A stretch of DNA of 37,740 nt from Bacteroidota bacterium (lineage in GTDB: Bacteria; Bacteroidota; Bacteroidia; AKYH767-A; JAHEYN01): positions 65,503 to 103,242 of the forward strand of contig JAHEYN010000011.1 in the NCBI GenBank assembly GCA_023251555.1, written 5' to 3'. Positions within the stretch are counted from its first letter, which is position 1, and every line of letters begins with the position of its first letter. Under the pieces are notes generated by a model, which did not search any database, was not told the DNA's origin, and was given only the letters and a program-made list of their open reading frames with translations. Positions 1 through 37,740 of this stretch are shown piece by piece. A program made the translations under genes and the position numbers.

Positions 1-921
1 GCTCCTTCGCAAACCCAGGTTATTAACATGAGTGTTCCTTTCCTCCCGCCGGGAGTAGGTACTTACCAGTATATCACCGAAACACAGCTTGCAGGGGATA
101 TGGTGTCAAGCAACGACTCTAAAACCATGGAACTCGTGGTACTGGATACTTCTGCCGCAGAGGTAAGGCTTTCGTATAACCCCCAGGGGGCTACGGGCGG
201 CATAGGGCTGAACTGGACAGGGGGCAATGGGGGCGCAGGAGTGTATTTCATTCCTCCCTTTTATCCTTGCGAAATCACAAAGCTCTCTTATTACATCGTT
301 TCTCACACCACGAACGGTTTCTCTGCCGTGGTATATGATGATGACGGATTCAACGCTTCTCCTTACACAATCCTTGACTCCGTGTACGTGCAAAGCAATA
401 TGGTGTATGCCAGTGCGTGGAATACGATTGTTCTCGACACGCCCATTGTGATTAACTCCGGAGGGTTTTATGTTGGATGGTATATGAACGGGGATGGCAC
501 TACTCTCGGCCAGGATAACACGCCTCCCTTTTCCAACCGCACATTCGAAGTTCTCAACGGGCAGTGGGCGGTTTACAGGTTCAGGGAAGTTGAAGATCTC
601 ATGATCAATGCGGTCATTACCAAAAGCACTCCTGACACTACTTCAGGGGCAGGCGTGAAAGATTTTGAAGGATCGGTACAGGAAATCAGGGCATATCCCA
701 ATCCGGCAGCGGATAAGCTGCTTGTGGCATGGAACCGGCCGTTACTCCAGGCCGGTGAGCTAAGCATCTTCAGTATGCAGGGAAAGATTCTGAGGAACCT
801 TCAGTGCACGGGCACTCAAACCTTGCTTGACCTGAAAGAATTACCTCCCGGCATTTATGTACTTGAGCTGAAATCTGCAGGGCAGGTGAGAGGAAGGACG
901 AGGGTGGCAGTATGCAGGTAG
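1..921 (+). CDS. T9SS-sorted secreted protein, 5'-truncated
   Basis: The reading frame is open from base 1, before the first ATG at 28, and the residues before it (APSQTQVIN) read as ordinary extracellular protein, so I treat this as the 3' part of a larger gene. The visible part is a Gly/Tyr/Asn-rich beta-sandwich-like region (about residues 70-205 counted from the ATG at 28) followed by a type IX secretion C-terminal sorting domain: RAYPNPAADKLLVAW, then the Gly-Ile-Tyr strand (LPPGIYVLELKSAG) and a final basic strand. Such domains send cargo through the outer membrane by the Por/T9SS machinery and are then cleaved. No catalytic motif is visible, so the function is unknown. It is followed after 50 bp by an aminotransferase gene on the same strand. 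Confidence 0.8.
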   Translation, partial: APSQTQVINMSVPFLPPGVGTYQYITETQLAGDMVSSNDSKTMELVVLDTSAAEVRLSYNPQGATGGIGLNWTGGNGGAGVYFIPPFYPCEITKLSYYIVSHTTNGFSAVVYDDDGFNASPYTILDSVYVQSNMVYASAWNTIVLDTPIVINSGGFYVGWYMNGDGTTLGQDNTPPFSNRTFEVLNGQWAVYRFREVEDLMINAVITKSTPDTTSGAGVKDFEGSVQEIRAYPNPAADKLLVAWNRPLLQAGELSIFSMQGKILRNLQCTGTQTLLDLKELPPGIYVLELKSAGQVRGRTRVAVCR

Positions 922-971
922 CCTTTACATTACACCATGAATAAAACTATATAGTTACCTAAAATTAATTT

Positions 972-2207
972 ATGCCTGAGATTTCCAAAAGAGCTGTTCA
1001 GATGCCGGCATCGCCGATCCGCAAGCTGGTTCCTTTTGCCGAAGCGGCAAAAAGGCAGGGCCGCATCATTTATCACCTGAACATAGGCCAGCCGGATATA
1101 GAAACTCCGGAAACCGCGCTGAATGCCGTAAGGAATTATTCTTCAAAGGTGGTAGAGTACAGTCATTCTGCCGGGATTGAATCGTACCGGAAAAAATTAG
1201 CCGGCTATTATGGGAAGTATGATATTAATGTTTCCCATAATGATATTATCATTACCAACGGAGGTTCCGAAGCCATCATGATGGCAATGATGTCATGCAT
1301 GAATCCGGGTGATGAAGTCATCATTCCTGAGCCCTTTTATGCTAATTATAACGGATTCTCCTGCTATGCGGGAGTAACAGTGAAGCCTGTGCGTTCCTTT
1401 ATTGAGACGGGTTTTGCATTGCCCCCGGTGTCGGAATTTGAAAAACTGATTACGAAGAAAACCAGGGCCATCCTGATATGCAACCCCGGCAACCCGACGG
1501 GTTACCTGTATTCGCGGGAAGAACTGGAGTCTCTCCGTGATCTTGTGCTCAGGCATGATCTTTTTCTTTTATCCGATGAGGTATACAGGGAGTTTTGCTA
1601 TGACAAAAAAGAGTATGTGTCGGTGATGCACCTGCGGGGCATTGAAGAGAATGTCATCCTTCTTGATTCCATCTCCAAACGATACAGCGCCTGCGGGGCA
1701 AGGGTCGGCGCTTTTGTTTCGAAGAACCGATCTGTCATGGATGCTGCCATGAAGTTTGCGCAGGCAAGGCTCAGTCCTCCCACCTTCGGGCAGGTAGCTG
1801 CTGAAGCGGCCATTGATACTCCCGAAGCGTATTTTGTTTCTGTGAAGAATGAATATGTTGCAAGAAGAGATTTTCTTGTGGATGCACTCAACAGGATGGC
1901 AGGGGTTTTTTGTCCCCGCCCCAGCGGTGCATTTTACGCTATAGCCCGCCTCCCGATTGATAATGCCGACAGGTTTTGCCAGTGGTTGCTTGAATCGTTC
2001 AGCTGCCGTAACCAGACGGTAATGCTGGCTCCGGCAACTGGTTTTTACTCAACCCCGGGTGCAGGAGAAGATGAAGTCCGCATTGCATATGTCCTGAAGA
2101 TTGACTCTCTCAGAAATGCAATGGAATGCCTGGAACAGGCACTTGCTGAATATCCGGGAAGAAAAAAAGGAACTACGCATGCGGGAGCACAGGCAGGAAA
2201 CAGATAG
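972..2207 (+). CDS. Pyridoxal-phosphate-dependent aminotransferase, class I (aspartate-type)
   Basis: A 411-residue fold-type I aminotransferase, close to the usual family length. It transfers an amino group between an amino acid and a 2-oxo acid using PLP, in the cytoplasm. Visible motifs: the NIGQPDIETPE N-terminal substrate loop, ITNGGSEAIMMAM (cofactor-phosphate region), ICNPGNPTGYLYS with the conserved Asn-Pro-x-Asn-Pro-Thr-Gly, SDEVYREF with the Asp/Tyr that contact the PLP ring, and SISKRYSACGARVG, in which Lys236 is the Schiff-base lysine. A C-terminal Arg in EDEVRIAY would bind the substrate carboxylate. The start is the ATG at 972; no Shine-Dalgarno is present. Subfamily is probably aspartate/aromatic aminotransferase; the exact substrate cannot be read from sequence alone. 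Confidence 0.93.
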   Translation: MPEISKRAVQMPASPIRKLVPFAEAAKRQGRIIYHLNIGQPDIETPETALNAVRNYSSKVVEYSHSAGIESYRKKLAGYYGKYDINVSHNDIIITNGGSEAIMMAMMSCMNPGDEVIIPEPFYANYNGFSCYAGVTVKPVRSFIETGFALPPVSEFEKLITKKTRAILICNPGNPTGYLYSREELESLRDLVLRHDLFLLSDEVYREFCYDKKEYVSVMHLRGIEENVILLDSISKRYSACGARVGAFVSKNRSVMDAAMKFAQARLSPPTFGQVAAEAAIDTPEAYFVSVKNEYVARRDFLVDALNRMAGVFCPRPSGAFYAIARLPIDNADRFCQWLLESFSCRNQTVMLAPATGFYSTPGAGEDEVRIAYVLKIDSLRNAMECLEQALAEYPGRKKGTTHAGAQAGNR

Positions 2208-2310
2208 GGTTGTATCTCTCCGAAGCCTGTCCCGTTTTCTTTCACCTGTTGCGCAGGGAAATCAGGCATCTGCACATTTACTTCTTGTGCGTCAAATAAA
2301 TTGATATTAA

Positions 2311-2406
2311 CCCCGGAGCAAGCTTCGGACTCAGATGTCCGCAGTAATCCGGGGGGAATTAAACCGGGCCTTCTCGTCCGCCGTAGCGGAACGCGCAGGT
2401 GGATTA
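2311..2406 (+). repeat. Dispersed palindromic repeat, copy 1 (long form)
   Basis: Copy 1 of a family found four times in this window. The left half folds as an outer stem CCCCGGA (2311-2317)/TCCGGGG (2348-2354) around an inner hairpin CGGAC-TCAGAT-GTCCG (2326-2341). The right half, 2377-2406, begins TCCGCCGTAGCGGAACGCG; it differs from the other copies at two positions (GCAGGTGG instead of GAAGGCGG) and ends GGATTA. The right half contains the hairpin CCGC-CGTA-GCGG. The repeat lies in the 261-bp space between the convergent aminotransferase and kelch-like genes; nothing else was recognised in that space. It is noncoding and REP- or MITE-like. Confidence 0.75.
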
Positions 2407-2468
2407 ATTAATTCAAAGTCAAAATTCAGGGATATTCACTTTTCGTTTAACGTCTCAGCAGGGATAAA

Positions 2469-4025
2469 TTACTGTTTAATAAACTTTATTTGAGTTTCTT
2501 GCGTTTGCATGGTTACTTTCAAAAAATAGGTTCCCTGTGAAAGTTTGTTGATATCGACTTTCAAATTGTTTATTCCTTTTATTCCTTTTATTACTTTAAT
2601 ATCATCCTTCCTGAGAACTTCATTGCCAAGGATATCTGTAACCTGAACATTAAGCATTTCATCTTCTGTTGAATATAGTTCACAGCTTAGAGTGGTATTG
2701 GCAGGATTCGGATAAATGCTTAATGGTTGATGGATGACAGGTAATGAAACAGAAATAGTTTGGGAATAAGAAAACTTACCGTCAAAGTCAACCTGTCTGA
2801 GACGATAATAAACAGTCTGGAATTCAGGATTTGCAACCCGGAACGGAAGATTTTTGTCTGAGTATTCATAACTTCTGTTGGTAGTAGTGTTACCGGCATC
2901 TTCTACTTTTCCAACTGTTTCCCAGCTCCCGGCTTCGTTCTCCTTACTTCTTTCTATTTCAAAATAATCATTATTTTTTTCGGAGGTCGTTGCCCATTTC
3001 AAAAGAACTTCATTCTCCTGGTATTTTCCTTTGAAGGATGAAAGTTCTATCGGCAGAGTGCAACCTCCACCGGAAGGATTGAACTCCCACATATCATTCA
3101 GTGTCGTATAGAATTCGTCCTGACCGGTTCCCAGATACGCCTTTCCGCTTATGATAAAAGCAAAACTGCCGGCATCTATCCTTGCTGCTCCCGGGAACAT
3201 GGTAACAGAGGACCAGGTATTGGAGATCGGATCATATTGTTTAAAATCACTATAGAATAACGAGAGGTTCGTATTATCACCCAGTCCAATGAACCCATTA
3301 CAGGTATTGGCAAAGCCAACCCCATGATCACGCATCGATCCCGTAAAATTAGCTCTGCTTGCCAAGGTGTTATTTACAGGATCATACCTGTAAAAATCAT
3401 TCATGAATGTTCCTATTCCGGGACGATACCCTGTTCCTACATATCCGGTATCTCCGATAGAAAAGGCAACTGCTTCATTTCGGGGCAAGCCGGGGAAATT
3501 AGTTTTAGCAGCCCATGAGTTATTCCCGGGATCATATTGCCAGAAATCCAATGTTTGTGTGCTTCCGAGTCCGATATATCCATAAGAGCCGACTGAAAAT
3601 CCTATTGCAGAGTTCCTTGCAGTTCCGCTAAAGTTTGTTTTGACTGCCCATGAGTTATTGCCGGGATCATATTGCCAGAAATCATTCTTGGAGCCGCTTC
3701 CGTCTATTCCTGTGCCGACATAACCATAAGATCCAATGGCGAAACCCACTGCCTGTGAACGTGCACTTCCGCCAAAAACGGTCATCTGAGCCCATGAATC
3801 ATTGCTCGGATCATATCTCCAGAAGTCATTTAAGTAACCTCCGCTTGCATTTGCTCCGGTTCCCATATATCCATAACTTCCAATGGAAAAACTGACAGAT
3901 CCCGTTCTTGCAACTCCTCCAAAATTATTTTTTGCCGTCCAGGTTCCCTGCGATATGGCACATTTTACAAGTGCCAAACAAAGCAAAATAAGTAATGCAC
4001 TTTTTGATTTATAATAATGATTCAT
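2469..4025 (-). CDS. Kelch-like beta-propeller protein with T9SS sorting domain
   Basis: A secreted protein of 518 residues from the ATG at 4025. An upstream in-frame ATG at 4049 would add eight residues before the signal peptide and is less likely. After the signal peptide (MNHYYKSKSALLILLCLALV, ending near ISQ) there are about six repeats of roughly 50 residues with the pattern W-x-x-K-x-NF-G-x-AR ... FSIGSYGYxGTG ... DFWxYDPxNNSW, typical of kelch/galactose-oxidase-type blades. A linker module follows (LPIELSSFKGKYQENEVLLK) that is shared with the next two genes upstream, then the sorting domain (SIYPNPANTTLSC). Likely a cell-surface or released adhesive/binding protein; no enzymatic residues were recognised. 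It is transcribed separately from the 4445-6379 gene, which lies 420 bp away. Confidence 0.88.
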   Translation of the reverse strand: MNHYYKSKSALLILLCLALVKCAISQGTWTAKNNFGGVARTGSVSFSIGSYGYMGTGANASGGYLNDFWRYDPSNDSWAQMTVFGGSARSQAVGFAIGSYGYVGTGIDGSGSKNDFWQYDPGNNSWAVKTNFSGTARNSAIGFSVGSYGYIGLGSTQTLDFWQYDPGNNSWAAKTNFPGLPRNEAVAFSIGDTGYVGTGYRPGIGTFMNDFYRYDPVNNTLASRANFTGSMRDHGVGFANTCNGFIGLGDNTNLSLFYSDFKQYDPISNTWSSVTMFPGAARIDAGSFAFIISGKAYLGTGQDEFYTTLNDMWEFNPSGGGCTLPIELSSFKGKYQENEVLLKWATTSEKNNDYFEIERSKENEAGSWETVGKVEDAGNTTTNRSYEYSDKNLPFRVANPEFQTVYYRLRQVDFDGKFSYSQTISVSLPVIHQPLSIYPNPANTTLSCELYSTEDEMLNVQVTDILGNEVLRKDDIKVIKGIKGINNLKVDINKLSQGTYFLKVTMQTQETQIKFIKQ

Positions 4026-4074
4026 AGTAATAATGATTTTAATTGTCAATTATATTTAATAAAGAATTCCAGTA

Positions 4075-4082
4075 CAAATTTA
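4075..4082 (-). promoter_or_regulatory. Bacteroidota-type -7 box TAAATTTG upstream of the kelch-like gene
   Basis: On the minus strand TAAATTTG matches the Bacteroidota sigma-ABfr -7 consensus TAnnTTTG. It lies about 50 bp before the ATG at 4025. No convincing -33 TTTG was seen at the expected distance, so this is a motif match only. Confidence 0.4.
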
Positions 4083-4444
4083 TTTTTCTATTTGATGATT
4101 AGTCAGATTTATATAATTTATAAAATATTGACGTATAATGGCATTTTTATTCAGTAATTGTCTAATATCAATATATCAGATGAAAAGTCAAATGATAAAT
4201 TCGGGCCGATTATTTTCGTTAATCAGATCAATAAAATGCTACTAACCCCGGGGTAAGCCATCCGCCGTAGCGGAACGCGAAGGCGGATTAAACAAAGGGA
4301 AAAGCGTTAGTTTAAACTGTTTTGCCCGAAAAACATGAGATTGCGAATAAAATAATTACGTAAAGTTATTTCATGCCTGGAAAGCAGTACAGGAATCAAG
4401 TCTTTTGCAGGGATAGTGGAGAAAAAACTTTATCTTAAAATTAC
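4083..4444. other. Intergenic region with repeat copy 2, otherwise empty
   Basis: This is noncoding, AT-rich sequence between two minus-strand secreted-protein genes. It contains repeat copy 2 (4241-4292) and no ORF, tRNA or clear terminator that I can support. The 4445-6379 gene must end transcription here or read through into the kelch-like gene; no hairpin followed by a T-run was found. Confidence 0.5.
4241..4292 (+). repeat. Dispersed palindromic repeat, copy 2 (right half only)
   Basis: The 30-bp core lies at 4261-4290 (TCCGCCGTAGCGG, AACGCGAAGGCGGATTA) and is identical to the core of copy 3. It is preceded by a short C/G-rich remnant (CCCCGGGG) instead of the left hairpin of copies 1 and 4. 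It is in the same orientation as the other copies and lies between genes. Confidence 0.75.
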
Positions 4445-6379
4445 CTAATCCTTTAAAAACCTGGATTGGATATGCGATGTCTCGCTTTTTAATTGCAGGA
4501 GGTACATTCCTTTTGAAAGAGAGTTTATGTCAATTAAAAATGGAGAATTAATGATTAAGAATTTGGATATACTGACTTCCCGTCCCAGTACATCATATAT
4601 CGAAATCCCCATTTCCTTATTTCTGTTTTTCTCCTGCCATTCGGGATTAATTGTAAACTGCAAACTCTCTTTGGCAGGATTGGGCTGAATGCTGATTAAA
4701 GTATTCAGGTGTCCGGGTGTTATCGTGATAATGTCAGAATAAGCAAACTTACCGTCAAAGTCAACCTGTTTGAGACGATAGTAGAGTACTATGCCATGAC
4801 CTTCCGAAAAGGGAAGAGAATTATCAGTGAACTGATAATCGTTTGTCACATTGCTGTTGCCGGCACCTTTAACCTGACCTATCGCTTCCCATTTTAGATC
4901 CTCTCCAAAGAGAAAGTCGGGAAGGGCTGCTCTTTCTATTGTAAAGTAATTATTGTTAACCTCACTTATTGCAGACCATTGAAGAATTACTGCACCTTTA
5001 CTTTCTTTGCCTGATAGTTCAGAGAATCTGACAGCCAAAGGTGTCTGACACCACATAGTAGGAACAGTGGCAGGGTTCATTTCAGCGGGAGTTTGGCTAA
5101 CATCAGTCCATCCGGAAGCAGTAGTAGGAGACGCAGCCGTTGAAACAGGAGATATTGTGTTTTCCGCAGGAGTGGCGGTTAGCTCATTGCAACCTACAGT
5201 TCCTGTTGCAGAAGCCACTATCAGATGTCCATCATAAGATCCGGAACCATTGCTTCCCGAATATCCGGCATACAGTATTCTTCCGTCACTCGTAATTTTT
5301 AAGGATTGTCCGTATCCGCCGTATTCCCAGTCTGTGCCTCCATATGCTTTGAACCACTGCACAACTCCTGCATTGTCTACCTGCATTAAAAAGGCATCAT
5401 AATTCCCTGCACCTGTTCCTGCTATATTTCCGGATGCCAGATAACCTCCGTCAGTAGTTTGCAGCACGGATTTTATCTGATCGGTACCTGTGCCTCCATA
5501 TCTTTTTGACCATTGTATTGCTCCGGCACTGCTCAGCTTTAATAAAGCACCGTCTTCACCGCCCCCGTAACTTGCAGTTCGTCCTCCTGCAATGAATCCT
5601 CCGTCGGTTGTTTGCCGAACAGAAAAAAGCTCGTCCACATTGCTGCCTCCATATACTTTTGTCCATTGCAATGTTCCTGCTGAACTGGCTTTAATTATTG
5701 TAAAATCATTGCTGCCCTGAGTCCATCGGTTATTTCCCCCCACTACTATAAATCCTCCGTCGGCAGTTCGCGTTAAATCATAGGGAGTTATTACGGAAAA
5801 GCCACTGGTACCTCCATAAATTTTTGACCATTGGGTGCTTCCATTGGCATCTGTTTTAACCAACAGCACACCGTTAATGGTTCCTGCGACACCGGGTGTG
5901 TATCCGCAACCGGCAAAACCTCCGTCAGTAGTTTGTATAACACTAACGATTTGTTCCCCGCTTCCTGTTGAGCCAAACGTTTTGTACCATTGGGTGCTGC
6001 CTGCAGAATTTACTTTTGCAATAAACCCATCGCTATTGCTGCTGAAAGAACTCGTATATCCTGACAACAACCAGCCGTCCGTAAGTGCGATGACACAATT
6101 ACCCCGGTCGAATCCCGTGCCTCCGTATGTTTTATTCCATAATAAGGAGCCGTCAACAGCAAGCTTTAACAGGTATACATTGTCCGAGCCGGGACCAAAT
6201 CCGCTTGTGCTGGTTGATCCGGCAGCCGAAAAGGTCCCGTCACTATTTTGAACTACACTGTAGAAATAGTCAAGCCCCGTTCCTCCATAAACTCCCTGAA
6301 ATTGAAATTGCCCCCACGCATCATATTTATTAATTAGTGAAAAAAGAATAAGCAGTAAAAGTGAAGTAATTTTTTTCAT
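4445..6379 (-). CDS. Secreted beta-propeller protein with T9SS sorting domain
   Basis: A 644-residue exported protein. The signal peptide is at residues 1-23 (MKKITSLLLLILFSLI...). About seven repeats of 55-60 residues follow, each with the pattern YGGTGxDxxxSVxQTxDGGFxxxGxTxSxGxGxxDxxLLKxxxxGxxQWxKxYGG. This is the propeller type found in many Bacteroidota surface proteins with delta-60/SBBP-like blades. The last third carries the linker module common to the two neighbours (AVRFSELSGKESKGAVILQW) and a sorting domain (SIQPNPAKESLQFTI ... LSKGMYLLQL). The gene starts 30 bp after the stop of the SBBP gene at 6410, so the two are probably cotranscribed. Function is presumably extracellular binding; no active site was seen. 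Confidence 0.87.
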   Translation of the reverse strand: MKKITSLLLLILFSLINKYDAWGQFQFQGVYGGTGLDYFYSVVQNSDGTFSAAGSTSTSGFGPGSDNVYLLKLAVDGSLLWNKTYGGTGFDRGNCVIALTDGWLLSGYTSSFSSNSDGFIAKVNSAGSTQWYKTFGSTGSGEQIVSVIQTTDGGFAGCGYTPGVAGTINGVLLVKTDANGSTQWSKIYGGTSGFSVITPYDLTRTADGGFIVVGGNNRWTQGSNDFTIIKASSAGTLQWTKVYGGSNVDELFSVRQTTDGGFIAGGRTASYGGGEDGALLKLSSAGAIQWSKRYGGTGTDQIKSVLQTTDGGYLASGNIAGTGAGNYDAFLMQVDNAGVVQWFKAYGGTDWEYGGYGQSLKITSDGRILYAGYSGSNGSGSYDGHLIVASATGTVGCNELTATPAENTISPVSTAASPTTASGWTDVSQTPAEMNPATVPTMWCQTPLAVRFSELSGKESKGAVILQWSAISEVNNNYFTIERAALPDFLFGEDLKWEAIGQVKGAGNSNVTNDYQFTDNSLPFSEGHGIVLYYRLKQVDFDGKFAYSDIITITPGHLNTLISIQPNPAKESLQFTINPEWQEKNRNKEMGISIYDVLGREVSISKFLIINSPFLIDINSLSKGMYLLQLKSETSHIQSRFLKD

Positions 6380-6409
6380 GATTCTTGTTTTTATGAATTA
6401 TAATCAGAA

Positions 6410-9178
6410 TCAGTAGGTGATCAGTTTTTGCCTGTACATCTTGTTTTCCACAGTGACTGTTACGAAGTATATTCCGCGGGATAGCTTATCTGTTTTTATT
6501 AAAAATTTCCCATCCTGTAATTCAGACAATGTTTTAGAAAAAATTTCTCTTCCGGCAATATCGCTTATTACAATAAACAATTTTGTGGCAGAGGGAGTCA
6601 TTAAGATCAGATTGATATTTTCCTTATCCGCAGGGTTCGGAAATATCTTCAGGCAGGGTTCGGAATTTGTGTTTATGGGAATCACATTTGAGTAAGTATA
6701 TTTTCTGTCATAGCCGGTTTGCTTCAGGCGATAATAATTAATTCCCGAAAATGGTTCATGGTCAATGAAACTATAGTTTAGCATGTTTGATGAATTTCCA
6801 GCCCCTTTTATGATTCCCACAGATTCAAATTTTTTTCCATTACTGCTTCTCTCGACAGTAAAAAAATCATTGTTTATTTCTGATCCTGTTTCCCATTTCA
6901 ATATATTAACCGCTCCCTGATTAATACCTTCAAATGAAATGAGTTCTGATGGTAAAACGGCGCCGCAGCTGCAATCTAATGGAAGCTGTGCCACAACAAC
7001 ATCTGATCCTCCTGCATTAACCGTTTGATAAGATCCTGCGGTAACGGGATAATTAGTATTGGTGGCGTATGTGTTAGCTGTAATGTAAGCGAAAGATCCA
7101 AAAACAGAGATTGGTTTGCCAGACCCCCCTTCTTCGTGAAAAGTTCCGCCAAGATAGGTGGAGCACATAAGATTTCCCACATCATCAAAACTTGCAAAAT
7201 AATTATCTTCGATTCCTGCGAAGCTCGGCTGGCAGGAAGGTCCCCCGGGGTTCGGAATACCGCTGCCATAAGTGTCCCCAAATATATATGTCCAGTTATT
7301 GGCACCCATAGCTACGCCCATTCCTTCATCACCGGATACACTCCACCCGCCAAAATAATAAGACCATATAAAGCTTCCGTAAGCATCAAAGTTGGCAACA
7401 TAGGCATCAGTTGTGCCACTTAAACTGGTTGATCCATTTCCGGGAAAATCAAAAGAGTAAGTAGTTCCGGTAACAGAGATATAGCTGGACGGGCTTATGG
7501 CGAGATCATGGGCATTATCATCATCACTGCCACCGCAAAACGTTGCCCAGTCTATCGTACCTGAACTGGTAAGTTTTACCAGATACGCATCCCCGTAGCT
7601 TGTTCCGCCTGCATTAACCGTTTGAAAAGAACCTGCGGTAACGGGAAAGTTGGCGGATAAGGAGTTCCCGGTAAAATATATTTCATTAGTGATTTGATCT
7701 ACAGCAATATTATAAGCGGGGTCATCAAGATTTCCACCACAGTAACTTGCCCATTGGCGGGCTCCTGAGCCGTTGAATTTAGCGACAAAAGCATCATTGG
7801 CACCGCCTCCATAAGTCATTTGAAATCCTGATAATACGGGAAAATTTGTAGATGTAGTATTTCCTGTAATAAAAACATTTCCACCTGCGTCGGTAGCCAC
7901 TCCGGCGCCAAACTCCATTGTGCTTCCCCCGTAATAAGTCGCCCATTGGCGAACTCCTGAGGCGTTTAGTTTCAGCAAAAACGCATCATTAGTGCCGCCT
8001 CCGTATGTCATTTGGTTATAGCCTCCTGCAATTGATTGTGTGGGGAAATTGGTAGAAGAAGCAGTACTGCCCGAAACAAAAACATTACCGGTTGCATCGG
8101 TGGCTATGTTGTAACCATAGTCACTGCTGCTTCCTCCGTAATAAGTTGCCCATTGGCGTACTCCTCCCGAATTAAATTTTACTATATAAGCATCATAGCT
8201 ATTGCCTCCATAAGTAGTTTGAAAAGCTGATAATAGCGGGAAGTTAGTGGAAGGTGTCCATCCGGTAACCAGTACATTGCCATTGGCGTCGTTGTTTACA
8301 CTATAGCTGAATTCATTGCCGACTCCTCCGTAAAATGTAATCCATGTGGTCCAGGGATCTATTATGAGAGGTGCATTTTTATCATAATTGCCTATATTGA
8401 ACTGTAATTTATTTCCTTCTAATTTATAGCTTCCTACTACGTTTACTATTTGATTATTAATGTTTTGATAAATCTTTGGTATCCATTCTTTGATTTCCCC
8501 TATACTCGTTTGAATCTTTAACCTTCCTTCGGCTGTCAGCATAAGATTATCAGTACCCTGGTATTTTATTGATATGTTATTGGGGTCTCCTCCGGGTTTT
8601 ATTACAAAATCATATTCCATTCCTTCGGCTTTGCCTCCTAAAAAACAGACATCTATTTTAGGATATATTTCCTGATAAGTAATTTTATTATATCCTTTTA
8701 CTCCTGTTATTCCGTTCGGGCAGTGTGATAAATAATAATTTAAATAACCTTCGGTAGGTTCTTCCTCAATAATTTTTGCCTGCTTGTTGCTTCCGGTAAA
8801 TTCCATATCCATTCTCTGGATTTTTACCAGCATTGTTTCCTGAAGGCTATCTAATACCTCTCTTATTTTATTTTTATTAAATCTTCTGGCTTCCATTTCT
8901 TCTTCTGCTTCTTCCAATTTATCAGCATCTTCAATTTTTTTAATAACATAACTTACACCTCCCTGCCGAAGGTAAATACTTGCACCGCCGCCATCTCCGG
9001 AATACAGAATTTCAGGGAGCTTTTTCCCGGACTGATCTACTATCTGTCCTTTATTTTTTACAAACTCTATCCCATTGCCGCGTTTTTCAGATGTTGCCTG
9101 GCTCAATGCTACAGCGTTGCTCAAAAGCAATATTATTATTGCAGATACAAGAGGCTTTAATATTTTAAATGTTTTCAT
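6410..9178 (-). CDS. DUF7948/SBBP-repeat secreted protein with T9SS sorting domain
   Basis: A 922-residue protein with a signal peptide ending near residue 28 (NAVALSQA). The N-terminal domain (about 35-290; FVKNKGQIVDQSG..., ILYSGDGGGASIYLR, then YKLEGNKLQFNIG, ending LIIDPWTTW) matches the module, recalled as DUF7948, that usually precedes SBBP propellers. About eight SBBP blades follow (WATYYGGSSxDYGxxIATDxxGNVFVSGxTxSTNFP) at roughly 290-720. A linker module (LPSELISFEGINQG) and a sorting domain (KIFPNPADKENINLIL, LSRGIYFVTV) close the protein. It is the first gene of the minus-strand secreted-protein run. Its promoter region abuts the left end of the putative island (direct repeat at 9232-9248). 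Confidence 0.9.
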   Translation of the reverse strand: MKTFKILKPLVSAIIILLLSNAVALSQATSEKRGNGIEFVKNKGQIVDQSGKKLPEILYSGDGGGASIYLRQGGVSYVIKKIEDADKLEEAEEEMEARRFNKNKIREVLDSLQETMLVKIQRMDMEFTGSNKQAKIIEEEPTEGYLNYYLSHCPNGITGVKGYNKITYQEIYPKIDVCFLGGKAEGMEYDFVIKPGGDPNNISIKYQGTDNLMLTAEGRLKIQTSIGEIKEWIPKIYQNINNQIVNVVGSYKLEGNKLQFNIGNYDKNAPLIIDPWTTWITFYGGVGNEFSYSVNNDANGNVLVTGWTPSTNFPLLSAFQTTYGGNSYDAYIVKFNSGGVRQWATYYGGSSSDYGYNIATDATGNVFVSGSTASSTNFPTQSIAGGYNQMTYGGGTNDAFLLKLNASGVRQWATYYGGSTMEFGAGVATDAGGNVFITGNTTSTNFPVLSGFQMTYGGGANDAFVAKFNGSGARQWASYCGGNLDDPAYNIAVDQITNEIYFTGNSLSANFPVTAGSFQTVNAGGTSYGDAYLVKLTSSGTIDWATFCGGSDDDNAHDLAISPSSYISVTGTTYSFDFPGNGSTSLSGTTDAYVANFDAYGSFIWSYYFGGWSVSGDEGMGVAMGANNWTYIFGDTYGSGIPNPGGPSCQPSFAGIEDNYFASFDDVGNLMCSTYLGGTFHEEGGSGKPISVFGSFAYITANTYATNTNYPVTAGSYQTVNAGGSDVVVAQLPLDCSCGAVLPSELISFEGINQGAVNILKWETGSEINNDFFTVERSSNGKKFESVGIIKGAGNSSNMLNYSFIDHEPFSGINYYRLKQTGYDRKYTYSNVIPINTNSEPCLKIFPNPADKENINLILMTPSATKLFIVISDIAGREIFSKTLSELQDGKFLIKTDKLSRGIYFVTVTVENKMYRQKLITY

Positions 9179-9197
9179 GAGAGTATAATTTATCAGA

Positions 9198-9205
9198 TAA
9201 AGATA
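9198..9205 (-). promoter_or_regulatory. Possible -7 box (TATCTTTA) for the SBBP gene
   Basis: On the minus strand TATCTTTA matches TAnnTTTG in seven of eight positions and lies 20 bp before the ATG at 9178. The expected -33 region would fall at about 9225-9235, overlapping the left direct repeat of the island. Insertion could therefore have altered expression of this gene. Confidence 0.35.
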
Positions 9206-9231
9206 AAAAAACTATTCTTTTGTTTCGATTA

Positions 9232-9248
9232 AGTTACTTTCCGATACA
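9232..9248 (-). repeat. Left attachment-like direct repeat
   Basis: AGTTACTTTCCGATACA, identical over 17 bp to the mnmE 3' end at 16507-16523. The flanking bases differ on both sides, so the identity is confined to these 17 bp, as expected of an att core rather than of a larger duplication. Confidence 0.75.
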
Positions 9249-9265
9249 GAGCATTTAAAATGAAC

Positions 9266-9383
9266 TACCTCGCCGCAAGCAGCGAGGTATCTTAAGGGAA
9301 TTTGATCATCATTGCGCAGCAAGCTGCGGGGAATTAACCCAAGACCTTCCCGTCCGCCGTAGCGGAACGCGAAGGCGGATTAA
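9266..9383 (+). repeat. Dispersed palindromic repeat, copy 3, with extra hairpin
   Basis: The core at 9353-9382 is identical to that of copy 2. It is preceded by a hairpin CGCAG-CAAG-CTGCG (9315-9328) in place of the left hairpin of copies 1 and 4, and further left by a separate 8-bp stem TACCTCGC (9266-9273)/GCGAGGTA (9282-9289). This copy sits just inside the left direct repeat of the island. Confidence 0.7.
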
Positions 9384-9631
9384 AGCATAAATATACTGAT
9401 TATCAACACTATAATTTTTGCTTTATTTCCCTATGGTAACGACTGGGCACGTTGTTGATAATTATTTTCATCCGAAGTTAAGTAACGGAAATCAAAGGAA
9501 AATAAAACAGCAATATGCAAAAAATACATATTGCTGTTGCAAACTTTTGCGATAACTTCCAAAGATCGTTTTGAATGTTACTCTATTCCACATAATAAAC
9601 AGATCATGCGTATTTATAAAGAGGTTGAGCG

Positions 9632-9659
9632 ACTTGAGGGGTAATTACCCCTCAAGTCA
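9632..9659. repeat. Perfect 28-bp palindrome
   Basis: Fourteen-base arms read GACTTGAGGGGTAA and its exact reverse complement with no spacer. The right arm's ACCCCTCAAGT is repeated directly one base further on, at 9660-9670. Such a long uninterrupted palindrome is rare by chance and can act as a dimer-protein binding site or a recombination hot spot. Confidence 0.85.
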
Positions 9660-9680
9660 CCCCTCAAGTTGATGCTGAAC

Positions 9681-9707
9681 GAACTGTTGCAAATTGTGCA
9701 ACAGTTC
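9681..9707. repeat. Inverted repeat, 11-bp arms, 5-bp loop
   Basis: GAACTGTTGCA (9681-9691) and TGCAACAGTTC (9697-9707) are perfect complements around AATTG. It lies 107 bp downstream of the hipA stop. It could form a terminator-like hairpin for hipA, but no U-tract follows in that direction. Confidence 0.75.
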
Positions 9708-9813
9708 AAAAGAGAATTGAAATTAAGAAGAGAAAAATTGCCGAAGTTTCGCAAGCAGGATAATGTATTTTATTAGTTTTCTGTTTTTGTATTGTTTTTG
9801 GTTTAATATTCCT

Positions 9814-11082
9814 TTAAATGTCTTTCTGAGGCTCAAAGGCCTTGCTCATCTTATCCTGTTCTGATTTTGATAAACCAATATTCTTGGCAATCTTTCTCCA
9901 TTCATTAACAGCATCTTTTACCCCTGTTATTATTTCTTTGGCTTTCCTGTTGTTAACTCGAAAATAATCTGCAACACTTAAGGCCAAATCTAAATCAAGT
10001 GCATTATCTTTTTCTGAAACATTCAAACTTAATCCAGTTCCATATTCATTTGGATTGAGATCATAGGCAGGAGATAATCTCCATCCTCTGTCGGTTAGCA
10101 GGAAACCATGATTCCGTAAATGGTCATCCGTATTCTTTATACAAATGGAAAAAACAATTCGCCTCCACAATTCTTCAAGGTCAGTATTGGTATCTGCACC
10201 ATTCCGTATCAGAAATTCGGCTATTTCGAGATAGCTCACTCCGGTGTCACTTCCTGAACCATCGGCATAACCAAGCATTGTTATTGCTGATGCAAAATGA
10301 ATCCGTTCTCCTTTTTCAGTACGATCGAAACGTTTGGTTATAAAGGTGTGATAATCATGATTGAATTGTTTTAACTGACTTTCCGGAACAATTATTCCTG
10401 CTTTTGCTGCAAGCTTGTTCACCACCATTTCCCATGCTCCAACATTCTTGGTGTCTTTTATACTTGGAAATTTAGCAATCCATAAATGGTTCTTAGGATC
10501 CATTACACTTGCCTTAGGGCGGGCTCCTCCAAGTGACGAGCCCGGAGCAATAAGCAAACTGATCCATTTTAAATATTCCTCATCGTGAATATTATCTTCT
10601 TCAAATATTTTACTGGCTTGCTCCAGTTCGCGCAATGAAGTCCACGGTGGGGCTGCCATATTTTTGTCATCATTGAGAAAATTTCCTTTCTCTTCCAATT
10701 TATACCTGAGGCCGCCCATACGATGCCCATCAAATACGCCTAATAGAAAATCTGATTCGCGTAAATTTTTCGGTTCGCGTTTTTCTTTCCGCGCCAAAGC
10801 CGCTTCTCTACGCTCCATAAGAATACGCCCCCAGCGATCAGGACAAGAATCGAGGAACACTCCGAAATTTGTTTTTTCTTCTTTAGGAAAATATTGCCCG
10901 GAATAAAGTTGCAGATCGGGGTCAATAGTTTGATTAAATCCTGACTTCAACCACTCCTTAGTGTATTCAAATGAAAACACTTCTTTCCCTTTTGCTGGAG
11001 TAGCAGAAAGAATTCCCATGAGAGCAGGTTCTTTAAGTCCTTCCCAATGTGCATAAACCAATATCTTCTTAATGCTGCTCAT
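9814..11082 (-). CDS. hipA: HipA-family serine/threonine kinase toxin
   Basis: A 422-residue HipA-type kinase, the toxin of a type II toxin-antitoxin pair. In the best-known member (E. coli HipA) it phosphorylates glutamyl-tRNA synthetase and induces dormancy. The N-subdomain is at about 5-130 (with FGVFLDSCPDRWGRILM). The C-terminal kinase part contains the Gly-rich loop GSSLGGARPKA (181-191), the ATP-binding lysine in LWIAKFPS (Lys204), ITKRFDR (248-254), the catalytic NTDDHLRNHG (317-326) and the metal-binding Asp in SPAYDLNP (Asp341). All key motifs are intact, so it should be active. The start overlaps the 3' end of hipB by 14 bp, indicating translational coupling. Its 3' part is duplicated as a remnant at 11788-11962. 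Confidence 0.92.
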   Translation of the reverse strand: MSSIKKILVYAHWEGLKEPALMGILSATPAKGKEVFSFEYTKEWLKSGFNQTIDPDLQLYSGQYFPKEEKTNFGVFLDSCPDRWGRILMERREAALARKEKREPKNLRESDFLLGVFDGHRMGGLRYKLEEKGNFLNDDKNMAAPPWTSLRELEQASKIFEEDNIHDEEYLKWISLLIAPGSSLGGARPKASVMDPKNHLWIAKFPSIKDTKNVGAWEMVVNKLAAKAGIIVPESQLKQFNHDYHTFITKRFDRTEKGERIHFASAITMLGYADGSGSDTGVSYLEIAEFLIRNGADTNTDLEELWRRIVFSICIKNTDDHLRNHGFLLTDRGWRLSPAYDLNPNEYGTGLSLNVSEKDNALDLDLALSVADYFRVNNRKAKEIITGVKDAVNEWRKIAKNIGLSKSEQDKMSKAFEPQKDI

Positions 11083-11401
11083 TCATATTTTTTTTCTTTG
11101 GCGCTCTTTCTTTCGGCACTAATTCAGCATCTTGCAATTTGCGTCCTAAAATATCATCTGCCGCAACTTTAAGTAAATCTTTTTCAAGCCCCAACACAAA
11201 TAGCACCTGGCAATATGTTCCCATTGCTACGGTTGGAGCGCCCTTTTCCACTTGCCATAGGGTAGCGCGACTAATACCAGCACGCTCAGCCACCTGCTCC
11301 GCGCTTAGCTTCCTCCTCAACCTTGCGAGCTTAAGATTCTCACCAAGTTCCTTCATAATCTTTCTTGAAGAGGGTAATATTGGTGCTTTTTTCTTACTCA
11401 T
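11069..11401 (-). CDS. hipB: HipB-like Xre-family antitoxin/repressor
   Basis: A 110-residue helix-turn-helix protein that should neutralise HipA and repress its own operon as a dimer. I chose the ATG at 11401 (MSKKKAPILPSSRK); a TTG further upstream at 11422 would add seven residues inside the putative operator. The Xre domain is at about 19-75 of this start: LGENLKLARLRRKLSAEQVA with the recognition helix region GISRATLWQVEKGAPTVAMG. The C-terminal tail (PKERAPKKKNM) is basic. The gene lies first, overlapping hipA by 14 bp, the usual antitoxin-toxin order. Two perfect palindromes lie directly upstream (11411-11427 and 11433-11454). Confidence 0.9.
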   Translation of the reverse strand: MSKKKAPILPSSRKIMKELGENLKLARLRRKLSAEQVAERAGISRATLWQVEKGAPTVAMGTYCQVLFVLGLEKDLLKVAADDILGRKLQDAELVPKERAPKKKNMNEQH

Positions 11402-11410
11402 ATAGTTTAA

Positions 11411-11454
11411 TATATTTGTCAAATATAAATAAAATGTTTAACTTATTAAACATT
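11411..11454 (-). promoter_or_regulatory. hipBA promoter with two palindromic operator candidates
   Basis: Palindrome 1, 11411-11427: TATATTTG-T-CAAATATA, 8-bp arms with a one-base centre. Palindrome 2, 11433-11454: AATGTTTAA-CTTA-TTAAACATT, 9-bp arms. On the minus strand the right arm of palindrome 1 is TATATTTG, a perfect match to the TAnnTTTG -7 box, 19 bp before the ATG at 11401. A dimeric HipB bound here would block RNA polymerase, consistent with the autoregulation known for hipBA operons. Confidence 0.65.
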
Positions 11455-11787
11455 AAAATAAAATATTTTATTTATTTAAGCTTCTGCCTCCATCAAAGTT
11501 TCGGCAAAAAAGTAGAAAGATTGCCGATGTTTTGCACGGGGATAAGCGAACATTTGGATTTTGCCATGCAATTACATACCCCCGTTCGGCGTAGCGTCCC
11601 GCTACGTCGCTGAAAGCAAGAATATATGCTGTTAGATTTTCTATAGGAAGTAAAGGATCTCCTCAATCTTGAGTTAAAGATCCGGTTATCAGAAGTTTAA
11701 ATTGCATGACAAACGAAAAATCAATTTACATTTGAATTAACTTGAAACACTATCTAGCGAAAAGTTCACATTAGTTTGAAGACGTAC
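11455..11787. other. Intergenic region inside the island
   Basis: No gene is supportable here. Present are an inverted repeat TCGGCAA (11501-11507)/TTGCCGA (11521-11527); a segment at 11520-11545 similar to 9737-9763 on the other side of hipBA; and a 7-bp hairpin CGTAGCG-TCC-CGCTACG (11590-11606), which resembles the dispersed repeat cores in base usage but not in exact sequence. Confidence 0.5.
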
Positions 11788-11962
11788 ACTCATCTTATCC
11801 TGTTCTGATTTTGACAAACCAATATTATTAGCGATCTTTATTCTTTTACTAACAGCATCTTTTACCCCTGTTATTATTTCTTTAGCTTTCCTATTGTTAA
11901 CACGAAAATACTCTGCAACGCTTAAATCCAAATCAAGCGAATTGTCATTTTCGGAAATATAG
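11788..11962 (-). pseudogene. Remnant of a second hipA (C-terminal fragment)
   Basis: The translation of this stretch (SENDNSLDLDLSVAEYFRV, then NNRKAKEIITGVKDAV, then NIGLSKSEQDKMS) closely matches residues about 356-413 of the intact HipA at 9814-11082, with a few substitutions and a small deletion (LDLALSVADYF versus LDLSVAEYF). The DNA is also clearly similar. The rest of the kinase is missing, so this is a dead fragment. It overlaps the 3' end of the wzz-like gene in another frame, showing that recombination joined the two. An ORF can be drawn at 11737-11976, but it is unlikely to encode a working protein. Confidence 0.8.
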
Positions 11963-12877
11963 TTTATTGGTTTCAATTAGATAAATAGCCAATATAGTTG
12001 CTAAAAAGAATAGAATTGTTGTTATAGAAGATATTAAAATGGTTTGCAAGAAATTATCTTTTGTTTCAGGAAACGGATATCTTGTAATTACGACAGTAGG
12101 GAGGTTATTCGTCTCTATGGATTTCAAAGAAAATCCATATAATTTTTTGTCTTTCAAAAGTTCATTCGTAGCAGATTGGGTTTGATAAGATAACTGTGAA
12201 AGCAGAAATTGCATATTTGCAATCGCACCTGCATTCAAATGATTCTCCTTTATATCTCTAATCATCCCAATATATTTTTCAATTAAATTTTTTAAACTAT
12301 CCGTTTGTAAAGTTGCTTCTTTTTTTAAATCATTTATAAGTGTTTCATAAGTTGTTATTGTTTTTTTCTTGTCAGCAATAATTAATTTTTTGTTCAACTC
12401 ATCAATTTTATTTACGATTTCATTAGCTATTTCTGCTGCTATATGACTGTCTCGATCATGAACGGTTATTTTAATTGCGTTGTATGCTGTTTTATTTACA
12501 GTGATATTATCAGAAAGCATTGCATAAGTTTTTTCATAATGATATTCACCGGCTGTGTCAATCTTATAATGTTGATACAAATTAAATTTTTTAATGAGAT
12601 GGCCTATCAATTCCGAAGAGTAGTTTAATTTAACAACCCTGCTGTCCGTTCCAGAAGCAAAGGAAGTTGCTTCTTTATTTTCATCATCTGTTAATTTTGA
12701 ATTTGTATTATCTACATTTGTAAAATAGAAAACAACCTCTGATTTATAATCGGAAGGATAATTTACCAAAATAAACATGCTGACAGAAAAAGCAAGAATG
12801 CAAATGAGGATTATTGATTTTGCCCTCTGCCTGATCAGAAGTATCATCTGTTCTGAACTGACATCATTTTCAGCCAT
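11945..12877 (-). CDS. Wzz-like polysaccharide chain-length/co-polymerase protein
   Basis: A 310-residue protein with the Wzz/PCP topology: a short cytoplasmic N-terminus, a membrane segment at about 18-38 (KSIILICILAFSVSMFILVN), a long periplasmic region rich in charged and helical sequence (about 40-275, including the coiled-coil-like INDLKKEATLQTDSLKNLIE), and a second membrane segment at about 281-302. PCP proteins set the length of O-antigen or exopolysaccharide chains with the Wzy polymerase. No BY-kinase domain is attached. The last few residues (LYFRK) are encoded by DNA shared with the hipA remnant, so the original C-terminus may have been altered. It is divergent from the O-antigen ligase-like gene. 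Confidence 0.75.
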   Translation of the reverse strand: MAENDVSSEQMILLIRQRAKSIILICILAFSVSMFILVNYPSDYKSEVVFYFTNVDNTNSKLTDDENKEATSFASGTDSRVVKLNYSSELIGHLIKKFNLYQHYKIDTAGEYHYEKTYAMLSDNITVNKTAYNAIKITVHDRDSHIAAEIANEIVNKIDELNKKLIIADKKKTITTYETLINDLKKEATLQTDSLKNLIEKYIGMIRDIKENHLNAGAIANMQFLLSQLSYQTQSATNELLKDKKLYGFSLKSIETNNLPTVVITRYPFPETKDNFLQTILISSITTILFFLATILAIYLIETNKLYFRK

Positions 12878-12883
12878 GAGATT

Positions 12884-12932
12884 TATATTTGATTTTCAAA
12901 GATAAAAATACTTTTAATTTACTACCATCAAA
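12884..12932. promoter_or_regulatory. Divergent overlapping promoters for the wzz-like and ligase-like genes
   Basis: On the minus strand TATCTTTG (12904-12897) is a perfect TAnnTTTG -7 box 20 bp before the wzz-like ATG, with a TTTG at 12932-12929 at a roughly suitable -33 distance. On the plus strand TATATTTG (12884-12891) is a second perfect match, 61 bp before the ligase-like ATG at 12953. The two boxes are almost adjacent, so the two genes probably compete for or share control. Confidence 0.5.
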
Positions 12933-12952
12933 CATTGTTCCTGTCTGAAAAC

Positions 12953-15046
12953 ATGTATAAGGAAATAGTTGAAAAATTTAACGTGCTGTTTTTTGCCGGT
13001 GTAATTTTTTTACTTTTCCCATTATTATTTTTTGAATCTGCACTGATTGATCCTGTGTTAGTTCCAAGATTCACAGCATCAGCAATAATATTATTTTGTT
13101 GCTCATTCTATTTTTTAGTTCAATCTTTCAGGAAGAATTTCCAGGAACAAAATTCTAAAATATTCAGAAGTTCTCCGGTGATTGCCTTCATTATATACTG
13201 CCTTATATCATCAGCATCTCTTACTATGGCAATCAATACCGGAGATGGGCTCTTTGAGCTTCTTAAAATATTTTTATTATTAATTTTTCTTATAACAACC
13301 TGCTTGTTTTTTAATGATGAACAAAAAAATATAGACATCTTCATTAAAGGTATTAACATCTCTTTGCTGATCTTTACAGGATATGCCCTGCCGCAATTCT
13401 ATCTTGTAATCAAAGATGCCCTTGCAATTCATCATGAAATAGAAATTGATTTTTCATTATGTTCAACATTAGGCAACAAAAATATTTATTCAGAAGTGCT
13501 GTTATTATGTCTGCCGTTTACAATATACGGAAGCTTGGTTTTTAAAAATTTCTGGAAGATTTTAAGTTCATTGAATATTGTCATTATTTTACTGACGGCA
13601 ATCATTTTACAAACCGTTTATGTCTGGATTGCTTTTTTAATTTCAATTCTTGTTTCATTATTGTTTATAATAAGATTCAGAAATATATTGAGCTATCATT
13701 ATTTCGTTTCAAAATACAGCAGAACAAAAGTAATAACAGCTATAATTGTTTTTGGTTTTATTTTCACCACCATTCTGTATTTTTCAGCTTTCAAAACTTC
13801 AAATTTTACTTCGCTGAAAAATAAAATTACCACCGCAATCCATTATTATCATGCTCCTGAGATGTTAAGCAAAACTGACTTTGATAATAATTTCCTTAAT
13901 GAAAATAATAATAACATTAATGAAAGAAGCTTATTAACAAAAAATAGTTTACGAATGATCAAAGATCATCTGATATTGGGAGTTGGATTAAGTAATTGGA
14001 AAATAATTATTCCAAAGTATGGACAAGTATCTATTTCTGACATCGTAAGAAATCAACACCCGCATAATGATTATTTATGGGTGTGGTCAGAAACAGGAAT
14101 TGCAGGATTACTGTTTTATGTTCTGATTTTTATCATTCCATTACGATATGCTGTTAAAATAATCAAATCTTCACCGAACAAAGAGGATAAATGGCTGGCA
14201 TTGCTGATGCTTTTCGGAATAACAGGATTTATGATAATTTCATTTTTCAGCTTCACGAAAGAACGGATATTTCCTATGATTTTAGTAATGACAATGATTG
14301 CTGTCTTGCTCTCAAAATACAATTCATTGTTTCCATTCAGGAGTAGTGTGCCTAAAAATATATTTAGGACAATCATTGTTTTTTTTATATTGATTTCCTG
14401 TGTCAGCATTGTTTTAGGATGTAAACGCATCATAGGAGAAATCCATTTAAGAAAAGCGTTGCAGGCTCAGCAAGAACATAACTGGAAAAAAATGATTCAA
14501 GAAATTGATAAATCATATTCTTATTTTTTTCCGATTGATTTCACTTCAACTCCTCCATACTGGTATAGGGGATTCGCTAATTACTATTCAAAAAATCTTG
14601 ACAATGCTTTTGAAGATTTTAAAAAAGCGGAAAAAGTTAATCCGTATCACATACAATTATTGAATGATATCGGAACTTGCTATGAATTAAAGGGCGACCA
14701 TTCAAACGCAATTAAATATTATCAAAGAGCGCTAAACATACACGCAACATTCCATGACGCATTACTTAACCTATGTGCTGCATATTTTAATTCGGGACAA
14801 ATTGAAGAAGCTTCCAACATGATAGATTCAGGTAAAGTTAAAAATCGTGATTTCCTTATTGCAGTGTTATCTGCAAAAGCAAACAAGATAAGTTCTTCAC
14901 AGGAAAATTTGCCTGTAAAAAATTATTTAGCGAATAAAATAAAAGACAGCAACTGGTTATTGGACATTTATTCAAAAGTTGAAACTGACCATACCTCATT
15001 TGAAAATAAATTGATAGAAGAAGCAGAAAAACAATTTTCAAAATGA
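12953..15046 (+). CDS. O-antigen ligase/polymerase (Wzy_C) family protein with TPR tail
   Basis: A 697-residue polytopic membrane protein from the ATG at 12953; an upstream TTG at 12935 is a less likely start. About ten hydrophobic segments fill residues 1-490. The Wzy_C signature HPHNDYLWVWSETGIAGLLF lies at about 369-388 in a periplasmic loop, with the His and Glu typical of WaaL/Wzy glycan ligases and polymerases. The C-terminal part (about 535-690) has TPR-like repeats (YWYRGFANYYSKNLDNAFED..., LLNDIGTCYELKGDHSNAIK...). It would join undecaprenyl-linked glycans to lipid A, protein or each other. It is very AT-rich. The divergent wzz-like neighbour fits a chain-length partner. No glycosyltransferases lie nearby. 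Confidence 0.85.
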   Translation: MYKEIVEKFNVLFFAGVIFLLFPLLFFESALIDPVLVPRFTASAIILFCCSFYFLVQSFRKNFQEQNSKIFRSSPVIAFIIYCLISSASLTMAINTGDGLFELLKIFLLLIFLITTCLFFNDEQKNIDIFIKGINISLLIFTGYALPQFYLVIKDALAIHHEIEIDFSLCSTLGNKNIYSEVLLLCLPFTIYGSLVFKNFWKILSSLNIVIILLTAIILQTVYVWIAFLISILVSLLFIIRFRNILSYHYFVSKYSRTKVITAIIVFGFIFTTILYFSAFKTSNFTSLKNKITTAIHYYHAPEMLSKTDFDNNFLNENNNNINERSLLTKNSLRMIKDHLILGVGLSNWKIIIPKYGQVSISDIVRNQHPHNDYLWVWSETGIAGLLFYVLIFIIPLRYAVKIIKSSPNKEDKWLALLMLFGITGFMIISFFSFTKERIFPMILVMTMIAVLLSKYNSLFPFRSSVPKNIFRTIIVFFILISCVSIVLGCKRIIGEIHLRKALQAQQEHNWKKMIQEIDKSYSYFFPIDFTSTPPYWYRGFANYYSKNLDNAFEDFKKAEKVNPYHIQLLNDIGTCYELKGDHSNAIKYYQRALNIHATFHDALLNLCAAYFNSGQIEEASNMIDSGKVKNRDFLIAVLSAKANKISSSQENLPVKNYLANKIKDSNWLLDIYSKVETDHTSFENKLIEEAEKQFSK

Positions 15047-15102
15047 AACAAAATGGTTATCTTTGAATCATTCATTATAAAATAATATGAATATGAAAAT
15101 GT

Positions 15103-15119
15103 AAGCTTCCCCGAAGCTT
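15103..15119. repeat. Hairpin AAGCTTC-CCC-GAAGCTT
   Basis: A perfect 7-bp inverted repeat with a 3-base loop in the 194-bp gap between the ligase-like gene and the next T9SS gene. No T-run follows on the plus strand, so it is at best a weak terminator. Confidence 0.5.
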
Positions 15120-15240
15120 GGACAATTAAAATTGGATGTTTGCGGTTGAATGTCAAATTTTAAAAACCAATAAAAATGAAGAGAAGCAGATTTAATGAAA
15201 ATCAACCTGAGCTTAAGCACAATTTTAAACGGCCCTAATT

Positions 15241-16188
15241 ATGAGAAAGTTTACAAAAAAACTAATACTCTCCGTAATGATTTTATCAGCGATAAATAAT
15301 TACGCAAAAGCACAATCTCTTATATCTTGCAATCCTAATCAGGGATTTCCAAGTAAATCTTTAATGGTCACCATTACAGGGCAAGGCACTTTTTTTCTTC
15401 TTGCAAGTCCAATAGGTGCAAGTGGTGTATATCTTCAACAAACTTCTACTACAATAAACTCATGTTCATTTAACATTACAAGTGATACTACTATTGATGC
15501 TGACTTTAATCTTCCATTTACTGTTCCCCTTGGGAATTATGATGTTCACGTACCTACAGGAAATCAGGGTAATTTAAATCTTGTTGCTGGTTTTTCTATG
15601 GTGGCTGGCACACCGTCATCTCTTGTATCGTGCAATCCAAATCAAGGATATGTTGGACAATCCTTATCTCTTACCATTATAGGAAAAAATACTCTTTTTA
15701 AGGCCGGATGTCCAACAGGTATGATTGGCGCATATTTAAAACAAACTACGACTACAATAAATCCAGTTTCATTTTCTGCTGTAGATGATACAACTGTTGT
15801 TGCAAATTTTAATATTCCGATTGCTGTACCCTTGGGATATTATGATGTTCATGTAATTACAGATAATCAGGGCGATTTAAAACTTATTGGTGGGGTATTA
15901 ATTGGTTTAGTTGGGATAAATGAAAATGAAATTAATAACTCTATTGAAATATATCCAAGTCCCACCAAAAACGATATTCACATTATATCAAAAGATAATA
16001 ATTTCATTCCTAGAGAAATCAAAATATATGACATCAATGGGAAGATAGTTTTCAATAAAAATTTCAACAACTTAAAAAATGAACCGCTGGCAATAGATCT
16101 TTCAAATCAAACATCAGGAGTATACTTCTTAAATGTGAAAACAAAAGAAGGAAACACTATTACAAAGAAATTTACTATTGATAAATAA
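15241..16188 (+). CDS. T9SS-sorted protein with two tandem Ig-like repeats
   Basis: A 315-residue secreted protein with a signal peptide at residues 1-24 (MRKFTKKLILSVMILSAINN). Two homologous repeats of about 100 residues follow, beginning SLISCNPNQGFPSKSLMVTI and SLVSCNPNQGYVGQSLSLTI and ending PLGNYDVHV.../PLGYYDVHV..., a layout like IPT/TIG-type Ig folds. Each has two cysteines. The sorting domain is at about 233-315 (EIYPSPTKNDIHI ... SGVYFLNVKT). No active site was seen; it may be a small surface adhesin. It is AT-rich like the ligase-like gene and is the last gene before the right end of the island. Confidence 0.82.
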   Translation: MRKFTKKLILSVMILSAINNYAKAQSLISCNPNQGFPSKSLMVTITGQGTFFLLASPIGASGVYLQQTSTTINSCSFNITSDTTIDADFNLPFTVPLGNYDVHVPTGNQGNLNLVAGFSMVAGTPSSLVSCNPNQGYVGQSLSLTIIGKNTLFKAGCPTGMIGAYLKQTTTTINPVSFSAVDDTTVVANFNIPIAVPLGYYDVHVITDNQGDLKLIGGVLIGLVGINENEINNSIEIYPSPTKNDIHIISKDNNFIPREIKIYDINGKIVFNKNFNNLKNEPLAIDLSNQTSGVYFLNVKTKEGNTITKKFTIDK

Positions 16189-16506
16189 TTACTGATTGCT
16201 TTTCTTTCGTTGATGTTTCCATTCAGCCGCACAAAAAATTTCAGTACAATTGCGTGATGGATTTTGGAGGGAAAAGATAATTCCCACCAACAGTTCTCCT
16301 CTTTGAGGAGAAATTATTTCATAAAAACCTTAATCTCTTTTAACTGGCCAACTATCAGGGGGAGCTTACAATCTCACGGGGTACAAAATCTCAGAACTTA
16401 AACCTGAGGTAAAAGGAGATAACCTGAATAAATATTACACGTAACTAATTGATAGATAATCAATAATGTTTGATTTGTTTTGGAATGAAAGGATTTTCCT
16501 CTGTTC
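16189..16506. other. Right-end noncoding region of the island
   Basis: This 318-bp stretch has no supportable gene. It contains a perfect 8-bp hairpin TTCTCCTC-TTT-GAGGAGAA (16294-16312) and a 6-bp inverted repeat ATTGAT/ATCAAT (16448-16464). The first could end transcription of the T9SS gene 106 bp upstream, but the following sequence (ATTATTTC) is only moderately T-rich. Confidence 0.45.
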
Positions 16507-16523
16507 AGTTACTTTCCGATACA
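16507..16523 (-). repeat. Right attachment-like direct repeat within the mnmE 3' end
   Basis: The same 17 bp as 9232-9248. Read on the minus strand it is TGT ATC GGA AAG TAA CT, the codons for the invariant Cys-Ile-Gly-Lys end of MnmE plus stop. Because the repeat restores the conserved end, insertion leaves mnmE intact. Confidence 0.75.
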
Positions 16524-17912
16524 AAATCTTGAGAATATATTTTCAAGAAGGTTATCTGTCGTGATTTCCCCGCTGATAAGCCCCAGCTGATACATCGCCT
16601 GCCTGATATCTGAGGCAAGGAGATCTCCCGGAATCCCGTTTTCCAGCCCCTCCGCCGCACGTTTCATTGCTTCTCCCGCCAGCCGCAGGGCATCTGCATG
16701 GCGGACATTGCTTACAATATGCCCGTAACCGGGTTCCCGGCCTGATTCAACAACCTGCAATATTTTGCTTTTCAGTTCTTCAAGGTTTTGTTTTTCTTTC
16801 GCGGAGAGAAATACCGCAGTGCTGAAAGGTGAAAATTCTTTCCTGAGATTATCCGGGTGAACTTTATCGGCTTTATTGCCGACGGGAATGATCTTTGCCG
16901 GGGAGCCTGATTTGCGTATAAGCTCATCCATAGCTTCCTGCAACTCTCTCCTCGTAACCTCTGTCACGTCGAATACATAAAGGATTACCGAAGATTTACT
17001 TATTTTTTCAAAAGCGATTGATACGCCTATTGATTCAATGCTGTCGGATGTTTCTCTGATCCCGGCCGTGTCGGTGAGGCGGAAGAGATAGCCCCCGATA
17101 ACAAGTTCGTCTTCTATGGCATCCCTGGTTGTTCCGGGAATCTCTGAGGTGATAGCTCTCTCCTCATTGAGGAGTGCGTTCAGGAGGGTTGATTTTCCTA
17201 CATTCGGATTCCCTGCGATTACAACGGGTATTCCTGTTTTTATCACATTTCCCAGCTCAAAGGAGGAATGCAGCCGGCTTGTTACACTCATGATTTCAGC
17301 AGCAAGTTTTTTTAGTTGTTCCCTGTCCGCAAACGCTACGTCTTCTTCGCTGAAATCAAGTTCCAGCTCTATAAGTGAGGCAAAATGCACCAGGCTGCTC
17401 CTGAGCTTTTTTATCTCTTCCGAAAAGCCTCCTCTCATTTGCTGAATGGCAATGCGGTGGGCTGATGCGGAAGAGGATGCTATAAGATCCGCCACCGCTT
17501 CGGCCTGCGAGAGGTCTATCCTGCGGTTAAGAAAGGCCCTTAAGGTAAACTCTCCCGGTTCGGCTGTCCTTGCTCCGTTTTCGAGCAGCATGCGAAGTAT
17601 CTCCTTCTGTATATAGGTGGATCCGTGGCAGGAAATCTCGGCAACATCCTCACCGGTGTATGAGTTCGGAGCCCTGAAAATGGTAAGAAGGACTTCATCC
17701 GTTATCCCTGATTTATTTTTAATAACTCCCAAACATGCGGTGCGGGATGGAAGATCCTGTACTTTTTTATTTTCCCTGCCAGTGGGAAAAAACACCCTGC
17801 CGGCTATTTCGGCTGACTTAGCCCCGGACATTCTTATTACTGCAATGCCTCCCATCCCTGCAGGAGTCGCAATGGCGGCAATGGTATCATCTTTGGAGAA
17901 TGCGTTTGTCAT
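16509..17912 (-). CDS. mnmE: tRNA uridine-5-carboxymethylaminomethyl(34) synthesis GTPase MnmE
   Basis: A 467-residue MnmE/TrmE from the ATG at 17912; an upstream in-frame ATG at 17972 would add 20 atypical residues. With MnmG it makes the cmnm5 modification at U34 of certain tRNAs. The N-terminal folate-binding domain (DTIAAIATPAGMGGIAVIR) is followed by a helical domain with the inserted G domain: P-loop GNPNVGKST (234-242), TTRD (261-264), DTAG (281-284), NKAD (346-349). The C-terminus is FCIGK, with the catalytic cysteine. Length and all motifs are normal. The minus-strand TATTTTTG at 17925-17918 is a perfect -7 box only about 6 bp before this ATG, so the message could be leaderless, or the start could lie elsewhere. 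Confidence 0.96.
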   Translation of the reverse strand: MTNAFSKDDTIAAIATPAGMGGIAVIRMSGAKSAEIAGRVFFPTGRENKKVQDLPSRTACLGVIKNKSGITDEVLLTIFRAPNSYTGEDVAEISCHGSTYIQKEILRMLLENGARTAEPGEFTLRAFLNRRIDLSQAEAVADLIASSSASAHRIAIQQMRGGFSEEIKKLRSSLVHFASLIELELDFSEEDVAFADREQLKKLAAEIMSVTSRLHSSFELGNVIKTGIPVVIAGNPNVGKSTLLNALLNEERAITSEIPGTTRDAIEDELVIGGYLFRLTDTAGIRETSDSIESIGVSIAFEKISKSSVILYVFDVTEVTRRELQEAMDELIRKSGSPAKIIPVGNKADKVHPDNLRKEFSPFSTAVFLSAKEKQNLEELKSKILQVVESGREPGYGHIVSNVRHADALRLAGEAMKRAAEGLENGIPGDLLASDIRQAMYQLGLISGEITTDNLLENIFSRFCIGK

Positions 17913-17998
17913 CCGTACAAAAATATCAAATAACTTGGCATTATGGCTGCAATGATATAATTTAGCAAGCATTATAAATACGAATTTAAAATCTGCTT

Positions 17999-18880
17999 AT
18001 GAGCGTACTGGTAAATAAAAATTCCCGTGTCATTGTACAGGGGTTTACGGGCAATGAAGGAACTTTTCATGCTACCCAGATGATTGAGTATGGTACCAAT
18101 GTCGTCGGAGGCGTTACTCCCGGAAAGGGAGGGACAAAGCATCTTGACCGCCCGGTTTACAATACGGTAAGCGATGCAGTGAAAAATGCCGGAGCAAATG
18201 TTTCCGTCATTTTTGTTCCCCCGGCTTTTGCCGCTGATGCGATTATGGAATCTGCGGAAGCCGGTATATCGCTTGTGGTATGTATCACTGAGGGTATTCC
18301 GACGAAAGACATGATAGCGGTGAAGGAGTACCTGAAAGGTAAAAACACCAGGCTGGTAGGACCTAATTGCCCGGGAGTGATTACACCGGGCGAAGCCAAA
18401 GTTGGTATCATGCCGGGCTTTATTCACAGGAAAGGAACCATTGGTATTGTGTCGCGCTCAGGTACGCTCACATACGAAGCGGTTGACCAGGTTACAAAAG
18501 CAGGCATGGGGCAGTCAACGTGTATCGGGATAGGAGGAGACCCCATCATTGGCACCACTACAAAGGAAGCTGTTGAGCTCCTGATGAATGACCCTGAGAC
18601 GGAAGGCATTATCATGATAGGAGAGATAGGGGGAGGAATGGAGGCAGAAGCTGCACGCTGGATTAAAGCAAACGGAAGGAAACCCGTAGTAGGTTTTATT
18701 GCCGGCCAGACTGCCCCCCCGGGACGCAGGATGGGTCATGCCGGTGCAATCATAGGAGGAGCTGCCGATACTGCATCCGCAAAAATGAAGATTATGCGGG
18801 AATGCGGAATCCATGTGGTGGAATCCCCTGCTGTAATTGGGGAAACAATGCTGAAAGCCATGAAGAAAGTGATTGCATGA
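17999..18880 (+). CDS. sucD: Succinate-CoA ligase, alpha subunit
   Basis: A 293-residue SucD, normal length. With SucB it interconverts succinyl-CoA and succinate with NDP phosphorylation in the TCA cycle. Visible are the CoA-binding Rossmann part ([29 protein letters not shown]), [26 protein letters not shown], and the phosphohistidine in [12 protein letters not shown] (His247). The gene is divergent from mnmE (86 bp between starts). sucB is not in the window, which is common in this phylum. Its product's substrate also links to the methylmalonyl-CoA mutase chain at 24555-26120. Confidence 0.96.
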
Positions 18881-19044
18881 TCCACTTCAGGACTTGACAC
18901 TCAGCACAGTCTTAAATCCCCGCATGCTTTCCATTCAGATGAGAGTTATAAAAAATATAACAAAGATTACCCCAGGAGTTAGTCTGGCAGGGAATTGTTA
19001 ATTCTTACTGCGGACGAAAGCGGTTTTTCAAAACGCCTATTTTG

Positions 19045-19052
19045 TATCTTCG
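19045..19052 (+). promoter_or_regulatory. Probable promoter upstream of terC (TATCTTCG)
   Basis: TATCTTCG resembles the TAnnTTTG -7 box with one mismatch and lies 22 bp before the terC ATG. It is preceded by TTTCAAAAC (19026-19034). The same pair of motifs occurs before ccmF (21326-21334 and 21348-21355) with 13 instead of 10 bases between. Confidence 0.4.
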
Positions 19053-19074
19053 CCCATTGCTAAAACCGGCATAA

Positions 19075-20124
19075 ATGAACCCGAGTGAATTTTTTTATTT
19101 CTTTTCCTTCCTGGCGTTTATTGTTTTAATGCTGCTGCTCGACCTGGGAGTGGTGAAAAGAGAACACCGCGCCGTGGGCTTCCGCGAAGCCCTTCTCTGG
19201 ACTGCCCTCTGGGTGTCACTCGCATTTTCATTCTACCTATTCCTTTACATGGCAGGACACAGGATTCATGGGATAGAAAGTATGGATGAGTTAAACGTCC
19301 TTGCTTCAAAATATAAACAACCGTTTAAAACCACGGGAATATTTGAACAGGATATCATTAATTATAATCACCTGCTCTCCCTTGAATTTATTACCGGATA
19401 CCTGATCGAAGAAGCCCTTTCAATGGATAACATCTTTGTCATCATCCTGATATTTGCCGCCTTCGGGGTGGAGAAAAGATATTACCATTCCGTTTTGTTC
19501 TGGGGAATTCTTGGAGCGATTGTTTTTCGCTGCCTTTTTATTTTCGCGGGAGCGGTGGCCGTCACAAAGTATGAATGGATTTTGTACGTCTTCGCGGCAT
19601 TCCTTGTTTATACCGGGATTAAAATGTTTTTCAACAGAAATAAAAAAGAAGAGATTGATCCTCAGCATCACCCTGTGGTGCGTTTTGCTTCAAAGTATTT
19701 TGCTGTTCATCCCAGATTCGAAGGGAATAAGTTTGTCGTGAAAATAAACGGCAAGAGGCTGATAACCCCCCTTTTTCTTACCCTGCTTATCATTGAATTC
19801 ACGGATGTGATTTTTGCCGTTGACTCAATACCTGCAATTTTTTCGGTTACAAAAGATCCGTACATAATCTTTTTTTCAAACATATTTGCCATACTGGGAC
19901 TGAGAAGCATGTTTTTCCTTCTTATAAATGTGATAGGGAAGTTCCGTTACTTTAAACACGGACTCTCCGTACTCCTTGTTTTTATAGGAGTGAAGATGCT
20001 TTTCGGGGAAAGGCTTTCAGCAATGGGTTTTACAATAGTTCACTCCCTGCTTTTAATATTGCTTATCCTGGCGGCAAGCGTGGTGTTTTCACTATTGTTA
20101 CCCGGGGAGAAAAAAGGAGCATAA
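19075..20124 (+). CDS. TerC-family integral membrane protein
   Basis: A 349-residue TerC/Alx-type membrane protein with about eight to nine hydrophobic segments. The acidic membrane motifs typical of the family are present: EEALSMDNIFVIILIF (about 117-132) and EFTDVIFAVDSIPAIFSVTK (about 241-260), with Asp residues thought to bind metal. Members are linked to tellurite resistance, manganese export and metal loading of secreted proteins; the exact role here is unknown. It is a single gene between sucD and a cytochrome c maturation segment. Confidence 0.92.
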   Translation: MNPSEFFYFFSFLAFIVLMLLLDLGVVKREHRAVGFREALLWTALWVSLAFSFYLFLYMAGHRIHGIESMDELNVLASKYKQPFKTTGIFEQDIINYNHLLSLEFITGYLIEEALSMDNIFVIILIFAAFGVEKRYYHSVLFWGILGAIVFRCLFIFAGAVAVTKYEWILYVFAAFLVYTGIKMFFNRNKKEEIDPQHHPVVRFASKYFAVHPRFEGNKFVVKINGKRLITPLFLTLLIIEFTDVIFAVDSIPAIFSVTKDPYIIFFSNIFAILGLRSMFFLLINVIGKFRYFKHGLSVLLVFIGVKMLFGERLSAMGFTIVHSLLLILLILAASVVFSLLLPGEKKGA

Positions 20125-20255
20125 TACAGTTTTTAGAATCTGTACTCTGATTACGGAAAGTATTGATTTCTCCTTCCTGATTAAGCTCGCCTGGTTTTAT
20201 GATTAATATCATAATCCTGCCCTCCCGGCATTGATACTTTTACTTCAAAAAAACA

Positions 20256-20441
20256 ATGTCAACCCTCTATCCGGAAATCGAAAAGCAGGTGCTCCGTTTG
20301 TTTATCAGCGGCGCTGCCTTTATTTATGTATGCATATTCGCATACAACATTTCTATCTCAAATTCATTCGCCATCACTTTATTCTCTATAGGTGCACTGG
20401 CAAGCGCATTGATGATCTACTTTGTTAAGAAGATGAAGTAA
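20256..20441 (+). CDS. Small two-TM membrane protein, unknown
   Basis: A 61-residue protein: a short charged N-terminus (MSTLYPEIEKQVLRLF), two hydrophobic stretches (about 17-33 and 37-55) and a lysine-rich end (VKKMK). It is followed after 15 bp by the HMA-like gene and then ccmE, so it probably belongs to that operon. By position it could be a CcmD-like accessory, but CcmD is normally single-TM and I see no real similarity. An overlapping frame (20231-20428) lacks such order and was rejected. Confidence 0.6.
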   Translation: MSTLYPEIEKQVLRLFISGAAFIYVCIFAYNISISNSFAITLFSIGALASALMIYFVKKMK

Positions 20442-20456
20442 AGCTGAATAATATTT

Positions 20457-20831
20457 ATGGCTGCGGGATTCAGAACAGGAGCTCTTTTTCTTTTATTGTT
20501 CACGTTTGTGTGTGCGGCTGCACATGCACAGGATACCGAGAGTAAGGATGAAATTACCATTATCACTATTTATGTGAAGATGCAGGTGGAGCCTTCCGGC
20601 TGCATGGAATGCCTTGACTCTCTTTCTGAAAAGATCAGGAGAATGGATGGTGCCGACAATATAAAATTATACAAAGACAGGTTCATGCTTACTTTTATGG
20701 TGCCTTCATGCAAGGTTATGGGTGAGGATACGCTGAGGAATATTATTTCTGGTTCCCGGCTGGAGCCTCTGTCCGTCGAATATAATAAGGAAGAAATTGA
20801 CATTGACCCTGTCCAGGGTCCATTATTCTGA
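20457..20831 (+). CDS. Secreted small protein with HMA-like CxxC domain
   Basis: A 124-residue protein with a clear signal peptide (MAAGFRTGALFLLLFTFVCA, cleavage near AHAQ). The mature part is about 100 residues: a beta strand (ITIITIYVKMQVE), then SGCMECLDSLSEKIRRMDGA, a strand (NIKLYKDRFMLTFMV) and a last helix. Strand, CxxC loop, helix, strand is the order of heavy-metal-associated (HMA) domains. CMEC would be the metal or redox site; a third Cys lies at VPSCKV. It is the second gene of a likely operon ending in ccmE, so a periplasmic copper, heme or thiol role in cytochrome c maturation is plausible but not shown. Confidence 0.65.
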   Translation: MAAGFRTGALFLLLFTFVCAAAHAQDTESKDEITIITIYVKMQVEPSGCMECLDSLSEKIRRMDGADNIKLYKDRFMLTFMVPSCKVMGEDTLRNIISGSRLEPLSVEYNKEEIDIDPVQGPLF

Positions 20832-20884
20832 AGAGGCTTTTTTTGGGAACTATTTAATTGTTAATTTCGTGATATAAAGATTCC

Positions 20885-21298
20885 ATGAAGCGCATACACA
20901 TTATAGGGATTATCATTATTGCCGTTGCTATCGGGGCTATTATCGGCACTGTTTCCGACTCAAGCACCTACGCAGGATTTGCAATGGCAGAATCCCGCGA
21001 AGGAAAGGAGTTTCATGTGGTGGGGAAGGCAGACAAATCAAAAGAGATGGTTTACCGCCCGGAGGAAAACGCAAACCTCTTTACTTTTTATATGACAGAT
21101 AATGAAGGCCTGGAAAGAAAAGTCCTTTTCAATGGCTCAAAGCCTAACGATTTTGATCGTTCCGAGCAGATTGTGCTTGTGGGGAAATCTGCCGGGCAGG
21201 AATTCCACGCGTCTTCTATTCTTATGAAATGCCCGTCCAAATATACCAATACCTCCGAGGGCATAAAAGAGTTTAAGTCGGCTTCCACAGACCATTGA
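20885..21298 (+). CDS. ccmE: Cytochrome c maturation protein CcmE, Cys-type
   Basis: A 137-residue periplasmic heme chaperone with one N-terminal membrane anchor (residues 4-23) and an OB-fold (about 40-118; EFHVVGKADKSKEMVYRP, FTFYMTDNEG, VLFNGSKPNDFDRSEQIVLV). The classical heme-binding HxxxY is CPSKY here: Cys116 replaces His and Tyr120 is kept. CcmE with CxxxY is known from Desulfovibrio and some archaea and, as I recall, from other Bacteroidota. It should still pass heme from CcmABCD to CcmF. It is followed after 90 bp by ccmF. Confidence 0.88.
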   Translation: MKRIHIIGIIIIAVAIGAIIGTVSDSSTYAGFAMAESREGKEFHVVGKADKSKEMVYRPEENANLFTFYMTDNEGLERKVLFNGSKPNDFDRSEQIVLVGKSAGQEFHASSILMKCPSKYTNTSEGIKEFKSASTDH

Positions 21299-21347
21299 GC
21301 ATTTTCATTCCGGCTGCCGGGTTTCTTTCAAAACCTCCCGGTATTTG

Positions 21348-21355
21348 TATCTTCG
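21348..21355 (+). promoter_or_regulatory. Probable promoter upstream of ccmF (TATCTTCG)
   Basis: TATCTTCG, preceded by TTTCAAAAC at 21326-21334, repeats the motif pair before terC. An imperfect hairpin (GGTTT-CTTTCA-AAACC, 21321-21336, extended by CCGG/CCGG) overlaps and might end the ccmE transcript. ccmF could therefore have its own promoter 34 bp before its ATG. Confidence 0.35.
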
Positions 21356-21388
21356 CAATCTCAAATTCCCATTCCTGATCATTTTCCT

Positions 21389-23830
21389 ATGCAGCCAACC
21401 CACTATGCCGGGGAGCATCTATGGTACGGTCAAGCCGGGCACCTGTTGATTATACTTTCTTTCGCAGCTGCTCTCCTTTCCTGTGTTGCTTATTTTTTTT
21501 CGATGAGGGAAGAGCCCGGCCGCACTTCCTGGATGGCCATTGCAAGGACTTCATTTCTTGTTCATGTGGCCGCCGTTTATCTTGTTATTGCAATACTTTT
21601 CTACCTCATTTATAATCACTTCTGGGAGTACTATTATGTGTGGCACCATTCTTCAATGTCGCTTCCCGTCCGTTATATGCTGGCATGCTTCTGGGAAGGG
21701 CAGGAGGGAAGCTTCCTGCTTTGGATTTTCTGGCATACAATACTTTCTTTTTTTGTAATAAAAAGATCGGGCGAATGGGAAGCGCCTGTGCTTGGCCTTG
21801 TTGCGCTTGTCCAGGTTTTTCTTACCTCTATGCTGCTGGGTGTGTTTCTGCCGGGTTACCGCGTGGGCAGCGATCCTTTTATTCTTCTCCGGGATCACCC
21901 CGAGATGGCAGGCCTTCCATTCGTCAGCATGGGAGATTATCTTTCAAAAATTACGGATGGCCGCGGGCTTAATCCCCTCCTGCAGAATTACTGGATGGTG
22001 ATACACCCTCCAATCCTTTTTCTTGGATTTGCAGCCTGCGTTCTGCCGTTTGCCTATGCCCTGGCGGGAATGCTGAGAAAACAATTTACTTCATGGATTA
22101 CCCCTGCCATACCCTGGACACTCTTTGCAATAGCTGTTCTCGGAACCGGTATCCTGATGGGCGCTGCCTGGGCGTATGAAGCGCTCAGCTTCGGCGGATT
22201 CTGGGCATGGGATCCCGTGGAGAATGCTTCCCTCGTACCATGGATTACATTGATTGCTTCGGTTCATCTCATGCTGGTTTACAAACATACGGGACGTGCA
22301 TTGCTTACAACCTACCTGCTTACCATTACCTCGTTCCTTCTCATACTGTATTCTACTTTCCTTACCCGCAGCGGTATACTGGGAGACTCTTCCGTACATG
22401 CATTTACCGACCTGGGCATGTCGGGGCAGCTTATTTTCTATATGATGTTTTTTGTAATTCTTTCGGCCTGGCTGCTGTTCAGGAACCGGAAAAACATTCA
22501 TGCTTCCAGGGAGGAAGAAAATCTTTTTTCAAGAGAGTTCTGGATGTTTATAGGTTCTCTGGTCCTTGTGATTTCTGCCTTCCAAATCACGCTTACTACA
22601 TCTCTCCCCGTCATCAATAAAGTTTTTGGAACCAACTTCGCACCTCCTGTTGATATTAAATCACATTATAACAAGTGGCAGCTCCCCATTGCGGCCGTGG
22701 TGTCTGTACTGCTTGCGATCGGCCTTTTTCTTAAATGGAAGAAATCCGGTTTCAGGCTTGTATTCCAACCGCTGATAATTCCCCTGCTTGCTTCTGTATT
22801 GCTTTCAGTCTTCTTTTTTATGAAAGCTTCTGCACCAACCCCTCACTACACTTTACTTTTCTTCACATCTTCTTTTGCGGCACTGGCCAGCTTGCGTTAT
22901 TTCTTTGACCGTATGAGGAGTAAAATGAAAGTATCTCCAGCATCCCTTGCCCATGCGGGTTTTGGACTACTTCTGCTCGGCGCTCTTGTGTCAGCCTCTC
23001 AAAGCCATGTGATTTCAAGTAATACCAGCGGAATCGACCTTGGCAAGGATTTCCCCAATAATGAAAATATCATGCTTGTAAAAGGAGATACACTCCGGAT
23101 GGGTAAATACCTTGTGACATATGCCGGCAAGGAAAAGAAAGGCGTGAATATATTTTACCGTGTGGAGTATTATCAGGAAGACCATGCCGGCGGGAAACTC
23201 CTTAAGAAGTTTGTGCTCAACCCCGTGGTTCAGACGAATCCCCGCATGGGGAATGTTTCTGAACCGGATACCCGGCATTATTTAACGGAGGATATATACA
23301 CCCACATTACTTTCGACAATACACTTGAAGAAAATGCTCCTGAACATGAGGAGGATCATGATGAATACATGGCGCCCTATTCCAGAAAACTTCATCCGGG
23401 TGATACGATCATTGCTTCACGCTGCTTTATTATCCTGCTCGGGCTCGACCGGTCGGTTGACAAAAACACACTCGGAATTTCAGAGAGTGACCTTGCTGTG
23501 GGCGCAAGATTGCAGGTTGTTGGCGTAAACAGGAAGATATGCAGCATCATCCCTGTTTTTATCATTAAGGATAACAGGGTTTATACAAAAGATGCCGTGG
23601 CAGAGGATGCCGGCATTAAGGTTTCTTTTACAAAAATAGATCCTGTGAAAGGAGAGATGGAGTTTGAAATTTATGAAAAGAAAAGTCCGCCGCAGGATTT
23701 TATTATCATGAAAGCCATTGTTTTTCCCGCGATTAACCTGCTGTGGGCCGGAGGTATCCTGTTTTTCACCGGGACCATGCTTGCTGTCAGGAAAAGGTTA
23801 AAGCAACAAAAAGAGAAAGAAAAGCAGTAA
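21389..23830 (+). CDS. ccmF: Cytochrome c heme lyase subunit CcmF
   Basis: An 813-residue polytopic membrane protein of the CcmF/CcsA heme-handling family. It attaches heme delivered by CcmE to the CxxCH cysteines of apocytochrome c on the periplasmic side. The tryptophan-rich WWD signature GGFWAWDPVENASLVPW lies at about 269-285. About fourteen to fifteen membrane segments fill 15-530, then a large periplasmic domain (about 545-775) and a last membrane segment (MKAIVFPAINLLWAGGILFF). An acidic/His-rich stretch (HEEDHDEYM, about 650-658) lies in the periplasmic part. It is longer than proteobacterial CcmF (about 650) because of this domain, as is common in Bacteroidota. ccmA, B and C are not in the window. 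Confidence 0.94.
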   Translation: MQPTHYAGEHLWYGQAGHLLIILSFAAALLSCVAYFFSMREEPGRTSWMAIARTSFLVHVAAVYLVIAILFYLIYNHFWEYYYVWHHSSMSLPVRYMLACFWEGQEGSFLLWIFWHTILSFFVIKRSGEWEAPVLGLVALVQVFLTSMLLGVFLPGYRVGSDPFILLRDHPEMAGLPFVSMGDYLSKITDGRGLNPLLQNYWMVIHPPILFLGFAACVLPFAYALAGMLRKQFTSWITPAIPWTLFAIAVLGTGILMGAAWAYEALSFGGFWAWDPVENASLVPWITLIASVHLMLVYKHTGRALLTTYLLTITSFLLILYSTFLTRSGILGDSSVHAFTDLGMSGQLIFYMMFFVILSAWLLFRNRKNIHASREEENLFSREFWMFIGSLVLVISAFQITLTTSLPVINKVFGTNFAPPVDIKSHYNKWQLPIAAVVSVLLAIGLFLKWKKSGFRLVFQPLIIPLLASVLLSVFFFMKASAPTPHYTLLFFTSSFAALASLRYFFDRMRSKMKVSPASLAHAGFGLLLLGALVSASQSHVISSNTSGIDLGKDFPNNENIMLVKGDTLRMGKYLVTYAGKEKKGVNIFYRVEYYQEDHAGGKLLKKFVLNPVVQTNPRMGNVSEPDTRHYLTEDIYTHITFDNTLEENAPEHEEDHDEYMAPYSRKLHPGDTIIASRCFIILLGLDRSVDKNTLGISESDLAVGARLQVVGVNRKICSIIPVFIIKDNRVYTKDAVAEDAGIKVSFTKIDPVKGEMEFEIYEKKSPPQDFIIMKAIVFPAINLLWAGGILFFTGTMLAVRKRLKQQKEKEKQ

Positions 23831-23896
23831 TTTTTTCGGCCGGATTATATAATGTCTAAAAATCCGATATTTGTTGCCTGAATCAAATAGTACGAA

Positions 23897-23992
23897 CCTC
23901 CGGGCAAGTGCCGGACTCAGATGTCCGCAGCAAACTTCGGGGAATTAAAACAGGCCTTCTCGTCCGCCGTAGCGGAACGCGAAGGCGGATAA
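23897..23992 (+). repeat. Dispersed palindromic repeat, copy 4 (long form)
   Basis: The left half has the same inner hairpin as copy 1 (CGGAC-TCAGAT-GTCCG, 23912-23927), with a more degenerate outer stem. The right half, 23963-23990, is identical to copies 2 and 3 over the 28 bases ending GGCGGAT. It ends 16 bp before the ATG of the next gene, so it may lie in that gene's leader or promoter. Confidence 0.75.
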
Positions 23993-24007
23993 AACAAAGA
24001 AACCTGC

Positions 24008-24538
24008 ATGGATGGATCTGTAAAAATCGGGGAAACGCTGTTGTATTTTATTCCGGCTATCATCGTGGCCGGGGCGATTTACCTCCTCATAAAAAAATAC
24101 CTCGACAACGACTACAAAGTCCGCTTGCTTGAACTGAAGCGGGCTATACATAAAGAGACAATTCCATTGCGCTTCCAGGCATACGAGAGAATCTGTCTTT
24201 TCCTCGAAAGGATCTCTCCCAATAACCTCATGGTAAGGGTAAACCGCCCGGGCATGAGTGCAAGGGAGCTGCAGTCAGAACTGCTTCAGACAATAAGGGC
24301 TGAGTATGAGCATAATATAACACAGCAGGTTTATGTCTCTTCACAGGCGTGGGATCTCGTAAAGAATGCCAGGGAAGAACTGATACGAATTATTAATACT
24401 GCTGCTGCTACCATTGGTGAAAATGCCGGTGGGATAGAACTGAGCAAAGCTGTTTTTGAGATTATCCTGAAAAATGAAAAACTTCCCACCCAGCGTGCGC
24501 TGGATTTCATAAAAAACGAGTCAAGACAGTTATTATAA
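24008..24538 (+). CDS. Membrane-anchored conserved Bacteroidota protein (DUF7935-like)
   Basis: A 176-residue protein with one N-terminal membrane segment (LLYFIPAIIVAGAIYLLIKK, about 11-30) and a mainly helical cytoplasmic part (about 31-176) rich in Arg/Glu, with RFQAYERICLFLERISPNNL and VSSQAWDLVKNAREELIRII. I recall this family as conserved in Bacteroidota and often placed directly before methylmalonyl-CoA mutase genes, as here (16 bp spacing). Its function is unknown. The family name is from memory and should be taken as tentative. Confidence 0.75.
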   Translation: MDGSVKIGETLLYFIPAIIVAGAIYLLIKKYLDNDYKVRLLELKRAIHKETIPLRFQAYERICLFLERISPNNLMVRVNRPGMSARELQSELLQTIRAEYEHNITQQVYVSSQAWDLVKNAREELIRIINTAAATIGENAGGIELSKAVFEIILKNEKLPTQRALDFIKNESRQLL

Positions 24539-24554
24539 GTTTAACTGATACAAC

Positions 24555-26120
24555 ATGCCGGAACAGCCTTCTCCCGAAAAGAAATTTTTCACAGACTCCG
24601 GCATTGAAATAAAGAGAGTTTATGAGGGGCATAATGATTTTCCGGAGCCGCCGGGAGAACCTCCCTTTACCAGGGGCATCCAGCCTGATATGTACCGCGG
24701 AAAACCATGGACTATGCGCCAGTATGCGGGATTTTCTACCGCAGCCGAATCAAACAAAAGATATAAGTATCTTCTTTCCAAGGGAACTACGGGCTTGTCT
24801 GTGGCTTTTGACTTACCGACCCAGATAGGTTATGATTCGAACCATCCGCTTGCTGAAGGAGAGGTTGGAAAATCCGGTGTGGCTATTGATTCCCTTAGGG
24901 ATATGGAAGTCTTGTTTGACGGGATTGACCTCGGGAAAGTAACCACCTCGATGACAATCAATTCAACGGCTGCTATCCTGCTGGCCATGTATGTTGCCCT
25001 GGCGCGTAAGCAGGGTGTCCCGCTGAAGGAACTTTCCGGCACCATCCAGAATGATATATTGAAAGAATATGCTGCGAGGGGTACATACATATATCCTCCC
25101 CGTCCTTCCATGCGGCTGATAACTGACATTTTTGACTATTGCGGCAAGGCATTGCCGAAGTGGAATTCTATTTCGGTTTCAGGTTATCATATGAGGGAAG
25201 CGGGTTGCACCGCCGTGCAGGAACTTGCTTTTACGCTGTCGAACGGAAAGGCATATTGTAAAGCCGCCATTGACAAGGGTCTTGACATTAATGTGTTTGG
25301 AAGGCGTATCTCTTTCTTTTTCAATGCACACAATAATCTGTTTGAGGAGGTTGCCAAGTTCCGTGCTGCCCGCCGCATGTGGGCAAGGATTACGCAGGAA
25401 CTTGGCGCTACGGATACGCGTGCGCGTATGCTGAGATTTCATACTCAGACCGGAGGTTCAACGCTAACAGCACAGGACCCGCATAATAACATAGTGCGGG
25501 TAACATTGCAGGCGCTTGCTGCTGTTCTTGGCGGAACGCAGTCCCTTCATACCAATGGTTTTGACGAGGCTCTCTCCATTCCCACCGAGCACGCCGCCCT
25601 TCTGGCTCTCCGTACACAGCAGATTATCGCACATGAAAGCGGAGTAACACAGACCGTTGATCCCCTTGGCGGATCGGCTTTCGTGGAAACCCTGACGGAT
25701 GAGATGGAGGAGAAAGCCTGGGAGTATATCCGCAGAATCGACGTGATGGGCGGGAGTGTTTCAGCCATTGAGCAGGGCTTCATCCAGAAAGAAATTGCAA
25801 ACGCGGCATACAAGTACCAGGAGGCTGTACAGTCAGGGGAAAAAGTAGTGGTAGGCCTTAACAGCTATAAACCGGAGGTTTCCCCTCAGGGAGAGATTTT
25901 CAGGGTGGCTGACAATCTTGCGAAGATACAGGCTGAAGCCCTTCAAAGGCTCCGGAGCGAAAGGAGCGGGGAGAGGGTTCAGCAATCCCTGCTGGCGCTT
26001 GAAGTTGCAGCTAAAGTAGACTCCAACCTGATGCCTTTTATATTGGATGCCGTGGAAGCGTATGCAACTATTGGTGAAATAGCTGATGTGATGAGAAAAG
26101 TTTTTGGGGAGTATAAATAG
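24555..26120 (+). CDS. Methylmalonyl-CoA mutase family catalytic chain without B12 domain
   Basis: A 521-residue TIM-barrel acyl-CoA mutase. Typical segments: [20 protein letters not shown] (with the Tyr of QYAGFS expected in methylmalonyl-type enzymes), [98 protein letters not shown]. The protein ends [10 protein letters not shown], where the catalytic part of the human enzyme also ends, so the C-terminal cobalamin-binding domain is absent. A separate small B12-binding subunit should be encoded elsewhere; none is in the window. It probably isomerises methylmalonyl-CoA and succinyl-CoA; a related branched acyl-CoA substrate cannot be excluded. It converges with nhaD with only 9 bp between. 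Confidence 0.92.
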
Positions 26121-26129
26121 TCCTGCACT

Positions 26130-27389
26130 TCAGCCGAACAGGTAAAACAGTAGCAGGTATGCTGCCAGGCCCCCAAAATAACCGATAAGTGCTGTCAGCG
26201 TTATTTTTCGCAGGTACCAGAAAAAATTGATTTTTTCCATTCCCATAACCACTACTCCTGCTGCAGAGCCAATGATAAGGCAGCTTCCTCCTGTCCCTAG
26301 GGTGTAGGCAAGGAGTTCCCATAGTTTTGAGTCGGGAGGGAAGGTCGACAGGGGATACATCGCCATTGCGGCGGCAGTGAGAGGGACATTATCTACCACT
26401 GCCGATAAAAGACCAAGCATGGATGCAATAATGTCTTTGTTTCCGGTAAGCCGGTTCAGGCCGTCCGCCATGCTGTGGAGAATTCCTGAAGAATCCAGTG
26501 CGGCAACGGCGAGCAGGATACCGAGAAAAAACAAAACACCGGGGTGATCGATTTTTGTCAGGGCATGCGTAATCCGGAGGTGCTGCCTGTTTTCATGCCG
26601 GTGGTGAATCGTCTCCGTTATCACCCACATTATCCCGAGAGCGGAAAGAATCCCTAAGTAAGGAGGAAGATGTGTAATTGTTTTAAAAATGGGCACAGAG
26701 AGAAGAAGTGCAAGCCCGGTGAAAAAAACCAGGCGGGAGTGAGGCTCCTTTTTTTCCGGATCAGCAGCAGGGACAGGTGTATTCTCTTTCCTGATAAACA
26801 GCGACTGCCAGGCAAGGGGTAGTATCAGGCTCACCATCGAAGGGAGAAAAAGTCTCCTTACAATATTCACTCCTGTTACCTGTCCTCCCATCCAGAGCAT
26901 GGTGGTGGTAACGTCTCCGATGGGGCTCCATGCCCCTCCGGCGTTGGCTGCTATGACAATGATGCCTGCAAAGACCATGCGTTCATTTCTTTCGCGGATA
27001 AGTTTTCTCACGAGACTTACCATCACTATAGCGGTAGTGAGATTATCAAGTGCTGCGGAAAGGAAAAAGGTGATGAAGCCTGTCACCCATAAAAGTTTTC
27101 TTTTGTTTGCTGTACGGATAAGATCTGAGACTACTGAAAATCCGTTGTGGACACTGATCAGTTCCACTATGGCCATTGCCCCGAGGAGAAAGAAAATGAT
27201 ACCTGCTATTCCCGAAAGATGTCCCTGTAATTCAGCAAGCGCAAATTCTCCTCCTGCAGAAATCCCGTATAGCACCCAGCACCCGGCGGCAAGGAGGAGT
27301 GCAATAGCGGATTTATTCAGCTTCAGCGGATGTTCAAGGGCGATCAGTGTGTAGCCTGCGATGAAGAAGATGGAAATCCAGAGGTTCAT
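26130..27389 (-). CDS. nhaD: NhaD-type Na+/H+ antiporter
   Basis: A 419-residue membrane protein of the ion-transporter (IT) superfamily, with about eleven to twelve hydrophobic segments. NhaD-like stretches are visible: FITFFLSAALDNLTTAIVMVSLVRKLI (about 105-131) and IIVIAANAGGAWSPIGDVTT (about 143-162), which together carry the Asn/Asp/Thr-rich ion path, and a second-half repeat SAVVDNVPLTAAAMAMYPL. It would export Na+ in exchange for H+ across the inner membrane. It lies 68 bp after lumazine synthase on the same strand and may be cotranscribed with it. Confidence 0.92.
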   Translation of the reverse strand: MNLWISIFFIAGYTLIALEHPLKLNKSAIALLLAAGCWVLYGISAGGEFALAELQGHLSGIAGIIFFLLGAMAIVELISVHNGFSVVSDLIRTANKRKLLWVTGFITFFLSAALDNLTTAIVMVSLVRKLIRERNERMVFAGIIVIAANAGGAWSPIGDVTTTMLWMGGQVTGVNIVRRLFLPSMVSLILPLAWQSLFIRKENTPVPAADPEKKEPHSRLVFFTGLALLLSVPIFKTITHLPPYLGILSALGIMWVITETIHHRHENRQHLRITHALTKIDHPGVLFFLGILLAVAALDSSGILHSMADGLNRLTGNKDIIASMLGLLSAVVDNVPLTAAAMAMYPLSTFPPDSKLWELLAYTLGTGGSCLIIGSAAGVVVMGMEKINFFWYLRKITLTALIGYFGGLAAYLLLFYLFG

Positions 27390-27457
27390 TGTAAATATTC
27401 TGCGAATGTTGAATAGTTAAAGGTAAAAAAATCAGCCACTACCTCACAATAACGTTT

Positions 27458-27937
27458 CTATTGCTTAAAAGCCAGCATAGCGAGAGCGGCTGTGGCGGCT
27501 TCGGCGCCTTTGTTCCCGTATTTTCCACCGGATCTTGCTTTGGCCTGTGCAAGATTTCCTGTAGTCAGCACCCCGAAGATAAAAGGTTTGGCATAATCAA
27601 GATTAAGACGCATGATACCTTCTGCAACCGCATGGGAAATATAATCCGCATGCTTTGTTTCTCCTTCAATGATACACCCGAGGCAGATCACGGCATCAGC
27701 TTTATCTTCAAGAAGCTTTGCTCCAAGCGGGAGTTCGAAGCTTCCCGGGACATTTTTACGTAAAATATTCCGGGAGGAAATGCCGGCATCCGTCAGGGTA
27801 TCTTTTGCACCCCTGAAAAGAACTTCTGTGATTTCAGGGTGCCAGGAGGAAACCACTATGGCTATACGGATTTCTGAAGTATTCGGTAAAAAAACGGCTT
27901 TAGCGGGTTCAGCAGTTTTTCTTTTTTTGTAAGACAC
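27458..27937 (-). CDS. ribH: 6,7-dimethyl-8-ribityllumazine synthase
   Basis: Condenses 3,4-dihydroxy-2-butanone 4-phosphate with a ribityl-aminopyrimidine, the penultimate step of riboflavin synthesis. Motifs: IAIVVSSWHPEITEVLFRGA, NVPGSFELPLGAKLL, ICLGCIIEGETKHADYIS with the catalytic His region, PFIFGVLTTGNLAQA, and RSGGKYGNKGAEAATAAL. I propose the GTG at 27937 (VSYKKRKTAEP), giving 159 residues, the normal family length, and placing the start 10 bp after the stop of the upstream TPR gene. The only upstream in-frame ATGs (28081, 28024, 28015) lie inside that gene and would give 188-207 residues with an atypical N-terminus. The gene is also called ribE in some species. Confidence 0.92.
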   Translation of the reverse strand: MSYKKRKTAEPAKAVFLPNTSEIRIAIVVSSWHPEITEVLFRGAKDTLTDAGISSRNILRKNVPGSFELPLGAKLLEDKADAVICLGCIIEGETKHADYISHAVAEGIMRLNLDYAKPFIFGVLTTGNLAQAKARSGGKYGNKGAEAATAALAMLAFKQ

Positions 27938-27947
27938 AGTACAGGAG

Positions 27948-28625
27948 TTACTTTGCCTGAACTTTAGCCCGGGCAATAAACCTGTCAATATCTTTCCCTT
28001 CTGCAGAGGCTGCATAAGCGGCATGGATGCGCTCGTATGCCGAGATGGCGTCTTTGTATTTACCTGCTCCTTCGCAGGCAAGGCCGGCTTTCATGAGAAA
28101 AACCGGTGTTGTGAATTCATTATCACGTTGGTTGGCAGCCTTGAGGTAATACGAAATAGCTTCATCGGTTCTGTTAAGTTCCATGCAGGCATCTCCTATT
28201 GCACCGGTGGCAAGGGGCGCGGTGATCTCATCTTCTCCCGAATACGCTTTCAGGGTTTCGATGGCTTTTTCAAAAGCACCTGTTTTCAGGTAACAGATTC
28301 CAAGGTAGTAATGTGCAAGATTGGCAGCCTTTGTTATACCGTACTGTTTGATGATCTCCTCGAAGCCCAGGTAATTTCCATCCCCTGTTGCCGCGAGTTT
28401 CAGAGAATCCATTTCGAAATAGCGCTCTGCCACAAACATCTGTGACTGAGCCTCCTTTTCCTGGGGTTCGAGAATGAATTTCTTATAGCCGAAATAGCCG
28501 CCGACGAGCACCACCAGTGCTCCTGCAACTATTGAAAGAGTCTTTTTGTTTTTTTCAATGAAAACCTCTGTCTTGCTGAAGGTCTCGGCAATGTCAAGGG
28601 GCTTTTCTTCTGTTTCGGATGACAT
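27948..28625 (-). CDS. Membrane-anchored TPR protein
   Basis: A 225-residue protein with a cytoplasmic N-terminus, one membrane segment (about 30-47, LSIVAGALVVLVGGYFGYKK) and a periplasmic TPR-like part (about 60-220: NLAHYYLGICYLKTGAFEKAI, ATGAIGDACMELNRTDEAIS, FLMKAGLACEGAGKYKDAIS). The layout resembles YfgM-type proteins, periplasmic chaperone partners of the Sec translocon; that is an analogy only. It is the first gene of a run into lumazine synthase. Its promoter candidate is TACTTTTG on the minus strand at 28652-28645, a perfect TAnnTTTG match 20 bp before the ATG. Confidence 0.85.
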   Translation of the reverse strand: MSSETEEKPLDIAETFSKTEVFIEKNKKTLSIVAGALVVLVGGYFGYKKFILEPQEKEAQSQMFVAERYFEMDSLKLAATGDGNYLGFEEIIKQYGITKAANLAHYYLGICYLKTGAFEKAIETLKAYSGEDEITAPLATGAIGDACMELNRTDEAISYYLKAANQRDNEFTTPVFLMKAGLACEGAGKYKDAISAYERIHAAYAASAEGKDIDRFIARAKVQAK

Positions 28626-28644
28626 GATTATTTAATTTGAAACG

Positions 28645-28652
28645 CAAAAGTA
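28645..28652 (-). promoter_or_regulatory. -7 box TACTTTTG for the TPR-ribH run
   Basis: A perfect match to TAnnTTTG on the minus strand, 20 bp before the ATG at 28625, the same spacing as for the wzz-like gene. Confidence 0.5.
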
Positions 28653-28699
28653 ATAAAACTCGGCGTTTCATGAAATTTCTTATGTTCCAGTTTAGTTTC

Positions 28700-28707
28700 T
28701 ATCTTTT
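28700..28707 (+). promoter_or_regulatory. Possible -7 box (TATCTTTT) for the A1-B1-A2-B2 operon
   Basis: TATCTTTT matches TAnnTTTG in seven of eight positions and lies 40 bp before the A1 ATG. It is the only candidate found upstream of the four-gene run, whose genes overlap or are 9 bp apart. Confidence 0.35.
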
Positions 28708-28746
28708 TATTAAATTTATAACCTAAAACATCCCTGACATCCTACT

Positions 28747-30129
28747 ATGTATTTGAATTACCGGGGGCTTGCCTTTTTAATTTCTCTTTCGTTCACGCTG
28801 CTTCCGTGCATGATTCAGCCGGTATTCTCCCAGGAAGACCACCTCTACCTCGAGATGAGCTTTGCCATTAAAAAAGACAAGAAACCTCTTGAGGGGGCGG
28901 AGATCACAGTTTATAAAGGCAGTGAATTTTTTAAAACAATCACTACCAATAAAACCGGCAGGTTTACTGTTCAGCTTCCGCTAAACGGGGACTTCCTCGT
29001 GGTTGTTTCCAGGGCGGGTTGTATCTCCAAGAAGCTGAGTGTTGAAACAAAGGTCCCCGGCAGGAAAGAAGATAAGGATATTGTATGGATTTATCCTACT
29101 GTCGGTGCTTATACTATGGAACTGTATGAAAAAGTAGAGGCTGTTGCAGGGGGCGAAATTCTTGATAAGCCGGTCGCGAAAATCAATTTTAATGATGATT
29201 TCGGCGACTTTGACTTTGATACCAAATACGCACAGGACCTGAAAGCCGAAATATCAAGGCTAAGTGCGGAGGCAAAGAAAAAACTGATTGAAGAGGCGGA
29301 AAAGAAAGCAAGGGAGGCACAGGTGGAAGCCAAGCGCGAGGCTCTCGGCATTTTGAATGATGTTGCCGAGCAGAAAGCAAAAAAGGCTGACGAGCGCCTT
29401 GTTTCCGAGAATGAGCTGAAAGCCATGCTTCAGTCGAAAGAACTTGCATATGCACATATTGACACGGCGGCTATGTACAGAGCCATTGCCCTCTACCTGG
29501 GCCGTAATCACCAGGAGGGATCAATATCTTCCCCTGATCTCCTGGCCAGGCAGCTTGAAAATATTCACATAACTTTTAAGATGAATCCTGAAACCGGTAA
29601 GCTTGATCTCTTTCTTAACGGGGAAAATGTGCAGGATGATCTGAACAGTATGACTCCGGCTCTGCTTGATCTGGCAAAGAAACTTGCAAGTTCAGAGGAT
29701 GTAAGGGAGAAGGTGAAAGAGGTGCGTGAAAAAGCAGTTGCCGAATATGCAGCCCGCCTTGCTTCTGACAGCGCTCTCCTTATGCCTGAAAAGATATTCA
29801 AGCCTGCCCCGGATACACTTGCGGCCGGAAAAGAAAAAAGATCAGATTCTCCCGCAGACAAAGACACTCTTCCTCCTCCCGGAAAAATTCAGAAGCCTGA
29901 GGTATATTCCGAAGGTGAAACGGAAGAAATCAATACCTTCTTCTCATCACTCCATCTTCTCCGGAAGGAAGCCAACAGTGCAGCAAAAGAGAGGATAAAG
30001 AAGGATGAATTTCCGGAGAAACATACCGTTACCAACCATGAAATTAAATTCGGCGCTATTGGTGAAAATCATGTTACCAGAATGCTTAGTGCTATACTGG
30101 AAGTTGAAAATTCAAGGACTAAAAAATGA
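28747..30129 (+). CDS. Secreted Ig-like/coiled-coil protein with cytidylate-kinase-like segment (A1)
   Basis: A 460-residue protein with a signal peptide (about 1-28, cleavage near VFSQ). Residues 33-120 form a carboxypeptidase-regulatory/Ig-like domain (KPLEGAEITVYKGSEFFKTI, GRFTVQLPLNGDFLVVVS). A conserved joint follows (GGEILDKPVAKINFNDDFGD, 135-154), then a Lys/Glu/Ala-rich coiled coil (about 165-228). Residues 233-330 look like the CMP-binding part of cytidylate kinase: YAHIDTAAMYRAIALYLGRN, then ENIHITFKMNPETGKLDLFL, NGENV, VREKVKEVREK. The P-loop and DGRDIGT motif of the enzyme are absent, so kinase activity is not expected. The tail (HVTRMLSAILEVENSRTKK) matches the end of A2. It overlaps B1 by 4 bp (ATGA). 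Likely periplasmic or surface; possibly a partner of sensor B1. Confidence 0.85.
   Translation: MYLNYRGLAFLISLSFTLLPCMIQPVFSQEDHLYLEMSFAIKKDKKPLEGAEITVYKGSEFFKTITTNKTGRFTVQLPLNGDFLVVVSRAGCISKKLSVETKVPGRKEDKDIVWIYPTVGAYTMELYEKVEAVAGGEILDKPVAKINFNDDFGDFDFDTKYAQDLKAEISRLSAEAKKKLIEEAEKKAREAQVEAKREALGILNDVAEQKAKKADERLVSENELKAMLQSKELAYAHIDTAAMYRAIALYLGRNHQEGSISSPDLLARQLENIHITFKMNPETGKLDLFLNGENVQDDLNSMTPALLDLAKKLASSEDVREKVKEVREKAVAEYAARLASDSALLMPEKIFKPAPDTLAAGKEKRSDSPADKDTLPPPGKIQKPEVYSEGETEEINTFFSSLHLLRKEANSAAKERIKKDEFPEKHTVTNHEIKFGAIGENHVTRMLSAILEVENSRTKK
29443..29736 (+). other. Cytidylate-kinase-like segment inside A1
   Basis: Codons 233-330 of A1. Signature matches to Cmk, from memory of the family: IDTGAMYRA (here IDTAAMYRA), IxITFxxNPETGK, LNGENVxD, and a VREK...REK helix in place of VRxxxVxxQQ. 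In Cmk these lie directly after the P-loop and before DGRDIGT; neither flanking motif is present here. The paralog A2 has no equivalent, so the segment was gained by A1 or lost by A2. Confidence 0.7.
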
Positions 30130-33100
30130 AGCTCATGAAAAAAAATCTGCGCAGATTGTCATCTTTCAGCCTGTTCTTCCTGCTTCAGTTTTATGCCGCG
30201 GCACAGGGAAGGGGATATTCCTACTTCGGAGTGGAGCACGGCCTTCCGCAGTCGAGCATATACAGCCTTGTGCAGGACATGGACGGCAATCTCTGGGCCG
30301 GCACCATGGGCGGGCTTGCGAAGTATAACGGGCAGGGCTTTACTGTTTATACAAAAAGGGATGGCCTGGCAGAAAACTGGATCACATCGTCCCTTTCTGA
30401 CAGCAAGGGAAATATCTGGTTCGGCCACTGGGCGGGAGGACTTTCGAAGTATGATTATGAAAAGAAAAAAATTGAGCCGGTTACGCTCATAAACAGGACA
30501 GCCCTGAAATCCATTCTTTGTATTCTTGAAGGAACCGATGGTTCTCTCTGGCTTGGCACTGATGGAAACGGCATCCTGCACGTAAATACGTCAACGCTTG
30601 TTACCGAAGCTTTTGATTCTGCAGGCAGCCTGGGAGCAAACAAAGTATATACAATCATTAAAGATGCCAGGGGAAGGCTATGGGCGGGAACAGAGTCAGG
30701 TATTGCGTTTCTTGAACCTGGAAGCAGTTCCTGGGAAAAAATTACTGTCAAAGGTCTGAAAGACGAAGTTTCTTCCCTGCTCGAGGGAAATGACGGCAAT
30801 ATATGGGCAGGGACAAAATCCAGCGGGATCTTTGTCTACAGCCCGGCCTCGGAATCCATCACCAGGAAATATACGGAAAAGGACAGCCTGCCTGCATTTC
30901 CCGTGAACCTTCTTTTTACTGATGCCGAAAAAAATATATGGGCAGGAACATACGGCGGAGGCCTCGCGCTTTTCCTTCCCGGCGATGATGTTGTCAAAGA
31001 TGCAAAGAAGAAGGGTAAAAAAGACAGCCGGCATTTCAGGGTTTATTCTACAAGAATAGGCCTCAGCAATAATAAAATACTTTCACTGTTACAGGACAGG
31101 GAAAAAAATATCTGGATAGGAACCAACGTGGGGCTTAACCAGTTTTCTCCTTCTCACTTCGATGTGTACGGTCTTCCTGAAGGCCTCTCAAATGACCTGG
31201 TATGGTCTGTGGCCCAGGATAAAGAAAATAATTTCTGGCTGGGAACAGAGGGCGGGCTGATACGTTTTATCCCCGGAAAGGGAAACGAAGAATCTTCCTT
31301 TAAAAAATTTATTACGGCAAAGTCCTATACCAATGCGGTATTCATTGACAGCAAAGGGATGATATGGGTGAGCAACTGGGGCGAAGGAGTTAGCCTCCTT
31401 GACCCCGGCACTTCAAAAATTAAAAGGTTTACAAAGAAAGAAGGCCTGCCCACTAATGATGTATATGCCATTGCGGAGGATAAGGATGGGAATATCTGGT
31501 TTGGCACGGATAAAGGCGGGGTGGCAAAATACGACCCGCATGCTTCTAAATCGAAATTTAGAATTTTTGATATCAAAGATGGTTTCAGGAGCAACCGTGT
31601 GTTCACCATTTTCTCCGATGCAGGAGGCCGCCTCTGGTTCGGAACACTTGGTGGCTACCTCACTGTTTATGACGGCACTTCCTTTAAAACACTCGACGAT
31701 AAGGCCGGCCTGAAAAACCAGTTCATAATATCCCTTACCGGTGATAAGAAGGGAAATCTCTGGATTGGAACTTATGGCGGAGGCCTTTATGAATACGACG
31801 GAAAAGTTTTCCAGCAATATGACATTGCCGACGGAACCAGTTCAAATTCCGCCTATTCTCTCGCTTCCGATGATGAGGATAACCTCTGGATAGGTGCCAA
31901 TATGGGTGTGGATAAATTTATTCATAACGGGGAATACAGGTTCATTCATTTCAGTAAAGACGAGGGTTTTGGAGGCATTGAGGCGAATCCCAATGCTGTA
32001 TGCATGGATAATAAAGGGGATATCTGGTTCGGTACCATCCTCGGGGCTGTCAGGTATAAGGGAAAAAATGATCGCCTCAACAATGCGGAAGCTGTCACGC
32101 AGATCACTTCGGTGCAGCTCTTCTATAAAGACAGCATGATTCCCCAGGGCTCTGCTCTCAGCTACAGCCAGAACCACCTTACCTTCAGGTTTGTCGGCAT
32201 AAGCCTGACCAACCCGAAGAAAGTCCGCTACCAGTATATGATGAAAGGAGTTGATAAGGATTGGTCCCCCCTGCACACCGAAAGTTATGCATCCTATCCC
32301 GACCTTTCCCCGGGAACATACACCTTCCTCCTGCGCTCTGCCAACAATGACGGGGTATGGAACAAAGAACCCGTTACATTCTCCTTTATCATTACCCCTC
32401 CATTTTGGAAGACCAGGACATTTTATGTGCTTTTGGCCCTTGTCCTGCTTGCATCCGGATACGGGGTTGTTCAGCTGAGACTAAGGAAGATCAGGAAAGA
32501 GAAGATGGTTCTTGAGCAGAAGGTGAAGGAGCGCACGGAAGAGATTGCTATCAAGAATATGCAGCTCGAAGAGAAAAACAAGGATATCACCGACAGTATC
32601 AATTATGCTAAACGAATACAGGATGCCATACTTCCCCTCAGGGAGGAAATTGTGAAGGTACTCCCTGATTCTTTTATCCTTTATAAGCCCCGTGATATTG
32701 TGAGCGGCGATTTTTACTGGTATTTTCACCAGGAAAATAAAATCCTGATAGCCGCTGTGGATTGCACCGGTCATGGTGTTCCCGGAGCTTTCATGTCAAT
32801 GATCGGGAATGAAATACTCAACCATATTGTTATTGAAAAGAGAATCACTGACCCTGCGGAAATTCTCAACAACCTCCACGAAGGAGTAAGAGTAGCTCTC
32901 CGCCAGGGTGCCGGTTCCGCCGAGGCAAGAGATGGAATGGACATTTCTCTTTGTGCCATTGATAAGGAAAGGAATACCGTGAGCTATGCCGGTGCCAACC
33001 GTCCGCTCTGGATCCTCAGGCCTGATCGAAGCAACGGGCAAACCCATTATCAGCTGACAGAAGTAAAAGGCGATAAATTTCCAATCGGCGGGATACAGAC

Positions 33101-33362
33101 GGAAGAACGGAGATTTTTCCGGTCCAACAGTATCAGCATTTCACCGGGCGACAGCATTTATCTTTTCACAGATGGATTTGCCGACCAGTTCGGAGGAGAG
33201 AAGGGAAAAAAGTTTATGGCCAAACGGTTCCAGCAAACGCTTGCAGATGCACAGCAAATGAGCATGAAGGAACAGGCATCCTTCCTGGAAAATTCTATCG
33301 TGGAATGGAAGGGCGGCCTGGAACAGGTGGATGATATTCTTGTAATAGGCGTACGTTTCTGA
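30126..33362 (+). CDS. Transmembrane propeller sensor with SpoIIE/PP2C phosphatase output (B1)
   Basis: A 1078-residue protein. The signal peptide (about 1-27) is followed by some thirteen to fourteen two-component-regulator propeller repeats (about 30-650; DxxGNLWxGTxGGLxKYNGQGFTVYTKRDGL) building two periplasmic propellers. Next come a Y_Y_Y domain (about 700-760, YQYMMKGVDKDWSPL), a membrane helix (about 763-783), a coiled coil ending in KDITDSINYAKRIQDAILP, and a SpoIIE-type PP2C phosphatase (about 846-1078). Metal and catalytic motifs are intact: SGDFYW, DCTGHGVPGAFMSM (from 879), DGMDISL, LFTDGFADQ and a final VDDIL. Instead of the histidine kinase of hybrid two-component systems, the output is a Ser/Thr phosphatase that would act on an anti-sigma antagonist or similar. 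It overlaps A1 by 4 bp and A2 by 1 bp. Confidence 0.93.
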   Translation: MKLMKKNLRRLSSFSLFFLLQFYAAAQGRGYSYFGVEHGLPQSSIYSLVQDMDGNLWAGTMGGLAKYNGQGFTVYTKRDGLAENWITSSLSDSKGNIWFGHWAGGLSKYDYEKKKIEPVTLINRTALKSILCILEGTDGSLWLGTDGNGILHVNTSTLVTEAFDSAGSLGANKVYTIIKDARGRLWAGTESGIAFLEPGSSSWEKITVKGLKDEVSSLLEGNDGNIWAGTKSSGIFVYSPASESITRKYTEKDSLPAFPVNLLFTDAEKNIWAGTYGGGLALFLPGDDVVKDAKKKGKKDSRHFRVYSTRIGLSNNKILSLLQDREKNIWIGTNVGLNQFSPSHFDVYGLPEGLSNDLVWSVAQDKENNFWLGTEGGLIRFIPGKGNEESSFKKFITAKSYTNAVFIDSKGMIWVSNWGEGVSLLDPGTSKIKRFTKKEGLPTNDVYAIAEDKDGNIWFGTDKGGVAKYDPHASKSKFRIFDIKDGFRSNRVFTIFSDAGGRLWFGTLGGYLTVYDGTSFKTLDDKAGLKNQFIISLTGDKKGNLWIGTYGGGLYEYDGKVFQQYDIADGTSSNSAYSLASDDEDNLWIGANMGVDKFIHNGEYRFIHFSKDEGFGGIEANPNAVCMDNKGDIWFGTILGAVRYKGKNDRLNNAEAVTQITSVQLFYKDSMIPQGSALSYSQNHLTFRFVGISLTNPKKVRYQYMMKGVDKDWSPLHTESYASYPDLSPGTYTFLLRSANNDGVWNKEPVTFSFIITPPFWKTRTFYVLLALVLLASGYGVVQLRLRKIRKEKMVLEQKVKERTEEIAIKNMQLEEKNKDITDSINYAKRIQDAILPLREEIVKVLPDSFILYKPRDIVSGDFYWYFHQENKILIAAVDCTGHGVPGAFMSMIGNEILNHIVIEKRITDPAEILNNLHEGVRVALRQGAGSAEARDGMDISLCAIDKERNTVSYAGANRPLWILRPDRSNGQTHYQLTEVKGDKFPIGGIQTEERRFFRSNSISISPGDSIYLFTDGFADQFGGEKGKKFMAKRFQQTLADAQQMSMKEQASFLENSIVEWKGGLEQVDDILVIGVRF

Positions 33363-34456
33363 TGACTCCTGCCTTTAATAAATACCTGCTTTCGCTCCTG
33401 CTGCTTTTTATGCTTTTGCACCCGGGGATTTCCCCTGCACAGAAAAAGTTCAAGCTTATGCTTACGATAAAAGTTGAAAAAGATGACCATCCCCTCGAAG
33501 GAGCAATACTTACAGGGGCAAGCGGATCAAGGGTGTTTTTTGAGCAGCCTTCTTACAATACAGGACTGGTATATATAGATCTGAATCTGAACGGAGAATA
33601 TGAGCTTTCTGTATCCAGTCCACATTGTATCACAAAGAAAATCTCTGTTTCCACTAAACTTCCTCCAAGGAAGAATAACTCCGATTATGAATTTCCGGTT
33701 ATTCCTATTGTCTTGTTTGAAAAAGTTCCGGGAGGCGCTGCCGGTGCCGAAATACTGAACAAGCCCGTATTGAAAATTTCCTTTGACGAAAAGGTAGGGG
33801 AGTTTACCTACGATAAGGCTTACTCCGAAGAAATCAAAAAACAGGTTGCCAGCCTTTCTGCTGCTGACAGGGCTAAAATGCTTGCAGAAGCGGAGGCAAA
33901 AGCAAGAGGAGATATTGAAAAAAAGCAGAAAGCTATTGCTGATTCTCTCTCACGGTCGGCAGCAGAGAATGAGAAAAAAAAGAAAGAGGCTGAAGAGAAA
34001 GAAAATTTAAGGATGAGGGCTGAGAAAGAAAAACAGGAAGCAGAAGCTAAAGCCAGGGTGGAAGTGGAACTCAAGGCCTTCCAGGAAGCGGAACGGCTGA
34101 AAAAAGAAGCTCTGGAAAAAATTGTCAGGGAGAATGCTGCAAAGAAAAGCGAAGTGATGGAAAAGATAGAAAGGTCCGTCGCAGAATCCGAGCTGCAAAA
34201 AAAAGAAGAGATTGTTGCCGATGAAAAAGCGGAGGCCCTTAAAAAAGAGGCTGAGGAAAGATCTGTGAGCGAACAGATAAAAATAAAAACAGAAGTGAAT
34301 GCCGAAAATATGGTCCGTGTAAAAAGAGAAGCTGCAAAGGAGGAAGAGATTAGGACCAACCGCCGTGTGAAGTATGAGAAGAACAACCCTGTAACGGAGA
34401 TGCTCCGCATCGCCAGGGAATATGACGATCAGATGAAGCCTCAGCTAAAAAAATAA
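33362..34456 (+). CDS. Secreted Ig-like/coiled-coil protein, paralog of A1 (A2)
   Basis: A 364-residue paralog of the 28747-30129 product. Signal peptide at about 1-26 (LLLLFMLLHPGISPAQ). The Ig-like domain (about 33-120, HPLEGAILTGASGSRVFF, LNLNGEYELSVSSPHCITKK) is followed by the same joint (AEILNKPVLKISFDEKVGEF) and then a long uninterrupted Lys/Glu/Ala coiled coil (about 155-340; LSAADRAKMLAEAEAKARGD). It lacks the cytidylate-kinase-like segment. The C-terminus VTEMLRIAREYDDQMKPQLK corresponds to the A1 end. It starts within the stop of B1 (TGATG) and is followed after 9 bp by B2, so translation is probably coupled. No enzymatic motif is visible. Confidence 0.87.
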   Translation: MTPAFNKYLLSLLLLFMLLHPGISPAQKKFKLMLTIKVEKDDHPLEGAILTGASGSRVFFEQPSYNTGLVYIDLNLNGEYELSVSSPHCITKKISVSTKLPPRKNNSDYEFPVIPIVLFEKVPGGAAGAEILNKPVLKISFDEKVGEFTYDKAYSEEIKKQVASLSAADRAKMLAEAEAKARGDIEKKQKAIADSLSRSAAENEKKKKEAEEKENLRMRAEKEKQEAEAKARVEVELKAFQEAERLKKEALEKIVRENAAKKSEVMEKIERSVAESELQKKEEIVADEKAEALKKEAEERSVSEQIKIKTEVNAENMVRVKREAAKEEEIRTNRRVKYEKNNPVTEMLRIAREYDDQMKPQLKK

Positions 34457-34465
34457 ATTAGTACC

Positions 34466-37400
34466 ATGAAAAAAATCCTTACTATTTCCTTTCCGTTCCT
34501 TGCAGCTCTCCTGCTGCCGGTATTCTCCTCCGCCCAGAGCGCTAATTTTATTTATTTCGGTACAGAACAGGGTCTCCCCCAGTCGGGCATACAGAAAATC
34601 CTCCAGGACAAGGAGGGGAACCTCTGGATGGGTACAATGGCGGGTGCTGCACGCTACAACGGATCCCAGTTCAGGAATTTCACGAAAAAAGACGGGCTGG
34701 CAGAAAACTGGGTTACTTCCATGTGCATGGACAGGAAAGGTAATATATGGCTCGGGCATTGGGCCGGAGGGATTTCGGTGTATGACGCCTCTTCCGAAAA
34801 ATTCAGGGTTTTTACCGTACCCGGCGTTACGATATACAAGACGATATCTTCCATCATGGAAGATTCTTCAGGCACCATCTGGTTTGGCACAGAAGGAAGC
34901 GGTGTTGCAAGGTATATCCCCGATTCAACGGGACGCTCTGCGGCTTCTCCTGGCAGCTTCTCGCTTATTAGCCAGAAGGACGGGCTGAGCGGGAATAACA
35001 TATATGATATCGTCCAGGGAAGATCCGGCGAGGTTTGGTTCGCAACCGAAAACGGAATTACAAAATATTTTCAACATTCCTTTCAGCATTTTGGGATAAA
35101 GGATGGTGTTCCGGGCGGGGAAGTTACGGCTCTCTTTTCTGATAAAAGCAATATGCTTTGGATAGGAACAAGAGATTCCGGCGCGTTCAAATATGATCCC
35201 GAAACACAAAAAACGATTAAAAGGCTTTCCCAGAGAAACGGGCTGTATTCCAACCATATCAAAGTTATTTATGAAGACAGGGACGATAATCTCTGGTTCG
35301 GGACATACGGAGGAGGAGTGGCCAAGTACACTCCTTCCTATGAAGGAAACTCTATCCTCAGGAACCCGGTCAGAGTCTTTGGAGTGAACGAGGGCCTCAG
35401 CAACAATAAGGTTCTTTCCATCCTTGAGGACAGGGAAGATAATATCTGGATAGGAACCTATATCGGGCTCAACCAGTACCGTGCCGAAATATTCGAAACC
35501 TACAGCATGCAGGAAGGGTTGAAAAGCAGCCTTATCTGGTCGCTTACCCAGGACAGAAATAAAAATTTATGGATAGGGACAGAGGCCGGGTTGGTAAAAT
35601 ACTCACAGGATGGAGAGAAAAAAGGAAAAGCGTTTACCGTCTTCAACAATACTAAGAACGAGGACAATGTGACTGCTGTCTATGAGGACATAGACGGCTT
35701 CATCTGGTACAGTGTATGGGGCAGCGGGGTGAGAAGGATGAACCCCCTCAGCGGTAAAACGGAAACATTTAACACACAGAACGGTCTCCCGAGTAACAAT
35801 ATATATTCCATTAACTCGGATATGAGCGAAGATATCTGGTTCGCCACTGATAAAAACGGTGTATGCAAATACAACCTGAGATCATCAACATATCAATATT
35901 ACACTTCTGCCGAAGGACTTGGCAGCAACAGGGTATACACTATTTTTAAAGACAGCAGGAACAATCTCTGGTTTGGCACGCTCGGCGGCTACATATCAGT
36001 ATTTGACGGGAAGGGTTTTCATACTTTCAATGAAAAGGAAGGCCTCATGCATTCTTTTGTGCTCTGCATCACGGAAGATAAAAAGGGCAATATCTGGATG
36101 GGCACCTACGGGGGCGGCTTGTATAAATACGACGGCCGTATGTTTAAGAACTACGACATCACTGACGGGATGAACTCCGACACTCCTTACCTCCTCGTAT
36201 GCGACAATGACAACAATATATGGATAGGCACCAGCATTGGTATAGATAAATTCAACCCTGACAAGGGGTCATTTACCCATTATGGAAAAGAGGAAGGCTT
36301 CCTCGGTATTGAGGTTAACCCCAATGCCATCTGTAAAGATGTTTCTGGAAATCTCTGGTTCGGGACAATTGCCGGCCTGGTGAAATACGACCCGCGGAAG
36401 GACAGGATAAATACCATCGAACCCCTTACACGCTTTACCAGTCTTAAGATACTGTATAAAGATACCAGGATGAATCCCGGAACTTCTTTCAATTATGACC
36501 AGAACCATCTCACCTTTGATTATATCGGAATAAGCCTTACCAATCCCAAAAATGTACGTTATCAGTACATGCTCGAAGGTCTTGATAAAACATGGTCGCC
36601 GGGAACCCAGGTTCATTCGGTAACTTACCCCAATATCCCGCCCGGGAAATATTCCTTTCTTGTGAGGGCCTGCAATAACGACGGCATCTGGAACAGCCGG
36701 CCCGTGAGCTATTCGTTTGTCATTATCCCGCCCATTTGGAAAAGATCATGGTTTTACTTTGTCGCCGCACTTATACTTATTTCTTCGGTGTACGGGCTGA
36801 TACAGCTTCGCACCCGTTCCATCAAGAAAGAAAAAAGGATCCTGGAAGCGAGGGTGAAAGAACGTACGGAAGAGATTGCTCAGAAAAATATGGAACTCGA
36901 AAAACTTTCCATAGTGGCCAGCGAAACGGATAACGCTGTGTTTATCGCCAGCCCTGACGGGGTGATAGAGTGGGTGAATGCAGGATTTACAAAGCTGAGC
37001 GGCTATTCCTTCGAGGATTTTAAAAAGATAAAAGGCGCAACGCTCACCGAGGCCAGCAACAATCCGGACCTTGCGGAAGCAATCCACAGAAGTGTGAAGG
37101 AAAGAAAATCAATAACCTATGAAACCATAAACACTCACCGCGACGGCAGGAAGTTCTGGGCGCAGTCAACCCTGACCCCCATCTTTTCGGAGTCTGGAAA
37201 ACTCACAAAGCTGGTAGTTATTGATGCCGATATCACGGAGCTTAAGGAGGCGGAGTACCAGATCAAGCAGAAGAACAAAGATATCACCGACAGTATTGTT
37301 TATGCCAAGCGCATACAGGAAGCCATTCTTCCGGGGAGAGGCGATATTGCCAAAGGATTCTCCGACTTTTTTATATACTACAGGCCAAGAGATATTGTGA

Positions 37401-37740
37401 GCGGTGATTTTTACTGGTTTGCGAAACAGTTCGGGAAGGTGCTTATTGCTTCGGTGGATTGCACAGGGCACGGGGTTCCCGGTGCTTTCATGTCCATGAT
37501 AGGAAATGACATGCTTAATCAGATCGTGAAGGTGAAGGGAATTATTGAGCCTGCCGCTGTTCTGAACAGCCTCAACGAAAGTATACGCCATGCCCTGAAA
37601 CAGGATAAGAAAGAATCGGAAACGTCTGATGGGATGGATATTGCGTTATGCCTGTTTGACAAATCAAGCAACAGGCTTGAATATGCCGGTGCACACCGGC
37701 CGCTTTACCTGATAAGGAACAAGCAGCTGCAGGTTATCAA
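34466..37740 (+). CDS. Transmembrane propeller sensor with PAS and SpoIIE/PP2C output, 3'-truncated (B2)
   Basis: The frame is open from the ATG at 34466 to the window end without a stop (1091 full codons seen). The signal peptide (MKKILTISFPFLAALLLPVF) is followed by propeller repeats closely similar to B1 (GNLWMGTMAGAARYNGSQF, GLAENWVTSM), a Y_Y_Y domain (about 690-755, YQYMLEGLDKTWSPG) and a membrane helix (about 760-780). Unlike B1, a PAS domain lies at about 813-925 (DNAVFIASPDGVIEWVNAGF, RDGRKFWAQSTLTPIF). Then come the shared KDITDSIVYAKRIQEAILPG helix and a SpoIIE phosphatase domain (SGDFYW, DCTGHGVPGAFMSM, DGMDIAL) whose last motifs (TDG, DD) lie beyond the window. It is the fourth gene of the A1-B1-A2-B2 run. 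Confidence 0.92.
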   Translation, partial: MKKILTISFPFLAALLLPVFSSAQSANFIYFGTEQGLPQSGIQKILQDKEGNLWMGTMAGAARYNGSQFRNFTKKDGLAENWVTSMCMDRKGNIWLGHWAGGISVYDASSEKFRVFTVPGVTIYKTISSIMEDSSGTIWFGTEGSGVARYIPDSTGRSAASPGSFSLISQKDGLSGNNIYDIVQGRSGEVWFATENGITKYFQHSFQHFGIKDGVPGGEVTALFSDKSNMLWIGTRDSGAFKYDPETQKTIKRLSQRNGLYSNHIKVIYEDRDDNLWFGTYGGGVAKYTPSYEGNSILRNPVRVFGVNEGLSNNKVLSILEDREDNIWIGTYIGLNQYRAEIFETYSMQEGLKSSLIWSLTQDRNKNLWIGTEAGLVKYSQDGEKKGKAFTVFNNTKNEDNVTAVYEDIDGFIWYSVWGSGVRRMNPLSGKTETFNTQNGLPSNNIYSINSDMSEDIWFATDKNGVCKYNLRSSTYQYYTSAEGLGSNRVYTIFKDSRNNLWFGTLGGYISVFDGKGFHTFNEKEGLMHSFVLCITEDKKGNIWMGTYGGGLYKYDGRMFKNYDITDGMNSDTPYLLVCDNDNNIWIGTSIGIDKFNPDKGSFTHYGKEEGFLGIEVNPNAICKDVSGNLWFGTIAGLVKYDPRKDRINTIEPLTRFTSLKILYKDTRMNPGTSFNYDQNHLTFDYIGISLTNPKNVRYQYMLEGLDKTWSPGTQVHSVTYPNIPPGKYSFLVRACNNDGIWNSRPVSYSFVIIPPIWKRSWFYFVAALILISSVYGLIQLRTRSIKKEKRILEARVKERTEEIAQKNMELEKLSIVASETDNAVFIASPDGVIEWVNAGFTKLSGYSFEDFKKIKGATLTEASNNPDLAEAIHRSVKERKSITYETINTHRDGRKFWAQSTLTPIFSESGKLTKLVVIDADITELKEAEYQIKQKNKDITDSIVYAKRIQEAILPGRGDIAKGFSDFFIYYRPRDIVSGDFYWFAKQFGKVLIASVDCTGHGVPGAFMSMIGNDMLNQIVKVKGIIEPAAVLNSLNESIRHALKQDKKESETSDGMDIALCLFDKSSNRLEYAGAHRPLYLIRNKQLQVI

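Follow-up and report, generated by a model that had tools for sequence, protein, structure and literature searches.

Gene organization of the A1-B1-A2-B2 locus

The window, i.e. the whole stretch of 37,740 nucleotides that was analysed, harbors a tandem of four genes, A1-B1-A2-B2, all on the + strand. The features are the following (evidence in brackets).

28747..30129, +: A1, a 460-aa, probably exported protein with a Cmk-derived segment (ORF)
28747..28833, +: A1 residues 1-29, signal-peptide-like N-terminus, putative cleavage after FSQ (hydropathy)
28873..29064, +: A1 residues 43-106, CarboxypepD_reg-like beta-sandwich (PF13620, AlphaFold2 strands)
29221..29442, +: A1 residues 159-232, long helix or coiled-coil arm (AlphaFold2 model)
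29434..29739, +: A1 residues 230-331, fragment of the Cmk NMP-binding domain (PF02224, TIGR00017, family HMM, Foldseek)
29464..29481, +: retained CMP contacts T240, Y244 and R245 of A1, E. coli Ser36, Tyr40 and Arg41 (alignment)
29704..29706, +: retained CMP contact R320 of A1, E. coli Arg110 (alignment)
29902..30126, +: A1 C-terminal tail, last 75 aa (alignment of three C-termini)
30126..33362, +: B1, Reg_prop propeller / Y_Y_Y / SpoIIE phosphatase (Pfam, ORF)
33362..34456, +: A2, paralogue of A1, coiled coil only, without Cmk segment (39% identity over 168 N-terminal aa)
34466..37738, +: B2, paralogue of B1 with a PAS domain before SpoIIE, running off the window (45% identity to B1; Pfam)

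Stop and start codons overlap between A1 and B1 (ATGA) and between B1 and A2. The proteins of the A-type family are built from a predicted signal peptide, a CarboxypepD_reg domain, a variable spacer and a C-terminal tail. In A1 the hydropathy peaks at 2.14 within the N-terminal 40 residues and at 1.37 in the remainder, and this hydrophobic, signal-peptide-like N-terminus predicts export, in agreement with the exported context that an earlier note on this DNA had claimed for the Cmk-like segment. The N-terminal region of A1 is CarboxypepD_reg-like (PF13620, E 5.6e-7, 30.3 bits, slightly under the cutoff of 32.3) and is accompanied by the conserved DKPVAKI/FDFD stretch. The arm comprising residues 159-232 was modelled by AlphaFold2 as a single helix (pLDDT ~62-96, with the minimum near residue 232). 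The tail motif N-x-[VL]-T-x-[ML]-L is common to A1, A2 and the A-type protein of genome G046, which belongs to another family and whose C-terminal tail is similar to that of A1.

The sensor phosphatase said to lie next to A1 is indeed present, B1 being a Reg_prop/Y_Y_Y/SpoIIE protein encoded directly downstream. B1 and B2 are 45% identical over the sensor part; in B2, but not in B1, Pfam finds a PAS domain that follows the Y_Y_Y/TM region and precedes SpoIIE. The genome as a whole (G000, 2.8 Mb) contains at least 12 B1-like matches (E <= 1e-60) on several contigs; phosphatases of the SpoIIE type are greatly expanded there, and several carry Reg_prop propellers. As in the tandem, an A-type gene is located directly upstream of a B1-like gene in G046, G047, G048 and G053, which represent four other families of Bacteroidia. 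The A-B pairing is thus an old association, and A1 is probably the partner of B1. The A-type proteins of these four genomes share with A1 the N-terminal domain, the variable spacer and the placement of their gene immediately ahead of the B gene. Unlike A1, they carry spacers of coiled coil, of very different length, or of TPR-like type; among all A-type proteins compared, the Cmk segment occurs in A1 only.

The Cmk-derived segment of A1

Our analysis confirms that the A1 segment is a homolog of the NMP-binding domain in bacterial CMP kinase. The earlier note had located a Cmk-like segment at 29443-29736 (residues 233-330), and the family profile match covers residues 230-329. PF02224 (Cytidylate_kin) reaches 29.1 bits on A1 residues 230-331, above its gathering cutoff of 26, in a partial match comprising profile positions 19-110 of 211; TIGR00017 matches residues 231-328 (E 1.4e-9, 38 bits, under the full-length equivalog cutoff of 135.55). 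The genome's own cmk, an ordinary and intact gene of 236 aa on another contig (L002 1171-1881), is 38% identical to the segment (E 1.3e-15), and at the DNA level the two are similar along 220 bases (pairwise E 1e-6). An HMM built from the Cmks of Bacteroidia relatives scores the segment with 59.3 bits, whereas 2000 shuffles of this A1 stretch give ~12 bits at best; together with the Pfam, TIGR00017 and own-cmk matches this identifies the segment as homology and not chance. The best PDB sequence matches of A1 are E. coli CMP kinase structures. The Cmk origin that had been proposed is hence supported by PF02224, TIGR00017, the own cmk and the relatives' HMM, and the suggested profile search, in which the absence of any Cmk match would have counted against the claim, returned PF02224 above its cutoff. 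The motifs named in the note are present, except that DTAAMYR stands in place of the usual DTGAMYR.

The match starts at strand 2 (YKYID) and ends with the helix that bears the conserved VR. The NMP domain of E. coli CMPK comprises Gly37-Leu113, including the CMPK-specific insert Leu63-Gln102 (PMC3813627), so that the A1 segment corresponds to this NMP-binding domain together with the helices at its borders. It resembles bacterial (d)CMP kinase (PF02224, TIGR00017) in this domain with its long-type insert, in the contacts T/S, Y, R and R, and in its predicted fold. It differs from the enzyme in being embedded in another, predictedly exported protein, in the loss of several invariant residues, and in missing the ATP-binding half. 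As the note had stated, A1 lacks the P-loop GxxxxGK[ST], by sequence inspection, and the DGRDxGT motif (DGRDIGT), by sequence and alignment; the LID arginines are likewise absent by sequence and alignment, and neither the LID nor the remaining CORE follows the segment. Because P-loop, CORE and LID are missing, the A1 segment is, on sequence grounds, not a kinase, and CMP phosphorylation is excluded.

In the alignment all four CMP contacts supplied by the NMP domain (S/T, Y, R, R) are kept as T240, Y244, R245 and R320. Their counterparts are Ser36, Tyr40, Arg41 and Arg110 in E. coli (PMC3603445, PMC7259600) and Ser33, Tyr37, Arg38 and Arg107 in Thermus CMPK (PMC7259600). The CMP contacts of CORE and LID (P-loop, R131, D132, R181, D185, R188) are absent from A1. 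Among the Cmks of ~50 Bacteroidia genomes 18 columns are invariant (>=95% conservation), 11 of which are kept in A1. The seven losses (own-Cmk numbering) are A31S, G42A (A1 residue 241), I100L, R101N, V109A, S110K and Q126R, with V109A and S110K depending on the alignment. Retention at invariant columns (11/18) exceeds that at variable columns (25/82; Fisher p 0.03), a modest excess which suggests that the fold is still under some constraint. Given 11/18 columns kept, the three strictly invariant contacts would be retained by chance with a probability of ~0.2, and contact retention is therefore suggestive only.

AlphaFold2 was run on A1 residues 171-360 as a single sequence without alignment. 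The model (mean pLDDT 77; segment mostly 75-92) shows helices and strands in the same succession as the NMP domain, and in the fold comparison that had been proposed, a Foldseek search against PDB, ranks 1-13 were all CMP kinases (probability 1.00; everything else <=0.12). When the full mature A1 was modelled with Cmk rows in the alignment, the segment reached a pLDDT of mostly 85-97, following a 74-residue helix. The models predict that the segment still folds as an NMP-binding subdomain between two helical arms; AlphaFold2 may recognise the Cmk sequence pattern and thereby impose its fold. Autonomous folding is not assured, since the insert of the E. coli NMP domain is normally packed against the CORE (PMC3813627).

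Origin and distribution of the fusion

Both joints of the segment lie within lysine- and glutamate-rich helices and are in frame, and the reading frame is open throughout. Pfam and TIGR profile searches found no Cmk match in A2, which is 96 aa shorter than A1, and the N- and C-termini of the two proteins correspond; this argues for an insertion into the spacer. That orthologs might show only coiled coil at this place had been named as a point against the Cmk claim. The spacers of the relatives are indeed only coiled-coil or TPR-like, which identifies the segment as a lineage-specific insertion, but the segment itself is real in A1.

In a tree of 136 sequences including the A1 segment, the own cmk is the weakly supported partner (86/47) of the segment, whose end branch of 2.59 is ten times the median of 0.24. 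The AU test does not reject a placement with Bacteroidales (p-AU 0.48), and the pairwise scores for candidate donors tie. These results place the donor within Bacteroidia and no closer; it was perhaps the genome's own cmk. The third-position codon G+C of the segment (0.44) lies between those of its two flanks and gives no sign of recent import.

The search for orthologs with the same fusion, likewise suggested before, had a negative outcome: the 100 nearest genomes yielded no other fusion, 42 genomes of the order no second Cmk-like fragment of the A1 kind, 395 Bacteroidia genomes no further fusion, and GTDB r220 none among the matches listed, the best 80 loci all being complete Cmks. The capture of Cmk sequence in A1 is rare and known from one genome so far. 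Four genomes with two Cmk matches each were rejected as candidates: in G133, G218 and G297 the matches are split contig ends, and G377 has an ordinary second cmk. The latter (L177, G377:C95:134901-135203) is complete and strongly diverged (end branch 1.73) and is found beside an ordinary one. Cmk sequence is joined to another protein in one chain also in the PanC-Cmk (NF010004) and Cmk-Der (NF007071) fusions; in contrast to the A1 fragment, these contain the whole Cmk enzyme according to their family models. A non-exhaustive literature search for an extracellular Cmk fusion or an extracytoplasmic nucleotide-kinase sensor found nothing relevant.

Possible roles of the captured segment

We propose the following scenario. 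A cmk stretch coding for the NMP-binding domain would have been copied in frame from a Bacteroidia donor into the spacer of A1, a tolerant coiled-coil spacer in an exported partner whose gene lies upstream of a Reg_prop/SpoIIE sensor phosphatase. The segment has diverged far from any cmk, and it would now most likely serve the A1-B1 pair as a structural spacer or as an interaction module. The scenario builds on the observed homology and its boundaries, the lack of catalytic parts, the fold prediction, the context of the family and the single-genome distribution; the export of A1, its partnership with B1 and the structural role of the segment are presumed. That a folded, non-catalytic subdomain was captured and reused in this manner we consider somewhat probable; the occurrence of the fusion in one genome only counts against it.

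The main rival, which we regard as rather unlikely, is a neutral passenger, i.e. a fragment captured in frame, tolerated in the spacer and drifting without function or defined fold. Such a passenger is suggested by the one-genome distribution, the very long branch, the loss of invariant residues and the high variability of the family's spacers. It is contradicted by a frame that is open over the whole segment, by invariant columns kept above the background rate and by the confident single-sequence fold prediction.

Quite improbable, in our judgement, is an extracytoplasmic CMP/CDP-like input module, in which a pyrimidine nucleotide bound via the retained contacts would alter the engagement of the B1 propeller by A1 and so tune the SpoIIE phosphatase. 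All four NMP-domain contacts are kept, in the open complex of Thermus CMPK the CMP is held by Tyr37, Arg38 and Arg107 of the NMP domain alone (PMC7259600), and A-type genes adjoin B-type sensor genes in other families as well. However, the CORE and LID contacts and the equivalents of the invariant G42, R101, S110 and Q126 are gone, chance may account for the three strictly invariant contacts, and the other A proteins are without the domain. It is just as doubtful that the NMP-binding domain of a core nucleotide kinase was exapted as an extracytoplasmic pyrimidine-nucleotide sensor feeding a Reg_prop/SpoIIE phosphatase. The occurrence in a single genome and the very long branch agree better with a captured fragment, the alternative also raised in the earlier note, than with nucleotide sensing.

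An assembly chimera joining cmk reads to A1 would be conceivable in a genome assembled in 55 contigs and is nevertheless highly implausible, being rejected by the divergence of the segment (only 38% identity to the own cmk, and close to no cmk seen) and by the intact frame at both joints. A merely compositional likeness between Cmk and a lysine- and glutamate-rich coiled coil, as the low-complexity surroundings might suggest, is refuted and practically excluded by the profile score against the shuffles, the Pfam match above cutoff, the DNA similarity to the own cmk and the independent fold match.

If the segment folds alone, the captured structural module would cleanly illustrate how a domain can be born by capture: a subdomain otherwise found only inside an enzyme was cut out close to the border of the NMP domain and put to new use in an exported scaffold. 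The variable spacers of sensor partners could then take up unrelated folded modules. If CMP were also bound, A1 would provide, to our knowledge, the first case of a sensor outside the cytoplasm that derives from a nucleotide kinase.

Two further gene neighborhoods were noticed among the sensor and A-type genes. Caspase-like Peptidase_C14 genes adjoin Reg_prop/SpoIIE sensor genes in G046 and G056, from two other Bacteroidia families (L208:3566-5935, - strand; L210:177-1517, + strand), and one of the proteins has TPR repeats. The A-type paralogue common in the order (G000:C16:73124-73708, L188, in the own genome; L181, L185 and L184 in G016, G020 and G029, respectively) adjoins a gene of ~290 aa; this neighbor is HMGL-like in the own genome, and the synteny is unrelated to sensor genes.
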